Assembly: GCF_000613345.1 (NCBI RefSeq)
Contig: NZ_BAIS01000005.1
Span: forward strand, 1 to 64,000
Reading direction: 5' to 3'
DNA length: 64,000 nt
Source of the DNA: Prevotella disiens JCM 6334 = ATCC 29426
GTDB lineage: Bacteria > Bacteroidota > Bacteroidia > Bacteroidales > Bacteroidaceae
A program made the translations under genes and the position numbers. Numbering within the stretch: the stretch's first letter is position 1; each line of letters begins with the position of its first letter. This document shows, in pieces, positions 1 to 64,000 of this stretch. The notes under the pieces were generated by a model. That model saw only the letters and a list, made by a program, of their open reading frames with translations. It searched no databases and was not told the DNA's origin.

Positions 1-153
1 AAAGCGTTTGTCTTGAAAAATGGTAGGGCAGCGTTGTAAGCAAAAAAACGATAAGAATGGCATTCATTTATCATTTTATGGAGTCGTTTTTACTTTTTTA
101 TGGCACCGCCAAACTTTTTCTTTCTTTTTCATTTCGGTTTGCCAAAATTTGAG

Positions 154-161
154 TACATTTG
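154..161 (+). promoter_or_regulatory. -7 promoter box of the cysteine desulfidase-like gene
   Basis: TACATTTG fits the Bacteroidetes -7 consensus TAnnTTTG and lies 26 bases before the start codon at 188. No TTTG sits at the ideal -33 spacing, so only the -7 element is claimed. The first 187 bases otherwise show no gene. Confidence 0.55.
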
Positions 162-187
162 CAGACCAACTACTAATTTGAATAGAG

Positions 188-1486
188 ATGCTTGAGAAAA
201 ACATACGCGAACAAATCATTGATTTGATACATCGACAGGTAGTACCTGCCGTGGGGTGTACCGAACCTATGGCGGTATCCCTCTGTACCGCACGTGCCAC
301 CGAATTATTGGGGCAGAAACCAGAGAAAATTTATGCCTATCTTTCGGCTAATATTCTTAAAAATGCTATGGGTGTGGGTATTCCTGGCACAGGCATGATA
401 GGCTTGCCTATCGCTATTTCCTTAGGTGCGCTCATTGGAAAGTCGGAATATCAGCTCGAAGTCATCAAGGATTTGAATGCTGAAAGTCTTGAAGAAGGCA
501 AGAAATATGTGGGTGAAAACCATATCGACATTAAATTAAAGGAAGGTATTACCGAAAAATTGTACATCGAAATGGTGTGCGAAGCGGGTGGAAAGCAGGC
601 AAAAGCCATTATTGCAACCACACATACCAACTTTATTTATGAAGAAGCTGACGGCAAAGTGTTGCTCGACAAGCAAGTGGCAAAGGCTGACGGCGCACAA
701 GGGGGGCAGAAAGACATTCAATTGAACTTGAAAATGGTGTGGGATTTTGCTACTACATCGCCATTAGAGGAAATTGATTTCATTCTCGAAGCCAAACGTT
801 ACAATATGAAGGCGGCACAAGAAGCCCTCAAAGGCAACTATGGGCATTGCGTAGGCAAGAGTATGGACAGACCATTGAGCCGTGGTATTTTCGGAAATAG
901 CATTTATTCGCACATTATATCAAAGACTGCATCGGCTTGCGATGCTCGTATGGGTGGCGCAATGGTACCTGTAATGAGCAATAGCGGTTCGGGTAATCAA
1001 GGCATTTGTGCAACAAACCCTGTGGTAGTATTTGCAAAGGAAAACGAAAATACACCTGAAGAATTGGTGCGTGCTTTGACTTTGAGCCACCTTACAGCCA
1101 TTTACATTAAGCAAAATCTTGGAACTTTATCGGCACTTTGTGGTTGTATTGTTGCCAGCACGGGTTCAAGTTGTGGTATAACCTATTTAATGGGTGGCGA
1201 TTACACCAATATTTGCTATGCCGTTAAAAACATGATTGCCAACCTTACAGGTATGGTTTGCGACGGTGCAAAGCCAAGTTGCGCATTAAAGATTTCGTCT
1301 GGCGTATCAACAGCAGTACTTTCAGCTATGCTTTCAATGGAAAATCATCATGTAACTGAGGCTGAAGGTATTATTGACAAGGATATTGATAAGTCTATTC
1401 GCAACCTTACCAATCTTGGAAAGGACGCAATGAACTCAATGGACGAAATGGTTTTGGACATCATGACAAATAAAAGCAGTTGCTAA
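188..1486 (+). CDS. UPF0597 / L-cysteine desulfidase family protein (CyuA/YhaM-like)
   Basis: The 432-residue product matches the UPF0597 family, related to the iron-sulfur L-serine dehydratase alpha chain and to L-cysteine desulfidase (CyuA), which converts cysteine to pyruvate, ammonia and sulfide in the cytoplasm. Visible family features are GCTEP around Cys24, glycine-rich GTGMIGLPIA, NSGSGNQG in mid-protein, and C-terminal cysteines in the stretches SLCGCIVAS, GSSCG and MVCDGAKPSC that could serve an Fe-S cluster. Length is normal for the family. The ATG at 188 follows a -7 box at 154-161, and a hairpin terminator follows at 1506, so it is probably monocistronic. The substrate is inferred from family membership; serine cannot be excluded. 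Confidence 0.85.
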   Translation: MLEKNIREQIIDLIHRQVVPAVGCTEPMAVSLCTARATELLGQKPEKIYAYLSANILKNAMGVGIPGTGMIGLPIAISLGALIGKSEYQLEVIKDLNAESLEEGKKYVGENHIDIKLKEGITEKLYIEMVCEAGGKQAKAIIATTHTNFIYEEADGKVLLDKQVAKADGAQGGQKDIQLNLKMVWDFATTSPLEEIDFILEAKRYNMKAAQEALKGNYGHCVGKSMDRPLSRGIFGNSIYSHIISKTASACDARMGGAMVPVMSNSGSGNQGICATNPVVVFAKENENTPEELVRALTLSHLTAIYIKQNLGTLSALCGCIVASTGSSCGITYLMGGDYTNICYAVKNMIANLTGMVCDGAKPSCALKISSGVSTAVLSAMLSMENHHVTEAEGIIDKDIDKSIRNLTNLGKDAMNSMDEMVLDIMTNKSSC

Positions 1487-1505
1487 ACGGCTGATTTTTA
1501 ACATA

Positions 1506-1542
1506 TAAAAGGTTCATTTGCGCTCGGCAAGTGAACCTTTTT
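1506..1542 (+). terminator. Rho-independent terminator
   Basis: AAAGGTTCA near 1508 pairs with TGAACCTTT near 1532 across a short GC-containing loop and is followed by a T run. It lies 20 bases after the stop codon of the preceding gene. Confidence 0.75.
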
Positions 1543-1583
1543 AGATATACGACCGATAACGTAAAATATGCGTTCTTAAACAA

Positions 1584-2534
1584 ATGAAACATTCAACGGA
1601 AATAAATTTTAGCAGAGCCGTACTCATTCTTTTGGTGGTTTTGGTGCATATTGTTCATTTTGGCACAACCTATCCTGCCGTAAAAGAAGCTATTTTGGCT
1701 TTCATGATGCCTGCTTTCTTGTTTATAACAGGCTATTTGGCAAACGTGGATAAACCTACAAAAGCCTTCGGACAATATGTTTTGCAAATTTTCCTACCTT
1801 ATTTCATAATGGTAGTAGGCTTTTCCGTCTTGTCTTATTTCCTCCCTGTACGCGACAAACTCACCGAATTATCGGTCAATGCCATTAGCGAACGCCTCTT
1901 TGTAACCTCAATTGGTCCTTATTGGTTTCTCTATGTCATGCTCGGTTGTGGACTATTATATCGGTTGAGTGGACTGATTGTGCGCAATAAAGAACGTTCT
2001 TTTTTGCGTATTCTTACCTTTGGTTTATTGCTTTATGGGGTTTCATTCGTCGTTCCGCTCATGTCCGTGCAAAATGTCATGTACTATTTTCTCGGAGCAG
2101 CCTTGCGCCAATGCAATATTCAATATACAAATTTCATAAAACCATCGCGTTTTGCTCTTTTTCTATTCATCTTTATCATTGTTTTTTTAGGAGTTAGAAC
2201 GTGGGTAAGCTTTGGTATCGTATGGGCTGTTTATGAATTTTTAGCCTTCACAAGTTGGCTTTCCACTCGCTTACCACAACGTTTGGAATATTCATTCAAT
2301 TGGTTGGGTATGAACACTTTGCCCATTTATTTGTTTCACCCTATCTTTACACTCGCCAGCAAATACTATTTACCACTTTTTGCGTGGGACAAAACTGCAA
2401 TTTGCTTTACCATTGTAACCTTACTTTTCAGTGTTTCAGGCAGTTTAATGGTGGCTTTCGCTTTGGATAAGACACATTTAACACAGTTGTTTGGGCGCAA
2501 AGCATTCTTTCGTAACATAAATGAAAAGCAATAA
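1584..2534 (+). CDS. Acyltransferase 3 family membrane protein
   Basis: The 316-residue protein is almost entirely hydrophobic, with about ten predicted membrane segments. It opens with the pattern of acyltransferase family 3 (charged start, RAVLILLVVLVHIVHF, then a Phe/Met-rich helix ending in FLFITGYL). Members of this family O-acylate sugars or other envelope compounds at the inner membrane. The His22 and Phe-rich first helix resemble the conserved start of the family. The acceptor cannot be inferred, because the neighbours (a cysteine desulfidase-like gene and argS) give no pathway. No promoter stands out in the 40 bases between the upstream terminator and the start. Confidence 0.8.
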   Translation: MKHSTEINFSRAVLILLVVLVHIVHFGTTYPAVKEAILAFMMPAFLFITGYLANVDKPTKAFGQYVLQIFLPYFIMVVGFSVLSYFLPVRDKLTELSVNAISERLFVTSIGPYWFLYVMLGCGLLYRLSGLIVRNKERSFLRILTFGLLLYGVSFVVPLMSVQNVMYYFLGAALRQCNIQYTNFIKPSRFALFLFIFIIVFLGVRTWVSFGIVWAVYEFLAFTSWLSTRLPQRLEYSFNWLGMNTLPIYLFHPIFTLASKYYLPLFAWDKTAICFTIVTLLFSVSGSLMVAFALDKTHLTQLFGRKAFFRNINEKQ

Positions 2535-2561
2535 GTTCCAAGCTTTTTCAAAGAAATTTAT

Positions 2562-2569
2562 TACCTTTG
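2562..2569 (+). promoter_or_regulatory. -7 promoter box of argS
   Basis: TACCTTTG matches TAnnTTTG exactly, 25 bases before the ATG at 2594. An upstream in-frame TTG at 2567 lies inside this box, which argues against using it as the start. Confidence 0.75.
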
Positions 2570-2593
2570 CAGTCTGATAAAAGAACAAATGAA

Positions 2594-4414
2594 ATGAAAA
2601 TAGAAGAGCAGATAACGACCGCAGCATTGGCTGCTGTGAAAGAACTATATGGTGCAGATGTACCAATACAGATGATTCAGTTGCAAAAGACAAAAGCAAA
2701 CTTTGAAGGAAACCTCACGCTTGTAACTTTCCCATTGCTGAAAACCTCACGAAAGAACCCTGAGGAAACTGCAAAAGAGATAGGTGCATACCTTAAAGAT
2801 AACTGTAATGCTATTTCAGATTACAATGTTGTCAAGGGATTTCTTAACCTTGTCATTGCACCAGCTGCATGGATTGGTCTGCTTAATGATATTCATGCCA
2901 ACGAAAAGTTTGGCGAAAAGCAAGTAACAGCCGATAGTCCACTCGCTATGGTGGAGTATTCATCGCCTAATACCAACAAACCCTTACACTTAGGACACGT
3001 CCGCAACAACCTTTTAGGGTGGTCGTTGTCTAAAATTATGGAAGCTAATGGCTACAAAGTAGTGAAGACCAACATCGTAAACGACCGTGGTATTCACATT
3101 TGTAAGTCGATGCTTGCATGGCAAAAGTGGGGCAATGGCATTACACCAGAGCAGGCTGGAAAGAAAGGCGACCACCTTATCGGTGATTTTTACGTTGCTT
3201 TCGACAAGCATTATCGTGAAGAATTGGCTACATTGACAGCACAATTCCAACAAGAAGGTTTAGATGAAGAGGCTGCAAAGGCAAAGGCTGAACAAGAATC
3301 GCCATTGATGAAAGAGGCACACGATATGCTTGTAAAGTGGGAAGCCAACGACCCTGAAGTGCGTGCATTGTGGAAAATGATGAACGATTGGGTGTATGCA
3401 GGCTTTGATGAAACCTATAAAGCACTCGGAGTAGGATTTGATAAAATTTATTACGAAAGTAATACTTATCTTGAAGGAAAGAAAAAGGTAGAAGAAGGAT
3501 TAGCAAAAGGTTTGTTCATTCGCAAAGAAGACAACTCTGTTTGGGCTGATTTAACCAACGAAGGCTTAGACCAAAAGCTCCTTTTACGCAGCGATGGCAC
3601 TTCGGTTTATATGACACAGGACATCGGAACTGCTGAAATGCGCTTCAAAGACTATCCTATCGACAAGATGATTTACGTCGTAGGCAACGAGCAAAACTAC
3701 CACTTCCAAGTGCTTTCAATCCTTTTAGACCGCTTAGGCTTTAAGTGGGGTAAAGATTTGGTACACTTCTCATACGGAATGGTGGAACTTCCAAATGGTA
3801 AAATGAAGAGTCGTGAGGGTACAGTTGTTGATGCTGACGACCTTGTAGTGTCTATGATTCAGAACGCTCGCACCCTTAGCGAAGACAAAGTCAATAAGTT
3901 GGAAGACATCACAGAGGAGGAAAAGAACAACATTGCACGCATTGTGGGCATGGGAGCATTAAAGTATTTCATCTTGAAAGTAGATGCTCGCAAGAATATG
4001 TTGTTCAATCCTGAGGAATCAATCGACTTTAATGGCAATACAGGTCCATTCATTCAATACACATACGCACGTATCCGCAGCATTCTTCGCAAGGCTAATG
4101 TACAAGGAATCAATATCCCTGCAAGCGTAGAAGCTAATGCTCCGCTCAACGAAAAGGAGATTGCGCTCATTCAAAAGATGAACGATTTTGGTGCAGCAGT
4201 GGCACAAGCAGGCGTTGATTACAGTCCAAGCGGCATTGCCAACTACTGCTATGAGCTTACAAAAGAGTTCAATCAATTCTACCACGATTACAGCATTTTG
4301 AATGCAGACACCGAAGCCGAAAAGACAACTCGCCTTGTTCTTGCTCAAAATGTAGCCAAAGTTATCAAGAATGGTATGGAACTTTTGGGCATCGAAGTGC
4401 CAGAACGTATGTAA
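2594..4414 (+). CDS. argS: Arginyl-tRNA synthetase
   Basis: Charges tRNA-Arg with arginine in the cytoplasm. The product is 606 residues, normal for bacterial ArgS. The class I signature HIGH appears as HLGH near residue 130 (SSPNTNKPLHLGHVRNN), and the KMSKS-like loop as KMKSREG near residue 400. The C-terminal anticodon-binding domain ends in the usual LLGIEVPERM. An N-terminal extension from a TTG at 2567 is rejected because that codon lies in the -7 promoter box; the ATG at 2594 matches the family start (MKIEEQI). A hairpin follows the stop. No sign of frameshift or transfer. Confidence 0.97.
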   Translation: MKIEEQITTAALAAVKELYGADVPIQMIQLQKTKANFEGNLTLVTFPLLKTSRKNPEETAKEIGAYLKDNCNAISDYNVVKGFLNLVIAPAAWIGLLNDIHANEKFGEKQVTADSPLAMVEYSSPNTNKPLHLGHVRNNLLGWSLSKIMEANGYKVVKTNIVNDRGIHICKSMLAWQKWGNGITPEQAGKKGDHLIGDFYVAFDKHYREELATLTAQFQQEGLDEEAAKAKAEQESPLMKEAHDMLVKWEANDPEVRALWKMMNDWVYAGFDETYKALGVGFDKIYYESNTYLEGKKKVEEGLAKGLFIRKEDNSVWADLTNEGLDQKLLLRSDGTSVYMTQDIGTAEMRFKDYPIDKMIYVVGNEQNYHFQVLSILLDRLGFKWGKDLVHFSYGMVELPNGKMKSREGTVVDADDLVVSMIQNARTLSEDKVNKLEDITEEEKNNIARIVGMGALKYFILKVDARKNMLFNPEESIDFNGNTGPFIQYTYARIRSILRKANVQGINIPASVEANAPLNEKEIALIQKMNDFGAAVAQAGVDYSPSGIANYCYELTKEFNQFYHDYSILNADTEAEKTTRLVLAQNVAKVIKNGMELLGIEVPERM

Positions 4415-4423
4415 CATATCCCT

Positions 4424-4451
4424 ATTTCCCTCTCGTTTCGGAGAGGGAAAT
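4424..4451 (+). terminator. Probable terminator hairpin after argS
   Basis: An 11-bp stem (ATTTCCCTCTC pairing with GAGAGGGAAAT) closes on a 6-base loop, 9 bases after the argS stop. The following tract is only partly T-rich, so termination efficiency is uncertain. Confidence 0.6.
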
Positions 4452-4522
4452 CTCTATTAACATACTGGCTTTAAAAACACTGAAAACCATTTATTATCAC
4501 ACTAAACAGCAATAACGAAATT

Positions 4523-5011
4523 ATGAAAAAAGTATTTTTATGCCTTCTTTTCGCTGCTTTTGCAGCCTTTCCTTGCAGACTGAATGCGCAAAGCGTAGAA
4601 GTTCCAGAAGGCACTGATACAGCTTTTGTTGAAGCAGTGGATAAGTTTATGGAGGTGTCGGGCAGTAAAACGACATTGAAAGCGCAATTTCCACTTATTA
4701 TGAACAATCTTAGAAAAATGTTGAAAGATATTTCTGACGATGTGTTTGCTAAGATAGAAGCCAAGTTTCAAGTAGTTTTTCTTAAACAAGCAGTGGGATT
4801 TTATGCGCCCTTTTATGAGCGTTATTATACGTTAGAGGATATAAAAGGACTTATAGCCTTTTATGAAACTAACTTAGGGCGCAAAGTTGCGAGAACAAAC
4901 CCTTCGCTTTCGAGAGACCTTTTTCAAGCTGGGGAACAATTAGGACTAATGGTATTGCAAAGCGTAGTTGAAGAATTGAAAGCTGAAGGGTATGATGTAA
5001 AAGATTTGTAA
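4523..5011 (+). CDS. Secreted DUF2059 protein
   Basis: A 162-residue protein with an N-terminal signal peptide (MKKVFLCLLFAAFAAFPCRLNAQ, cleavage probably after the Ala-Gln region). The rest is helical and matches DUF2059: a FYAPFYERYYTLEDIKGLIAFY segment followed by GRKVA is the family hallmark. Probably periplasmic. Function is unknown for the family. Downstream genes (RNase HI-like, RluA) are not obviously related. The ATG at 4523 is the only start that keeps the full signal peptide. Confidence 0.85.
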   Translation: MKKVFLCLLFAAFAAFPCRLNAQSVEVPEGTDTAFVEAVDKFMEVSGSKTTLKAQFPLIMNNLRKMLKDISDDVFAKIEAKFQVVFLKQAVGFYAPFYERYYTLEDIKGLIAFYETNLGRKVARTNPSLSRDLFQAGEQLGLMVLQSVVEELKAEGYDVKDL

Positions 5012-5092
5012 GACCTTTCCAACTCGCTGTTAGGAGCAAAAATACACTTCCATAAAACCTTTGGTTTACACCTTATTTATATATATAAGCTG

Positions 5093-5557
5093 ATGAAACT
5101 ACAAAACCCACCCGAAAATAGACACGATACCGTGTTGCCTTTACCTTTGGAAGTGAAGGCAAACGCATGGGCTGTAGATGCTGGTTGCTCTGGAAATCCT
5201 GGTGCAATGGAGTATCAAGGAGTGGATTTGGCAACTGGTGAGCATCTTTTTCACTTTGGTCCTGTGCTGGGAACGAACAACATTGGGGAATTTTTGGCGA
5301 TTGTTCACGCTTTGGCATTAATGGAAAAGCAAGGCATTCGGGACAAAGTGATTTATAGCGACTCGTATAATGCCATATTATGGGTGAACAAAAAGAAGTG
5401 TAAAACAACCTTGGTATATAACGAAAAGACGGCTGAACTTCACAAAGTAATAGCACGAGCAGAGCAGTGGTTGCGCACCCACATCGTAACAACGCCTATT
5501 ATAAAATGGGAAACAAAACAATGGGGAGAAATTCCTGCCGATTTTGGACGCAAATAA
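5093..5557 (+). CDS. Ribonuclease HI family protein
   Basis: A 154-residue RNase H-fold protein. Visible catalytic-type acids are Asp29 in AVDAGCSGNPG, Glu in NNIGEFLAI, Asp in YSDSYNA and the C-terminal Asp in ADFGRK, so all four positions of the DEDD set can be assigned by eye. Expected role is cleavage of RNA in RNA-DNA hybrids in the cytoplasm. The form lacking a hybrid-binding domain is common in Bacteroidales. The stop codon is followed after a single base by the start of the pseudouridine synthase gene, so the two are probably co-transcribed and translationally coupled. Confidence 0.88.
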   Translation: MKLQNPPENRHDTVLPLPLEVKANAWAVDAGCSGNPGAMEYQGVDLATGEHLFHFGPVLGTNNIGEFLAIVHALALMEKQGIRDKVIYSDSYNAILWVNKKKCKTTLVYNEKTAELHKVIARAEQWLRTHIVTTPIIKWETKQWGEIPADFGRK

Positions 5558-5558
5558 C

Positions 5559-7256
5559 ATGACCGATAAACGTTTTCATAGCATCGACGAAATAAAAAAA
5601 GAAGGATTAGGAACTTGCAAAAGTTTCCCTAATCCTTTCTTTTATACCCCTTCCGAAATGGCAAAAGCGGCAGTTTCGGCTTTTCAAGCAACGCTCCCAA
5701 TACTTAAAGAAGGCAAGATGTTTGGCATTTTATTGGTAGAATATAAAGGTAAGATAGGTTATTTACAAGCCTATTCGGGGCAATTGGAAGGCGCAAACGA
5801 TGATGAATTTGTGCCAGCAATCTTCGATTATTTGCAACCTGATGGCTATTTCAAAACCCACGAAGCCGAAATCACAGCAATAAACAAGCGCATTGCAGAA
5901 CTTAAACAGGCGGATAATTTTTCCAAAGCCCAACAAATGTTTGCCGAATTAAAGGCGGAAGCTAACGAAACCATCTCAACAGCGCAAAAAGCAATTGTTG
6001 TTGCCAAAATGTTACGCGACAAACGCCGCAAAGAAGCCTTTGTTTCGGAACGTGAAAGCGAAGAAATGGTGCGCGAAAGTCAGTATATGAAGGCTGAATT
6101 GCACCGCACAAAGAAACGTTATGCAGCACTTCTATCTGAAGCCGAAGCCAAAGTAAATGATTTTCAAGCCGAAATTACGGAGTTAAAACTGAAGCGTAAG
6201 CGTATGTCCGACCAACTACAACGTTGGCTTTTCTCACAATTTACACTGCAAAACGCACTTGGCGAGCGCAAAGACCTCCTGTCCGTTTATCGTGATTACT
6301 ACTTAAAATCGACTCATCACTCCGCTCTTGCCACCCGTATTCTTGCTACCAATAGCCAAAACACCCTTTTTCCACCCTCTGGAACAGGCGAATGCTGCGA
6401 GCCAAAGCTCCTTCAATATGCTTTTGAACACGACATGCGCCCCATAGAAATGGCAATGTTTTGGTGGGGAGCAGCCCCTAAAACCGAAATAAGACAACAT
6501 AAAACATTTTATCCAGCCTGCAATGGAAAGTGCAAACCGCTATTAGAATGGTATTTAAAGGGTATGAATGTTGCGCCAAATCCATTGGAAACGAGCGAAG
6601 AACAAAGTCTAAAAATCATTTACGAGGACAACGATTTAGCCGTAATTGTTAAACCCTGTGGAATGCTTACCGTAGCTGGCAGAAGCCAACGCCAATCGGT
6701 TGAGGTAATTTTGCGCACACGTTGGAGCTTGTCAAACACGCCTATCATTGTTCATCGCTTAGACATGGCAACGAGTGGTCTATTGGTGGTGGCTCGTAAC
6801 AAGGAGGCGCACAAGGATTTGCAAGCCCAATTCAACAATCGAAGCGTAAAGAAACGCTATACCGCCTTACTTTCTACCGCCTTATTGACCAAAGATTTGC
6901 CCACAGAAGGCACCATATCGTTGCCTCTTCGTGCCGATTTGTTAGACCGTCCACGCCAAATTGTAGACCACGAACAAGGCAAACCGGCTACCACTTATTA
7001 TAAAATCATAGGTAAAACACCGCTCAACGACTCGAAAATAAAGGAAGCCGTGCGAGTAGAATTGCAACCTTTGACAGGCAGAACCCACCAACTGCGTGTT
7101 CATTGCGCCCATTTAGAAGGTTTAAACACTCCCATTCTTGGCGATACGCTTTACGGAACTGCTGCCGACAGATTGTATCTCCATGCCGAATACCTTTCTT
7201 TCGTTCACCCACGCACTGGGAAAGAACTTCAATTCCAATACCCAATGGAATATTAG
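5559..7256 (+). CDS. RluA-family pseudouridine synthase with long N-terminal extension
   Basis: The 565-residue product converts uridine to pseudouridine in RNA, by family. Residues about 350-565 are the catalytic domain: HRLDMATSGLLVVARN with the catalytic Asp near residue 401, the KKRYTALL segment, and GRTHQLRVH near the end. The first roughly 340 residues are an extra region containing a charged, probably coiled-coil stretch (about 105-225) with a Cys/His-containing segment around residues 280-330. RluA proteins are usually 220-330 residues, so this is the extended Bacteroidales form. An in-frame TTG at 5544 would overlap the upstream gene; the ATG at 5559 is preferred. Target RNA is unknown. 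Confidence 0.88.
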   Translation: MTDKRFHSIDEIKKEGLGTCKSFPNPFFYTPSEMAKAAVSAFQATLPILKEGKMFGILLVEYKGKIGYLQAYSGQLEGANDDEFVPAIFDYLQPDGYFKTHEAEITAINKRIAELKQADNFSKAQQMFAELKAEANETISTAQKAIVVAKMLRDKRRKEAFVSERESEEMVRESQYMKAELHRTKKRYAALLSEAEAKVNDFQAEITELKLKRKRMSDQLQRWLFSQFTLQNALGERKDLLSVYRDYYLKSTHHSALATRILATNSQNTLFPPSGTGECCEPKLLQYAFEHDMRPIEMAMFWWGAAPKTEIRQHKTFYPACNGKCKPLLEWYLKGMNVAPNPLETSEEQSLKIIYEDNDLAVIVKPCGMLTVAGRSQRQSVEVILRTRWSLSNTPIIVHRLDMATSGLLVVARNKEAHKDLQAQFNNRSVKKRYTALLSTALLTKDLPTEGTISLPLRADLLDRPRQIVDHEQGKPATTYYKIIGKTPLNDSKIKEAVRVELQPLTGRTHQLRVHCAHLEGLNTPILGDTLYGTAADRLYLHAEYLSFVHPRTGKELQFQYPMEY

Positions 7257-7272
7257 AAACCACTTTAAAATT

Positions 7273-7333
7273 CAAAAGAGCCTATTTTGACGTCCAAAAC
7301 AGCCTATTTTGATGTTCAAAACAATAGGTTTTA
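7273..7333. repeat. 22-bp-period intergenic repeat array, 3 units
   Basis: Three 17-bp units start at 7273, 7295 and 7317: CAAAAGAGCCTATTTTG, CAAAACAGCCTATTTTG and CAAAACAATAGGTTTTA. They are separated by 5-bp spacers (ACGTC, ATGTT). The array lies between the convergent ends of the rluA-like gene and kbl. Confidence 0.85.
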
Positions 7334-7356
7334 AAAAATTATACTTTTGATAGCAC

Positions 7357-7384
7357 AAAAAAGGGAAGCCATTATGACTTCCCC
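7357..7384 (-). terminator. Terminator of kbl
   Basis: Read on the minus strand, GGGAAG and CTTCCC pair around a 9-base loop and are followed by a run of six T. It is 34 bases beyond the kbl stop. Confidence 0.75.
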
Positions 7385-7417
7385 CATTCTAAAAAAATAG
7401 TTATAAAAAATAGTTGA

Positions 7418-8604
7418 TTATTTCAAAACACCGAGTTCTTTACCAACCTTGATAAATGCGTTGATACACTTATCTAATTGCTCACGATTATGACCAGCAG
7501 AGAGTTGGACACGGATACGAGCTTGTTCCTTTGGTACTACTGGATAGTAGAAACCTGTAACATAGATACCTTCTTCCAACATCTTAGAAGCATAAACTTG
7601 AGAAAGTTTAGCATCGTAAAGCATAACAGCGCAGATAGCACTTTGTGTAGGCTTAATATCGAAGCCTGCTGCCATCATCTTGTTACGGAAATAGTTTACG
7701 TTTTCAACCAACTTGTCGTGCAATTCGTTGCTTTCTTTCAACATCTTGAACACTTCAAGTGTAGCACCGATAATGCTTGGAGCCAATGAGTTAGAGAAAA
7801 GGTAAGGACGGCTGCGTTGACGGAGCAACTCAATGATTTCCTTACGACCAGTTGTGAAGCCACCAAGAGCACCACCAAAGGCCTTACCCAATGTACCTGT
7901 ATAAATATCCACGCGGTCGTAAGTGTTGCAAAGTTCGCTAACACCATGACCAGTAGCACCTACTACACCAGCAGAGTGGCTTTCGTCAACCATTACGAGT
8001 GCATCGTACTTTTCAGCGAGGTCGCAAATCTTATCGATAGGAGCCACGTTACCGTCCATAGAGAATACACCGTCAGTAACGATGATACGGAAACGTTGAG
8101 CCTGAGCCTCTTGTAAGCACTTCTCAAGTTCTTCCATGTTTGCATTAGCATAACGATAACGTTTAGCTTTGCAAAGGCGAACACCATCAATAATAGAAGC
8201 GTGGTTCAAAGAGTCAGAGATGATTGCGTCTTCATCGGTAAGCAATGGTTCGAAAACACCACCATTAGCATCGAAACAAGCAGCATAAAGGATTGTATCT
8301 TCTGTCTTAAAGTAGTCAGAGATAGCAGCTTCCAATTCCTTGTGAATATCTTGAGTACCGCAAATGAAGCGAACAGATGACATACCAAAGCCACGTTCGT
8401 CCATTATTTTCTTAGAGCCTCGATTAAACGTGGGTGATTAGAAAGACCAAGGTAGTTGTTTGCACAGAAGTTCAATACTTCTTTGCCCTTTACAGTGATA
8501 GCTGCTTGCTGTGGGCCTTCGATTATACGTTCTTCTTTGTAGAGTCCAGCATCTTTAATTTCTGCAATTGTTTTGCAAAGATGCTCTTTCATTTTACCAT
8601 ACAT
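7418..8604 (-). pseudogene. kbl: 2-amino-3-ketobutyrate CoA ligase (glycine C-acetyltransferase), interrupted by one frameshift
   Basis: PLP enzyme that cleaves 2-amino-3-oxobutyrate with CoA to glycine and acetyl-CoA, the second step of threonine breakdown; tdh, the first step, is divergent next door. The sequence is open in two parts: residues 1-66 (8604 to 8404) ending LIEALRK, and 328 residues from the ATG at 8404 starting MDERGFGMSS. Adding one base to the T4 run at 8407-8410 joins them into 395 residues, the usual Kbl length. The PLP region VDESHSAG and the lysine segment YTGTLGKAFGG are intact. The stop and the next ATG overlap as TAATG, so re-initiation could make a large fragment, but that would lack the N terminus. 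Sequencing error is a strong alternative. Confidence 0.9.
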
Positions 8605-8746
8605 AACACTAGATTTTAAAATTTACAAGTACAAAGGTCTTACTATTTTTTGAGAAAATGAACATCAAACTCTACTTTTTTCCTTCTAACCGATAATTTT
8701 ATACAACATTAATACTTTTATTTTCTAAATTAAGCCAAAAAGTATA

Positions 8747-8754
8747 TAACTTTG
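8747..8754 (+). promoter_or_regulatory. -7 promoter box of tdh
   Basis: TAACTTTG matches TAnnTTTG, 36 bases before the ATG at 8791. A TTG at 8752 that would extend the tdh frame lies inside the box and is not the start. Confidence 0.7.
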
Positions 8755-8790
8755 CGCTTAAGAAAATCAAAATCTATATTAAATAATAAT

Positions 8791-9744
8791 ATGAAAAATA
8801 TTTTAGTAGTAGGCTCTACAGGTCAGATTGGCTCAGAGCTTGTAAGAGAATTACGTCGAATTTATGGTGGTAGCCATGTTGTTGCAGGTTTCATCAAAGG
8901 TGCAGAACCTACAGGTGAACTCTTAGAAGGCGGTCCTTCAGCAGAATGCGACGTTACAAATCCTGAAATGATTGCCGCAGTTGTAAAACAATACAACATC
9001 GACACAATCTACAATCTTGCTGCTCTTCTTTCTGTAGTAGCAGAAGGCAAACCACGTTTGGCATGGAAAATCGGTATCGATGGATTGTGGAATATCCTCG
9101 AAATCGCACGCGAAAACAATTGCGCAGTGTTTACTCCAAGTTCAATTGGCTCGTTCGGTCCAAGCACACCACACGATATGACTCCTCAAGACACCGTACA
9201 ACGCCCTGGCACTATCTATGGTGTATCAAAAGTAACAACTGAATTGCTTTCAGATTACTATCAAAAGAAGTACGGAGTAGATACTCGTTCAGTGCGCTTC
9301 CCTGGTATTATTTCTTACGTTACACCTCCAGGCGGTGGTACAACCGACTATGCTGTAGATATTTACTACTCTGCTGTGAAAGACGAAAAGTTTGTTTGCC
9401 CTATCAACAAGGGTACTTTCATGGACATGATGTACATGCCTGATGCTTTGCACGCAGCTATTTCATTGATGGAAGCCGACCCAACAAAGCTCATTCACCA
9501 TAACGGTTTCAATGTAGCTGCAATGAGTTTCGAGCCAGAACAAATCTTTGCTGAAATCAAGAAACACAAGCCAAACTTCGAAATGGTTTACGATGTAGAC
9601 CCATTGAAGCAAGGTATTGCTGACAGCTGGCCTGACCGCTTAGACGATTCATGCGCTCGTGCAGAATGGAACTGGAAGCCTGAATACGATTTGAGCAGCA
9701 TGACAGTTGATATGTTGAAGCAATTGAGCAAGAAACTCCTCTAA
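8791..9744 (+). CDS. tdh: L-threonine 3-dehydrogenase, SDR type (NAD-dependent epimerase fold)
   Basis: A 317-residue extended short-chain dehydrogenase. The NAD-binding glycine motif GSTGQIGSEL is at residues 7-16, the catalytic YGVSK motif (Tyr and Lys) follows at about 140-150 (PGTIYGVSKVTTELL), and RFPGIISY follows. This SDR type of threonine dehydrogenase, common in Bacteroidetes, oxidises L-threonine to 2-amino-3-oxobutyrate. Adjacent divergent kbl supports the assignment. Start chosen as the ATG at 8791 because the alternative TTG is in the -7 box. Two hairpins follow the gene. Confidence 0.9.
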   Translation: MKNILVVGSTGQIGSELVRELRRIYGGSHVVAGFIKGAEPTGELLEGGPSAECDVTNPEMIAAVVKQYNIDTIYNLAALLSVVAEGKPRLAWKIGIDGLWNILEIARENNCAVFTPSSIGSFGPSTPHDMTPQDTVQRPGTIYGVSKVTTELLSDYYQKKYGVDTRSVRFPGIISYVTPPGGGTTDYAVDIYYSAVKDEKFVCPINKGTFMDMMYMPDALHAAISLMEADPTKLIHHNGFNVAAMSFEPEQIFAEIKKHKPNFEMVYDVDPLKQGIADSWPDRLDDSCARAEWNWKPEYDLSSMTVDMLKQLSKKLL

Positions 9745-9759
9745 GATTCAAGCAAAAGC

Positions 9760-9826
9760 AATAACACAAACGTGTTATTAGTTGATATAACAGAGTCCGA
9801 TTGCAGTTTGCAGTCGGACTTTTTTG
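9760..9826 (+). terminator. Double hairpin with terminator after tdh
   Basis: AATAACAC and GTGTTATT form a stem at 9760-9779. A second stem, AGTCCGA pairing with TCGGACT, spans about 9794-9820 and is followed by a T run. The second is the likely terminator. Confidence 0.7.
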
Positions 9827-9901
9827 TAGCTATTCCGTACAATTTTTACTTGCTTTATACAAAATTATAGTGAAAAAAGCACACGATTGCGAATTATTCG
9901 C

Positions 9902-9909
9902 TACTTTTG
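9902..9909 (+). promoter_or_regulatory. -7 promoter box of the DUF4294 gene
   Basis: TACTTTTG matches TAnnTTTG and ends only 8 bases before the ATG at 9918, so the transcript would have almost no leader. Confidence 0.6.
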
Positions 9910-9917
9910 TCCGTGGT

Positions 9918-10553
9918 ATGAAGTTTATAAAATACATTATAGCATTGTGTTGTTTCATGGGTTCTGTTTCGTGTTTTGCACAAGAGCACATAAACGTAGA
10001 GGATAGAGTGGTCGATTTAAATTCGCCTACTTTCGTGCCGATGGTGCATATTGGGAAAGCAAAAGTAGGGGGCGATAGTATTCAATATGTTCGTACCAAC
10101 AAAATTTACATCTATCCACCACTCGAATTTAAGAACGACAAGCAGCGACAAGCCTATAACCGATTGGTGGCTAATATAAAAAAGGTGTTGCCAATGGCAA
10201 AAGAATGCAACCAAATTATATTAGAAACAGGAGCTTATTTGGAAACTATACCAAATAAAAAAGAACGTGCTGAACACATGAAGCGGGTGGAAAAAGGTAT
10301 TAAAGAACAATATACGCCACGAGTAAAGAAACTCACTTATTCGCAAGGAAAGCTTTTGATAAAACTCATTGACCGTGAAACGCACTCAACAGGCTACGAA
10401 ATTATACAAGCATTTCTTGGTCCTGTGCGTGCAGGATTCTATCAAGCATTTGCGTGGGTATTTGGTGCAAGTCTTAAAAAGCAATACGACCCAAAGGGAG
10501 CCGACCGATTAATTGAGCGCATTGTGTTGCAAGTTGAGGCTGGACAGCTTTAG
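9918..10553 (+). CDS. Exported DUF4294 protein
   Basis: A 211-residue protein with a signal peptide (hydrophobic residues 5-20, ending SCFAQ). The remainder matches DUF4294: a VGGDSIQYVRTNKIYIYPPLEFKN stretch early, KYR-type basic region, then a Tyr/Lys segment and a C-terminal amphipathic helix (LIERIVLQVEAGQL). Function is unknown; periplasmic location is inferred from the signal. The open frame extends upstream to about 9801 but that part includes the -7 box and has no signal-like start, so the ATG at 9918 is used. It converges on the ThiD-AraC gene with about 50 bases between. Confidence 0.82.
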   Translation: MKFIKYIIALCCFMGSVSCFAQEHINVEDRVVDLNSPTFVPMVHIGKAKVGGDSIQYVRTNKIYIYPPLEFKNDKQRQAYNRLVANIKKVLPMAKECNQIILETGAYLETIPNKKERAEHMKRVEKGIKEQYTPRVKKLTYSQGKLLIKLIDRETHSTGYEIIQAFLGPVRAGFYQAFAWVFGASLKKQYDPKGADRLIERIVLQVEAGQL

Positions 10554-10605
10554 TTTATACTTTAAAACTTCTACCTTTAAAGCAAAATCTGTTCGCTGTA
10601 TCGCC

Positions 10606-11778
10606 TTATAATTCTTTCGTATGTTCCACGTCTAATATGTGTGCTTTCCTAAATTCGCCTGGTGCGCAGCCACGCATCTTCTTAAAAAACTTATTAAACT
10701 GTACTTGTGAAGAGAAACCACAGGCAAAAGCAACTTCTTGAATGGTCTTGGCTCTCCCCAAAAGGTGGGTTTCTACCTCCTTTATAATGTAATCATCAAT
10801 GAGTTGTTTAGGTGTTCTACCAGCCACACGGCGCGTTATTTGTGCTAAATAGCGAGGGGTTACGTTGAGTTTTTTAGCATAAAAACGCACATCGGCATTT
10901 GTTTTATGGTGCATAGCAATGTCGTCCATAAGTTGATTGTACAATTCTAACGCTCTACTTGATATACTTTGCTGCGGAAAATCGCTACTATGGTCGAGCA
11001 ATTGGTGCGCTCCCAAATTGGAATCAGCCGACCTTAAAATGAGCTGTCGCATGTATTCTTGCGCCAATTCAATTGCTTTTTCCATGTCATTGCCCATACA
11101 AAGATAGACCGCCACGGCAGAAGTAAACGCTCCACCAGCCCCATGTGTGATGCGGTCAATAAATCCTGGACGTGTGTAAAAGCGTGCTTTTGCTGAATTT
11201 TCTTCTACTAAAACATCGGTAAGCGATTCTGTTGAGATGACACCGCCTTGTAAAACAACAGATTGGCAGCCCAATTTCATGATTTTTCGTGCCAATGCTT
11301 CCAACTCTTCGTTGTTGTGCGTGGTGTTGGTTTGTTGCATATAGGCAGCACTATCTTGTCTTATGATGACGATACTGCTAAGTGGAAATAAGCAAGAAAC
11401 CATGGCATCGACCACTTTTTGAGGCATCAATACGTTGCCTTTACTACTGATTACCACTGCATCTAAGACGACAAAACGTGGTGAATATTGCTTTAATAGT
11501 CGTTCAACCACCCATACTTGTTCTACACTTCTAAGCATTCCCACTTTAACAGCCGTAGGTTTAAGGTCGTTCAACACAGCATTGACCTGCATTTCCAATA
11601 CTTCCGCAGGAATATCGTACAAGTGTTGAATGTCTTCCGTGTCTTGTGCGGTTACCGAAGTGATAGCCGTCGCCGCATAAGCCCCCAACATGGTGATGGT
11701 TTTTATGTCGGCTTGAACGCCCGAACCACCCGTACTGTCAGAACCTGTAATTGTTAATATGGTCGCTTTCTTTTCCAC
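10606..11778 (-). CDS. ThiD-like (HMP kinase fold) domain fused to AraC-type DNA-binding domain; probable ligand-sensing regulator
   Basis: The 390-residue protein has two parts. Residues 1-265 follow ThiD (hydroxymethylpyrimidine kinase) from TGSDSTGGSGVQADIKT onward. Residues about 285-385 are an AraC double helix-turn-helix (YAKKLNVTPRYLAQ, then TIQEVAFACGFSSQVQFNKFFKK). Compared with the ordinary ThiD at 41995, the TPN motif is replaced by IRQ, DPVM by DAVV, IKGGH by LQGGV and GTGCT by GAGGA, so the catalytic Cys and the Lys of KGGH are gone while the substrate-pocket N terminus remains. This suggests a sensor without kinase activity. The ligand may be HMP, thiamine-related or a B6 vitamer; that is inference. 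The start is a GTG at 11778. Confidence 0.88.
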   Translation of the reverse strand: MEKKATILTITGSDSTGGSGVQADIKTITMLGAYAATAITSVTAQDTEDIQHLYDIPAEVLEMQVNAVLNDLKPTAVKVGMLRSVEQVWVVERLLKQYSPRFVVLDAVVISSKGNVLMPQKVVDAMVSCLFPLSSIVIIRQDSAAYMQQTNTTHNNEELEALARKIMKLGCQSVVLQGGVISTESLTDVLVEENSAKARFYTRPGFIDRITHGAGGAFTSAVAVYLCMGNDMEKAIELAQEYMRQLILRSADSNLGAHQLLDHSSDFPQQSISSRALELYNQLMDDIAMHHKTNADVRFYAKKLNVTPRYLAQITRRVAGRTPKQLIDDYIIKEVETHLLGRAKTIQEVAFACGFSSQVQFNKFFKKMRGCAPGEFRKAHILDVEHTKEL

Positions 11779-11821
11779 TTTTCTACCCCATTGAGCATAT
11801 TTTGTATGTTCAACGTGTAGG

Positions 11822-11829
11822 CAAAATTA
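11822..11829 (-). promoter_or_regulatory. -7 promoter box of the ThiD-AraC gene
   Basis: On the minus strand the bases read TAATTTTG, matching TAnnTTTG, 44 bases before the GTG start. The helicase promoter is divergent in the same 130-bp gap. Confidence 0.5.
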
Positions 11830-11893
11830 GCCATTCTTTTCATTTTATCCAAGCATTCTCGCTTTTTCCTCGGCGAAAGTGTGAAAAGTTTTA

Positions 11894-11901
11894 TTACCTT
11901 T
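11894..11901 (+). promoter_or_regulatory. -7 promoter box of the helicase gene
   Basis: TACCTTTG matches TAnnTTTG exactly and ends 10 bases before the ATG at 11912, implying a very short leader. Confidence 0.7.
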
Positions 11902-11911
11902 GCTGCATTAT

Positions 11912-13835
11912 ATGCAAAACGAAACGCCCATACAAGCCCTTCAAAAGCAAAAGTTACTCTTGCAAATGGAGTATTTTGCAGAAAAAGAAACATTTAGACG
12001 ACAAACTGAAACTATTGGTATTCAGCGAAAAGTGAAGCGTGGCGATGCTTGGTTTCCACTAAATGTGGGCAAAAGTTATTATAATTCGCTAAACCAACGT
12101 GTCGTTGAGGTGTTCAGAACCACCGACCACGACATTGAACACAACTTTGAATTTGGTCGTCCCATTGGCTTTTTTACCATTAAAAAGCAACCAGATAATG
12201 GTACAAAAGAGCAGCAAAAAATACATTATTACAACTTCACAGGCACGGTTTCTTACGTGGACGGCGAACGAATGGTAGTTGCTTTGCCCGATTCTGCTCC
12301 CGTTATCGATTTGCAAAATACCGACAATTCTGTTGGTTGCCAACTCTCTTTCGATGAAACCTCTTACCAAATGATGTTCGATGCCTTAGACCGTACCATC
12401 AAGGCAACGCATGGAAGATTAGCCTATCTACGCAATCTTTTTTATTCAAACCAAAAAGCTGAACGCCTCAACTTTGCTCCAATACGTTTGCCGTGGCTCA
12501 ATCCAACGCAAGAAAAAGCCGTAAACGAAGTGCTTTGGGCAAAAGATGTTGCCGTTGTTCATGGTCCCCCGGGAACAGGAAAGACCACAACGTTGGTCGA
12601 AGCCATTAACGAAACCTTGATGAAAGAGAGTCAAGTGTTGGTTTGCGCACAAAGTAACATGGCGGTAGACTGGATTTGTGAGAAACTCGTAGACCGTGGA
12701 ATCAATGTTTTGCGCATAGGAAATCCAACACGAGTGAACGACAAAATGCTCGGTTTCACCTACGAACGACGCTTCGAAGCTCACCCCGATTACGACCAAC
12801 TTTGGGCTATTCGTAAAGCCATACGACAGTTAAGAAACGGAAAAGGACGTGGAACGGACAGTTATCATCAGAAGATGGACAGACTGAAAAGTCGTGCTAC
12901 CGAACTCGAAATACGCATTAACAGTCAGCTTTTTGGCGAAGCTCGTGTCATAGCATCTACCTTGTAGGCTCAAATAGTCGTATCATGGAGGGACAGAAGT
13001 TCTCTACGCTCTTCATTGATGAGGCTGCACAAGCGTTGGAAGCAGCGTGTTGGATTCCTATTCGCCGTGCCTCTCGTGTCATTTTTGCAGGCGACCACTG
13101 CCAATTACCGCCTACTGTGAAGAGCATAGCCGCCCTAAAAGCTGATTTAGGCAAAACTCTTATGGAGCGAATTGTGGAAAACAAGCCCGAAGTAGTTACG
13201 CTTTTGAAAGTGCAATACCGCATGAACGAGCAAATTATGCGTTTCTCTTCCGACTGGTTTTATCACGGAGAAGTGGAGAGTGCGCCACAAATAAAATATC
13301 GTGGCATATTGGATTACGACCACCCCATGCTTTGGTTCGACACAAGCGAGATAGAAGTGGGCAACGATGAACTACCTTTCACGAGCAATTTGTAGGCGAA
13401 AGCTACGGGCGCATTAACAAAGGCGAGGCTGAACTTACCCTGAAAACTTTGCAAGACTACTTTACAAAGATTGGTAAACAGCGCATACTTGACGAGCGCA
13501 TAGATGTTGGTGTCATTTCGCCCTACCGTGCGCAAGTGCAATACCTCCGCCGTTTAATCAAGAAACGTGAGTTTTTCAAACCCTATCGTGCGCTCATCAG
13601 TGTGAATACAGTCGATGGATTTCAAGGACAAGAACGTGATGTGATTCTCATTTCTATGGTACGTGCCAACGAAAATGGCGAAATAGGATTCTTAAAAGAC
13701 CTCCGTCGCATGAACGTAGCCATTACTCGAGCGCGCATGAAACTCATTATACTCGGAAATGCTGCCACCATGAGCCAACACCCTTTCTACAAAAGGCTTT
13801 TCGAATATATTCAACACATCAATAACAACGAATAA
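11912..13835 (+). pseudogene. Superfamily I DNA/RNA helicase (IGHMBP2/Dna2-like AAA ATPase), interrupted by two frameshifts
   Basis: Three consecutive open frames together encode one UPF1/IGHMBP2-type helicase. The first (to 12967) carries Walker A HGPPGTGKTTTLVE near residue 220 and ends RVIASTL. The second (to 13395) has FIDEAAQALE (motif II, DEAA) and GDHCQLPPT (motif III). The third (from about 13400 to 13835) has VNTVDGFQGQERDVI (motif V) and NVAITRAR (motif VI). Restoring one G beside 12964 and one C beside 13380 gives a continuous 641-residue protein, plausible for the family. As read, no single fragment has both nucleotide-binding and motif V/VI parts. The start at 11912 follows the -7 box. 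Sequence error or real decay cannot be separated here. Confidence 0.88.
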
Positions 13836-13848
13836 AAAATAGACAAAC

Positions 13849-14238
13849 ATGATACAACAAGATTATTTTCTCCGTTTAATCGAAGAGTTTGCCGTGGCAT
13901 TGGCGAAGATGTTAAAAGTAAATCTTGACAAGCGCGACGATGCTTTAATGGATTTATACCGCCAATATGTGGGCGATTACACCCTCGTGCGCAACCTTAG
14001 TTTTGAGGAGTTACTCGACTATGCAACCAAAGAATGGAACGACCGAGAACGCATCGAGCGTTTGGAAATGGTTGCCGAATTGCTTTATGCCGAAGCAAGC
14101 TACAAGGCAAATCCCTTGCGCGATATGTTATACGGCAAGGCTTTCGAAGTTTTTTCCTATGTTGATGCCCACCACGGCGTTTATTCCATCGAACGAAAGA
14201 AGAAAATCAATCAACTTTCAGCTCTTCTAAAAAAATAA
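13849..14238 (+). CDS. Small conserved helical protein, DUF6483-like
   Basis: A 129-residue protein beginning MIQQDYFLRLIEEFAVALAKML, helical throughout, with alternating charged residues and no signal peptide or membrane segment. The opening resembles the DUF6483 family as I remember it; this is not a firm match. It starts 13 bases after the helicase stop, so is probably co-transcribed with it. Role unknown. Confidence 0.7.
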   Translation: MIQQDYFLRLIEEFAVALAKMLKVNLDKRDDALMDLYRQYVGDYTLVRNLSFEELLDYATKEWNDRERIERLEMVAELLYAEASYKANPLRDMLYGKAFEVFSYVDAHHGVYSIERKKKINQLSALLKK

Positions 14239-14258
14239 TTTATTAGTAGACTTTAAGA

Positions 14259-14297
14259 TAAAAGCTATTGTTTTGAACCACAAAACAGTAGCTTTAT
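14259..14297. repeat. 22-bp-period intergenic repeat, 2 inverted units
   Basis: TAAAAGCTATTGTTTTG at 14259 and CAAAACAGTAGCTTTAT at 14281 are separated by AACCA. They are near-perfect inverse copies, so they can also form a hairpin followed by a T run and may act as a terminator after 14238. The rest of the 14239-14619 gap is AT-rich with only the promoter at 14572. Confidence 0.65.
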
Positions 14298-14571
14298 TTT
14301 TTTCGCAAAATGGGGACTTTACATCAAGCAGCAATAAATTTATCAAAGAAATATTTCAATAAAGTTAAGTTTTAAATTACAAAATGCGAACACAACTATT
14401 CAAAAAGCTAAATGCTGAAAGAAAAAAAGTAGCATTATTTAAATTTTAGCAAACTTATATCTATCATAAAGATAATTTGAACGACTTTTCGAAAGTTCGA
14501 TACTAATTCTTTGCGATTGCCATTATCGAATTAATTCGTAGCCAAAGATTGCCCTACATAAAAATCCAAAT

Positions 14572-14579
14572 TACCTTTG
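14572..14579 (+). promoter_or_regulatory. -7 promoter box of the thrE cluster
   Basis: TACCTTTG matches TAnnTTTG exactly, 40 bases before the ATG at 14620. Confidence 0.7.
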
Positions 14580-14619
14580 CAGCGTAAATAATTACAAATA
14601 ACTTTAAAACAAAAAAATT

Positions 14620-14781
14620 ATGAGTAGTCAAGTTATCATTTGGAGTTCAGTAATGTTGTTACTTTTGGTAGGTTTCATATTGCGCATTGCTATCACGGCA
14701 CGCCTTACAAATGGTAATCAACGTATATTTGAAGTGTCAGACGAATACGATATTTACGATTGGAGCGACGATGAAGTCTAA
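14620..14781 (+). CDS. 53-residue single-pass membrane protein
   Basis: A short open frame with a good promoter upstream. It starts MSSQVIIWSSVMLLLLVGFILRIAI, one transmembrane helix (about residues 5-24), then a 29-residue tail rich in acids (VSDEYDIYDWSDDEV). The last 11 bases overlap the ATG of the downstream thrE gene at 14771, a sign of translational coupling. I do not recognise a family. The position suggests a partner or leader for the exporter. Confidence 0.6.
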   Translation: MSSQVIIWSSVMLLLLVGFILRIAITARLTNGNQRIFEVSDEYDIYDWSDDEV

Positions 14782-15549
14782 TTCGTCGTCATTTATAGGC
14801 GAAGCTAGCGGGTTTATCGCCGAATATGCAGCATGGCTTTATGGTTGTGGAGCAACTTGCGACCGCATAAAAAAGAATGTTGACCGTATTGTAAATAAGT
14901 GGAATTTAGAAAGCGAGCTTCTCATTATGCCTGGAAGCATACATTTAAATGTGTTCGACCCAACCACCAACCAGTCCAATGTGGTCATAAGACGAACACC
15001 GCACACAGGTATAAGTTTCTACAAAAATACACATTTGAGTAGATTAAGTTGCGTATTGCCGATGGACGTATGGAGCTTAGCGAGGCGAGAAAGGTTTTGC
15101 AAGAGATAGAAAAAGCACCTTTTACCAATAAGTGGGCAGTGTTAATCCTTACTTCTTTTGCTAACCTTTCGTTCTGCCGCCTCTTTGGTGGCGACCTTAT
15201 TGCCATGATTATTGTCTTTGTAGCAACGTTTGTTGGTTTTAAACTCAAACAAATTTTACTCGAAGACGGTATGAATGTAAAGTTGGTTTTCTTGCTTTGT
15301 GCTTTCTTTTCGAGTGTAATTGCCACTTCTGGGCATATTTTTGGCTTAGGTGAAAAGCCCGAAGTAGCACTCGGAACCTGTGTGCTTTACCTCATTCCTG
15401 GCATTCCTTACATCAACAGCATTAGCGATTTATTGACGGGTCAATACTTGGTTGCTTTCAATAGATTTATGGACTCCATGGTTTTAACGTTTTGTTTGTC
15501 AGTTGGTCTATCGGTCGGCATTTTATTAATGAATCTTCAATTGTTTTAA
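14771..15549 (+). pseudogene. Threonine/serine exporter, N-terminal ThrE half, interrupted by one frameshift
   Basis: The first frame starts MKSNSSSFIGEASGFIAEYAAWLYGCGATCDRI, the typical DUF1212/ThrE opening, and runs out of frame after LSRLS near 15050. The second continues WRIADGRMELSEARKVLQEIE and five hydrophobic helices, with the conserved LIPGIPYINSISDLL near the end. Adding one G at about 15051 gives a 259-residue protein, the usual length of the split ThrE N-terminal half. It exports threonine or serine across the inner membrane together with the next gene product. No other damage is visible. Confidence 0.88.
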
Positions 15550-15561
15550 TAATTACCATTT

Positions 15562-16059
15562 ATGACATTTTTTCTTGAGATATTACAAGACGCTTTCTTC
15601 GGTGGCGTAGCAGGAATAGGCTTTGCCAGCATTAGCAATCCACCAAAAAATGCTTATAAATATTGTTTCATCATATCGGCAGTTGGGCATGGCACACGTT
15701 TCATACTCATGAATAACGAGTACCATAGGTTAGGTTTGGTCGTGGCAAGTTTCATAGCTGCACTTACCATTGGGTTCATGACCGTAGGAATGGCACGCAA
15801 AGCAAAATGCCCACCCGAAACTTTTTCTTTCCCATCGCTCCTGCCTATGATTCCTGGAATGTATGCTTACCGCACAGTGGAAGGTCTTGTGATGTGTTTA
15901 TCAACCGATAATGAAGATTTATTCAACCATTATTTGTATCTTTGCACATCAAATGGATTTACATGCGCATTCGATATTCTTGGAATGGTGTTAGGGGCTA
16001 CGCTTCCAATTCTTATTCTAAATAATATTTCGTATAAGGTAACGCGATATACAAACTAA
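15562..16059 (+). CDS. Threonine/serine exporter, C-terminal half (ThrE_2 / DUF3815)
   Basis: A 165-residue membrane protein with four to five hydrophobic helices and the family segment PSLLPMIPGMYAYRTVEGL. In split ThrE systems this protein pairs with the DUF1212 half encoded just upstream (12 bases between stop and start). The pair is a small amino-acid exporter and may protect against excess threonine. Start at 15562 is the first ATG after the upstream stop. Confidence 0.85.
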   Translation: MTFFLEILQDAFFGGVAGIGFASISNPPKNAYKYCFIISAVGHGTRFILMNNEYHRLGLVVASFIAALTIGFMTVGMARKAKCPPETFSFPSLLPMIPGMYAYRTVEGLVMCLSTDNEDLFNHYLYLCTSNGFTCAFDILGMVLGATLPILILNNISYKVTRYTN

Positions 16060-16073
16060 AATAAGGGCGGATA

Positions 16074-16982
16074 ATGGAATTAAGACAGTTACGATATTTC
16101 TTAAAAGTTGCCGAGTTACTGAGTTTTTCAGAGGCTGCAAAAAACCTTTTTATAACACAAAGTACACTATCTCAGCAAATAAAACAATTGGAAACCGAAT
16201 TGGATACTATGCTCTTTGAACGCAATAGCCATGAGGTATCGCTTACCGAAGCAGGCGAAAAATTGGTAAGATATGCTGAAAAAGTAGTGGTCGATGCCGA
16301 TGTTTGTCAGCAAAAAATGACTGATTTGAAAGGGCTACTTACTGGCGAACTCAACATTGGAGCAACCTATACGTTCGGTCCTTTGCTTACAGAAACGGTG
16401 TTAGAGTTTATGAAACAGCACCCCAATGTGCGCTTAAACATTGTCTATAAAACTATGGCTGAACTTATGGATATGTTGCAACGCCGTGAAGTAGACTTTG
16501 TATTGGCTTTTAAACCTACCGAAAAGAATGACAAAGTGGATAGTCATGTGTTATTCAACAACAAACTTGTGGCAGTAATGAGCGATAAAAATCCGTTGGC
16601 AACACGTTCTTCGCTTACAATCGAAGACTTACAAAACTGCCAAATGGCAATGCCTGCACACGGATTGCAAGCCCGAAATTCGTTTGAAGAAATGACCGAT
16701 GATGGGCTAAATGGGATTAAAACACGATTGGAAATAAACGATGTGAACATACTCTTAAAGCTTGTTGAAAAAAGTAAACTTGTAACTTTACTTGCTGAAG
16801 CCACTCTCCACGGTGAGGAAGGATTGGTGGGCATTCCCTTAGAAATGCGCAATAACGATATGGAAGGGTGTATTCACCTTTTAAATCAAGCCTACGTGAA
16901 AAATTCAGCACGCGAGTTTTGTAAGCTATTGGGTCAGTCGCGCGCTATCATGAAGTATTCCTCGTTATCAAAACTACTTTGA
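16074..16982 (+). CDS. LysR-family transcriptional regulator
   Basis: A 302-residue LysR regulator. Residues 1-60 are the winged helix-turn-helix (MELRQLRYFLKVAELLSFSEAA, then TQSTLSQQIKQLE), followed by the two-lobe effector domain that starts GELNIGATYTFG and carries DFVLAF. It resembles the CynR/CysB-type subgroup in general layout; the effector cannot be named. It lies 14 bases after the ThrE_2 stop in the same direction, so it may belong to that transcript and could regulate it, which is inference. A 606-base gap with repeats follows. Confidence 0.9.
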   Translation: MELRQLRYFLKVAELLSFSEAAKNLFITQSTLSQQIKQLETELDTMLFERNSHEVSLTEAGEKLVRYAEKVVVDADVCQQKMTDLKGLLTGELNIGATYTFGPLLTETVLEFMKQHPNVRLNIVYKTMAELMDMLQRREVDFVLAFKPTEKNDKVDSHVLFNNKLVAVMSDKNPLATRSSLTIEDLQNCQMAMPAHGLQARNSFEEMTDDGLNGIKTRLEINDVNILLKLVEKSKLVTLLAEATLHGEEGLVGIPLEMRNNDMEGCIHLLNQAYVKNSAREFCKLLGQSRAIMKYSSLSKLL

Positions 16983-17013
16983 GTTTTAATTTTAAAAACG
17001 TAATTATTTACTT

Positions 17014-17052
17014 TAAAATAGATTATTTTGCATTGCAGAATAGTCTATTTTT
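17014..17052. repeat. Degenerate 22-bp-period repeat, 2 units
   Basis: TAAAATAGATTATTTTG at 17014 and CAGAATAGTCTATTTTT at 17036 keep the 22-bp spacing but depart from the consensus. They lie just after the lysR stop. Confidence 0.45.
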
Positions 17053-17186
17053 TTTTCATTAGCACAGCCATAACGCTTTCAATCTAACGAAAATGGAATT
17101 TTATAGCCCAATTCAAGTTATATACTTTTTCCTTAAAATCTATTTTAGTTTATGGATTTTAGAACAATCAATATTTTAATCATTTT

Positions 17187-17269
17187 TGAAAGAGCCTATT
17201 TTAGAGTTTAAAACCTATTGTTTTGCCGTTCAAAACAGGCTCTTTTGCATTACAAAACAATAGGTTTGA
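17187..17269. repeat. 22-bp-period intergenic repeat array, 4 units
   Basis: Units start at 17187 (TGAAAGAGCCTATTTTA), 17209 (TAAAACCTATTGTTTTG), 17231 (CAAAACAGGCTCTTTTG) and 17253 (CAAAACAATAGGTTTGA), with 5-bp spacers GAGTT, CCGTT and CATTA. Both orientations of two core types occur together. The rest of the 16983-17588 gap has no gene that I can see apart from the mutS promoter. Confidence 0.85.
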
Positions 17270-17533
17270 AAAAGGTAAATATAACTACTTGATTTTCAGT
17301 AATATACAAATTAGTCAAAATTTCCGTTATTAATCAGGTTTGAAAAGGGAAAATGTGGTTATTATATTTAACCAAATCGTTCTATTTTTCGGTATTGATG
17401 ATAAATGAATAGTGGAGCGTTTCCACTTTGTTTTGTACAATATGTTGCAGTATTTAGACTTGAAATGGAGTGGAACTTTATTTGATTAACTCGCTTTAAC
17501 TCGTTGTGAATAGATTATTTGCTCGTTTTTTTG

Positions 17534-17541
17534 TATTTTTG
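17534..17541 (+). promoter_or_regulatory. -7 promoter box of mutS
   Basis: TATTTTTG matches TAnnTTTG, 47 bases before the ATG at 17589. No ideal -33 box is seen. Confidence 0.55.
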
Positions 17542-17588
17542 CAATTCATGTACAAACGAAACTCACAGTAAGAAAGGTAAAAAATATT

Positions 17589-20255
17589 ATGGCAAAAGAC
17601 AGCAAAGGACTTACTCCGATGATGCGACAATTCTTTTCTATGAAGGAAAAGCACCCCGATGCGTTGATGCTCTTTAGGTGTGGCGACTTTTATGAAACGT
17701 ATTGCGACGATGCCATAGAGGCTTCCAAAATTCTTGGTATCACGCTCACACGCCGTAACAATGGGGCAGCAGCGGGCGACGAGATGGCTGGATTTCCACA
17801 TCATGCCTTAGATACATTCTTACCAAAACTCATTAGGGCTGGAAAACGTGTTGCTATCTGCGACCAATTGGAAGACCCGAAGAAAAAACGTGAAGAACTC
17901 AAAGGGAAACGGGGCTTGTCGGCAGAAGACAAAATGGTGAAACGTGGCATTACAGAACTCGTTACGCCAGGTGTTGCTTTGGGCGACAATGTGTTGAACT
18001 ATAAAGAAAACAACTTCTTAGCTGCAGTTCATTTTGGAAAAGGAGCGTGTGGTGTAAGTTTTCTTGATATTTCTACGGGCGAATTTCTTACAGGTGAAGG
18101 TACATTTGATTATGTTGAAAAACTTATTGGCAACTTTTCGCCAAAGGAAGTGTTGTACGACCGTGTTCGAAAGAACGATTTTGAACAGCATTTTGGTACA
18201 CGACTCTGCACGTTTGAGATGGAAGATTGGGTGTTTACTGACCAATCGGCACGCCAAAAACTATTGAAACACTTCGGAACAAAGAACTTAAAAGGTTTCG
18301 GAGTAGACCATTTGACCAATGGAGTGATAGCAGCTGGCGCAATCATGCAATACCTTGAAATTACGCAACATACCAATATCAACCACATTACATCGCTCAC
18401 ACGCATTGAAGAAGAGAAGTATGTAAGGCTCGACCGCTTCACTATTCGCTCGTTAGAACTCGTTGCACCGATGCAAGAAGACGGCACTTCGCTGTTGAAT
18501 GTTGTCGATAGAAGCATCACACCTATGGGTGGACGTATGTTGCATCGTTGGTTAATTTTCCCATTAAAGGACGTAAAACCGATAAATGAGCGATTGGAAA
18601 TAGTGGAATATTACTTCCGTGAGCCTGATTTCCGCCAATGTATCAACGACCAATTGCATCGTATTGGTGATTTGGAGCGCATCATTTCAAAGGTAGCAGT
18701 GGGGCGAGTGTCGCCACGAGAGGTGGTTCAGTTGAAAACTGCCCTATGTGCTATCCAACCAATGAAGTCGGCTTGTCTTTCAACCAATAATGAAGCGTTG
18801 AAGCGGATAGGCGAACAATTGAATCTTTGTGCGTCAATTCGTGAAAGAATAGAGCAAGAAATAAAGCCCGACCCACCACAGTTGGTCAATAAAGGCGATG
18901 TAATAGCAACTGGTTATAATGCAGAATTAGACGAGTTGAGGGCGATTCGTGATAATGGCAAGCAGGTTTTGCTCGAAATTCAAGAGAAAGAAGCCGAGAA
19001 AACAGGTATAAACTCGCTAAAAATAGGGTTCAATAATGTCTTTGGATACTATCTTGAAGTACGCAATACGTTTAAAGATAAAGTGCCAGAGGACTGGATT
19101 CGCAAGCAAACACTCGCACAAGCAGAACGCTATATCACCCCAGAATTGAAAGAATATGAGGCGAAAATTCTTGGTGCTGACGAGAAAATATTAGCATTAG
19201 AAGCACGTTTGTTTGGCGAATTGGTGCAAGATATGCAAGAGTTTATACCGCAAATTCAAATCAATGCCAATCTTATTGCACGCTTAGACTGTCTCCTTTC
19301 GTTTGCAAAGGTTGCTGAAGAAAACAAATATGTGCGCCCTGTGGTCGATGATAGTACGATTATCGATATTAAAAAAGGTCGCCACCCAGTCATAGAAACC
19401 CAATTGCCATTGGGCGAAACCTACGTTCCCAACGATGTTTATCTGGACAATGAGCAGCAACAAATCATGATGATAACGGGACCAAACATGGCAGGTAAGT
19501 CGGCTTTGTTGCGCCAAACGGCTTTAATCGTATTGCTTGCACAGGTTGGAAGTTTCGTTCCTGCCGAGGGAGCAAGGGTCGGTTTGGTCGATAAGATATT
19601 TACTCGTGTGGGTGCTTCCGATAATATTTCGCTCGGAGAGTCTACTTTTATGGTAGAAATGACCGAGGCTTCGAATATTTTAAACAACGTTACACCACGC
19701 TCGTTAATACTTTTCGATGAGTTAGGACGTGGCACAAGTACCTACGACGGCATTAGTATTGCATGGGCAATCGTAGAATATTTGCATGAACAACCGCGTG
19801 CTTCGGCTCGTACACTCTTTGCTACGCACTACCATGAGCTAAACGAAATGGCAAAAATCTTTAAGCGAATTAAGAACTTTAATGTGTCGGTTAAAGAGTT
19901 AGATGGTAAGATTATTTTCCTAAGAAAGTTGGAAAAAGGGGGCAGCGAACACTCTTTTGGTATTCATGTTGCCGACATTGCAGGTATGCCAAAATCGATC
20001 GTAAAGCGTGCAAACGTAGTTTTGAAAGAGTTAGAAACCGACAATGCGCAAGTTGGAAGTGTTGGAAAGCCAACAGCAGAGAAACTTGAGAAGAGTAGGG
20101 AAGGCGTTCAGCTATCGTTTTTCCAATTAGATGACCCTGTATTATCGCAAATTCGTGATGAAATTATAGGTTTAGACATTAATAATCTAACTCCTGTTGA
20201 GGCTTTGAACAAGCTCAACGATATTAAGCGAATAGTACTACCGAACAGTAAATGA
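17589..20255 (+). CDS. mutS: DNA mismatch repair protein MutS
   Basis: An 888-residue MutS. Residues 1-120 are the mismatch-binding domain; [10 protein letters not shown] near residue 29 contains the conserved Phe-x-Glu motif (F-Y-E). The ATPase domain has Walker [10 protein letters not shown] near residue 630, Walker [17 protein letters not shown] near 705, and ATHYHEL. The C-terminal part holds the dimer/MutL-binding region. It binds mismatches and recruits MutL in the cytoplasm. Length is normal (about 850-890). It is alone in its direction, followed by a palindrome pair and a bidirectional terminator shared with lgt. Confidence 0.97.
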
Positions 20256-20280
20256 TAGAAAGGGATTGAGAACTTCCAAA

Positions 20281-20326
20281 AATTGTCTTATAAGACAATT
20301 TAAAAAGTCTTATAAGACAATTTTAA
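20281..20326. repeat. Pair of GTCTTATAAGAC palindromes spaced 22 bp
   Basis: The perfect 20-bp palindrome AATTGTCTTATAAGACAATT spans 20281-20300; the 12-bp core GTCTTATAAGAC recurs at 20307-20318. Cores start at 20285 and 20307, exactly 22 bases apart. They lie between the convergent mutS and lgt genes. Possible operator or structural element. Confidence 0.7.
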
Positions 20327-20367
20327 GAGGATTGGCAGAAAATACGAAAAGTGAGCAAAAGAGAATG

Positions 20368-20397
20368 AAAAAAGCAGGAGAAATGTCCTGCTTTTTT
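20368..20397. terminator. Bidirectional terminator between mutS and lgt
   Basis: AAAAAAGCAGGA pairs with TCCTGCTTTTTT around a short loop. The A run and T run on either side allow termination in both directions. Confidence 0.8.
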
Positions 20398-20433
20398 GTT
20401 GTTTATACTCACATTATTCGATAGAACTTTATT

Positions 20434-21279
20434 CTATGCGTTGTATTCTTTGCCCTTTGAGCGCATAATAGACCATAATCCGAGCGCAATAAATGGGATA
20501 CTTAAGATTTGTCCCATATCGATTGGCAATCCATTTTCAAAGGCTACTTGCACTTCTTTCGTGTATTCTATGAAGAAACGGAAGGTGAAAATGAGTGCCA
20601 AACACAAGCCAAAATAAAGTCCCGTGCCCACTTTCTTTGGATATTTCTTGTAGATAAGGAAGATAATCCAGAAGAAAACGAAGTAGGCAATTGCCTCATA
20701 AAGCTGCCCAGGGTGGCGTGGTTGGGTGTCTACATCGTAGAAAATAAACGCCCAAGGCACATCGGTTACTTTACCAATGATTTCGGAATTCATCAAATTA
20801 CCCAATCTTATGAACACAGAGGTTACGGCAGAGCAGATGCCCATAAAGTCTAATACCACCCAAGCATTCATCTTTGTGCGCTTAATATAAAGGTAAAGAC
20901 CAATTAAAAGTCCGATAACTCCGCCATGAGAAGCCAATCCTTGATAGCCAACAAACTTCCAACCGCCGCCAGCAAGGAACTTTATAGGAATGAAAATCTC
21001 TATAAAATGTTGCAAAGAGTCTAAAAAATCTTGTGGTTCATAGAAGAAACAATGCCCTAAACGAGCACCAATGAGTGCGCCAAAGAACACATAGAGAAAC
21101 ATGGGCTCAAACTTTTCATCGGCTATTTTGTGGCGTTTGAAGAGCCATTGCATCAAGAAATAACCCAAGCCTAAACCGATAAGCCAGCACATTCCGTACC
21201 ATCTTATGCCCATAGACGAGCCAAACCGAACGATGTATTCGTCGGGTTGCCACGCAATGTAAAGTAAGTTGTCTAACAT
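20434..21279 (-). CDS. lgt: Prolipoprotein diacylglyceryl transferase
   Basis: A 281-residue inner-membrane enzyme that transfers diacylglycerol from phosphatidylglycerol to the lipobox cysteine of prolipoproteins. Visible motifs include a first helix with RWYG, GARLGHC and HGGVIGLLIG (the Lgt signature stretch), RLGNLMNSEIIG and HPGQLYEA. Seven membrane segments are expected. The window encodes several lipoproteins that would need it. It follows ychF by 15 bases in the same direction and probably shares its transcript. Confidence 0.95.
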   Translation of the reverse strand: MLDNLLYIAWQPDEYIVRFGSSMGIRWYGMCWLIGLGLGYFLMQWLFKRHKIADEKFEPMFLYVFFGALIGARLGHCFFYEPQDFLDSLQHFIEIFIPIKFLAGGGWKFVGYQGLASHGGVIGLLIGLYLYIKRTKMNAWVVLDFMGICSAVTSVFIRLGNLMNSEIIGKVTDVPWAFIFYDVDTQPRHPGQLYEAIAYFVFFWIIFLIYKKYPKKVGTGLYFGLCLALIFTFRFFIEYTKEVQVAFENGLPIDMGQILSIPFIALGLWSIMRSKGKEYNA

Positions 21280-21294
21280 AAGGATTCGTTTTTA

Positions 21295-22398
21295 TTAAAC
21301 ATTGAAACGGAAATGCATGATGTCGCCATCTTGAACAACGTATTCTTTGCCCTCTACTCCGAGCTTTCCAGCCTCGCGAATAGCAGCTTCTGAACCGTAT
21401 TTCAAGTAGTCTTCATACTTAATCACCTCTGCACGGATAAAGCCTTTCTCAAAATCAGTGTGGATAACACCTGCACATTGTGGGGCTTTCCAACCTTTAT
21501 GGAATGTCCATGCCTTTACTTCCATTTCGCCTGCGGTGATGAAAGTTTGAAGATTGAGCAAGTGATAAGCCTTGTTGATAAGACGATTTACGCCACTTTC
21601 TGCCAAACCAAGCTCGTCAAGGAAGAGTTTTTTGTCCTCGTAGCTTTCCAAAGACGCAATGTCTTCTTCCGTTTTAGCAGCTATAATCATAGCTTCTGCA
21701 CCTTCTTCGGCAGCAATTTTCTCCACTTGCTTGCTGTATTCGTTACCTTCTTTTGCACTGGCTTCGTCTACATTGCAAACATAAAGCACTGGTTTTGTGG
21801 TAAGAAGGAAGAGGTCGTGAGCCGCTTGTTGTTCTTCTTTACTTTCAAACTGCACACTTCTTGCGTTCTTTCCTTGCTCCAAAACTTCTTTGAAAGCCTC
21901 CAAAACCGTTACCATAACCTTTGCATCTTTGTTGCCCGCATTGGCTATTTTTTGCTGCTTAGCCAATTGTGCATCAATGGTTTCAAGGTCTTTGAGTTGC
22001 AATTCTGTATCTATAATTTCCTTATCTTCAATAGGATTGACTGCTGCGCCACCCTCTCTCACGATGTTATCGTCCTCGAAACAACGAATAACATGGATTA
22101 TAGCGTCGCACTCACGAATGTTGCCAAGGAATTTATTGCCCAATCCTTCGCCCTTGCTTGCACCTTTTACAAGTCCTGCAATGTCCACAATTTCGCAAGT
22201 AGCAGGCACAATACGTCCTGGGTGAACGATTTCTGCAAGTTTGTTGAGTCGCTCGTCAGGCACTGTTATCACACCTAAATTTGGTTCGATAGTGCAGAAA
22301 GGGAAGTTTGCTGCCTGTGCTTTGGCACTGCTCAAGCAATTGAAAAGTGTAGATTTACCTACGTTTGGCAGACCTACAATACCACATTTTAATGCCAT
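21295..22398 (-). CDS. ychF: Redox-regulated ribosome-binding ATPase YchF (OLA1-type)
   Basis: A 367-residue P-loop protein. G1 is GLPNVGKST at residues 8-16, G3 is DIAGLVKGASKGEGLGN, and the noncanonical G4 NVDE near residue 205 is that of the ATP-preferring YchF/OLA1 group. The C-terminal TGS domain ends with the typical DGDIMHFRFNV. It binds the ribosome and hydrolyses ATP; roles in stress are known for the family. Upstream is a -7 box at 22430-22437 on the minus strand. lgt follows closely. Confidence 0.96.
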   Translation of the reverse strand: MALKCGIVGLPNVGKSTLFNCLSSAKAQAANFPFCTIEPNLGVITVPDERLNKLAEIVHPGRIVPATCEIVDIAGLVKGASKGEGLGNKFLGNIRECDAIIHVIRCFEDDNIVREGGAAVNPIEDKEIIDTELQLKDLETIDAQLAKQQKIANAGNKDAKVMVTVLEAFKEVLEQGKNARSVQFESKEEQQAAHDLFLLTTKPVLYVCNVDEASAKEGNEYSKQVEKIAAEEGAEAMIIAAKTEEDIASLESYEDKKLFLDELGLAESGVNRLINKAYHLLNLQTFITAGEMEVKAWTFHKGWKAPQCAGVIHTDFEKGFIRAEVIKYEDYLKYGSEAAIREAGKLGVEGKEYVVQDGDIMHFRFNV

Positions 22399-22429
22399 AT
22401 TCTTAAATAAACGTTTATTTTCTTTTGTG

Positions 22430-22437
22430 CAAAATTA
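22430..22437 (-). promoter_or_regulatory. -7 promoter box of ychF
   Basis: Minus strand reads TAATTTTG, which matches TAnnTTTG, 32 bases before the ychF start at 22398. Confidence 0.55.
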
Positions 22438-22523
22438 CACAAATAAATTGGAAAAGTGGAAAGAAAGCATCGATAATACGATTTACGCCTCGCCTTCTCT
22501 TCTTTTCTAACCCACTTAAACAC

Positions 22524-22567
22524 AAAAAACTCGGCTTCTGTTAATAGCAAATAGAAGCCGAGTTTTT
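22524..22567. terminator. Terminator after pdxT
   Basis: AAAAAACTCGGCTTCT pairs with AGAAGCCGAGTTTTTT around a 13-base loop, ending 15 bases from the pdxT stop. Symmetry suggests it can act in both directions. Confidence 0.85.
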
Positions 22568-22581
22568 TGTATTTAATGTCT

Positions 22582-23154
22582 TTATTTCAACATACTTGCG
22601 AACAATTCGTGTATGCGAGTGTCCTCTCCCAACTCTGGGTGAAACGCTGTAACGAGCTGATTGCCTTGGCGTGCTGCGACAATATGTCCGTCCACTTCGG
22701 CTAAAACCTCAACTCCCTCGCCAACCTTATCAATGTAAGGCGCACGAATAAAAGTCATTGGCACAGGTTCGGCAATGCCCTTCATCGGAGCAATGGCTGC
22801 AAAACTGCCCATTTGTCTGCCGTAAGCGTTGCGACAAGTTGAAATATTCATGGTTGCAAAGCGGTCGTATGGACTTTTAGCGTCCTCAACTTCCTTTGAA
22901 AGAATTATCAATCCTGCGCAAGTACCATACACTGGCAATCCGTTTTCAATGTCTTTCTTGATAGGTTCAAACAAGTTGAGTTCATGTAATAGCTTCAACA
23001 TCACGGTACTTTCTCCACCAGGGATAATTAGACCGTCCTTTTGTTTGTCCCAATCAGATGCTTGGCGCACTTCAAATGTTTCGTGTCCTAAGCGTTGCAT
23101 TATTTTTTCATGCTCAGCAAATGACCCTTGAAGTGCTAATATAGCAATTTTCAT
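22582..23154 (-). CDS. pdxT: Pyridoxal 5'-phosphate synthase glutaminase subunit
   Basis: A 190-residue class I glutaminase that supplies ammonia to PdxS for PLP synthesis. The nucleophile Cys lies in YGTCAGLI, the oxyanion motif is PGGESTVM, and the His-Glu pair is in TAFHPELG. The frame is open to 23190 but the first 12 codons overlap the pdxS end; the ATG at 23154 (MKIAILALQGSFAEH) is the family start and lies 4 bases after the pdxS stop. Co-transcribed with pdxS. Confidence 0.96.
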   Translation of the reverse strand: MKIAILALQGSFAEHEKIMQRLGHETFEVRQASDWDKQKDGLIIPGGESTVMLKLLHELNLFEPIKKDIENGLPVYGTCAGLIILSKEVEDAKSPYDRFATMNISTCRNAYGRQMGSFAAIAPMKGIAEPVPMTFIRAPYIDKVGEGVEVLAEVDGHIVAARQGNQLVTAFHPELGEDTRIHELFASMLK

Positions 23155-23158
23155 ACGT

Positions 23159-24034
23159 TTATTTGCCACGTTCAGCCATGAGAACAGCAATCTCGTTCTC
23201 GTTGATACCTACCATTGCTTCGCCAAGGTCTTCGCTCAATTTAGCAATCATCTTAGCATCTTGGTAGTTGGTAACTGCTTGAACGATAGCACGAGCGCGC
23301 TTTTCTGGGTTGCCAGACTTGAAGATACCAGAGCCAACGAATACGCCTTCAGCACCTAATTGCATCATCAAAGCAGCGTCAGCAGGAGTTGCAACACCAC
23401 CAGCAGCGAAGTTTACAACAGGAAGTTTGCCGTTATCGTGAACATATTTCACCAAATCGTAAGGCGCACGGAGTTGTTTTGCTGCTTCGTACAATTCGTC
23501 TTCACCTAAAGAAGTGAGGCGACGCATTTCTGTTTGAATCATGCGCATGTGGCGAACAGCCTGAATGATGTCGCCAGTGCCTGGTTCACCCTTTGTACGA
23601 ATCATTGTTGCACCTTCAGCGATACGGCGCAAAGCCTCGCCTAAGTCCTTAGCACCACACACGAATGGTACTTCAAATTCGTTCTTGTTGATGTGGAAAA
23701 TATCGTCAGCAGGAGAAAGAACCTCGCTCTCGTCGATGTAATCAATTTCAATGGCTTGAAGAAGTTGTGCTTCAACGAAGTGTCCGATACGAACTTTTGC
23801 CATTACAGGAATGCTCACAGCCTCTTGAATGCCACGAATCATCTTAGGGTCGCTCATACGAGAAACACCACCAGCAGCACGAATATCAGCAGGAATACGT
23901 TCCAAAGCCATTACTGCGCAAGCACCAGCAGCCTCTGCGATACGAGCTTGCTCTGGAGTTGTAACGTCCATAATAACACCACCTTTAAGCATTTGAGCCA
24001 AATTACGGTTCAATTCTTGTCTGTTCTCTTTCAT
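23159..24034 (-). CDS. pdxS: Pyridoxal 5'-phosphate synthase lyase subunit
   Basis: A 291-residue (beta/alpha)8 enzyme that makes PLP from ribose 5-phosphate, glyceraldehyde 3-phosphate and ammonia from PdxT. Family hallmarks: [17 protein letters not shown] near residue 18, [14 protein letters not shown], the catalytic Lys in [13 protein letters not shown], and [14 protein letters not shown]. Length is typical. It has the best-defined minus-strand promoter of the window (-33 and -7 boxes 20 bases apart at 24090-24121). This cell therefore makes PLP by the deoxyxylulose-independent route. Confidence 0.97.
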
Positions 24035-24089
24035 AGTTATATTTCTTTTTTATTTGTTTTATTTATGTCATGATGCGTAAAATGCAGCG

Positions 24090-24121
24090 CAAAGATACCA
24101 TAATTTATTGTATTAGCCAAA
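24090..24121 (-). promoter_or_regulatory. Promoter of pdxS-pdxT
   Basis: On the minus strand TTTG (24121-24118) is followed after 20 bases by TATCTTTG (24097-24090), a full Bacteroidetes promoter. The ATG at 24034 is 55 bases further on. Confidence 0.8.
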
Positions 24122-24317
24122 TGTTTATTCTGAAATGGCTAAATAATGTGTACAAAATGGAAAGGGAATTGTGTTTTTCAGTTTTCCAAATAAAATAAAT
24201 TGAATGCTTATATATATGCAAAAAGTGGAGAAATAGGCGCAAATTTTAACACGAAATCAGTCGTATTCTAATCCATTAGCTATCAGCAAGTTACACCAAA
24301 ACCATTTTTTGTCCTCA

Positions 24318-24378
24318 AAAAACCTATTGTTTTGCGCTTCAAAACAATAGGTTTTGGAACGCAAAACAGCCTATTTTG
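24318..24378. repeat. 22-bp-period intergenic repeat array, 3 units
   Basis: Units: AAAAACCTATTGTTTTG at 24318, CAAAACAATAGGTTTTG at 24340 and CAAAACAGCCTATTTTG at 24362, with spacers CGCTT and GAACG. The first two are inverse copies and could form a 16-bp stem. The array sits between the divergent pdxS and pyrE promoters; the remaining gap (24035-24475) holds only these promoters. Confidence 0.85.
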
Positions 24379-24419
24379 AAATGTATTCGACGAAAGAAGT
24401 AAAATACATTACGGTTCGT

Positions 24420-24450
24420 TTTGAATATCATGCGAAAATAATTACCTTTG
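24420..24450 (+). promoter_or_regulatory. Promoter of pyrE
   Basis: TTTG at 24420-24423 is followed after 19 bases by TACCTTTG at 24443-24450. The pyrE ATG is 25 bases downstream. Confidence 0.85.
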
Positions 24451-24475
24451 TAACAAAATAAAAAAAATACTACTA

Positions 24476-25108
24476 ATGGAAAATTTAAAGAAAGCATTTG
24501 CAGGCAAACTTTTGGGCATTAAAGCCATAAAGTTGCAACCTAACGACCCATTTACATGGGCAAGTGGCTGGAAATCACCATTCTATTGCGATAATCGCAA
24601 AACTTTGTCTTACCACGATGTGCGTTCGTTTGTAAAACTCGAACTCGTTCATGCCATCTTAGCTAACTTCCCTGAAGCTACCGCAGTAGCAGGTGTGGCT
24701 ACGGGAGCTATCGCTCAAGGCGCATTGGTGGCTGAAGAATTGGCTTTGCCATACGCTTATGTGCGTCCAAAACCAAAAGATCACGGTATGAAAAACCAAA
24801 TAGAAGGCGAAATTCCACAAGGTTCTAAGGTGGTAGTAGTAGAAGATTTGATTTCTACGGGCGGCTCTTCGCTCAAAGCAGTAGTAGCATTGCGCGAGGC
24901 AGGCTTCGAAGTTGTCGGCATGGTAGCATCTTACACCTACGGTTTCCCTATCGCCGAACAAGCCTTCAAGGACGCAAATGTGAAACTTGTAACCTTGACC
25001 GACTACCAAAACGTAGTGGAAAAAGCAATGGAAATAGGTTATATTAAAGAAGAGGACATTCCTATGCTCGACGAATGGCGTAAGGACCCTGAAAATTGGA
25101 AGAAATAA
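24476..25108 (+). CDS. pyrE: Orotate phosphoribosyltransferase
   Basis: A 210-residue type I phosphoribosyltransferase that makes orotidine 5'-phosphate in de novo pyrimidine synthesis. The PRPP-binding motif VVVVEDLISTGGSS is at about residues 118-131, with KPKDHGMKNQIEG as the flexible loop. Length is typical. The stop codon abuts the start of a SRPBCC-like gene (one of the duplicated copies), so pyrE and that gene are probably co-transcribed from the strong promoter at 24420. Confidence 0.96.
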   Translation: MENLKKAFAGKLLGIKAIKLQPNDPFTWASGWKSPFYCDNRKTLSYHDVRSFVKLELVHAILANFPEATAVAGVATGAIAQGALVAEELALPYAYVRPKPKDHGMKNQIEGEIPQGSKVVVVEDLISTGGSSLKAVVALREAGFEVVGMVASYTYGFPIAEQAFKDANVKLVTLTDYQNVVEKAMEIGYIKEEDIPMLDEWRKDPENWKK

Positions 25109-25507
25109 ATGAGTAAATTTGAAAGTAGCATAAAGCAAATTCCCTATCCTCAACAAAGTGTTTACAACATGTTGAGCGACTTAACGAATATTGAACGAGT
25201 AAAGAATAAAGTGCCTGAAGACAAGCTGAAGGACATGACTTTCGATAAAGATTCTATCGCTATCAGTGTTGCACCCGTTGGACAAGTGTCTATGCGCATC
25301 ATTGAAAGAGAAGAGCCTAAGACCATTAAGTTTGCAAGCGACAACTCTCCCATGTCGTTCAACTTCTGGATTCAGATACTTCCAGTAAGTGAAACCGAAT
25401 CAAAGCTGAAACTTACCATCGATGCCGATATTCCTTTCTTTGCAAAAGGAATGGTATCAAGTCCTTTACAAGAAGGTATTGAAAAGATAGCCGATGCGTT
25501 AGCATGA
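25109..25507 (+). CDS. SRPBCC-like ligand-binding protein, copy 1 (C terminus truncated by one-base deletion)
   Basis: A 132-residue protein of the START/SRPBCC fold type: an N-terminal YNMLSDLTNIERVKNK segment, beta strands such as ISVAPVGQVSMRIIEREEPKTIKF, and a long C-terminal helix (GIEKIADALA). The fold assignment is by pattern only; the ligand is unknown. Compared with copy 2 at 29176, one A is missing at about 25504, so the last five residues (MIPYE) are lost and a TGA stops the frame early. It directly follows pyrE with no gap. A hairpin terminator follows. Confidence 0.75.
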   Translation: MSKFESSIKQIPYPQQSVYNMLSDLTNIERVKNKVPEDKLKDMTFDKDSIAISVAPVGQVSMRIIEREEPKTIKFASDNSPMSFNFWIQILPVSETESKLKLTIDADIPFFAKGMVSSPLQEGIEKIADALA

Positions 25508-25528
25508 TTCCATACGAATAAAAGCACT

Positions 25529-25566
25529 GAAGCCCATCGCTAAAACCAATGGTGGTGGGCTTCTTC
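25529..25566 (+). terminator. Terminator after SRPBCC copy 1
   Basis: GAAGCCCA (25529-25536) pairs with TGGGCTTC (25556-25563) around a 19-base loop. The same hairpin is duplicated after copy 2. Confidence 0.65.
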
Positions 25567-25657
25567 GTTGCCCTTTAAACAACACTATTGCATATTATTT
25601 AAATCTGGAATTTGTGGGGTTGGATAGTACACAATTACGTTATACAATAAAACGCCT

Positions 25658-26479
25658 ATGAAATATAGATACAAAATAATACTCATATTTTTAGCTGCCG
25701 TGTTTAAACTAAGCTCTATTTGTGGACAAACAGACACGGCTACGCTAAAAATTAGTTATAAAGCAGCATTTAAGTCTTGTGTAGAACGTCCGCAGCTGTT
25801 CGATGATATGATATTATTGGTTGGAAAGCACAGCAGCAGTTTCTATTCTGCCACTAACATAACACAACAGCAGACATTAGACAGTGTGGTACAAACCACG
25901 GGCGGAAATCTTTCTCAGGTTCTAGCAGCAAGTTCCAAGATGAGAGCAAGTTCTAAATTAGGACAACATTATGTAGTATTGAAGAACTATCCCATAGCAA
26001 ACAAACTTACTTATACCACAGAACTTGTGGGGAATACAGCCTTTAAGTATGAGGAGGATATGCCAACGTTAGACTGGGAACTTTTAGATGGCGACAGCAT
26101 CATTGCCGAATATAGTTGCAACAAGGCAAGAACGGCTTTTCGTGGCAGAGTATGGACGGTATGGTATACGCCCGACCTTACCATAAGTGAAGGACCTTGG
26201 AAACTATGTGGATTACCAGGACTGATACTGAAAGCAGTTTCTGACAATGCCGAATATACTTTTGAATGCACAGGCATACAAAAAGGACATGGAGAAAAGA
26301 TTGCTATTGCTAAGAAAAACTTTATAAATACAAATGCAGCCGACTTACAGAAACTCGAAGTTCTTACTGCTACCGACCCACAGGAAGCTATCATCAGACT
26401 CAAAGGTGTGCGTGGCAGCGGTAACATAAAGAAAAGAAAGTTGACTCCTTTGTTGATAGAAGATTTGAACAAGAAATGA
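25658..26479 (+). CDS. GLPGLI family protein
   Basis: A 273-residue exported protein with a signal peptide (MKYRYKIILIFLAAVFKLSSICGQ) and the naming motif GLPGLI in KLCGLPGLILKA near residue 188. It also has Trp-Tyr pair VWTVWYTPDLTISEGPW just before it, as is usual. The family is found in Bacteroidetes beside outer-membrane receptor-like proteins, exactly as here; a role in handling metals or exported peptides has been proposed in general but I cannot name one. Its TGA overlaps the ATG of the next gene (ATGA at 26476-26479), so the two are coupled. Confidence 0.9.
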   Translation: MKYRYKIILIFLAAVFKLSSICGQTDTATLKISYKAAFKSCVERPQLFDDMILLVGKHSSSFYSATNITQQQTLDSVVQTTGGNLSQVLAASSKMRASSKLGQHYVVLKNYPIANKLTYTTELVGNTAFKYEEDMPTLDWELLDGDSIIAEYSCNKARTAFRGRVWTVWYTPDLTISEGPWKLCGLPGLILKAVSDNAEYTFECTGIQKGHGEKIAIAKKNFINTNAADLQKLEVLTATDPQEAIIRLKGVRGSGNIKKRKLTPLLIEDLNKK

Positions 26480-29016
26480 AGCAAGCATTTCTTATATGGT
26501 TAATTCTCTTGTCTGCCATCACGGCAAAAGGTCAAATACTTACAGGGCAGATTGTATCTACACAAAACACATCTGTTGAGCGTGCTGCCGTGTTTTTGAA
26601 AAACGGGAAACAAACCATAGCTTACACTTTTTCAAGCCCTAATGGTAGCTTTTCCATTGATGCCAAAGGAAAAGAGTTTCGCATAATAGAGGTAAGAAAG
26701 ATGGGCTACGAAACAATTTCTTTGTTCATATCTGATTTCAAGAATGGGCAACATATTGTATTGCAAGAGAAAACAAACGAACTGAAAGAGGTGGTAGTGA
26801 AGTCGCAGAAGGTACGCCAAGAAGGCGATACGCTTAACTACCTTGTCAATTCTTTTAAAACTAAGCAAGACAGAACCATAGCCGATGTATTAAAAAAAAT
26901 GCCAGGAATAGCCATTAACGAAGATGGATCCATAGAATATCAAGGCAAGAAAATCAATAAGTTCTATATTGAAGGAATGGATTTACTTGGTGGAAAATAT
27001 ACACAAGCATCAGAAAACATTGATGTGAACAAAGTAAAGAAAATACAAGTCTTCGAGCGTCATCAACCAATCAAAGCATTGAAAAACACCAGTTTCAGTG
27101 AGCAAGCTGCACTGAATATCGTTTTGGGAGATAGCGCAAAGAACGTATGGACACATACCATAGACCTTGCTGTTGGTATGGCAATGGACAGGAAGTCTGA
27201 CTTCCTCTATAACAATAGGCTTTTTTCTATGTTCTTCTCGCGAAAAGTGCAAAGTATCAGCATGTATAAAAACAACAACACAGGTAAGAATATTGGACAG
27301 GAAGTGTCGCCAATGGCTGCCTATTTAGACGACTCTGCTCCCACAGACGGCGGAATTCTCGCCAATATTTCATTGCCAGCACCCGATATAGAAACTGCTA
27401 GAAGCCGATTTAACCAAACACACCTGTTTGCTACAAATTGGCTTTTCAAGACAAAAGGCAACAACGACTTGCGACTACAGTTGGATGCAATGGCAGACAA
27501 GACTATACAAAGGCGAACAACTTCAACCATCTATACAATGGCAGGTAGCAAGGCAATCATGGAAGACGTGTCGGCACAAAGCCATCACAACGCACTCAAT
27601 GCAGAGGTGCTGTACAAGCAAAATACGGATAAGCAATACCTTACCAATGATTTGCGAGGATATATAGACTTCGACCAAAGCGATGGTACATCGCTATTGA
27701 ATGGTAGAAATACTCGCCAATATGTAAAGCCCCGTCAACGCTATCTCACCGACAAACTTTCCTTCATCCGAAACCTTAACGGTAAACATTCTATTTCAGC
27801 GAATGCCTATCTCTCATTAAATTATGCACCAGATTTGCTGTTGCTGTCAAATGAAACTACCGAACGATTGGAAAAACATAGCATATTGGGCGGATTTAAT
27901 ACTTATTGGGGACATAAAGTGGGCAAATTTCATCTGAACTACGATTTTGGAACAGATGCAAAATTACAACGAATGAACATCGAATATGATAGCATAAGTG
28001 CGAAACGAAGATATAGTGAATGGAGGAGTTTCGTTCGTCCTACATTCAGTTATAAGTCGAACAATATTCATCTCACAGCCAGTACACCGCTTTACTGGAC
28101 AGAGCGATATTACGGAAGTCAGCATAAAAGCACGCTTACCATAGAACCACATTTATATATATCTGCCATGCCTACACCATCGTTAACGCTTATGGGTATC
28201 TATAACTATGCATGGCGACCTAATGAGTTTTCCTCAACGATAGACATTCCTTTGTTTACAGACTATATAACGATGCGACAAGGTTACGGGAAACTAGACT
28301 ATACGCTGTCGCATTTTCTTAGAACCTCTGTAGAATATAAAGACGTGTTGAAGGGTTTCTTTGTCAATATAGGCTATAGCTTTACCAATATACGAAACCA
28401 ACGTATGTATTCGCAACGTGTTATAAACAACTCTTATCAGACGTTTGCAACAGATTTTACAGCAAATAGTACCACACATGGTATAGATGGACGAATGAGT
28501 GAAAGTTGGAACATTGCACATTTGACAACTATCCTTGGCTATTCCTACAATTGGAGCAACTATAAGATGCTTATTGGAAATAGCTTTGTACCTTTCCAAA
28601 CGCAATCTGCTAATATCTCTCTTTCCTTTTCGTTGCAACCTATTGAGTGGTTCTCCATAGAGGAGAAGAGTGTTTATCGTTATATAAGGCAACTATCAAA
28701 GGGTAATGCAGCATTCAATATTAACCCCTTGCGTTCTTTCAGTCATCAGTTGAAGTGCTTTCTTATGCCTGGTAATTTCCAAATAGAGTGGAATAATGAG
28801 TTGTACCATAGCAACGACCATTCAGTCTCGTTCACATACTTTGCCGATATATCCGTATATTATCGTCGTAAACGTTACGAAATAGGACTTGTCTGCAATA
28901 ATCTTCTAGGCAAGAATAAATACATCCGACAGCAAATAACCGACACTCAACAGATATATACAGCTACGCAATTAAGAAGTAGAGATATTTTGCTGAAAAT
29001 AATGCTATCATTGTAA
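26476..29016 (+). CDS. TonB-dependent receptor-like outer membrane protein with carboxypeptidase-regulatory domain
   Basis: An 846-residue outer membrane protein. After a signal peptide (residues 1-19) come a CarboxypepD_reg-like domain (about 20-100: LTGQIVSTQNTSVERAAVFLKN), a plug-like region (about 105-215: GDTLNYLVNSFKTKQDRTIADVLKKMPGI, EGMDLLGGKYTQASENI), and a long beta-barrel to the C terminus, which ends in SRDILLKIMLSL. It pairs with the overlapping GLPGLI gene. The SusC-like TonB box was not found by eye, so transport is inferred. The gene pair lies between 470-bp direct repeats and may be a mobile or duplicated cassette. Confidence 0.88.
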   Translation: MKQAFLIWLILLSAITAKGQILTGQIVSTQNTSVERAAVFLKNGKQTIAYTFSSPNGSFSIDAKGKEFRIIEVRKMGYETISLFISDFKNGQHIVLQEKTNELKEVVVKSQKVRQEGDTLNYLVNSFKTKQDRTIADVLKKMPGIAINEDGSIEYQGKKINKFYIEGMDLLGGKYTQASENIDVNKVKKIQVFERHQPIKALKNTSFSEQAALNIVLGDSAKNVWTHTIDLAVGMAMDRKSDFLYNNRLFSMFFSRKVQSISMYKNNNTGKNIGQEVSPMAAYLDDSAPTDGGILANISLPAPDIETARSRFNQTHLFATNWLFKTKGNNDLRLQLDAMADKTIQRRTTSTIYTMAGSKAIMEDVSAQSHHNALNAEVLYKQNTDKQYLTNDLRGYIDFDQSDGTSLLNGRNTRQYVKPRQRYLTDKLSFIRNLNGKHSISANAYLSLNYAPDLLLLSNETTERLEKHSILGGFNTYWGHKVGKFHLNYDFGTDAKLQRMNIEYDSISAKRRYSEWRSFVRPTFSYKSNNIHLTASTPLYWTERYYGSQHKSTLTIEPHLYISAMPTPSLTLMGIYNYAWRPNEFSSTIDIPLFTDYITMRQGYGKLDYTLSHFLRTSVEYKDVLKGFFVNIGYSFTNIRNQRMYSQRVINNSYQTFATDFTANSTTHGIDGRMSESWNIAHLTTILGYSYNWSNYKMLIGNSFVPFQTQSANISLSFSLQPIEWFSIEEKSVYRYIRQLSKGNAAFNINPLRSFSHQLKCFLMPGNFQIEWNNELYHSNDHSVSFTYFADISVYYRRKRYEIGLVCNNLLGKNKYIRQQITDTQQIYTATQLRSRDILLKIMLSL

Positions 29017-29065
29017 AGATAAACAGGGCATCCAGTTATTATAAATAATTTAAAATCAAAAAGAA

Positions 29066-29165
29066 ATGAAAAAAAATATTTTCGTTGGTACTAGCTCTTA
29101 GTTTAGGTATCTCATTAAAAACGCTTGTTGTTCGCCAGAAAGCAGCTATTTTGCACTCTAAAAGA
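29066..29165 (+). pseudogene. Truncated signal-peptide-like gene start cut at the repeat junction
   Basis: ATG-AAA-AAA starts a hydrophobic leader (LVLALSLGISLKT in the frame beginning at 29085) that is out of frame with the ATG unless two A bases are added to the A run. The frame runs directly into the right copy of the direct repeat at 29166, where it stops. It looks like the stub of an exported protein gene removed or overwritten when the duplicated block formed. No other identity can be given. Confidence 0.45.
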
Positions 29166-29175
29166 GAAGAAATAA

Positions 29176-29589
29176 ATGAGTAAATTTGAAAGTAGCATAA
29201 AGCAAATTCCCTATCCTCAACAAAGTGTTTACAACATGTTGAGCGACTTAACGAATATTGAACGAGTAAAGAATAAAGTGCCTGAAGACAAACTGAAGGA
29301 TATGACTTTCGATAAAGATTCTATCGCTATCAGTGTTGCACCCGTTGGACAAGTGTCTATGCGCATCATTGAAAGAGAAGAGCCTAAGACCATTAAGTTT
29401 GCAAGCGACAACTCTCCCATGTCGTTCAACTTTTGGATTCAGATACTTCCAGTAAGTGAAACAGAATCAAAGCTGAAACTTACCATCGATGCCGATATTC
29501 CTTTCTTTGCAAAAGGAATGGTATCAAGTCCTTTACAAGAAGGTATTGAAAAGATAGCCGATGCGTTAGCAATGATTCCATACGAATAA
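29176..29589 (+). CDS. SRPBCC-like ligand-binding protein, copy 2 (intact)
   Basis: A 137-residue protein identical in nearly all residues to copy 1 at 25109 but with the full C terminus (ADALAMIPYE). Same fold guess: SRPBCC/START-like, function unknown. Nucleotide differences from copy 1 are few and mostly silent, so duplication is recent or the pair is kept alike by gene conversion. It has no own promoter box that I recognise; a degenerate 22-bp repeat unit lies just upstream (29137). A terminator follows at 29597. Confidence 0.8.
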   Translation: MSKFESSIKQIPYPQQSVYNMLSDLTNIERVKNKVPEDKLKDMTFDKDSIAISVAPVGQVSMRIIEREEPKTIKFASDNSPMSFNFWIQILPVSETESKLKLTIDADIPFFAKGMVSSPLQEGIEKIADALAMIPYE

Positions 29590-29596
29590 AAGCACT

Positions 29597-29634
29597 GAAG
29601 CCCATCGCTAAAACCAATGGCGGTGGGCTTCTTC
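29597..29634 (+). terminator. Terminator after SRPBCC copy 2
   Basis: Same hairpin as after copy 1: GAAGCCCA pairing with TGGGCTTC around a 19-base loop; one loop base differs. Confidence 0.65.
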
Positions 29635-29743
29635 GTAAGGTTTATATAACTGAAAAACTGCAAAACAGTAATAAAAAAGAGCCGCGTTTGAAAAAATATT
29701 CCTATCTTTACAATCTTATATCGAAATAAAAAGATTGTAAACA

Positions 29744-30052
29744 ATGATGAAAGAAATATTAAAAGACTATTATCAGATATTTTTATCGTGTCCTTTGGGC
29801 GGATTAATGCAAGCAGAGCAGACACATAGGGCAGAAAAAGTGCAAACATGGAGCGAGAAATCTTACGAGGAAATGCCCGATTTAAACGAAGTGAAAGACT
29901 TTATTGAAACCTGTCCTTGCCCTATTTTTCCTGAATTTGTAGACCGAATTTTGCAGCCAATTATAGCGATTGAAACGAAAAACGGAAAAAATGCAGCGCA
30001 AGAATACAAGGAAGAACTCATAGAAGAAGGAATTATCAACGAAGAAGAATGA
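29744..30052 (+). CDS. Small hypothetical protein
   Basis: A 102-residue, strongly acidic protein, no signal peptide or membrane helix. A short CPCPIFPEFVDRI segment in the middle contains the only clustered cysteines. I recognise no family. Its last four bases overlap the ATG of the lipoprotein gene downstream (ATGA), implying coupled translation and perhaps a joint role. Confidence 0.6.
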   Translation: MMKEILKDYYQIFLSCPLGGLMQAEQTHRAEKVQTWSEKSYEEMPDLNEVKDFIETCPCPIFPEFVDRILQPIIAIETKNGKNAAQEYKEELIEEGIINEEE

Positions 30053-30630
30053 AACGTTTTATCCCCAAAACATTGGCTTTATTAGCTATCGTTACCCTCG
30101 CAGCTTGTAACGATAACATCGATTTTGAGTACAGCGACTATCATTGCAACCTCACAATCGACAATAGTGTGCATTTAGACCCCACACTCGCTTCGGCAAT
30201 GAGTCCACTTTCGCCAGGCGTTTTTACAACCATTAAACCCTTATACAAGAATAGTTTATATTATTTTGAGTTTAAAAACAATCAAGGTTTAAGCTCCGAA
30301 AAACGTTTTAATGCCATTGATGAACGCTTGAATAGTCAGCGCAGAGTTGGATTAAACAATGGCATCATCGTGGGATATGGCAACCTTGACAATCCTGCAC
30401 GCTTCTTTGCGTTCGATTTGCAATGTCCAAATTGCTTTAATCCCAGTAGTATACCCATTATTTCCTATGAACTTAGCGTAAACGGAGCAGGCATTGCAAC
30501 GTGTAAAAACTGCAAGCGTACCTACAATTTGAATACAGGCGGCAATATCGTTTCGGGCAATTCGGGTAAGTCTATGTCCCGTTATAGAGCGCAAAGTGGC
30601 GGTCCTAATGGTATTTTGCAAGTGTATTAA
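30049..30630 (+). CDS. Lipoprotein with two CxxC pairs
   Basis: A 193-residue lipoprotein; signal sequence ends in the lipobox LAAC (Cys20), followed by NDNID. Two CxxC pairs, CPNC near residue 124 and CKNC near 147, are placed 19 residues apart between strands, as in a zinc-ribbon or rubredoxin-like metal site. The C terminus is Gly/Ser-rich. Bacteroidales encode lipoproteins of this sort; I know no function. Overlaps the preceding acidic small protein gene by four bases. Periplasmic or outer-membrane face is expected. Confidence 0.75.
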   Translation: MKRFIPKTLALLAIVTLAACNDNIDFEYSDYHCNLTIDNSVHLDPTLASAMSPLSPGVFTTIKPLYKNSLYYFEFKNNQGLSSEKRFNAIDERLNSQRRVGLNNGIIVGYGNLDNPARFFAFDLQCPNCFNPSSIPIISYELSVNGAGIATCKNCKRTYNLNTGGNIVSGNSGKSMSRYRAQSGGPNGILQVY

Positions 30631-30691
30631 AGGTTTTTAGTCCCGATTTTAGAGAAAAATGCAACGTAAGTTACAAAAAAATATCGATTAT

Positions 30692-30723
30692 TTTGTTCAA
30701 TTCGATATTTAACCTTATCTTTG
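30692..30723 (+). promoter_or_regulatory. Promoter of tRNA-Leu
   Basis: TTTG at 30692-30695, then 20 bases, then TATCTTTG at 30716-30723: a full Bacteroidetes promoter 10 bases before the tRNA. Confidence 0.85.
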
Positions 30724-30733
30724 CACTCGGTTT

Positions 30734-30818
30734 GCCGCAATGGTGGAATTGGTAGACACGAGGGACTTAAAATCCTTGGCCAGTAATGGCTGTGCGGGTT
30801 CGAGTCCCGCTCGCGGCA
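30734..30818 (+). tRNA. tRNA-Leu (anticodon UAA)
   Basis: An 85-base class II tRNA with long variable arm. Anticodon loop in GGGACTTAAAATCC gives anticodon UAA. TpsiC arm GCGGGTTCGAGTCCCGC is perfect. The acceptor stem GCCGCAA pairs with TCGCGGC with one A-C mismatch, discriminator A. CCA is not encoded. Confidence 0.95.
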
Positions 30819-30919
30819 CTTATGAAACGTAGGCTCATGCTTACATGTTAGAAAAGCAAGAAGGAGCAGTTTGTTTCGATTGCTTTTTCTCATTTATACA
30901 CCCTATAAACTTCCCACTT

Positions 30920-31912
30920 ATGAAGCAAATAGTTTATTTTTTCTTACTATCTTTACTATTGGTTTCGTGCGGTGGGCGCAGCGGATATTTTAAAATTGAC
31001 GGCAGATTGCTGCACATTAATCAAGGCGAACTCTATGTTTATAGTCCCGATGGGGCTATCGAGGGGCTTGATACCATAAAGATTGAAGGTGGTCGCTTTA
31101 CTTACGAAATCCCATCTCAATACAATGGCACCTTAATCATTGTTTTCCCAAACTTCTCAACCCACGCTATTTTTTCTGAACCAGGAGGCTCTGTCGAAAT
31201 AAAAGCCGATGCTTCACACTTAAAAGAAATGGAAGTGAAAGGCACAGACGATAATGAACTCATGACACAATTCCGCCAACAGGTGGCTACAGCATCGCCT
31301 CCTGAACAAGAAAAGTATGCCATTCAGTTTGTGAAAGACCACCCAGAATCGCCTGTAAGCGTGTTCCTTACCGAAAAATACTTAGTGGCTGCCAACGGAG
31401 GAAGCTATAAACAGGCTGCCGAATTGATTGCGTTAATGCTGAAAGAACAACCGAAAAATGGTTCATTGAATAGGTTAGCAATGCAAATTACTGCCCTTCA
31501 ACAAGGGAATAAGGGAAAAAAAATGCCTAAATTTACTGCCAAAGATGTCAATGGAAACATGCTAACAAATGCCAATTTATTAGGAAAAGAAAGCTATATT
31601 CTTACATGGAGCAGTTGGAACGAAGATAGTAAAGACGCACTAAATACCTTAAACACCTTGTATCAGAAAGGTTATGTGAAAGCAATTTCCATTTGTTTAG
31701 ACCCTTCTTACAAGGAAGTAAAGAAATATTTGACCGATAATAACATCACCATTCCAACCATTTGCGACGGAGAAATGTTGGAAAGTAAACTTGTAAAAAC
31801 ATTGGGTCTTACGTCAATACCCGACAATTATAAAATTGTAAACGGACAAATTACCGACCGACGGGTAACCTCTAATACGCTAAGACAAAGACTTATAAAG
31901 CTCGATTTATAA
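30920..31912 (+). CDS. DUF4369/thioredoxin-fold lipoprotein lacking the CxxC
   Basis: A 330-residue lipoprotein (lipobox LVSC at residues 14-17). N-terminal beta-rich DUF4369-like domain (about 20-110) is followed by a TlpA/AhpC-like thioredoxin fold (about 200-330: [35 protein letters not shown]). The usual WCxxC is WSSWNED, so both redox cysteines are absent. The frame is open upstream to 30845, but the ATG at 30920 gives the signal peptide. It overlaps comM by one base (TAATG). Confidence 0.85.
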
Positions 31913-33452
31913 TGCTTGTAAAAACATATTGTGCTGCTGTCAATGGATTAGAAGTGAATACCGTTACCGTTGAAGTCAGCATTACGAGGGGAATTATGTA
32001 CCACCTCACAGGACTTGCCGATGTTGCAGTGAAAGAAAGCCACGACCGTATTGCAGCAGCATTGCTCAATAATGGCTACAAATTTCCTGTTGCAGACATT
32101 ACAGCCAACCTTGCGCCTGCTGATTTGCGTAAGGAAGGAACCAATTTTGACCTTCCGCTTGCCATAGCAATCCTTGCTGCAAACGAAAAAATACAAACTA
32201 ATCATCTTGCAAAGTACATGCTGGTGGGCGAATTGAGCCTTGATGGAACCCTTCAACCCATAAAGGGTGCGCTGCCCATTGCCATAAAAGCACGAGCCGA
32301 AAAGTTTAAAGGACTCATTGTTCCGAAAGCTAATGAACACGAAGCTGCCGTAGTTGATACTTTGGAAGTGTACGGCATGAACAATATTGGCGAGGTTATT
32401 AGCTTCTTAAACGATGCTTACGAACAAGCTCCATGCGTGGTGGATACCCGAAAAGAGTTCTACGAAAATCAATATACCTCCGACCTTGACTTTGCAGATG
32501 TGCGTGGACAAGAGAATGTTAAGCGTGCTTTAGAAGTGGCAGCAGCAGGTTCTCACAATGTCATTATGATTGGTCCACCAGGCAGCGGTAAGAGTATGAT
32601 GCAAAACGCCTACCTTCTATCCTTCCGCCTTTGGCACTTTCAGAAAGTTTAGAGACCACTCAAATCCATTCAGTGGCAGGAAAATTACAGAAAAACATGG
32701 GGCTAATTACGCAACGTCCCTTCCGTAGTCCGCACCATACTATATCCGAAGTGGCTTTAGTAGGAGGTGGTGCAAACCCTATGCCAGGCGAAATTACATT
32801 GGCACACAATGGAGTTTTGTTTTGCGATGAGTTGCCTGAATTTAATAAACACACCCTTGAAGTATTGCGACAACCCTTGGAAGACCGCGCGATAACCATT
32901 TCTCGTGCCAAATACACCGTAACTTACCCATGCAGTTTCATGTTTGTGGCTTCCATGAATCCCTGTCCTTGTGGCTATTACGGTGATGTTACCCACCATT
33001 GTGTCTGTACTCCTGGGCAAATACAACGTTACCTTTCCAAGATTTCAGGACCACTTCTTGACCGAATTGACATACAATGCGAAATCGCACCTCTACCATT
33101 TAAAGACCTCTCACAAGCAAAATCGGGCGAAGCAAGTGCCGTCATTCGGGAACGAGTATTAAAGGCTCGTGCCTTGCAAACGGCTCGTTTTAAGGATTAT
33201 CCCAATATTCACTGCAATGCACAGATGTCGGAACGCATGATACACGAGTTTGCTGAACCCGATGAACAATCCTTAGAATTGCTCCGTTCAGCGATGGAAC
33301 GTTTAAAATTATCGGCTCGAGCCTATAATAGAATCTTAAAAGTAGCACGCACCATTGCCGATTTAGACGATTCCGAAAAGGTGAAAGTCCACCATATTGC
33401 CGAAGCAATTGGCTATCGAAACCTTGACCGTGGCGATTGGGCAGAGCGATAA
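31912..33452 (+). pseudogene. comM: Mg chelatase-like protein ComM/YifB, interrupted by one frameshift
   Basis: Two open frames make one YifB/ComM AAA+ protein, in other bacteria a branch-migration helicase for natural transformation. The first has the Lon-like N domain ([27 protein letters not shown]), [17 protein letters not shown], then Walker [11 protein letters not shown], and leaves frame at 32600. The second resumes with [17 protein letters not shown], Walker B GVLFCDELPEF, and SARAYNRILKVARTIADL. One extra G beside 32601 restores 513 residues, the usual length. As it stands ATPase halves are separated. Confidence 0.9.
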
Positions 33453-33501
33453 TTTTTGTAATTCGCATTTTTCGAAAACCTTTATCACCCACTTTTGAAA
33501 T

Positions 33502-33540
33502 AAAAAGAGTCTGCTTTGAATTAAAAAATAGGCATATTAC
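33502..33540. repeat. Degenerate 22-bp-period repeat, 2 units
   Basis: AAAAAGAGTCTGCTTTG at 33502 and AAAAAATAGGCATATTA at 33524 keep the 17+5 spacing. It follows the comM stop. Confidence 0.5.
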
Positions 33541-33599
33541 CCAATTGACTTACACTTCAAGAAAGATATAGAATAATATCCGTAAAACTGAAAGAAATA

Positions 33600-33631
33600 T
33601 TTGTAAAACTGAAAAATATATTATACTTTTG
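33600..33631 (+). promoter_or_regulatory. Promoter upstream of the long leader
   Basis: TTTG at 33600-33603, then 20 bases, then TACTTTTG at 33624-33631. The next gene starts 533 bases later. Confidence 0.75.
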
Positions 33632-33636
33632 TAATC

Positions 33637-34164
33637 GAAGTATGGTTAGGGGCTGAAAAAACCTTACCTATGGATAAACAATAACTTAAAGTCATCTGTT
33701 AATAGCATGATGGTATGAAGTCCTTGGCATGCTCGTCTTATATTTAAAGATGGTATTGCGTTGTGAGTCGTAATCACATTAACGAAGGTATCATACGTTA
33801 CAAAAAAAGTACAAACTAAAAAAAAAAACGAATATTCATCACGCAAGCTATACTCACAGTATAGCTGAAAGTCGATTTTAAAGGTGTCGTTAATTGAAGT
33901 CCAATATGCTTTAAAGCATTGATTGAGTGGCTGAAATGGCGGTACCTTAATTTTGGGCAAAGGTTATTATCAAGAAAACTAATTAGACAAAATTCTAAAA
34001 ATGTCGAAATAGTAGGATGTAAAGTGAACGTTGCTCGGAATAAATCGGTGTTTAATGGAGATGCTCCTAAAGAAAATTAGAAACAAATAGTATAGATATT
34101 ATAAAAAACATGACGGACTAATGTCCCTACAAAGGGATATGGTCTTAATAAAATCTACAAAATA
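33637..34164 (+). other. Long untranslated leader or undetected element
   Basis: About 530 bases between a good promoter and the start at 34165. I see no convincing gene on either strand; a 98-residue minus-strand frame (33960-33664) has no recognisable pattern. Small hairpins include GTCCC/GGGAT near 34120 and GGTTAGG/CCTTACC near 33644-33670. It could be a structured 5' leader, a small RNA or remnants of a gene. Confidence 0.35.
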
Positions 34165-35967
34165 ATGAACAAAAAATTAAAACTAACATTGATGCTCACC
34201 TTGTTGCTGCTATGGAGTGGCGCAGTGATGGCACAAAAACCTGTGTTTACTGAAAGATTTAATACCACTAAAGGCGAAGGTGGTGTAGAAGGGAATTGGA
34301 GTAAGCCTACAAGAACAACTAAAGAGATAACGCCAGATAATCAAGATGTTTGGAAATTTAAAACTTGCAGTTCTGCAAATGAATGCATTAAAGTGGGTAA
34401 AGGGAAAGAGATTGGTACTGCTACAGCATCAATTTCGAATGTAACAAAAGCCAATAAGCTGACTTTTAAAGCTGCTGCATTTGGCAAACAAACTGATAGT
34501 AAAGTGATTGTTACAGTAAAATCTAGTGAAAAAACTATTTTCACTAAGACCGAAGAACTTGAAAAAGAGAAATATATAGACTTCACTTTGCCATTCAACA
34601 CTGAGGTAACAGGCGAACTTACTATCGTTTTTTCAAGTGTAAAGGGTAAAATGTTCTTCCTTGATGACGTTATTGTATATGCTGAAGAAGGTACTCAACC
34701 TGACCCAAATCCTCACCCAGATGGTGAAGAAGTTGCTGTACCAACTATCGAAGGAATAGCTAAGTTGAAGGAGCAGACCGATAATACCAAGGTTCGATTA
34801 TTGATTAAGCCTGAAGAAAACGCTCGTGTTATTTTAGCAGAAAACGATATTGTCTATCTTCAAGATGATAATCATGCCGTAGCCATTAGCAAGGTCGTAG
34901 CTGAAAAATTCACTACAAATTTTGCACACAATCAGCATGTAGCTGGCTGGATACGTGGTATGAAAACGACCATTAACGGAGTTACTACATTGCAAGCAAC
35001 CACTGAAACCAATGCTGACAGCCTACTTATTGCCAATCCTGTAACCGAAATTAAAACAGAACCAAAGAATTGTACAGCTGCCGAAGCTAAAAAACATGTT
35101 GGCGAATGGGTCAACATACAACTTGTTAGTGTAAAAGGTGAGAATGGAAACTATACGCTAAATGCAGATGACAACACTCAATTGACTTTGTCTGAAGCTA
35201 CTAAAGAAGTTGTGAAAAATATGATTTACGATGGTGCTTTGGTTGATTTAGCAGGTGTTATAACCCTTGAAAACAACGAAAAGTTGCTACTTCACGCCGT
35301 AACTGCCGATGGTTACAAACCATTGACTTACGTTGTGAGCGAGAATAAGCCATATAAATCAGTTCCAAGCACAAAGAATAATGTTAATATTCGCCTTGAC
35401 CGTGAGTTTATTTCAGGCGAATGGACTACACTTTGCCTACCATTCAATGCAACTATCAACAATGCTTCTATCCATGAGTTCGACCATATGGACGGAAATA
35501 CAATGTGTTTCAAGAAAGCAAATGAGATAAAAGCTGGTGTTCCTTATGTAATAAAGGTGAACGAAGACAAAGTAAATATTGCAGCAAAGAACATTACGCT
35601 TGAACCAAAAGGTGATTTGACCGCAGGAGATGCAACTCATAAGATAGTAGGAACGTATGGAATTAACCCAATGTCTACCGATGGTAACCAATTCACTATG
35701 GACAAAAATGGTAACCTATTAAAGGCTAATACCGAGAATAAAGCTACCATCAAAACAACTCATGCTTACTTTATGGCTAAAGCTGGATCTACTATCGAAA
35801 AGCTTTTGCTTGAAGGTACATCTGCAGGAATTGTTGAAACCCCTCACCAACCAATCGCTACGACACTTCGTGTTTACACTATCGATGGTAAATATCTTGG
35901 CAACTCAACAAACAATCTTCCTAAGGGTATTTATATCGTGAACGGAAAGAAATATATTATTAAATAA
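34165..35967 (+). CDS. Large secreted protein with OB-like middle domains and C-terminal sorting-like domain
   Basis: A 600-residue exported protein. Signal peptide at residues 1-24 (ends VMAQ). Residues 25-175 look like a beta-sandwich; 190-390 has two stretches with the beta pattern of OB folds (EENARVILAENDIVYLQD, then EWVNIQLVSVKGENGNYTLNADDNTQLTLS); 400-540 is beta-rich (WTTLCLPFNA). The last 45 residues (RVYTIDGKYLG, then LPKGIYIVNGKKYIIK) resemble the type A C-terminal domain used for type IX secretion or a related sorting signal. Just downstream is a secreted nuclease. Exact family unknown. Confidence 0.72.
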   Translation: MNKKLKLTLMLTLLLLWSGAVMAQKPVFTERFNTTKGEGGVEGNWSKPTRTTKEITPDNQDVWKFKTCSSANECIKVGKGKEIGTATASISNVTKANKLTFKAAAFGKQTDSKVIVTVKSSEKTIFTKTEELEKEKYIDFTLPFNTEVTGELTIVFSSVKGKMFFLDDVIVYAEEGTQPDPNPHPDGEEVAVPTIEGIAKLKEQTDNTKVRLLIKPEENARVILAENDIVYLQDDNHAVAISKVVAEKFTTNFAHNQHVAGWIRGMKTTINGVTTLQATTETNADSLLIANPVTEIKTEPKNCTAAEAKKHVGEWVNIQLVSVKGENGNYTLNADDNTQLTLSEATKEVVKNMIYDGALVDLAGVITLENNEKLLLHAVTADGYKPLTYVVSENKPYKSVPSTKNNVNIRLDREFISGEWTTLCLPFNATINNASIHEFDHMDGNTMCFKKANEIKAGVPYVIKVNEDKVNIAAKNITLEPKGDLTAGDATHKIVGTYGINPMSTDGNQFTMDKNGNLLKANTENKATIKTTHAYFMAKAGSTIEKLLLEGTSAGIVETPHQPIATTLRVYTIDGKYLGNSTNNLPKGIYIVNGKKYIIK

Positions 35968-36082
35968 ACGATGAGCGTAACCTACTGACAAATTCTTTAA
36001 AATAGCATTTGTCAGCAGGGGACAACAATTGCAACATCGTTTAAAAAGGAAACATATTCTAATATAAACATCATATTTAAAA

Positions 36083-37290
36083 ATGAAAATACGTATATTA
36101 TTAATAGCCATTCTTTCGGTGGTTTTACAAAATGTTCAAGGTCAGAACGCTAACCGTAAAGAAAAAAATATCAACACTAAACTTACCATTCAGTTAAAGA
36201 ATGGTGAAACGAAAACATACCTTAATTCTGAAATAGATTCGATAGTAAAGATTGGCGATTTTGGTGTAAAGGTTTATCTGAAAAGTACTCCAAAGAAATC
36301 TGTGGACTATCTTGCATCACAGTGGAAATCAATCACATATCCAGAAAAAACATCTAAAACAGAGAATACTTCTGGTAATGTTAATCGTAACATTGTCGAT
36401 ACTGAAGCACATCGTTACGCTTATCGTTTAGAGTATCCTCGCCTCGATTTAGCTAAGAATATGCAGGTTATTTATCATGAATACGAATTAAATGGAAAGA
36501 TGTACCTAACTTGAACATTGAGTGGGATAACGATTTGCGCAGCAACCACTGGACAGCGTATTATATGTGTGCTGCAAATTCTGTTGATAATCATTTTAGT
36601 CGTCCAAGCAAATTTCTTGAAGACCCTAAATTAGATTCAAAATACAGAACGCATGAGGAGGAATTTAAAGGAACAGGATTTGACAAAGGACATCTCTGCC
36701 CTAACAATGACAAACAAGTAACTAAAATACAACAAAAACAAACCTTCTATCTGTCAAATATTCAGCCTCAATATCATAATCACAATACTATGATTTGGAA
36801 AAATCTTGAAGAGTTTGTAAGAAAATATCTTAATGTTGATGATTTTAGAGATACTCTTTTCGTAGTACGTGGAGCAACTATTGATAAAAAGAATATAATT
36901 TCAGAAGAAAATTTAGAATATCATATTGGAGAAGAAGTAACGAAAGGAGTAGTAGTAAAGAAACTATGTAAATTACCTATAGCACGTTATTTTTATATGG
37001 CTTTCCTCTGTAAGAAAGGTGATAAATGGAAGGCTGTGGCCTTTATTACAAAACATACTAAGAGTAAAAAGTATTGCAAGGGTAAAAAGCATTGGGGTGA
37101 TTATGCTATCACCATTGATAAACTCGAAGAATTAACAGGCATAGATTTCTTCTGTAACTTAGATGATAAGTTAGAAGAAGAAGTGGAAAGTAAGGCTATT
37201 ACCAAGGAAGATTGGCCTATGTTAGAAGTAACAGATGGTAAAAAATATGGTTGGGATTTAGAGGCACCATGGCCAACTGATATTAAATGA
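36083..37290 (+). pseudogene. DNA/RNA non-specific endonuclease, interrupted by one frameshift
   Basis: First frame: signal peptide (MKIRILLIAILSVVLQNVQGQ) and about 120 residues, ending YELNGKMYLT. Second frame starting at 36511: nuclease domain with FDKGHLCPNNDKQ, the DRGH-type active-site motif with the catalytic His, then NIQPQYHNHNTMIWKNLEEF. Adding one A to the run at 36496-36498 joins them through ELNGKDVPNLNIEWDND into 402 residues. It cleaves DNA and RNA outside the inner membrane by family. A strong terminator follows. Upstream secreted protein has OB-like domains and may be related in function. Confidence 0.85.
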
Positions 37291-37383
37291 AAACGCTAAT
37301 TTATAGGCAACTAATACATTTTCATTGTTTTCAAATAAGTGAACATTGAGAAGTGTGTTAGAAATAAATTCAATATTCAATTC

Positions 37384-37436
37384 AAACATTTACCCCTTGA
37401 AAAGTCTTAATGATTTTTCAAGGGGTAAATGTTTTT
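37384..37436 (+). terminator. Strong terminator after the endonuclease
   Basis: A 20-bp stem (AAACATTTACCCCTTGAAAA with its complement) and 10-base loop, followed by T. Confidence 0.9.
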
Positions 37437-37510
37437 ATGTTGTTGTGCTGTTTTTAGGCTAATTTATAGAACCAGCCTTTAATTTGAGAAACCTATTTTT
37501 GTGTAAAATA

Positions 37511-38071
37511 TTACTCCAATAGGAGTGCATGAGCAAACTCCCAAATGACGATACCAGCGGTTACGCTGACGTTGAGCGAGTGTTTGGTGCCAAATTGTGG
37601 TATTTCGAGGCAGTTGTCGCTTAGGTCTACAACCGATTGTTTCACACCTTTTACTTCGTTACCCAATACTACTGCGTAACGTTTTTCGCTGGTTTGTTCG
37701 CTTGTTATGGGGGCTACTTGTTGCGAAAGCGTTTGCAATTTTGTTGAACCCTCCACTTGCTCCACACTATAAACGTAATAACCATTGGCTTTTAGCTGCT
37801 CAATGGCTTCTTCAGTAGTAGGAAAATATTGCCAATCGACTGAATCTTCAGCACCTAAAGCCGTCTTGTGGATTTCAGCATTTGGGGGCGTTGCAGTGAT
37901 ACCACATAGGTAAATGGATTTGACACGAAAGGCATCAGACGAGCGGAACACACTGCCCACATTGTGCAAAGAGCGCACATCGTCAAGCACAACGATGAGT
38001 GGCATCTTTCGACTCTGCTTAAATTCCTCAAGCGAGAGACGGTTCATTTCTATGGTGCGTAGCTTTCTCAC
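37511..38071 (-). CDS. TrmH-family (SpoU) RNA methyltransferase
   Basis: A 186-residue SPOUT methyltransferase that 2'-O-methylates RNA using SAM. Motif 1 is VVLDDVRSLHNVGSVFRSSDAF, motif 2 AVVLGNEVKGV, motif 3 HSLNVSVTAGIVIWEF, which forms the knot. Substrate (tRNA or rRNA) cannot be fixed. Its ATG overlaps the stop of sufE by four bases, so both are in one operon. Confidence 0.92.
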   Translation of the reverse strand: MRKLRTIEMNRLSLEEFKQSRKMPLIVVLDDVRSLHNVGSVFRSSDAFRVKSIYLCGITATPPNAEIHKTALGAEDSVDWQYFPTTEEAIEQLKANGYYVYSVEQVEGSTKLQTLSQQVAPITSEQTSEKRYAVVLGNEVKGVKQSVVDLSDNCLEIPQFGTKHSLNVSVTAGIVIWEFAHALLLE

Positions 38072-38490
38072 GCTTCTTTCACACTAAATGCTAAGGCGTA
38101 TGCCTTGATGCGTTTTACCATTGAGAGTAATCCGTTGCTGCGCGTAGGGGAAAGGTGTTGATGAAGCCCTATGCGCTCAATGAAATAGAGGTCGGTATCG
38201 AGAATTTCTTTCGGTGTATGATTGCTCACAACACGTATTAAAAGTGCGATAATTCCCTTTGTAATGAGTGCATCGGAGTCGGCTGTAAAGACCAAATTGC
38301 CGTCTTTCATGTCGCATTGCAGCCACACACGACTCTGACAACCTTCGATAAGGTTTTGTTCGTTCTTATGTTCAGCACTCAAAGCGTCCAAATCATTGCC
38401 CAAATCGATGAGCATTTGGTATTTATCCATCCACTCTGAAAACTCTGAAAACTCTTCAATGATTTCGTCTTGTATTTCGTTTATTGTCAT
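38068..38490 (-). CDS. SufE-family sulfur acceptor
   Basis: A 140-residue SufE protein: MTINEIQDEIIEEFSEFSEWMDKYQMLIDLG at the start, the acceptor Cys in LIEGCQSRVWLQ near residue 51. It takes persulfide sulfur from SufS for Fe-S cluster assembly. The frame continues upstream to 38616 but the ATG at 38490 matches SufE starts. Co-transcribed with the downstream methyltransferase gene. Confidence 0.92.
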   Translation of the reverse strand: MTINEIQDEIIEEFSEFSEWMDKYQMLIDLGNDLDALSAEHKNEQNLIEGCQSRVWLQCDMKDGNLVFTADSDALITKGIIALLIRVVSNHTPKEILDTDLYFIERIGLHQHLSPTRSNGLLSMVKRIKAYALAFSVKEA

Positions 38491-38702
38491 TTTTGATAGG
38501 TGGGTTCTAAAAATTAGCTTTGTTTTAATTTGGTTTTCTTTTTTTGTGAACAAATTGTCAATGAGTAAGGGCGCATAGCGGGCTATGCAATCGAACGAAT
38601 TGGCGATTTGAGCCAAAAAGAAAACAAAGGGAAAACAAAACGTAACCCATGATTTAATTATGTTTCTTTGCGGTGGTAATTTTTATAACCCACCTAATAT
38701 TT

Positions 38703-39167
38703 TTAACCAATCATTTGAATACGACGACTGCCGCTGCGTTTATTCCCAAACAAATTGTCCATTTCCCAAAAGCCATTTCCACAAGCTAAGATGCCAAAAG
38801 CAGCTGCCGAAGCAGTGAAAGCAGAATAGTCTATTGCTGCTTTGATACCCAATGATGTTGCCATAGCGAGGGCAAAAGTGAGTATCATCAGTCCTGAAAG
38901 CGAAGCAGTCCAACGCAATTTAAGTCCGAGGAGCAAACAAATAGGAAGTAAAACTTCAAAAACGGTAGCTGTCCATGCCAAATATACAACATAATTAGCT
39001 GGAATATAAGGGATTAACGTTTGTGTATAGGCGATGAATTTATCCATATTGCCCCACATACAAAGTTCCTTTGCCCATAGCCCGAAGCGGTCGGCAACGG
39101 CTGAAAGCATAGATACAGCAACTGTCAATCGTAGAAACAGCTTTGCTATTTGTCGTAATTCAATCAT
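38703..39167 (-). CDS. DoxX-family membrane protein
   Basis: A 154-residue four-helix membrane protein of the DoxX/DoxD type: RIAVSMLSAVADRFG at the start, PANYVVYLAWTATVFEVLLPICLLLG in helix 2, and FALAMATSLGIK. Function unknown in this group. It lies 21 bases after the U32 protein gene in the same direction. Confidence 0.75.
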   Translation of the reverse strand: MIELRQIAKLFLRLTVAVSMLSAVADRFGLWAKELCMWGNMDKFIAYTQTLIPYIPANYVVYLAWTATVFEVLLPICLLLGLKLRWTASLSGLMILTFALAMATSLGIKAAIDYSAFTASAAAFGILACGNGFWEMDNLFGNKRSGSRRIQMIG

Positions 39168-39188
39168 GATTATATCGGTTTTATTCGT

Positions 39189-40439
39189 TTATTGTTCAAT
39201 ATTTGTTTTCACAAGCTTGTAAACTTTGTCGTTCGGGCGCACCTTATCGGGAACTGGGATAGATACGCGCCAACCCTTTTCGGCTTTGTCTACGGGGTTT
39301 AAATCGTAGCGTATTTCGCTGGCATCAAACTTCATGATACCTGTTGTAGGCCCCGTGATGAGCATAGATTGGTTCTTTTCCACTTCCGAAGCCTCAACTG
39401 CAATTTCAGCAACGCCAAGTTTTGAAAAATATTTCATCACTTTACCCACCAAAACTTTCTTTTCAGTAGCCTTGTTGCCATAGTTTTTTGTCCATTCGCC
39501 TAAGCGTTGTCCTTGATAATAGCCGTCCCAAAAGCCACGATTGAACACGGTTGAAAGGCGTTCGTCCCACTTGTCTTTCTTCTCTTCGGTGAAAGTGCCG
39601 TCCAAAACGCTCTGAATGGCTTCCTTATAACAAGTGATAACTTCATAAACATACTCTGGTCCACGCGCTCTACCTTCGATTTTAAACACCCGAACACCCG
39701 ATTTCATCATTCTGTCTACGAAGCGAATGGTCTTTAAATCCTTCGGACTCATGATGTATTTATTATCGATTTCGAGCTGATTGCCTGTTTCGTTGTCGGT
39801 AACGGTGTAAGAACGACGACAAATTTGAGTGCATTGCCCACGATTAGCCGAGCGATTTGAATCGTGTAAACTCATGTAACATTTGCCCGAAATGGCCATG
39901 CAGAATGCACCGTGGCAGAACATTTCGATGCGCACCAATTCGCCACGAGGACCTCGAATGTCTTGTTCTTCAATCTGGCGATAGATTTCTGCCACCTGCT
40001 CCATGTTTAATTCGCGCGCCAAAACAGCCACATCGGCAAATTGAGCGTAGAATTTTAATGCCTCGATGTTGGATATATTGAGCTGCGTAGAAAGGTGAAC
40101 TTCCAAGCCAACCTGACGACAATAAACCATAACAGCCACGTCGCTGACAATGGCAGCAGTAATATTGGCAGCCTTAGCCGCATCAATTATCTCGTGCATC
40201 GTGTTAATATCCTCGCCGTAAATCACCGTGTTCACAGTTAGATAGGTTTTAATACCACGTTCGTTGCAGGTTTCTGCTATTTCTTTTAAATCCTCTATCG
40301 TGAAATGGTTCGCCGAATGGGAACGCATATTAAGCTGCCCAATGCCAAAATAGATTGAGCCAGCACCCGCCTGAATAGCTGCTGCAAGACTTTCGCGCGA
40401 GCCAACAGGTGCCATTATTTCATATTCTTGAATATCCAT
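39189..40439 (-). CDS. U32 family peptidase / tRNA hydroxylation-type protein (TrhP/YegQ-like)
   Basis: A 416-residue U32 protein. The U32 signature is MFCHGAFCMAISGKCYMS near residue 175, with CTQICRRSY after it and the basic ending KIEGRARGPEYVYEVI near 260. Close relatives (TrhP/YegQ) act in tRNA wobble-uridine hydroxylation and carry an Fe-S cluster, although the family is named as protease. Length is slightly under YegQ (about 450). The -7 box is at 40457-40464 on the minus strand. Confidence 0.88.
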   Translation of the reverse strand: MDIQEYEIMAPVGSRESLAAAIQAGAGSIYFGIGQLNMRSHSANHFTIEDLKEIAETCNERGIKTYLTVNTVIYGEDINTMHEIIDAAKAANITAAIVSDVAVMVYCRQVGLEVHLSTQLNISNIEALKFYAQFADVAVLARELNMEQVAEIYRQIEEQDIRGPRGELVRIEMFCHGAFCMAISGKCYMSLHDSNRSANRGQCTQICRRSYTVTDNETGNQLEIDNKYIMSPKDLKTIRFVDRMMKSGVRVFKIEGRARGPEYVYEVITCYKEAIQSVLDGTFTEEKKDKWDERLSTVFNRGFWDGYYQGQRLGEWTKNYGNKATEKKVLVGKVMKYFSKLGVAEIAVEASEVEKNQSMLITGPTTGIMKFDASEIRYDLNPVDKAEKGWRVSIPVPDKVRPNDKVYKLVKTNIEQ

Positions 40440-40456
40440 ACTTATCTTTTATGGGG

Positions 40457-40464
40457 CAAAGATA
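40457..40464 (-). promoter_or_regulatory. -7 promoter box of the U32 gene
   Basis: Minus strand reads TATCTTTG, 18 bases before the start at 40439. Confidence 0.65.
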
Positions 40465-40675
40465 CTATAAAATAATGAGAATTTTGCACGATAAGCCACA
40501 AAACGATGGTTCAACCGACTGCTACATTGGCAATTTTGAAATTCAAAACAAGCAATTTTCGACTTACAAAAATTGTCCTAAATTCCGCAAAGCGGATTGT
40601 TTCACGATAAGGAAACTTGTGTTTTTTAAATTTGTTGATTAACAAACGAATTAAAAGCGTCAGTTTCCCACTTTT

Positions 40676-40736
40676 CAAAAGAGCCTGTTTTGAAGTTCAA
40701 AAGAGCCTATTTTGAAGTTCAAAAGAGCCTATTTCG
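40676..40736. repeat. 22-bp-period intergenic repeat array, 3 direct units, with homologous flank
   Basis: CAAAAGAGCCTGTTTTG at 40676, CAAAAGAGCCTATTTTG at 40698 and CAAAAGAGCCTATTTCG at 40720, both spacers AAGTT. The 110 bases before it (from about 40566) resemble the bases before the array at 46694. An imperfect unit CAAAACAAGCAATTTTC lies at 40544, exactly 132 (6 x 22) bases upstream. The rest of the 40440-40751 gap holds the U32 promoter. Confidence 0.85.
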
Positions 40737-40751
40737 TTTTTCAAAGCGTTT

Positions 40752-41618
40752 CTATTTCTTTAAGATGATGAGCAGAACGGATGACAAAATCATCACAATA
40801 CCAATGGCAAGGCGGAGGGTAAAGGCTTCGCCAAAGACGAAAGTACTGATGACGACTGCTGTAACAGGCTCTAAAGCACCAAGTATTGACGAGGTTGTAC
40901 TACCAATGGAGCGAATGGAAATGTTTATGCAATAAAGCGAAAGTAGTGTTGGGAATAACGCTAATTGTAGGGCATAGAGCCATTCTTCGGTTTCGTCAAG
41001 CATGACAATCGGGTCGCCCACAAAAATCATATACCCCACAATGGAAATCCACGCAAATAAAGTTATCCAAAGCGTGTATTTGATAGGCGACATTTCTATC
41101 TTAAATTGGTTCACATAGACAATATAGAGCGCATAAAGCAATGATGAACCTAAGACCAACAATATGCCCATAGCACTCAAAGTTGTACCGCCATCGCCAC
41201 GATAGAGTAGACCAATTCCAGAGACAGCAAGAAGAATGGACAGAGCCGTTGCCCATTTGATATGTTCGTGATAGAAAACTACCATTAAAACAGCTGTCAT
41301 AATGGGGTAGGAGAAAAGAATGGTCGATGCCACACCTGCATTCATGTAATAGAAACTAAGGAATAATAGGACGGACGAGATACCCACAAACGAACCCAAA
41401 ACCGAGAGCTTTATGGCGTGTCCACGTTTTATTTTAAAGGTTTCGCCCGAAAAAGCCACCCATATAGCAAACATGAAGGTAGCCAAACCGTAACGATAAA
41501 ACAGCACATTACCCGAAGTTATGCCATGAGCATAAAGCGGTAAAGCCCCCAAAGGGTTCGTTCCATAAAACACTGCTGCCAATATGCCAGCTATAAAACC
41601 TTTAACTTTTGCGTTCAT
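40752..41618 (-). CDS. EamA-family (DMT) transporter
   Basis: A 288-residue protein with ten membrane helices in two EamA repeats (first starts GILAAVFYGTNPLGALPLY, second GMILLVLGSSLLYALYIVYVNQF) and the family stretch GALEPVTAVVISTFVFGEAF near the C terminus. Drug/metabolite exporters of this sort move amino acids or other small molecules; substrate unknown. Promoter box on the minus strand at 41666-41673. Confidence 0.88.
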   Translation of the reverse strand: MNAKVKGFIAGILAAVFYGTNPLGALPLYAHGITSGNVLFYRYGLATFMFAIWVAFSGETFKIKRGHAIKLSVLGSFVGISSVLLFLSFYYMNAGVASTILFSYPIMTAVLMVVFYHEHIKWATALSILLAVSGIGLLYRGDGGTTLSAMGILLVLGSSLLYALYIVYVNQFKIEMSPIKYTLWITLFAWISIVGYMIFVGDPIVMLDETEEWLYALQLALFPTLLSLYCINISIRSIGSTTSSILGALEPVTAVVISTFVFGEAFTLRLAIGIVMILSSVLLIILKK

Positions 41619-41665
41619 TTTCTTTCGTTCATCATTCCCGACAAGCGGTTTGTTGAATATTGTTG

Positions 41666-41673
41666 CAAAGGTA
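41666..41673 (-). promoter_or_regulatory. -7 promoter box of the EamA gene
   Basis: Minus strand reads TACCTTTG, matching TAnnTTTG exactly, 48 bases before the start at 41618. Confidence 0.65.
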
Positions 41674-41786
41674 CAAGTTTTTTATGGTATTGTTGGCACG
41701 ATGACCTGAATTATTAAAACGACAAGAGAAAAGTATAACTTAACGCCTTTTAACTTATTCTATCATCTAAAATCTTTTTAAAATAG

Positions 41787-41794
41787 TACCTTTG
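41787..41794 (+). promoter_or_regulatory. -7 promoter box of the thi operon
   Basis: TACCTTTG, exact match to TAnnTTTG, about 30 bases before the TPP riboswitch. Confidence 0.7.
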
Positions 41795-41822
41795 CATGCA
41801 GATAAACTTTCGGATTAACCGA

Positions 41823-41903
41823 AAAAGGGGTGCCACCTTATTTGGGTGAGCTGAGATTATACCCGTATAACCTGATGCAGATAATGCTGCCGTAGGAAGT
41901 GCG
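41823..41903 (+). ncRNA. TPP riboswitch (THI element)
   Basis: GGGGTGCC, GCTGAGATTATACCCG, ACCTGATGCAGATAATGC and CGTAGGAA are in the canonical order of the thiamine pyrophosphate aptamer. It lies 92 bases before the thiD start and downstream of the -7 box; the remaining part of the 41619-41994 gap would hold the expression platform. It controls the thi genes that follow in response to thiamine pyrophosphate. Confidence 0.95.
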
Positions 41904-41994
41904 AATATAGAATTTGCGTTTATCTATCCGTTTTTGGTGTATTCCCCCTTGTTGTTCGGTCGTTCGAAAGTAATGTTTGTTACTTTAAGGACGC

Positions 41995-42816
41995 ATGATG
42001 CACTATGTAAAAACTTTGACCATTGCAGGTTCCGATAGTGGCGGTGGAGCTGGAATACAGGCTGATATTAAAACAATGTCGGCTTTAGGCTGCTACGCTT
42101 CATCGGTGATAACGGCAGTTACCGCACAAAACACAAAGCAGGTTTTCGATATTCAAAACATTAATCCTTCGGTTGTTGAGGCTCAACTACGAGCTGTATT
42201 GACCGATTTGCGCCCCAATGCTATTAAAATAGGTATGGTGGGGAGTGCTGAAAATATGGAAAGCATTGCCAAAACCTTATCCGAAGTAAGCGATATTCCG
42301 CTGATTATAGACCCTGTTATGGTTTCTACTTCGGGCAATAAGCTCATGGACGATAGTGCGGTTCATACTTTTTGCCAGCAACTTTTACCCCTTGCTACCT
42401 TGCTAACGCCCAACATTCCAGAAGCAGAGGTGTTGGCTGGAATGCCAATCACATCGGTTTCAGACATTGATGAAGCAGCAATGCGAATTTTAAAACGCGG
42501 TTGCAACGCCCTATTAATAAAAGGTGGGCATGTGGAAGGAAGCATGAAAACCGACCGATTGTATTTCTCTAACGGCAGTGAACCTATGGTTTTCAAAGCT
42601 GAAAGCATTGAAACACGCAACACACACGGCACAGGCTGCACACTTTCGTCGGCGATTACGGCTCTCTTAGCCCGTGGCTTACAATTGGAAGATGCGGTTG
42701 CAATGGCAAAAAACTATGTTTCAAACGCTTTAAAAGAAGGTGCTGATGTAGAAATTGGCAGTGGACACGGAGCAGTAAACCATTTTTATAATCCTGAAAA
42801 ACTAATCAAGCAATGA
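41995..42816 (+). CDS. thiD: Hydroxymethylpyrimidine / phosphomethylpyrimidine kinase
   Basis: A 273-residue ThiD that phosphorylates HMP and HMP-P to HMP-PP. All family motifs are present: AGSDSGGGAGIQADIKT, VIDPVMVSTSG, LLTPNIPEAE, LIKGGHVEG and NTHGTGCTLSSAI with the catalytic Cys. It thus contrasts with the ThiD-like domain of the AraC fusion at 10606. Two ATGs (41995 and 41998) are possible starts. The stop overlaps the thiE start by four bases. First gene after the TPP riboswitch. Confidence 0.96.
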   Translation: MMHYVKTLTIAGSDSGGGAGIQADIKTMSALGCYASSVITAVTAQNTKQVFDIQNINPSVVEAQLRAVLTDLRPNAIKIGMVGSAENMESIAKTLSEVSDIPLIIDPVMVSTSGNKLMDDSAVHTFCQQLLPLATLLTPNIPEAEVLAGMPITSVSDIDEAAMRILKRGCNALLIKGGHVEGSMKTDRLYFSNGSEPMVFKAESIETRNTHGTGCTLSSAITALLARGLQLEDAVAMAKNYVSNALKEGADVEIGSGHGAVNHFYNPEKLIKQ

Positions 42817-43427
42817 CAAACATACAATTCATTACGCACGAAAACAAAAGATTTGGCTACATAGAAGGCACAGAATTGGCACTCCGTGGAGGGTGTAAAT
42901 GGGTGCAGTTGCGCATGAAAAATGCTACCGATGAGCAGTTTTTAAGCGTGGGTCGCCAAGTTGCTGCGCTCTGTCGCAACTATCACGCAACGTTTTTGTT
43001 GGACGACCGTGTGCATTTGGTTCACGAACTCGGTGCTGATGGGGTACATTTGGGTAAAAACGACATGCCTGTCGATGAAGCAAGAACCCTACTTGGACAT
43101 GAGAAAATCATTGGTGGCACTGCCAATACCTTTGCTGATATTCAGCGATTGGCAACTCAAGGGGCTAATTACATTGGGTGTGGACCTTTCAGATACACCA
43201 CTACAAAGCAAAATCTTGCTCCCGTGCTTGGTTTAAAAGGCTATGAAACTTTATTAAACCAAATGAAAGACGCCCAAATACAAATCCCACTCATCGCCAT
43301 AGGGGGCATTTTGCACGATGATATATCCGATTTGTTGGGTATAGGAGTAAGCGGAATTGCAATAAGTGGGGCTGTTTTGAATGCTGAAAACCCTAAAGAA
43401 GAAATGGAAAAACTAATTAAAATATAA
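42813..43427 (+). CDS. thiE: Thiamine phosphate synthase
   Basis: A 204-residue (beta/alpha)8 enzyme joining HMP-PP and thiazole phosphate to thiamine phosphate. Motifs: GGCKWVQLRMKN, LLDDRVHLVHELGADGVHLGKNDMP, GGTANT, and IAIGGI near the end. Overlaps thiD by ATGA and precedes thiC with no gap, so operon membership is clear. A second, more distant thiE-like gene lies at 45932. Confidence 0.93.
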   Translation: MTNIQFITHENKRFGYIEGTELALRGGCKWVQLRMKNATDEQFLSVGRQVAALCRNYHATFLLDDRVHLVHELGADGVHLGKNDMPVDEARTLLGHEKIIGGTANTFADIQRLATQGANYIGCGPFRYTTTKQNLAPVLGLKGYETLLNQMKDAQIQIPLIAIGGILHDDISDLLGIGVSGIAISGAVLNAENPKEEMEKLIKI

Positions 43428-45029
<1,602 letters not shown>

Positions 45030-45042
45030 AATCAACAATATT

Positions 45043-45813
45043 ATGATAGAAAAACAAGTATCAAAAGGAATTATTAGCACCTATTTTGCTAAAATGGAAA
45101 AGTGTCTCGAACTCGATGTTGCCATTGTTGGCGGCGGTCCTTCGGGCATTGCAGCAGCCTATTACATGGCAAAAGCAGGATTGAATGTAGCAATTTTCGA
45201 CCGCAAACTATCGCCAGGCGGTGGCATGTGGGGTGGTGCTATGATGTTCAATCAATTGGTTATACAAGAAGAAGCATTGAGCATTATCAAGGATTTCGAC
45301 ATCAATTACGAGCTATACGAAGACGGTTTGTATACTGCCGACTCGGTAGAAAGTACGTCAGCTTTGCTCTATAAGGCGACCCATGCAGGTGCAACCATTT
45401 TCAATTGCTACTCTGTGGAAGACGTAGTGTTTAAGAATAACGTAGTAAGTGGTGTGGTTGTGAACTGGACTCCTGTACTTCGCGAGGGTTTACACGTTGA
45501 CCCATTGAATATTATGGCAAAGTTTGTCATAGACGGAACAGGTCATGACAGCGAAATGTGCCAGGTTGTTGCACGCAAAAACGGCATCAAACTCAATACG
45601 GCAACGGGTGATGTGATTGGTGAACGCTCGCTCGATGTAGCTGAAGGCGAACGCCAAGTGGTAGAAGGAACAAAGGAAATATACCCAGGACTTTATGTTT
45701 GCGGTATGGCTTCATCAGCTGTTGGCGGCACACCACGCATGGGACCAATCTTTGGCGGTATGCTTCTTTCGGGTAAAAAGGTAGCTGAGGCTATCATCAA
45801 CCGGTTGAAATAA
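45043..45813 (+). CDS. thi4: Thiazole synthase, Thi4 type
   Basis: A 256-residue FAD/NAD-fold protein of the THI4 family (GGGPSGIAAAYYMAKAG at about 29-45; PGGGMWGGAMMFNQ; GGTPRMGPIFGGMLLSG), which makes the thiazole half of thiamine from NAD, glycine and a sulfur source. It replaces ThiG/ThiH/ThiS/ThiF, none of which is in this operon. Yeast THI4 donates a Cys sulfur from the segment after GHD; here the aligned position in GHDSEMCQVVARK seems to be Val, with a Cys three residues earlier, so a sulfide-using, multi-turnover type is plausible but needs proper alignment. Strong terminator follows. Confidence 0.92.
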   Translation: MIEKQVSKGIISTYFAKMEKCLELDVAIVGGGPSGIAAAYYMAKAGLNVAIFDRKLSPGGGMWGGAMMFNQLVIQEEALSIIKDFDINYELYEDGLYTADSVESTSALLYKATHAGATIFNCYSVEDVVFKNNVVSGVVVNWTPVLREGLHVDPLNIMAKFVIDGTGHDSEMCQVVARKNGIKLNTATGDVIGERSLDVAEGERQVVEGTKEIYPGLYVCGMASSAVGGTPRMGPIFGGMLLSGKKVAEAIINRLK

Positions 45814-45824
45814 AATATAATTTA

Positions 45825-45867
45825 GGTGGAAATTGCTGCAAAAAGCAGTAGTTTCCACTTTTTTTTA
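45825..45867 (+). terminator. Terminator of the thi operon
   Basis: GTGGAAATTGCTGC pairs with GCAGTAGTTTCCAC around a short A loop, followed by eight T. Confidence 0.9.
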
Positions 45868-45931
45868 TTCTTTTTCACGCTCACGATAGTCCCTTTTTGT
45901 TGATAATAAACTTATTATGAAAGTAAGATAG

Positions 45932-46528
45932 ATGCGTTTTATTGTTATAACCGAACCCAATTTCATTCCCAACGAAGCAACGATAATAGCGAAATTGCTC
46001 CGCTTGGGTGTTGATTTGGTGCATATTCGGAAACCTGAAGCCGCTGCCGAAGCTGTGGAAAACCTTATCAAAGCCATTCCTGTGGAGTATCATACACGTT
46101 TGGTGCTGCACGATAATTTCGAACTTTCGGCTCGCTTTTTGCTCTACGGCTTGCATCTTAATCGGCGCAATAGCGTGCTACCCAAAGGTTTTAAAGGTTC
46201 TGTTTCTCGCTCGTGCCACACGTTTGAGGAAGTGAAAACCTACAAATCCTTGTGCGATTACGTCTTTCTCAGTCCTATTTTCGATAGCATTTCCAAACAA
46301 GGATACGCCTCATCGTTCACGCCGCAAATCCTTTTGAACGCCCAAAAGCAAGGCATTATTGACGAGAAAGTCGTTGCTTTAGGGGGAATAACAGCCGAAA
46401 ATATCGTTCCAATTCAGCGTTATGGCTTTGGCGGAGTAGCCTTGTTAGGCGATGTTTGGAACCGAATCAATGATGCAAACTTTGACGATTACATCAAGAA
46501 GATAGCAACGGCAGCTGCGAAACCATAA
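45932..46528 (+). CDS. Second thiamine phosphate synthase-like protein (TenI/ThiE-like)
   Basis: A 198-residue protein of ThiE/TenI fold: LRLGVDLVHIRKPE near the start, LVLHDNFELSARFLLYGLHLNRRN, VFLSPIFDSISKQGY, VALGGITAENI near the C terminus. It is more distant from ThiE than 42813 and lies behind the operon terminator, so it may be separately transcribed. Roles could be thiamine salvage or thiazole aromatisation as for TenI. Repeat array and patatin gene follow. Confidence 0.85.
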   Translation: MRFIVITEPNFIPNEATIIAKLLRLGVDLVHIRKPEAAAEAVENLIKAIPVEYHTRLVLHDNFELSARFLLYGLHLNRRNSVLPKGFKGSVSRSCHTFEEVKTYKSLCDYVFLSPIFDSISKQGYASSFTPQILLNAQKQGIIDEKVVALGGITAENIVPIQRYGFGGVALLGDVWNRINDANFDDYIKKIATAAAKP

Positions 46529-46693
46529 CTTTCGAGATAGTTTCCATCTCGGAATAAAGGTCGCAATTCATCTTTTGAAATTGCAAAAATTGTTCTAAAT
46601 TCCATAAAACGAATTGTTTCACGATAAAGAAATTTGTATTTTTTGTAATTCATTGATTATCAAACGAATAAAAAATATCAGTTTCCTGCTTTT

Positions 46694-46776
46694 CAAAAGA
46701 GCCTATTTTGCAATGCAAAAGAGCCTATTTTGAGGTGCAATAGTGGCTGTTTTGAACTGAAAAAGCGTAGGTTTTT
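46694..46776. repeat. 22-bp-period intergenic repeat array, 4 units, with homologous flank
   Basis: CAAAAGAGCCTATTTTG at 46694 and 46716, CAATAGTGGCTGTTTTG at 46738, AAAAAGCGTAGGTTTTT at 46760; spacers CAATG, AGGTG, AACTG. The 110 bases before it (from 46584) are similar to those before the 40676 array. The rest of the 46529-46942 gap has only the patatin promoter. Confidence 0.85.
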
Positions 46777-46930
46777 GAGAAAAAACAGACGATAGCGTGA
46801 AACATTAGCAAAGATTGTTCTATTTTTCTAAACTTGGTTTTTAATTCAAACAAGCAGAAAACGAGTTGCGAAAGTAGGATAAATAAGTTTTTAAAAAGCA
46901 ATTTATGAGGGGTATGTTATTGAAAAACAG

Positions 46931-46938
46931 TATATTTG
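46931..46938 (+). promoter_or_regulatory. -7 promoter box of the patatin gene
   Basis: TATATTTG, exact match to TAnnTTTG, ending four bases before the ATG at 46943; the mRNA would be leaderless or nearly so. Confidence 0.65.
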
Positions 46939-46942
46939 CAGC

Positions 46943-47917
46943 ATGAAGCGATTGTTTTTCACATACATTCTATTCTTCGCTGTGGTGCTTTCGACCATGG
47001 CGCAACGCCCTAAAATAGGATTGGTTTTAGGCGGTGGCGGGGCAAAAGGGGCTACTGAAGTGGGTGTTTTGCACGAAATTGAGCATGCAGGAATACCAAT
47101 TGACTACATTGCAGGCACGAGTATCGGCAGCATTGTGGGCGGTTTGTATAGTGTTGGTTATCGGGCAGACGATTTAGACACCTTGTTTCGTTCACAAGAT
47201 TGGCTGGCTTTGTTGACCGATAGGGATAAGACGCTATCGAAACGCATTATAAAAGAAGAAGATGGCATAACTTATTTATTCGGATTTCCTATCAGAAAAC
47301 GAAAAAATGAAGGTAAAAAGACACACGGATTGGGTGTTTTGCATGGCGATAAAGTATATAATTTTTTGGATTCGTTGGTGGCAAATGCACCTTTATACAA
47401 GCAGAAAAACAGAACCATAACACCCATTCCGTTTCGCTGTGTGGCGTTCGATATGAAGCAACAAGCACAAGTTTTGCTTTCAGGCGATAGTCTTGCGCGA
47501 AACATGCGTGCCAGTATGGCTATCCCTGGGGCATTCAAACCTGTGGTTTCAGACTCGCTTGTGCTGTTCGATGGTGGCATGATAAACAACCTTCCTGTTG
47601 ATGTGGTAAGAGAAATGGGGGCAGATATTGTCATTGCAGTGGACTTAACACAAACGAAACACGATGATTTTAGTGCGCCATTGAGTTTTTTGAAAGGCTT
47701 AGGCGGCATTGTAAAATGGTTGGTTGAACGCCCCGATATTGTTAAATACAACGAGAATAGAAAGCAAGCCGACATCTATATCAACCCCAATTTAAATGAT
47801 TATGGGGTAACAAGTTTCAGTTCGGAAGCCATTGCTGATATGATAAAAATTGGTAGACAGGCTGGACAAGCGCATTATAGCGACTTTATGCAACTGAAAA
47901 ATAAGTGCAAAAAATAA
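46943..47917 (+). CDS. Patatin-like phospholipase family protein
   Basis: A 324-residue patatin domain with signal peptide (MKRLFFTYILFFAVVLSTMAQ). Oxyanion motif GGGGAKG near residue 30, serine nucleophile in GTSIG near 61, and DGG catalytic Asp in VLFDGGMINN near 212, so a Ser-Asp dyad is complete. It probably hydrolyses lipids in the periplasm or outer membrane. The basic region after 100 (KRIIKEEDGITYLFGFPIRKRKNEG) is not part of the core. Promoter is so close that start at 46943 leaves almost no leader. Confidence 0.9.
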   Translation: MKRLFFTYILFFAVVLSTMAQRPKIGLVLGGGGAKGATEVGVLHEIEHAGIPIDYIAGTSIGSIVGGLYSVGYRADDLDTLFRSQDWLALLTDRDKTLSKRIIKEEDGITYLFGFPIRKRKNEGKKTHGLGVLHGDKVYNFLDSLVANAPLYKQKNRTITPIPFRCVAFDMKQQAQVLLSGDSLARNMRASMAIPGAFKPVVSDSLVLFDGGMINNLPVDVVREMGADIVIAVDLTQTKHDDFSAPLSFLKGLGGIVKWLVERPDIVKYNENRKQADIYINPNLNDYGVTSFSSEAIADMIKIGRQAGQAHYSDFMQLKNKCKK

Positions 47918-47973
47918 CACGAAGTCGGTAGCTTACCATTTTTTGCTGCCAACTCCGTGCCGTTTTTAGTTTT
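47918..47973. terminator. Terminator between patatin and murI
   Basis: CACGAAGTCGGTAGC pairs imperfectly with GCTGCCAACTCCGTG, followed by CCGTTTTT. Both genes converge here. Confidence 0.7.
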
Positions 47974-47996
47974 TCAACGCTACGATATTCTTGTAT

Positions 47997-48839
47997 TTAC
48001 TCTAATTTTAGGCGGTGAACTTCCATATTTTCTTGTAGGAAAATGCGAGCTGTTTCCTTGAATTTGTCAGCATTTTCGGTTGTAAAATAGCGCACAGAGC
48101 CTTGCTTTGTACAAAGATTGTCCATATCCTTGTGGCGAGAAAGATAGTCTTTCAAACTGCTTGCCACATATTCGCCTTGCGAAATGATGCGGATTCCCTC
48201 GGGAACATATTGCTTAATTTTGGGCAAAAGGATAGGATAATGCGTGCAACCGAGAATTAATGTATCGATTTTTGGGTCGGTTTGCAAGAGATGGTCAATA
48301 CGCTTTTTCACAAAATAATCAGCCCCCTCACCTTCGGCCTCGTTGTTTTCAACAATGGGAACCCATAGCGGACAAGCCTCACCCGTAACTTCAACATTGC
48401 CCCATAGCTTCTTAATTTCCATGTTATAGCTTTCGCTCTTTATCGTTCCAGGAGTTGCCAAAATACCAATGTGCTTGCTTTCAGTGAGTTTCCCCACGAT
48501 TTCAGCTGTTGGTCGTATGACTCCTAAAACACGGCGGCGTGGGTCTATGTTGGGTAAATCGTTTTTCTGAATGGTACGCAGAGCCTTTGCGGAAGCGGTA
48601 TTGCACCCTAAGATAACCAATTGACAACCCATGCTGAACAATTTTTTGACGGCTTGCAGTGTGAATTGATAAACAATATCGAACGAACGCGAACCATAGG
48701 GCGCACGAGCATTGTCGCCAAGGTAAATGTAATCGTATTGTGGCAGCTGCTCGCGTATGCCTTTCAGAATGGTAAGACCACCATATCCAGAATCGAAAAC
48801 CCCTATCGGACCTGCTGATTGTGATAGCGTAAAATCCAT
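47997..48839 (-). CDS. murI: Glutamate racemase
   Basis: A 280-residue racemase that makes D-glutamate for peptidoglycan. Both catalytic Cys motifs are present: LGCNTASAKAL and LGCTHYPIL. Early GVFDSGYGGLT is typical. It starts 7 bases after an OmpH gene stop and shares its direction, so the two are probably one transcript. Confidence 0.95.
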   Translation of the reverse strand: MDFTLSQSAGPIGVFDSGYGGLTILKGIREQLPQYDYIYLGDNARAPYGSRSFDIVYQFTLQAVKKLFSMGCQLVILGCNTASAKALRTIQKNDLPNIDPRRRVLGVIRPTAEIVGKLTESKHIGILATPGTIKSESYNMEIKKLWGNVEVTGEACPLWVPIVENNEAEGEGADYFVKKRIDHLLQTDPKIDTLILGCTHYPILLPKIKQYVPEGIRIISQGEYVASSLKDYLSRHKDMDNLCTKQGSVRYFTTENADKFKETARIFLQENMEVHRLKLE

Positions 48840-48845
48840 AAATAA

Positions 48846-49355
48846 TTACTTTATAACCGTTTTTAACGCCTCCGTAATGTCTTCGCCCACCATGTTATTG
48901 ACGTAAGGTAGCGCATTATTATCGGCATTGAGAATGAAAGCGTAACCTCTTTCATGTCCCATTTCGGCAAGAACTCGCTTCAAACGAGCGTGTGCAGGGG
49001 CAAAAGCATCTTTCTCGGCTTGCAGTAATAGACGGTCAGACTCCTTCTTAAAAGCGATATTCTTATCCATCATCTCTTGCAATTCGGCTTGACGCTTCTT
49101 CAAAATAGAGGGCGCAAAGTTGCGTTGACCTTCTAAAAATTCTTCATATTTGGCATGAAAATCGTTTTCAGAACGCTTGGTTTCTGCATCGAATTTGGCA
49201 CGAAGGTTAGCCATATTACGCATTGCCACACCATATTCGGGCATCATTTTCAACACTTCGGTGTAGTTGAAATAAGCAAATTTAATAGGTGTTTGCGCAC
49301 TAACCCATAGCGGTAGGGCGGCAAAAAGCAGAAATAGAAAATATTTTTTCATCAT
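48846..49355 (-). CDS. OmpH/Skp family periplasmic chaperone
   Basis: A 169-residue protein with signal peptide (MMKKYFLFLLFAALPLWVSAQ) and the OmpH pattern IKFAYFNYTEVLKMMPEYG, then a long coiled coil (about 50-130) and a C-terminal VNNMVGEDITEALKTV. It is separated from the two other OmpH genes by a terminator on the minus strand at 49386, so it is likely regulated with murI. Role: holding outer-membrane proteins for BamA. Confidence 0.88.
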   Translation of the reverse strand: MMKKYFLFLLFAALPLWVSAQTPIKFAYFNYTEVLKMMPEYGVAMRNMANLRAKFDAETKRSENDFHAKYEEFLEGQRNFAPSILKKRQAELQEMMDKNIAFKKESDRLLLQAEKDAFAPAHARLKRVLAEMGHERGYAFILNADNNALPYVNNMVGEDITEALKTVIK

Positions 49356-49385
49356 AAATTATCTTTTTTTTCGCTGTTATTATCA

Positions 49386-49427
49386 ACAAAAAAGGTTACC
49401 GCAACAAGATTATTCTTGCGGTAACCT
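49386..49427 (-). terminator. Terminator between OmpH genes
   Basis: 12-bp stem AGGTTACCGCAA with its complement (49393-49404, 49416-49427), followed on the minus strand by a run of T. It ends the bamA-ompH transcript before the third ompH. Confidence 0.85.
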
Positions 49428-49535
49428 CACCCTTTTCCATTTCCTTTAGAAGGGCATGGAGTAGATAACGGGGCAAAGACACCCGCTTTATTTGACGATA
49501 TGGAAAGCCTTTAAGGCTCGCCACAACTTGTTTTT

Positions 49536-50039
49536 TTATTTCATCTTAGCAAGTTGAGCCTTCACTTCAGCAGTAATATCCTTGCTGATAGCTTCGTTTA
49601 CATAGAGAGGCTGACCTGCTGCCTTTTCCATAATGTAAACATAATTGCCTGATTTAGCTACTGCTTCGATAGCTTTGCGTACCTTGTCAAGAACAGGACC
49701 GAGCTTTTGTTGTTGTAATTCATTAAAAGCCTTTTGGTTATCTTGTGCAGTTTGTTGAACCTTGGTGTACATGTCCTGAAGCATTTTCTCTGTTTCAGCT
49801 TGCTTTGTAGCATTCATTGTACTCTTTGTCTTTTCGTATTCTTCAGCTTTGCGTTGCAATTCTGTTTGCATATCGGTAAGTTGCTTTTCATATTCCTTGC
49901 CTTTTCCTTCGAGTTCCTTTTGAACAGTCATGGCTTCTGGCAATGATTGCAAGAGTGCTTGTGAGTCAAGATGACCAAATTTCTGTGCGAACATTGTCAT
50001 TGGAGCACAGAGCATCAACATTAAAATTAGCTTTTTCAT
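49536..50039 (-). CDS. OmpH/Skp family periplasmic chaperone
   Basis: A 167-residue OmpH with signal peptide MKKLILMLMLCAPMTMFAQ, then KFGHLDSQALLQSLPEA, a coiled-coil region (about 40-125) and ISKDITAEVKAQLAKMK at the C terminus. It is one of three OmpH genes in tandem, the middle in transcription order. It lies 77 bases after ompH-1. Trimeric Skp-like chaperone by family. Confidence 0.9.
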   Translation of the reverse strand: MKKLILMLMLCAPMTMFAQKFGHLDSQALLQSLPEAMTVQKELEGKGKEYEKQLTDMQTELQRKAEEYEKTKSTMNATKQAETEKMLQDMYTKVQQTAQDNQKAFNELQQQKLGPVLDKVRKAIEAVAKSGNYVYIMEKAAGQPLYVNEAISKDITAEVKAQLAKMK

Positions 50040-50116
50040 TTTACTTCTTATTTTTTATTGTTTATAATTACGATTTTGGAGTTCTAAATATGGCTTTCGC
50101 CGATGAAAAGAATGGG

Positions 50117-50635
50117 TTATTGATTGCCATAACCTAACTTTTGCAACACTTCATTGCTAATATCAATCTTTGGCGAACCATAGATAATACCTGCGGTTGC
50201 ACTAGAACGGTCGACAACAAGGCTGTAACCACGTTGGTCGGCAATGTCTTTTACCGCATTGTATATTTCGTCTTGGATAGGCGAAATAAGGCTTGTGCGC
50301 TTCTTAAACAACTCGCCTTCCGGACCAAAGTATTTGCGTTTCAAGTCAGCAGCCTGCTTTTCTTTTGCCATAATGGCTTCTTGCTTCTTCTTTTTTTGGT
50401 CTTGAGAAAGGAAAACGACTTCGTTCTGATAATTTTTATACATGGTAGCAGCCTCTGTATTGAGGGCTTCTACCTCGGCTTGCCACTTCTTACTTACTTG
50501 ATTTAACTGCTCGTTGGCACGCTCATAGGCAGGTACATTGCTTAAAATATACTCCATATCGAGCAAAGCGAACTTTTGCGCATGGGCAGCCATTGCAAAG
50601 ACTGCTACCAAGCATAATGTTATTAATTTTTTCAT
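50117..50635 (-). CDS. OmpH/Skp family periplasmic chaperone
   Basis: A 172-residue OmpH: signal peptide MKKLITLCLVAVFAMAAHAQ, then KFALLDMEYILSNVPAYERA, long charged coiled coil, and IDISNEVLQKLGYGNQ at the end. First OmpH after bamA, 59 bases from its stop. The usual bamA-ompH pairing in Bacteroidetes argues it serves outer membrane protein folding. Confidence 0.9.
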   Translation of the reverse strand: MKKLITLCLVAVFAMAAHAQKFALLDMEYILSNVPAYERANEQLNQVSKKWQAEVEALNTEAATMYKNYQNEVVFLSQDQKKKKQEAIMAKEKQAADLKRKYFGPEGELFKKRTSLISPIQDEIYNAVKDIADQRGYSLVVDRSSATAGIIYGSPKIDISNEVLQKLGYGNQ

Positions 50636-50694
50636 ATCAATTCTCTCTATGTTTATTTATTGAGGTACAAACTAAAACTTTTGTTTTGAATCGA

Positions 50695-53313
50695 TTAGAA
50701 CTCTTGTCCGAGTACAAAGTGGAATTGGCTTCCACCCTTTTTACCATAGACTGTGTCAAAGCCGTAAGCCCAGTCGATACCCATCATACCTACCATTGGG
50801 AGGAAGATACGGACACCCACACCAGCTGAACGCTTCATGTCGAATGGATTAAACTTCTTGGTATCTGCCCACGCATTACCTGCTTCAACGAATCCAAGAC
50901 CATAGATGGTTGTATTACCTAAAAGGAATGGATAACGGAGTTCGAGAGAAAAACGGTCGTAGGCATACGCTTCACCACTACGAGGAGTGAGCTGACCATT
51001 TTCGTAACCACGCAAGCCAATGGTTTCTTGAGCATATCCTGTTGAGTAACCACTCATACCATCACCACCCATATAGAAAGTTTCGAACGGACTCTTCTTG
51101 TATTTATTGAAACTACCGAGCAATCCAAATTCTACGCGAGTCATCAAAACCAAACATTTTTGACCTTGTGTGAGGGCAGTAAAGGTGCGTGCCTTAAACT
51201 TCCACTTGTGGTATTCTACCCAACGGAACTTCTCTTGCTGCTCGTCTTGATAGGTTGAAGAATATCTATCGGTAGCCAAATTCTTGTAATCCTTCTTGTC
51301 AAACTTTGACCAAGGTGGCGTTATGGTCAATGATGCACTAAATTCTGAACCAAAACGAGGGAAGAGTTGGTTATCGGTTGAGGTACGATTGATTGACACA
51401 CTAAGGTTCAAGTTGTTGGCAGTACCATTGGTCATGATGAAGTAACGCCAGTTTTTCAACATGTAACGTTGGTAAGAAAGCTGAACAGAGAGTTGGAAAT
51501 AGTCATCTGGCCAACTTAAACGCTTACCCCAACCCACGTATGCACCAATCAATCGGATATACTTGTCAGGGTCAAGATAATTCTCGTAATTGTTGTAATT
51601 ATAATTTCCAGCACCGTACATGTAATTGTAATAATTGTTCATGTAGTTTTGGTTGTAATAGCTGCTATTAACATCGGTATGCTTAGAGTAGTTCAAACCC
51701 ATTGTAAACTGCACTGGACGCTTTCCACCAAACCAGTTTGTTCCGTATTGAAGGTTATAAGATTGGTAATATTTACCATTGGTTTGTGCGCTTAATGCCA
51801 TCGTTTCGCCATCACCAATAGGCATAAATCCACGATGTTCTTTGTTCTTTCTGAATAGGTTTGCCATAGAAAAATTGTTGAGTTTCAACCCGACTTTTCC
51901 AATAACACCTGCTTGTCCCCAACCCAAAGAAAGCTCGACTTGGTCGTTAGACTTTTGCTTTAAATTCCAATCAATATCCACTGTACCGTCCTCGTAGTTT
52001 GGTTTTGGCACTGGAGAAACCGACTCTGGATCGAAGTGTCCCATAGATGCTAAGTCGCGAGCGGTACGTGTTAAAGCTGCTTTTGAGAATAAATCGCCTG
52101 GCTTTGTACGTAATTCACGGCGTACAACATTTTCGTAAATGCGGTCGTTACCATTGATTCGAACACGTTTCACACGGGCTTGCTGACCTTCATAAATACG
52201 CATTTCAAGGTCGATAGAGTCGCCAACGATGTTTACTTCGGTAGGTTGCAGATTGTAGAACAAATATCCGTGATCCCAATATTGGTTACCTACTGACGAT
52301 TCGTCTTCAATTAAGCGTTTGTTCATGAACTTTTGGTTATAAACATCACCTTTTTTCATGTCCAACAAGCTATTCAAATATTCGGTAGGATAAACTGTAT
52401 TACCAACCCAATTGATATTGCGGATATAATATTTTTTGCCTTCATCGACCTTCACATATACGTTTACATGCTTTGGGTCTACATTCCAAACGCTATCTTT
52501 GACAATGGTTGCATCACGATAACCATGCTCGTAATACTTTTCAATAAGGTTCTTTTTGTCCTCTTCCCAACGTTCTGGAGTAAATTTCTTTGACTTAAAA
52601 ATATTTCCAAGTTTACCTGCTTCACTGGTTTTCTTGAATGCTCCTTTGGAAAAAAGTGAACCTTTTATTTGTTTGTCGCTCAATCCTTTATTAGCTTCTA
52701 TAATAATATTGCGGACTTTTTTCTTTTCTTTCTTATCAACTTCTATATCAAGAATAACTTGATTTTTGGCTGTTACATCGTCGCGTTGGCGTATAAACAC
52801 CTCTGCGTCTTTGTAACCTTTTTCTTCAAAATATTTCTTTGCAAGCAATTTAGCACGGTCTATCATGTTCGGAGTAATCTGTCCTCCCTTCATAATTCCT
52901 AACTTATTGTCCATATCCTCGCGCTCGGCTTTCTTCAATCCAACGTAGTTGATGGTAGAAATGCGTGGACGTGCTTGCAAATAAATGTGCAAATAAGCTT
53001 TATCAGCAACAAGAGAATCGACCGAAATGGATACATCTGAGAACAATCCATGCTTCCAATAACGCTTCACTGCATTAGAGATTGCTTGTCCAGGAATATC
53101 TATATCTTGTCCAATTGATAATCCGGAAATGCTTGTAAGCACATAGTCTTCATAGCCTTCCACCCCTGAGACAGCTAAACCTGCTAACTTATAAGTGGTA
53201 GGATTGCCTGCATACGAAATGGTAGGCTTTACTATTTTTTGCTGTGCTTTAATGTTTAAGCTGAAGCAAAATATAACCGCTAAGAGTATTAAGACTTTCT
53301 TTGTATTACTCAT
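50695..53313 (-). CDS. bamA: Outer membrane protein assembly factor BamA
   Basis: An 872-residue Omp85 protein. Signal peptide (about 1-24), five POTRA-like repeats (about 30-420), then a beta-barrel to the C terminus ending FVLGQEF with a terminal Phe. Inserts and folds beta-barrel proteins in the outer membrane. A loop near residues 555-590 of the barrel is unusually rich in Asn and Tyr. Neighbours uppS (upstream) and three ompH genes (downstream) are the standard Bacteroidetes arrangement. Gap to uppS is 14 bases. Confidence 0.95.
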   Translation of the reverse strand: MSNTKKVLILLAVIFCFSLNIKAQQKIVKPTISYAGNPTTYKLAGLAVSGVEGYEDYVLTSISGLSIGQDIDIPGQAISNAVKRYWKHGLFSDVSISVDSLVADKAYLHIYLQARPRISTINYVGLKKAEREDMDNKLGIMKGGQITPNMIDRAKLLAKKYFEEKGYKDAEVFIRQRDDVTAKNQVILDIEVDKKEKKKVRNIIIEANKGLSDKQIKGSLFSKGAFKKTSEAGKLGNIFKSKKFTPERWEEDKKNLIEKYYEHGYRDATIVKDSVWNVDPKHVNVYVKVDEGKKYYIRNINWVGNTVYPTEYLNSLLDMKKGDVYNQKFMNKRLIEDESSVGNQYWDHGYLFYNLQPTEVNIVGDSIDLEMRIYEGQQARVKRVRINGNDRIYENVVRRELRTKPGDLFSKAALTRTARDLASMGHFDPESVSPVPKPNYEDGTVDIDWNLKQKSNDQVELSLGWGQAGVIGKVGLKLNNFSMANLFRKNKEHRGFMPIGDGETMALSAQTNGKYYQSYNLQYGTNWFGGKRPVQFTMGLNYSKHTDVNSSYYNQNYMNNYYNYMYGAGNYNYNNYENYLDPDKYIRLIGAYVGWGKRLSWPDDYFQLSVQLSYQRYMLKNWRYFIMTNGTANNLNLSVSINRTSTDNQLFPRFGSEFSASLTITPPWSKFDKKDYKNLATDRYSSTYQDEQQEKFRWVEYHKWKFKARTFTALTQGQKCLVLMTRVEFGLLGSFNKYKKSPFETFYMGGDGMSGYSTGYAQETIGLRGYENGQLTPRSGEAYAYDRFSLELRYPFLLGNTTIYGLGFVEAGNAWADTKKFNPFDMKRSAGVGVRIFLPMVGMMGIDWAYGFDTVYGKKGGSQFHFVLGQEF

Positions 53314-53327
53314 TTATATTGCTTTTC

Positions 53328-54074
53328 TTATTTTTGTTCTTGTTCTGTTTCTATTTGTTTTTCTGTTTTTCCAAATCGGCGTTGCCTTCCTTGATAATCG
53401 ACAATAGCTTTATATAGGTCTTTTTCGTCGAAATCAGGCCAATAGGTATCACAGAAATAAAGTTCGGAGTAAGCTAATTGCCACAAAAGATAATTGGAAA
53501 TGCGATATTCACCGCCCGTTCTTATCAATAAATCAGGGTCAGCCATAAAGTTGGTACACAGATATTTACTAATTGTATCTTCTGTGATTTCTTCCAATTT
53601 TATTTCTCCTTTCCCCACCTTTTGTGCTATTTGCTTTGTTGCTTCTGTAATTTCCCAACGTGCAGAATAGCTCAATGCTATTGTCATGGTCATGGCATCG
53701 TTCTTCGCCGTATGCTCCATCGTTTCTTGAAGTCGCTGTTGCACTTCAACAGGAAGGCGTTTTATATCTCCGATTACTTGGAAACGAACATTATTTTTCA
53801 TAAAGATTTCGTCTTCAAGCGAGGTGAAAACGAGTCCCATTAATGCCGTTACTTCATCGGTAGGCCGATTCCAATTTTCGGTGGAGAATGTGTATAACGT
53901 GAGGTTTTTTACCCCTAATCTTGTACACTCTGCTGTTATTTTACGCACTGTTTCAACGCCTGCTTGGTGTCCAAACGAGCGTGGTTTATTGCGTTCCATA
54001 GCCCAACGACCATTGCCGTCCATAATGATTGCAATGTGTTCGGGTATGCGAGTTATATCTAATTCTTCTGCCAT
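53328..54074 (-). CDS. uppS: Isoprenyl transferase (undecaprenyl diphosphate synthase)
   Basis: A 248-residue cis-prenyltransferase making the C55 lipid carrier for envelope polymers. Signature [29 protein letters not shown] near the start (Asp in DGNGRWA) and [18 protein letters not shown] near the end. The frame is open to a TTG at 54101; ATG at 54074 gives the family length. Gene lies between DUF6089 and bamA, one transcript expected. Confidence 0.94.
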
Positions 54075-54129
54075 TGTTTTGGGAAGATTATAATTTGTCA
54101 ATTTTTATATTACTATTTTGGCGAAAAAC

Positions 54130-54822
54130 CTACTCATCGTCGTTATGACAAGTGCGGCATTTTGCCATGAAACTATAGGTAAACGTGAATTGCAAAGTGG
54201 AATAACAATCTGTATTCTTGAATAATCCACTACTTTTTATATCGTATGGGTCTTTTTGCCCATCTAATTCGTCAGACAAACAAAAGTGCATTGCCCATTC
54301 AACGCCCACATTCATTCGCTCACCCATTTTGTATTTCACACCCAAACCGATTGGGAGATTAGCTGAGAAAGCCGATTTCTTGTCGCCATTCTTTATGCTT
54401 ACATAAGTTGCGCCTATTCCTCCAAAGATGAAAGGCACTAATCTTTGTGCGCCTCTGTATTCTCTTCCTGTACCATAAGGCCAAAAATTATATTCGTAGG
54501 TTATGCCAACGTCCACCAATGTATTGTTAAATTCGTAGGGAGTTTTTGCAAATTTAGGATAATAAGTTTTTACATCACTTGATTTTCCTTTGACTTTTCC
54601 ATACGAAGCATTGAACTTTAAGCCCATATAAGGGTTGAACGCATAACGCATAATTGCCGACCCCATAGGCTGTAAGTCTTTGGTTAGCGACCCATTAAAG
54701 TCGCCCAAATAACCCATAACGCCTGCACCCGCACCTAATTCCATTCTATATTCTTCGCCATCTTGCGCCATAATAGGTGCAGACATTACGAAAAACATCA
54801 TGTAAAAAAGGATACGTTTCAT
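54130..54822 (-). CDS. DUF6089 outer membrane beta-barrel protein
   Basis: A 230-residue protein with signal peptide (MKRILFYMMFFVMSAPIMAQ) and beta strands such as YRMELGAGAGVMGYLGDFNG, FIFGGIGATYVSI, and ends in a His-Cys segment (SFMAKCRTCHNDDE). Matches DUF6089, a Bacteroidetes family commonly upstream of uppS-bamA. Role unknown, likely outer membrane. Confidence 0.88.
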   Translation of the reverse strand: MKRILFYMMFFVMSAPIMAQDGEEYRMELGAGAGVMGYLGDFNGSLTKDLQPMGSAIMRYAFNPYMGLKFNASYGKVKGKSSDVKTYYPKFAKTPYEFNNTLVDVGITYEYNFWPYGTGREYRGAQRLVPFIFGGIGATYVSIKNGDKKSAFSANLPIGLGVKYKMGERMNVGVEWAMHFCLSDELDGQKDPYDIKSSGLFKNTDCYSTLQFTFTYSFMAKCRTCHNDDE

Positions 54823-54883
54823 TTTTTCTGTTTTATTGCTCCTACAAATTTTTTGTTTCTCAGTTCTATTGCAGTGCTTTTAT

Positions 54884-56257
54884 TTAATTGCCGTACGAAG
54901 TCTGGTTTTGTGTCCAACTCATACTATTGAGTTTTCCCTTCCAAACTTGTCCACCACTAATTATCCAAACATATTGTTGTCCGTCAACTGTGGCAGCAAA
55001 TGTAGCTGCTGGCGTTCCTGTTGGATAAGTATAAGGCAAATTTCTCTTCCAAATAATACCGCCATCGTTACTTTCCATCATCTGTGCAAACTTCCCATTA
55101 GCGAGTCCGAGTCCCAAAATTTGGTTGTTGTAATTCACAATTGTAAGGTGGTTATAGTTTGGAAGTGAGAACGTTGAACTTGCTCCCGAGTTATTAAACG
55201 ACCATTTGTAAACATCGTTTGGTCGCTCTGAATCAGAAAGTTTTGCCCATGTGGTTGCAAACGAAGCGTTTGCTGCTGTCCCAACGAGCAACACTCTGTC
55301 GATACCAGGATTGGTTGTCATTGGCAAAGTTATGGAATTGATGTTCGAAACAGGCAATTTTGTTGCATCATCGTCCAATTCTTCGCTTGTCCATGTTTGA
55401 CCGTTGTCTTTCGAATTCATAAGGGTATTGTTAGTAGAGAGAGCGAAAAGTTCTATTCTACTTGCTGCCACCAATTGTTTTAGCGCAGCTGTACCCATTG
55501 TTTGCCATGCTTGTCCGTCAGTAGAACGCTTTATTTGTCCATTGTCTAAAATAAAGATTTCGTTCTTTCTGAGTGCGATATTCTTGTAAGCATCAACAGA
55601 AAACGCTTGAGAAAGCTTTGTCCAATTGTTGCCGTCATTTTCTTTTGTATAATAACCAATCGTTTGTGTACCCTTCTTTCCGAATACATAAATGTTACCA
55701 TTGAAACTGAAAGCCTTCGTATCTTCCAATGTTGCCAACTCAGCACTGGTGTTTAAAGCCTTCCATGCAAAATGATTTCCCACTTGTTTGTGTACATTTA
55801 CCGTTATGGTATAGGCACGATGAAATTGATGATTTTCCGAATATACATAAACTGTACGTGGCTTTGAAAAATCAATAGAATCGTCCTTAACAACTTCCTT
55901 TTCAGTTGCATCTTCCAATGCCTTAATCGTTATCATTTCATGGCGTTTGGTTACAAGCTTGACCAACATTGCATTCACCTTTGTTCCGCAAGGCAATGAG
56001 TCGGGATTGTAAATTGTTCCGTTCAATTGGTCTATATAAAATTTATGATTTTTAGCCTTGTAGCTTACCCAAATGGTGGTGTCTTTGCCTGCGCTATTGA
56101 CAGTATCGCGTGCCACTTTCACCTTGTCAATTGTAAAGCTAACAATAGCTGTACCGTTATAAGCGTCTTTGTTGTCAAGTTCCTCGTTCTTCATGCAACC
56201 AGTAAGCGCGAGTGTTGCAGCCATAAATGCTACAAGGGAATATATCTTATTTCTCAT
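54884..56257 (-). CDS. DUF6242 lipoprotein
   Basis: A 457-residue lipoprotein: signal ends LTGC (Cys21). An N-terminal IgG-like beta region (about 30-150; IVSFTIDKVKVARD) is followed by a six- or seven-bladed propeller-like part with repeated short motifs (WTKLSQAFSVDAYKNI, STDGQAWQTM, MNSKDNGQTWTSEEL, ESNDGGIIWKRN) that resemble sialidase Asp-box repeats. Family DUF6242, function unknown. -7 box at 56283 on the minus strand. Confidence 0.85.
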   Translation of the reverse strand: MRNKIYSLVAFMAATLALTGCMKNEELDNKDAYNGTAIVSFTIDKVKVARDTVNSAGKDTTIWVSYKAKNHKFYIDQLNGTIYNPDSLPCGTKVNAMLVKLVTKRHEMITIKALEDATEKEVVKDDSIDFSKPRTVYVYSENHQFHRAYTITVNVHKQVGNHFAWKALNTSAELATLEDTKAFSFNGNIYVFGKKGTQTIGYYTKENDGNNWTKLSQAFSVDAYKNIALRKNEIFILDNGQIKRSTDGQAWQTMGTAALKQLVAASRIELFALSTNNTLMNSKDNGQTWTSEELDDDATKLPVSNINSITLPMTTNPGIDRVLLVGTAANASFATTWAKLSDSERPNDVYKWSFNNSGASSTFSLPNYNHLTIVNYNNQILGLGLANGKFAQMMESNDGGIIWKRNLPYTYPTGTPAATFAATVDGQQYVWIISGGQVWKGKLNSMSWTQNQTSYGN

Positions 56258-56282
56258 TGAGTGTAATTATACAATTTGTCTG

Positions 56283-56290
56283 CAAATTTA
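56283..56290 (-). promoter_or_regulatory. -7 promoter box of the DUF6242 gene
   Basis: Minus strand reads TAAATTTG, 26 bases before the start at 56257. Confidence 0.6.
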
Positions 56291-56567
56291 AATAGAATTC
56301 TTTAGATATTCTCCGTTTTTGATACTTAATTATGTAAAATATGGAAAATCCGTCTAATTTTAAGTTTGTTTAGTAAAGTAAGTTCCAAAATAAAATTAAT
56401 ACTCGCTTGTTTTTTAGTCTTTTTGACTTCATACGATGTTCTTATTCTTTTCCGTTGCTCATGCCAACGCTTTATTTTTTCAGAACAAAATAAAACGAAT
56501 TGCCGATGTTACAGAAAAATAGAACAATCCATATACGTCCACACGCCACACCCAATCTTTTGCATGT

Positions 56568-56650
56568 CAAAACAGGCTCTTTTAAGCCGAAAAACCTATT
56601 GTTTTGAGGTGCGAAACAATAGGTTTTGAAAACCAAAATAATAGCTTGTT
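56568..56650. repeat. 22-bp-period intergenic repeat array, 4 units
   Basis: CAAAACAGGCTCTTTTA at 56568, AAAAACCTATTGTTTTG at 56590, CGAAACAATAGGTTTTG at 56612 and the weaker CAAAATAATAGCTTGTT at 56634, spacers AGCCG, AGGTG, AAAAC. Units two and three are inverse copies. Remaining sequence of the 56258-56813 gap shows no gene. Confidence 0.85.
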
Positions 56651-56813
56651 CGTAACACTTTGGTATTCAATGTTTTATAAAAGTGTAAAAAGAAAGCGAA
56701 AAAACAATTTATAAACACACGAATTTAGAACAATTATCAATTGAAAACTGTTCTAATGTAGCGATAAAAGAAACGTTTTTTGCGTATAAAAATACTTTCA
56801 CGCTTAACCTATC

Positions 56814-58043
56814 TTATTGTGTTAAGCGTTTACTCATGTAGCGTACTGGATACCAAACCGATAGCCAACCCACGATGATTACAGTTGCAAAAATGCCGAT
56901 TATATCCCAAAAATGAACGCTAATAGGATAGGCATTGACAACAAAATTGCCTGCTTGGTCGCCCAATTTTACGAGTCCGTAAGTTTGTTGAAGCCAACAC
57001 AAGAGTAATCCCAATCCTATTCCGATTATAGCTCCCGCAACTGATATCATTCTACCCTCGAAAAGGAAAATTTGATTGATTTGTTTTTCGGTTGCTCCAA
57101 GGTTTCTCAGCGTGATAACATCTTGCTTTTTATCAATTATCAGCATGGAAAGCGAACCGATAATATTAAAGCAAGCCACCATCAAAATAAAGGTTAGGAA
57201 ACCATAAGCAAAGAGTTTCTCAATGCGCATGATATTGAATGTGTCGGCTTGTTGCTCGTATCTATCTTTTACAACAAAGTCTTTTCCCGCAAGTTGCTCT
57301 ATACCAGCCTTTGCCTTCCCTATATCTTCGCCTGCTTTTAGCCTTAATTCTAACGATGTAATCTCACCTTGTCGGTTAAAAATTCGGCGTGCAAAACCTA
57401 TGGAAGTAACGATAAAATTATTATCATATTTACTTTGTTTTACTTGGAAAACGACTCCTGGCGACACCAAAGAGTCGGCTACAAAAGCGTTGGTAGGGTT
57501 CGATGCGTCGTATTGTCCTTTGCGTTGTGGAGCATAGATGCGCAAGAAGTCGTCCCAATGGACTGACGTATTGAGTTGCTGGGCTACACCAATGCCCAAC
57601 ACTCCGTATTCCAAATTGGCTACTTGCAGGCGGAAATCGCCATCTCCAAAGAGGGTTTCACGAATATTGGTAAGCGAGTCGAAGTTATTTTCTACCCCTT
57701 TTATAGTTACCATAACTTGTTTTCCGTGATAAGTAGCCAACGCTTGGTCGGTTACACACTCGGTAGATACTGCCACAAAAGGTAGTTTTTTTATTTTTGC
57801 CAACGTAGGATTGTCAGCAGCAATGGCTTTTCCTTTCGCAGCCTCAACCTTGATTTGTGGGTCAAAATTGGTGAAAAACGAAGCTACTAAGTCGGAGAAT
57901 CCATTGAATCCGCTTAATACAACGACAAGCGCCATAGTGGCTACGGCAACGCCAATCACTGAAATCAAACTGATAACATTGATTGCGTGCGTACTCTTTT
58001 TAGAGAACAAATAGCGGCGAGCGATGTAAAACGGAAAGTTCAT
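56814..58043 (-). CDS. FtsX/LolC-E-type ABC transporter permease
   Basis: A 409-residue permease with four membrane helices (residues about 25-45, then three after residue 275) enclosing a large periplasmic domain. It opens IARRYLFSKKSTHAINVISLISVIGVAVATMALVVVLSGFNGF, the LolC/LolE pattern. Bacteroidetes use such proteins for lipoprotein release. It overlaps rbfA by one base (TAATG). No ATPase gene in the window. Confidence 0.9.
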   Translation of the reverse strand: MNFPFYIARRYLFSKKSTHAINVISLISVIGVAVATMALVVVLSGFNGFSDLVASFFTNFDPQIKVEAAKGKAIAADNPTLAKIKKLPFVAVSTECVTDQALATYHGKQVMVTIKGVENNFDSLTNIRETLFGDGDFRLQVANLEYGVLGIGVAQQLNTSVHWDDFLRIYAPQRKGQYDASNPTNAFVADSLVSPGVVFQVKQSKYDNNFIVTSIGFARRIFNRQGEITSLELRLKAGEDIGKAKAGIEQLAGKDFVVKDRYEQQADTFNIMRIEKLFAYGFLTFILMVACFNIIGSLSMLIIDKKQDVITLRNLGATEKQINQIFLFEGRMISVAGAIIGIGLGLLLCWLQQTYGLVKLGDQAGNFVVNAYPISVHFWDIIGIFATVIIVGWLSVWYPVRYMSKRLTQ

Positions 58044-58378
58044 TACTTCTTCAACAACTCGTCGATGCGCTCAATATAGTCGAGCGAATCGTCAATAAAA
58101 AATCGTAATTCTGGAATAATGCGCAATTGATTGTGTACGCGTTGTCCCAATTCAAAGCGGATAGACTTCTCGTTTTTATTGATATTTTCTAATAATTCCT
58201 CACTTTTTTCCGATGGAAATATACTTAAATAAGCGGTACAGATGCCCAAATCGGGGCTAACTTTGGCTCGTGTAACACTTACCAACACTCCGTGCATGGC
58301 ACGAGTTTGACTTTGAAAAATGCTTGCCAACTCCTTTTGAAGCAAGCGCGCTATGCGGTTTTGTCTTGTTTCTTGCAT
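58043..58378 (-). CDS. rbfA: Ribosome-binding factor A
   Basis: A 111-residue KH-fold protein that helps mature the 30S subunit by acting on the 16S rRNA 5' end. The start TRQNRIARLLQKELASIFQ and the central VSVTRAKVSPDLGICTAYLSIF are typical. -7 box on the minus strand at 58400-58407. Confidence 0.93.
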   Translation of the reverse strand: MQETRQNRIARLLQKELASIFQSQTRAMHGVLVSVTRAKVSPDLGICTAYLSIFPSEKSEELLENINKNEKSIRFELGQRVHNQLRIIPELRFFIDDSLDYIERIDELLKK

Positions 58379-58399
58379 TATTTCTTTCTTAATTCATTG

Positions 58400-58407
58400 C
58401 AAATATA
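58400..58407 (-). promoter_or_regulatory. -7 promoter box of rbfA
   Basis: Minus strand reads TATATTTG, 21 bases before the start at 58378. The 58379-58898 gap also holds the LRR gene promoter and leader hairpin; the rest is AT-rich with no gene seen. Confidence 0.65.
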
Positions 58408-58776
58408 CGGCAATTCTGGCACATATCAAAATAAGGATTATAAAAGTTTGCAGGTTATTCAAAATAGCCACATTTATAATGATTACAGTTTGAAATCGAT
58501 GAACAAGCCCCTGGAAGAAAAAATGTCTGTAATACCGATGGATAAGGGGAGGGTAGAGCTTTCATTTTTTTATTGGACAGCAATAATTTTGAATAAAAAA
58601 CTCTAATAATAGTGCGCTTTCTTTGAAATATTATGAAGAAGAGATAGTAATCGTTTCTTATATACTTTTATTTTTTTAAAATGTATATATTGTAAATAAA
58701 TAAGCGATACTTGTAATAAAAATACACTTTAAAGTAATAATTCTGTGTATTTTTTTTAAATAATAAAAATATTAAT

Positions 58777-58784
58777 TATATTTG
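58777..58784 (+). promoter_or_regulatory. -7 promoter box of the leucine-rich protein gene
   Basis: TATATTTG, exact match to TAnnTTTG, giving a leader of about 110 bases before 58899. Confidence 0.65.
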
Positions 58785-58833
58785 CCATAACAGAATTGAA
58801 AAAAATAATTTAAAAGCATATAAAGCCGCAACG

Positions 58834-58872
58834 ATAGGAGCCAGTTGCCAAACCTAAACAAAGTAGCTCCTA
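58834..58872 (+). promoter_or_regulatory. Leader hairpin
   Basis: TAGGAGC at 58834-58840 pairs with GCTCCTA at 58866-58872 around a 25-base loop within the 5' leader. Purpose unknown; could modulate mRNA stability or translation. Confidence 0.4.
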
Positions 58873-58898
58873 AAATATTCACAACAATCTAACAAACA

Positions 58899-61855
58899 AT
58901 GAAGAAAAAACATTTACGTCTAATGAGTTTCGTTCTGACAGCATGCTTATGCAGCACATCAAGCATGGCGCAAGTTATGAAAAAAGTAGTAAAACCGCTT
59001 CAAAAGCAAGAAGTGAAAGCCTCGGAAGGTAAATTACCACCTGAATTTGAAGGCGTTGTTTTTGATGATTTCTATGGTTCTAACTTTTTCTCTCAACCTA
59101 ATAATACGCCCGATGAGCCTATTTTTTATGCCTTTTATATCGATAATTTTTCAAAAACTGCAATTAATACCATGGAGTTTGAATATTGGTTCGACAACGA
59201 CCGTTCTACTTTGCAGCGCAAAACTCGTAACGATATTCAACTTTTACCGGGAGAAAAAATGCGTGATGGAGTAGGGTTTATTACTTTCCATACCCCGAAA
59301 GACACCGAACCACACCTTATTTATATAAAGCCGTCAAAGCTAAATGGTATTGATGTAGACTTAAAACATACGTCAGACCATTTAGAAAATACTATATTGA
59401 TGCAACTTATCGCCGTCCAACTCATGTAGTTGAAACTTTCATTGACCCTACTGACAAGGAGGCTTTCAATCGTTATCGTGGATTGGTAACCAGTATTTCG
59501 ATGATGAAATACAGAACTCGCCAACCTAATCGCTACGAATTTATAACATTTGTGAGCAAGGCTGGAGAAAAGAAGTTTACAGCAACACCGAGTGAAAACG
59601 AACTTGCTGCAAAGTATAAGATTAGTGCTATGCCACGAGTAATGGTAGATAGAAATTTGATGTCGCCCTATGGGTCATTAAACAATCATGAAGAATTAAG
59701 AGATTTGTCAATTTATACGCCTGCAATGAAAATCAGCGATGTGCAAACCGACATATATGAGTTTTTGCTTTCTCGTCCTTTCTATGGACCGGGCTTTGCT
59801 CAAATGACACCATCGGTATCGTCAGTGGGTGATGGAAAGTTTGTTTGCAAAGTAAATGGTACTATTTCTTCTATTCAAAACACGAAGGGATTGCGCATGA
59901 ATGTGTATCTTGTTGAAAACAATCCTATCCCCGAACCTGATGAAAACGAAAAAGTAAATATTCCTGAAGGTGCGGTTTACAACAAGTTTATAAAGATGAT
60001 TAGTCCTGTTGAGGGTTACGAATTGAAGGTAAATGATGATAATACATACAATTTTAAGTCTGATGTTTTCACGATAGATAATTTTGAAGCCAACAAATAT
60101 CGCATTGTTGCCGCTATTGTAGACCCATGTAACGGACAACTTCAGTTATCGTCTGTACTGCAATCTTGTGGCACAGTTGTTACCAATGAACGCACCAGCG
60201 AGGTGTCAATGACTACAGTTCAAGCCTCTGGAGAGATGAGTTTTGCACTTGCTGCAAAAGAACCTAATACGCCAATTACCATTGACTGGGGCGACGGAAA
60301 CGATGTAAGCTATACGATTGGTACTGATTTTAGCGAATTTAAATCAGAAATAAAAGGTCCAGACTTGAAAATTAAGGGTAATATTACGAAATTAAATTGT
60401 ATGACAAACAAGCTAAAAGCACTTGATATTACTGGTTGTCCACAACTGGAAGTACTTCAAGCTGCTTATAATTACTTGTCTGAAATTGATTTTTCGAAAA
60501 GTACAGAACTTCAAAACATAGAGATTTTTGGTAGCAATTCGCTTCAAGAAATCAATCTTACCAATTGTACTAAATTAGTTCGTTTAGTGGCTTCACAAAA
60601 CTTCTTAAAGGAATTAGACCTTAGCAAGTGTCCTAATCTTTCTTATGTAGATTGTTCTCGAATGAAACAACTCAAGAATTTGGATTTATCTAATTGCCAT
60701 GAAGTAAAAAATATCATTGCTAACGAATGTGCATTGGAGTCGCTTATCATTCCTGACGATGCACCTTTGGTAGAACTTTTATGCAAGAGCAACCGTCTTC
60801 CAAGTCTTGATTTGTCAGCGTACAAAGCACTTGAGAATCTTGATTGCTCAAGTAATCCTATTAAAACACTGAAAGTTGAATCGCCTGTACTACATACTCT
60901 ATACGCAATGGGTACTAAAATTTCAACACTCGACCTTACAAAGTTGGGTAGTTTGAAGTATCTTGCACTCAAAGACAATGCTAATCTTACTGCTTTGAAC
61001 TTAGACAAAAATACAGAATTGGAAGAATTAGGATTTAGTAATTGTAAGATTGAAAAATTAAACTTCCTACCTTTAAGTAAATTGAATAAACTTTGGTGTT
61101 CAAATAATCCTCTCACAGGGGTTAATCTTGCCAATTGTAACAACTTAAAATTCATAGAAGCCAGCAAATGCAAGATGAAAACATTGACACTCCCTGCCAA
61201 TAACGATGTAATGGAGAAAGTTTTAGTTTCTGATAATGAATTGGAAAATATAACATTCGATAATCTTTCTGCTCTTAGATTAGTCAATCTTAGAAATAAC
61301 GTCTTAACTTCGGTTGTTTTAAAGGGTACGAAGAGCGTGGAACAATTGGCAATGTCTGGAAATAAACTACATTCTGTTGATATTAAAGATTGTTCAAACT
61401 TGAAAATTGTAGGATTTGCTAACAACGGCATGACTGCTTGCGAACTCAACGATATGTATAGTCAATTACCAAAATTGAGCAAATTTCCAAATAAACCAAA
61501 TCTACTTAACGGGACTACTTCTGATGAAGCTGCACTAACAAGTAATACAAAAATTGCCTTAGAAAGAAATTGGAGACCAAAAATAGAAGGCGATGGTAGC
61601 GGTTGCGCTAATGGTATTGAAGAAATGGGAATAGACAATGAGTTTGTAGTTTCTACTTTTGAGCATCATCTGAAAGTACGTTCTCCATTTGCATCTTCAT
61701 TGATTAGCATTTATTCGCTTGACGGAAAACTCGTAATGCAGCATCATTTGGAAGGAGCAGAAGCAATATTCAGCATACAATTGAGTGGAACTTACATCGT
61801 TCGTTGTACTGATGACATGACAAAAGAAACGCTAACGACAAAAGTAGTATTCTAA
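58899..61855 (+). pseudogene. Secreted leucine-rich repeat protein with C-terminal sorting-like domain, interrupted by one frameshift
   Basis: First frame: signal peptide (MKKKHLRLMSFVLTACLCSTSSMAQ) and a beta region, ending KHTSDHLEN at about 59389. The second continues KYYIDATYRRPTHVVETF to 61855. One extra A in the run at 59386-59389 joins them into 985 residues. About residues 480-860 are leucine-rich repeats (LKALDITGCPQLEVLQAAYN, LKELDLSKCPNLSYVDCSR, and so on), preceded by an ITIDWGDGNDVSY stretch. The end (LISIYSLDGKLVMQHHLEGAEAIF, GTYIVRCTDD) resembles the type A sorting domain. Such proteins are often cell-surface adhesins. Confidence 0.85.
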
Positions 61856-61929
61856 AAGCTTTCTATATTTATTCCATACTATTCGCTCAAATTTATGGAA
61901 TTTAGTACAACTCCAACTTGAAGCATTTT

Positions 61930-61968
61930 TAAAAGAGCCTGTTTTGCGTTCCAAAACAGGCTCTTTTA
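61930..61968. repeat. 22-bp-period intergenic repeat, 2 inverted units
   Basis: TAAAAGAGCCTGTTTTG at 61930 and CAAAACAGGCTCTTTTA at 61952, separated by CGTTC, are perfect inverse copies. They sit between the convergent LRR and EnvC-like genes and can also form a terminator-like hairpin. Confidence 0.8.
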
Positions 61969-62009
61969 AAGTTGAATACAACCTCTTTTTTATGCGTAAT
62001 AGGCATTGC

Positions 62010-63845
62010 CTATCGGAGCCATTGCTCAGGATTGAGTTTTTGGGTCTCTTTGTGCAATTGGAATTGGAGAATACCGCCTGAATTGACTGTTCCAAGAGTT
62101 TGACCTGTACCTACTTTCTGACCACGGCTTACACTCACGCTACCCAAATTGCAGTAAACTGATATGTAAGCACCATGGCGTACCATGACAATCGTAGAGC
62201 CTGCAACGCGAGAAACACTTGTTACTTCGCCTTTGAAAATGCTGCGTACAGCACTGCCAGCGGCAGTTTTAATGCTAATACCATTGCTATTGAGCTTCAC
62301 GTTCGACATTCCTTGAACATTGTAAGTACCAAAGCGAGTAACAATTTTACCTGAAACAGGCATTGGTAAACGTCCCTTATTGTTGGCAAAGCTACCTGTC
62401 ATGGCACGGTCGGCTGATGAAAGTAAAGAACTATTTGCATCGGCTTCACGTGCAGCCGCCTGCTCACGGTCGGCACGCTGCTTGTCTATTATTGCTTTTC
62501 GTTCTGCTGCCACACGATTTGCTTCTGCTTCACGAGCCTGTTGCTGTGCGCGTGCAGTTTCGGCTACCTCCTTTTGACGCGCTCTTTGCTCTGCCGCACG
62601 AGCTGCTGCCGCACGTTCTTCGGCACGTTTGAGTTCTTTTGCTCGTTTTGCTGATGCTTCAGCTTCGGCTGCTTTACGGGCTTGTTCTGCCTCACGGCGT
62701 GCCTGTTCGGCTTTTGCTTGGGCTTCACGGCGTTGTCGTTCCAACTCTGCTGCCTTGGCTTGTGCCGCTGCTTTGGCTTGTGCCTCACGTGCTTTCGCCT
62801 CAGCAATGCGTCTTGCGTTTTCACGAGCGGCCGCTTCTGCTGCTGCACGTTTGCGTGCCATTTCTGCTGCTCGCTGTTTGGCTGCTGCTGCTCGTGCTGC
62901 TGCTTGCGCTCGTGCCTCTTCCATAGCACGTTGGCGTGCTTTTTGTATTTCTATTGCGATTAATCGGTCGATTTGTGCATTGATTGCTTGTTGCTTTTTC
63001 TGGCGGTCGCTAATGACTTGTTGTAATACTTGTTGGTCTTTTTGCAACGATGCCACTACGTTTTGTTGCTCCACCTTCTTGCCTTGCATTTGTCCTTGAA
63101 TTCTTTCTCCTTGGCGTAACAAGTTGGTTTTGTGTCCTTTCACCGCTTCAAGTTGATTGTGCTTCTGGTCTACTTGGTTTTGTTTCTGCTTTAACAGTTC
63201 ACCTTGCGCACGCTGATAGGCGGCATATTCACGCACAAAGCGCAAACGACGATACATTTGTGTCAATGTTTTGGCAGAGAAAATGAACATCAATTTGTCT
63301 TGAATGCCACGATGCCGAGCCATGTAGCGCATGGAACGAATGAAACGACTACGACGTTCTCCTAATTGATTTTCAAGCGATTGCAACTGTCCTTTAAGGA
63401 TTCCGATGTTGCCATTCACTTGTTTGATGTCAGACGCAATCGTGTCAATGCTTTGTTGTTGGTGTCCAATTTCAGTATCCAACGTTATAATTTTTTGCAA
63501 ACGGTCGTTTACATCTTGTTGCTTGGCTTTTAATTCCTGTTCGTTCTGCTGAATTTCCTTTTGTATCTGCTGGTTTTTCTTTTGCAAGCCTTTTATTTCT
63601 TCCGTTGTAACATACTTCTGCTTCGTATTTCCCTTTGCATTTTTCTTACGATTTTGCGCCGTAGGTTTCTTTGTAGCAGTTTGTTTTGCTGTTGTTTTCT
63701 TTGTTGTTACCGCTTGCTTTTTTACGGTTTTCTTGGTAGTTTGTTGCTTTACAACAGGCTTTTTGGTGCCAGTTCGCTGCTTTTGAGCATACGGACTGAG
63801 CAAGCATGTGGTCAGCATGAACAATATAAATAAAATACGTTTCAT
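62010..63845 (-). CDS. EnvC-like murein hydrolase activator with LytM (M23) fold
   Basis: A 611-residue protein. Signal peptide (about 1-20), Lys/Thr-rich linker (20-80), long coiled coil (about 85-290), then an Ala/Arg/Glu-rich helical region (290-470) with very biased composition, and a C-terminal LytM/M23 fold (about 490-611: VSGKIVTRFGTYNV). The zinc-binding residues of active M23 proteins appear degenerate here (NSNGISI where HxxxD is expected; QLH instead of HLH), as in EnvC, an activator of amidases rather than a hydrolase. Upstream DUF4292 gene overlaps directly. Confidence 0.87.
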   Translation of the reverse strand: MKRILFILFMLTTCLLSPYAQKQRTGTKKPVVKQQTTKKTVKKQAVTTKKTTAKQTATKKPTAQNRKKNAKGNTKQKYVTTEEIKGLQKKNQQIQKEIQQNEQELKAKQQDVNDRLQKIITLDTEIGHQQQSIDTIASDIKQVNGNIGILKGQLQSLENQLGERRSRFIRSMRYMARHRGIQDKLMFIFSAKTLTQMYRRLRFVREYAAYQRAQGELLKQKQNQVDQKHNQLEAVKGHKTNLLRQGERIQGQMQGKKVEQQNVVASLQKDQQVLQQVISDRQKKQQAINAQIDRLIAIEIQKARQRAMEEARAQAAARAAAAKQRAAEMARKRAAAEAAARENARRIAEAKAREAQAKAAAQAKAAELERQRREAQAKAEQARREAEQARKAAEAEASAKRAKELKRAEERAAAARAAEQRARQKEVAETARAQQQAREAEANRVAAERKAIIDKQRADREQAAAREADANSSLLSSADRAMTGSFANNKGRLPMPVSGKIVTRFGTYNVQGMSNVKLNSNGISIKTAAGSAVRSIFKGEVTSVSRVAGSTIVMVRHGAYISVYCNLGSVSVSRGQKVGTGQTLGTVNSGGILQFQLHKETQKLNPEQWLR

Positions 63846-64000
63846 TTAAAGTTGCATTAGTTTTCCCAATATTTCTTCTACTCCCACTTGCTCGTACTTA
63901 GACGATGGCGTGGTAAAACTTTCCCAATTGGCATTGTCGCTTAGTCCTTCCAACTCGAAAGTGGCTGAAATGGTCTTCTGTCCTTTTGCTATTGGGGTTT
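63846..64000 (-). CDS. DUF4292 family lipoprotein, C-terminal end only
   Basis: The last 50 residues of a gene that enters from the window edge. Visible: TISATFELEGLSDNANWESFTTPSSKYEQVGVEEILGKLMQL, ending in the Leu-rich helix usual for DUF4292 proteins that precede EnvC-like genes in Bacteroidetes. The stop codon is immediately followed by the ATG of the EnvC-like gene. The start lies outside. Confidence 0.7.
   Translation of the reverse strand, partial: TPIAKGQKTISATFELEGLSDNANWESFTTPSSKYEQVGVEEILGKLMQL

Follow-up and report, generated by a model that had tools for sequence, protein, structure and literature searches.

The window analysed here is a stretch of 64,000 nucleotides from Prevotella disiens, in which one gene encodes a protein joining a ThiD-like domain to an AraC-type helix-turn-helix (HTH) domain. 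The gene, its two domains and the ThiD sequence used for comparison are:

10606..11778, (-) strand: fusion gene, ThiD-like pseudokinase plus AraC-type HTH (ORF, Pfam, family of 45)
11023..11739, (-) strand: ThiD-like domain, residues 14-252 (Phos_pyr_kin, 195.8 bits; model superposed on ThiD)
10645..10881, (-) strand: AraC-type HTH_18 domain, residues 300-378 (76.4 bits, cut-off 33.6)
41995..42816, (+) strand: intact ThiD, comparison sequence (TIGR00097, 332 bits)

Domains of the fusion protein and decay of its kinase part

The reading frame at 10606-11778 was confirmed in place and strand, and runs from a GTG start to give a product of 390 aa. Pfam matches were Phos_pyr_kin (cut-off 27), HTH_18 and HTH_AraC only, and the equivalog model for HMP-P kinase (TIGR00097) was narrowly missed, at 201.9 bits against a cut-off of 204.95. 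A Pfam scan is enough to reveal the two-domain architecture; the proposals made here concern the function of the protein, its tie to pdxST, and a candidate operator. No description of a ThiD-AraC fusion, or of an AraC-type regulator of pdxST, was found in the open-licence PMC literature, outside which one may exist.

An AlphaFold2 model of the fusion protein (pLDDT 81.8, pTM 0.67, linker 250-270 not modelled) was superposed on ThiD structure 8g1h (Z 36.3, rmsd 1.6, 248 aligned), on ThiD with HMP (1jxi, Z 33.2), and on a ThiD-type pyridoxal kinase with pyridoxal (4c5l, Z 32.2), bearing out an earlier suggestion that the domain has the fold of the intact ThiD at 41995. The fold is shared with ThiD and pyridoxal kinases alike, and alone it cannot identify the ligand. 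The HTH region was modelled as helices 297-303, 308-319, 323-340, 346-352, and 358-369; it is C-terminal and contains two HTH motifs, the AraC/XylS feature, in agreement with the double HTH first reported for this gene.

For the kinase part, the alignment comprised 45 distinct members of the fusion family and 9 ThiD proteins, one of them from E. coli K-12; residue positions are given in E. coli ThiD numbering. The Cys in GTGC, the Lys in KGGH and the Asn in TPN, which we take to be the ATP and catalysis residues of ThiD, have disappeared from the fusions: Cys213, Lys176, Asn139, Pro138, and Thr211 are kept in 0/45 fusions and in 9/9 ThiD proteins, and the same counts hold for the strings GTGC, TPN, and K[GA]GH. 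The presumed substrate-side residues Gly11, Asp23, Gln44, Lys77, His209, and Gly210 are retained in 45/45, with Met80 in 35/45 (Leu in the other 10) and Val107 in 28/45; the same pocket residues are found in 9/9 or 8/9 of the true ThiD sequences. These retained residues do not separate pyridoxal from HMP.

In the window protein, TPN has become IRQ, IKGGH has become LQGGV, GTGCT has become GAGGA, and the N-terminal GSDSTGGSGVQADIKT loop is intact. All four motif changes listed in the preliminary description are present, along with the intact substrate-side motif that it noted, but one of them, DPVM to DAVV, is weak evidence, as 30/45 relatives retain the Pro and E. coli ThiD has Thr there. Conservation of the catalytic Cys or Lys, which the same description had named as counter-evidence, was found in 0/45 of the aligned fusions. 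Since the same pattern of loss and retention recurs in 45 distinct relatives, a sequencing accident is excluded.

Decay has gone further in some members. The interval between positions 108 and 209 holds 103 residues in the window protein and 37-76 in 12/45 members, whose ATP side is shorter by 27-66 residues. One such truncated member (the L019 protein) was still well modelled (pLDDT 86.8), and its model superposes on ThiD (7r8y) with Z 28.5, rmsd 1.8, and 197 aligned residues. Maximum-likelihood analysis of the domain placed the 45 fusions and the 9 ThiD proteins on opposite sides of a single branch, with support 100/100. Judged by the residues tested, the kinase domain looks dead, and the fusion is apparently not a ThiD enzyme.

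Two observations lie beside this gene and family. Adjoining the fusion gene in the window, a helicase gene at 11900-13835 (+) is read as three ORFs (11900-12967, 12985-13395, 13449-13835), the first part matching TIGR00376; a relative carries it as a single ORF of 637 aa (L061, 1538-3451), and the split in the window is a broken gene or an assembly error. One genome (G053) has a second fusion of the short type (L049, 8273-9187 (-)); its product of 304 aa shares 44% identity with the L019 protein, and no pdxS was recognised next to it.

Co-occurrence with pdxS and gene order

The window also contains the two genes for PLP synthase, about 11 kb from the fusion gene:

23159..24034, (-) strand: pdxS, PLP synthase subunit, proposed target (PF01680, E 1.4e-107)
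22582..23154, (-) strand: pdxT, glutaminase subunit, proposed target, in one operon with pdxS (position after pdxS, and sequence)

The start of pdxT was set at the ATG at 23154; the ORF list starts it from a TTG at 23190. By our reading of the matches, the fusion occurs in 22 of 60 relatives, and these are the same 22 that have pdxS over the cut-off. One further genome (G027) retains only about residues 4-90 of the fusion (L066, about 8110-8355) and was for that reason left out of the 22; no pdxS was found in it, a pattern that looks as if fusion and pdxS had been lost together.

At the genus level, a single-piece full-length fusion was found, among the matches listed, in 49/398 genomes, and pdxS was present in 49/49 of these and in 180/398 overall. 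A further 39 genomes, in which the listed match was N-terminal and split (short members; the count was made by eye), all appear in the pdxS list. At least 8 of the 180 pdxS genomes gave no convincing fusion match, which here means not found, as at most 5 candidates per genome were scored. At the order level, the full-length fusion was found in 6/393 genomes, and pdxS in 6/6 of these versus 19/393 overall; the five fusion genomes other than the window come from four other families, and fusion and pdxS are adjacent in all of them. These co-occurrence counts are not independent, as the genomes are related, and some assemblies in the sample are incomplete. Four candidates for a fusion without pdxS were examined and rejected: two are ThiD without an HTH (G660, G461), and the other two, a contig-end piece in G048 and a protein of G047, are ThiD that have TPN together with KAG or KGG.

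Fusion and pdxS are usually neighbours. In 34 of the 49 full-length genomes listed, they lie at most 2 kb apart (29 in the same orientation with the fusion first, 3 convergent and 2 divergent); 6 have them on the same contig more than 2 kb apart, the window included, 6 have them on different contigs, and for the remaining 3 the place of pdxS was not listed. Close relatives that bear a species name are Prevotella aurantiaca, pallens, brunnea, and ihumii, and in P. brunnea the fusion (71% identical) lies end to end with pdxT-pdxS. Since relatives keep the fusion with the genes of B6 synthesis, a B6 sensor is the most likely reading rather than a thiamin regulator.

Candidate operator upstream of pdxS

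Upstream of pdxS, a conserved block and a promoter were located:

24117..24163, (-) strand: candidate operator, conserved block upstream of pdxS (footprint in relatives, matrix scans, de novo motif)
24090..24097, (-) strand: pdxS promoter -7 box TATCTTTG, 20 nt after the -33 TTTG

Conservation extends over about 47 bp in the window and in five closely related species, and the block terminates in the -33 TTTG (24118-24121 in the window), with a GAAT-type box at 24127-24131. The pair of -33 TTTG and -7 box is presumably the Bacteroidota promoter form. Scanning the region before pdxS for known RNA elements (cmscan, 24000-24520) gave only six weak miRNA-type matches (E 0.2-0.93), far under gathering scores.

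When the sampled loci were scanned with a matrix of six sites, two new sites exceeded 16 bits, both just upstream of pdxS, and the region before the fusion gene gave no match above 16 bits in the window or its close relatives. A pattern built from the very six sites that it retrieves (up to 3 mismatches) occurred once in each of 6/8 whole genomes, that is, without a second site at that stringency; it was absent from the other two (G001, G063), and the reversed pattern was absent from all 8. In genomes where fusion and pdxST form an operon, a related element lies ahead of the fusion gene.

In a blind test of 29 new genomes with two earlier matrices, matches of at least 12 bits fell at the right place in 16/29 and at a wrong place in 2/29 (L120 and L129, 15.5 and 16.5 bits), and 11/29 stayed below 12 bits. 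As controls, pdxS loci were taken from 6 of the 8 genomes in which no fusion had been found, picked since the place of pdxS was listed for them; none of the six showed such a site, the best scores with the two blind matrices being -8.2 and 6.7. In a leave-one-out check, 8/10 sites ranked 0-6, L055 ranked 42, and L062 ranked 4401.

A de novo motif search on 53 genomes recovered the promoter and reached a total information of 998.9 from 150 starts, compared with 466.7-484.8 in 8 shuffles given 60 starts. Widened to 46 columns, the motif takes in GGAAC-like letters directly upstream, at a fixed distance from the promoter, with GAA[CT] in that position in 44/53 sites, TTTG at -7 in 51/53, and -33-like letters in 40/53. 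Ranked against 1.32 million background positions, 29/53 sites were beaten by none and 41/53 by at most 5, a ranking that is not fully blind, as the sites were picked by a motif search that included them. Three loci (L053, L107, L111) were removed as near copies before ranking, so true sites may remain in the background. Seven poor sites were each beaten by at least 53 positions (L075, L048, L055, L120, L121, L064, L079); for L079, a match lies farther upstream, at 3766-3812, beyond the 350 nt scanned. One control (L136) scored 15.8 bits with the 36-column model, a promoter-like match that exceeds several fusion genomes but lacks the GAA[CT] box, and fell to 4.4 bits in the wide model; the other five controls reached at most 5.4 bits in the narrow model and lay below zero in the wide one.

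AraC operators are direct repeats spaced by about 21 bp. A second GAAC-type half-site stands exactly 21 bp upstream in 9/53 sites, and the rest show one clear half-site. The element follows the promoter that drives pdxS: it is placed before the fusion gene when that gene closely heads the operon, in the intergenic gap in several genomes, and before pdxS if fusion and pdxS are separated. This tracking is the strongest reason to think that pdxST is a target of the protein and not just its neighbour. The preliminary description claimed no proven operator; the sequence comparisons now provide a candidate one.

Two side observations concern these upstream regions. In G063, an element of some 200 bp bounded by inverted repeats (TTTAACCCAAATCGGTCATTAG type) is found between the pdxS promoter and start codon, and again directly before the fusion gene (L079, 3407-3608; L039, 7800-8002); it is possibly a MITE, and a similar stretch is visible by eye in L074. 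In G016, the operator-like element (L057, about 9640-9690) is upstream of the fusion gene at a distance of 483 nt, and the intervening DNA contains a repeated gccgaagagtaaaaaa-type tract.

Proposed function and relation to known systems

The fusion protein is probably a vitamin B6-responsive transcription regulator of pdxST, composed of a decayed domain of the ThiD/pyridoxal-kinase type and an AraC-type HTH. Control of pdxST by the protein is well supported at the level of genome comparison. The ligand would be a B6 vitamer (pyridoxal or PLP), as suggested by the target and by structures of the same fold bound to pyridoxal or PLP (4c5l and 4ywr, by their titles). Activation of pdxST when B6 is low is suggested by the position of the element, the habits of AraC-type proteins, and the logic of PdxR. 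The HTH would bind the element ahead of pdxS and contact RNA polymerase at the -33 region, so that scarce B6 would lead to activation, and pyridoxal or PLP in the former substrate pocket would end it; in operons headed by the regulator, its own expression would come under its control as well. With an operator and a ligand proposed, the reading is directly testable. On balance, we also favour a broader reading, in which a family of B6-sensing pseudokinases, unrelated to PdxR, arose once in Bacteroidales, controls pdxST, and preserves a staged conversion from enzyme to sensor, as far as members that lack much of the ATP side of the ribokinase fold, with the tested substrate-side invariants intact.

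Repression of pdxST, released or engaged by a B6 vitamer, is a rather unlikely alternative that draws on the identical association and candidate-operator evidence; the element extends to the -33 box, where a bound protein could block polymerase too. Against it, AraC-type proteins bound just upstream of and touching the -33/-35 region are usually activators. PdxR, according to PMC5320631, activates pdxST in its unliganded state, which also speaks against repression. Control of pdxST in response to HMP or another metabolite would suit a pocket whose retained residues are also those of true ThiD; we regard it as unlikely, given that the target is B6 synthesis and that proteins of the same fold bind pyridoxal or PLP.

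The preliminary description left the ligand as a pyrimidine or a B6-type compound and named both thi and pdx genes. Of this, the vitamin-responsive regulator stands as most likely, with B6 and pdxST favoured over the pyrimidine and thi side. A regulator of thi genes with HMP or HMP-P as its ligand would fit a domain whose nearest relative is ThiD and a window that contains a thi operon (thiD-thiE-thiC and a Thi4-like gene), but that operon is preceded by a riboswitch:

41815..41915, (+) strand: TPP riboswitch before the thi operon (RF00059, 52.7 bits, gathering score 54.3)

At 52.7 bits, it is overlooked by a default gathering scan. As thiC is present in only 9 of the 22 fusion genomes among the 60 relatives, and is thus not tracked, and as the thi operon has its own riboswitch, a thiamin regulon under the fusion was rejected; the candidate element sits before pdxS, and the thiamin reading is very improbable. 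A fusion that is still an active HMP or B6 kinase and also regulates could cite the complete fold of full-length members and the universal His209-Gly210, but the absence of Cys213, Lys176, Asn139, and the three strings from all 45 aligned fusions, and the shortened ATP side of 12 members, make this the least credible of all.

If the B6-regulator reading is right, many Prevotella-type bacteria relying on PdxST would have their B6 regulator identified, the family would be an independent answer to the task handled by PdxR in other organisms, and its members would offer a natural graded series from kinase to sensor.

Compared with ThiD and ThiD-type pyridoxal kinases (1jxi, 8g1h, 4c5l, 2i5b), the fusion has the common fold (Z 32-36) and shares with ThiD enzymes the six invariant substrate-side residues, but differs in its missing catalytic Cys, Lys176, and Asn139, its attached HTH, and, in part of the family, its reduced ATP side. 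With the AraC/XylS family it has the C-terminal HTH_18 in common; the sensor domain of AraC is of the cupin type, whereas that of the fusion has a ribokinase-type fold. Archaeal ThiR, a thiamin phosphate synthase-like domain with an HTH, is likewise a vitamin enzyme domain turned sensor, with another enzyme domain, another vitamin, and another HTH. PdxR, named among the regulons used in PMC6593275, is a MocR/GntR-type, PLP-responsive activator that, like the fusion, neighbours pdxST, and the same job and logic are proposed for the fusion, following the description of PdxR in PMC5320631. The GntR-type HTH and aminotransferase-like domain of PdxR are absent from the Pfam matches of the fusion, which has instead a kinase-fold sensor and an AraC-type DNA-binding part. 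The fusion would thus take over the job of a MocR-type PdxR with an unrelated sensor, and is best read as its non-orthologous counterpart.
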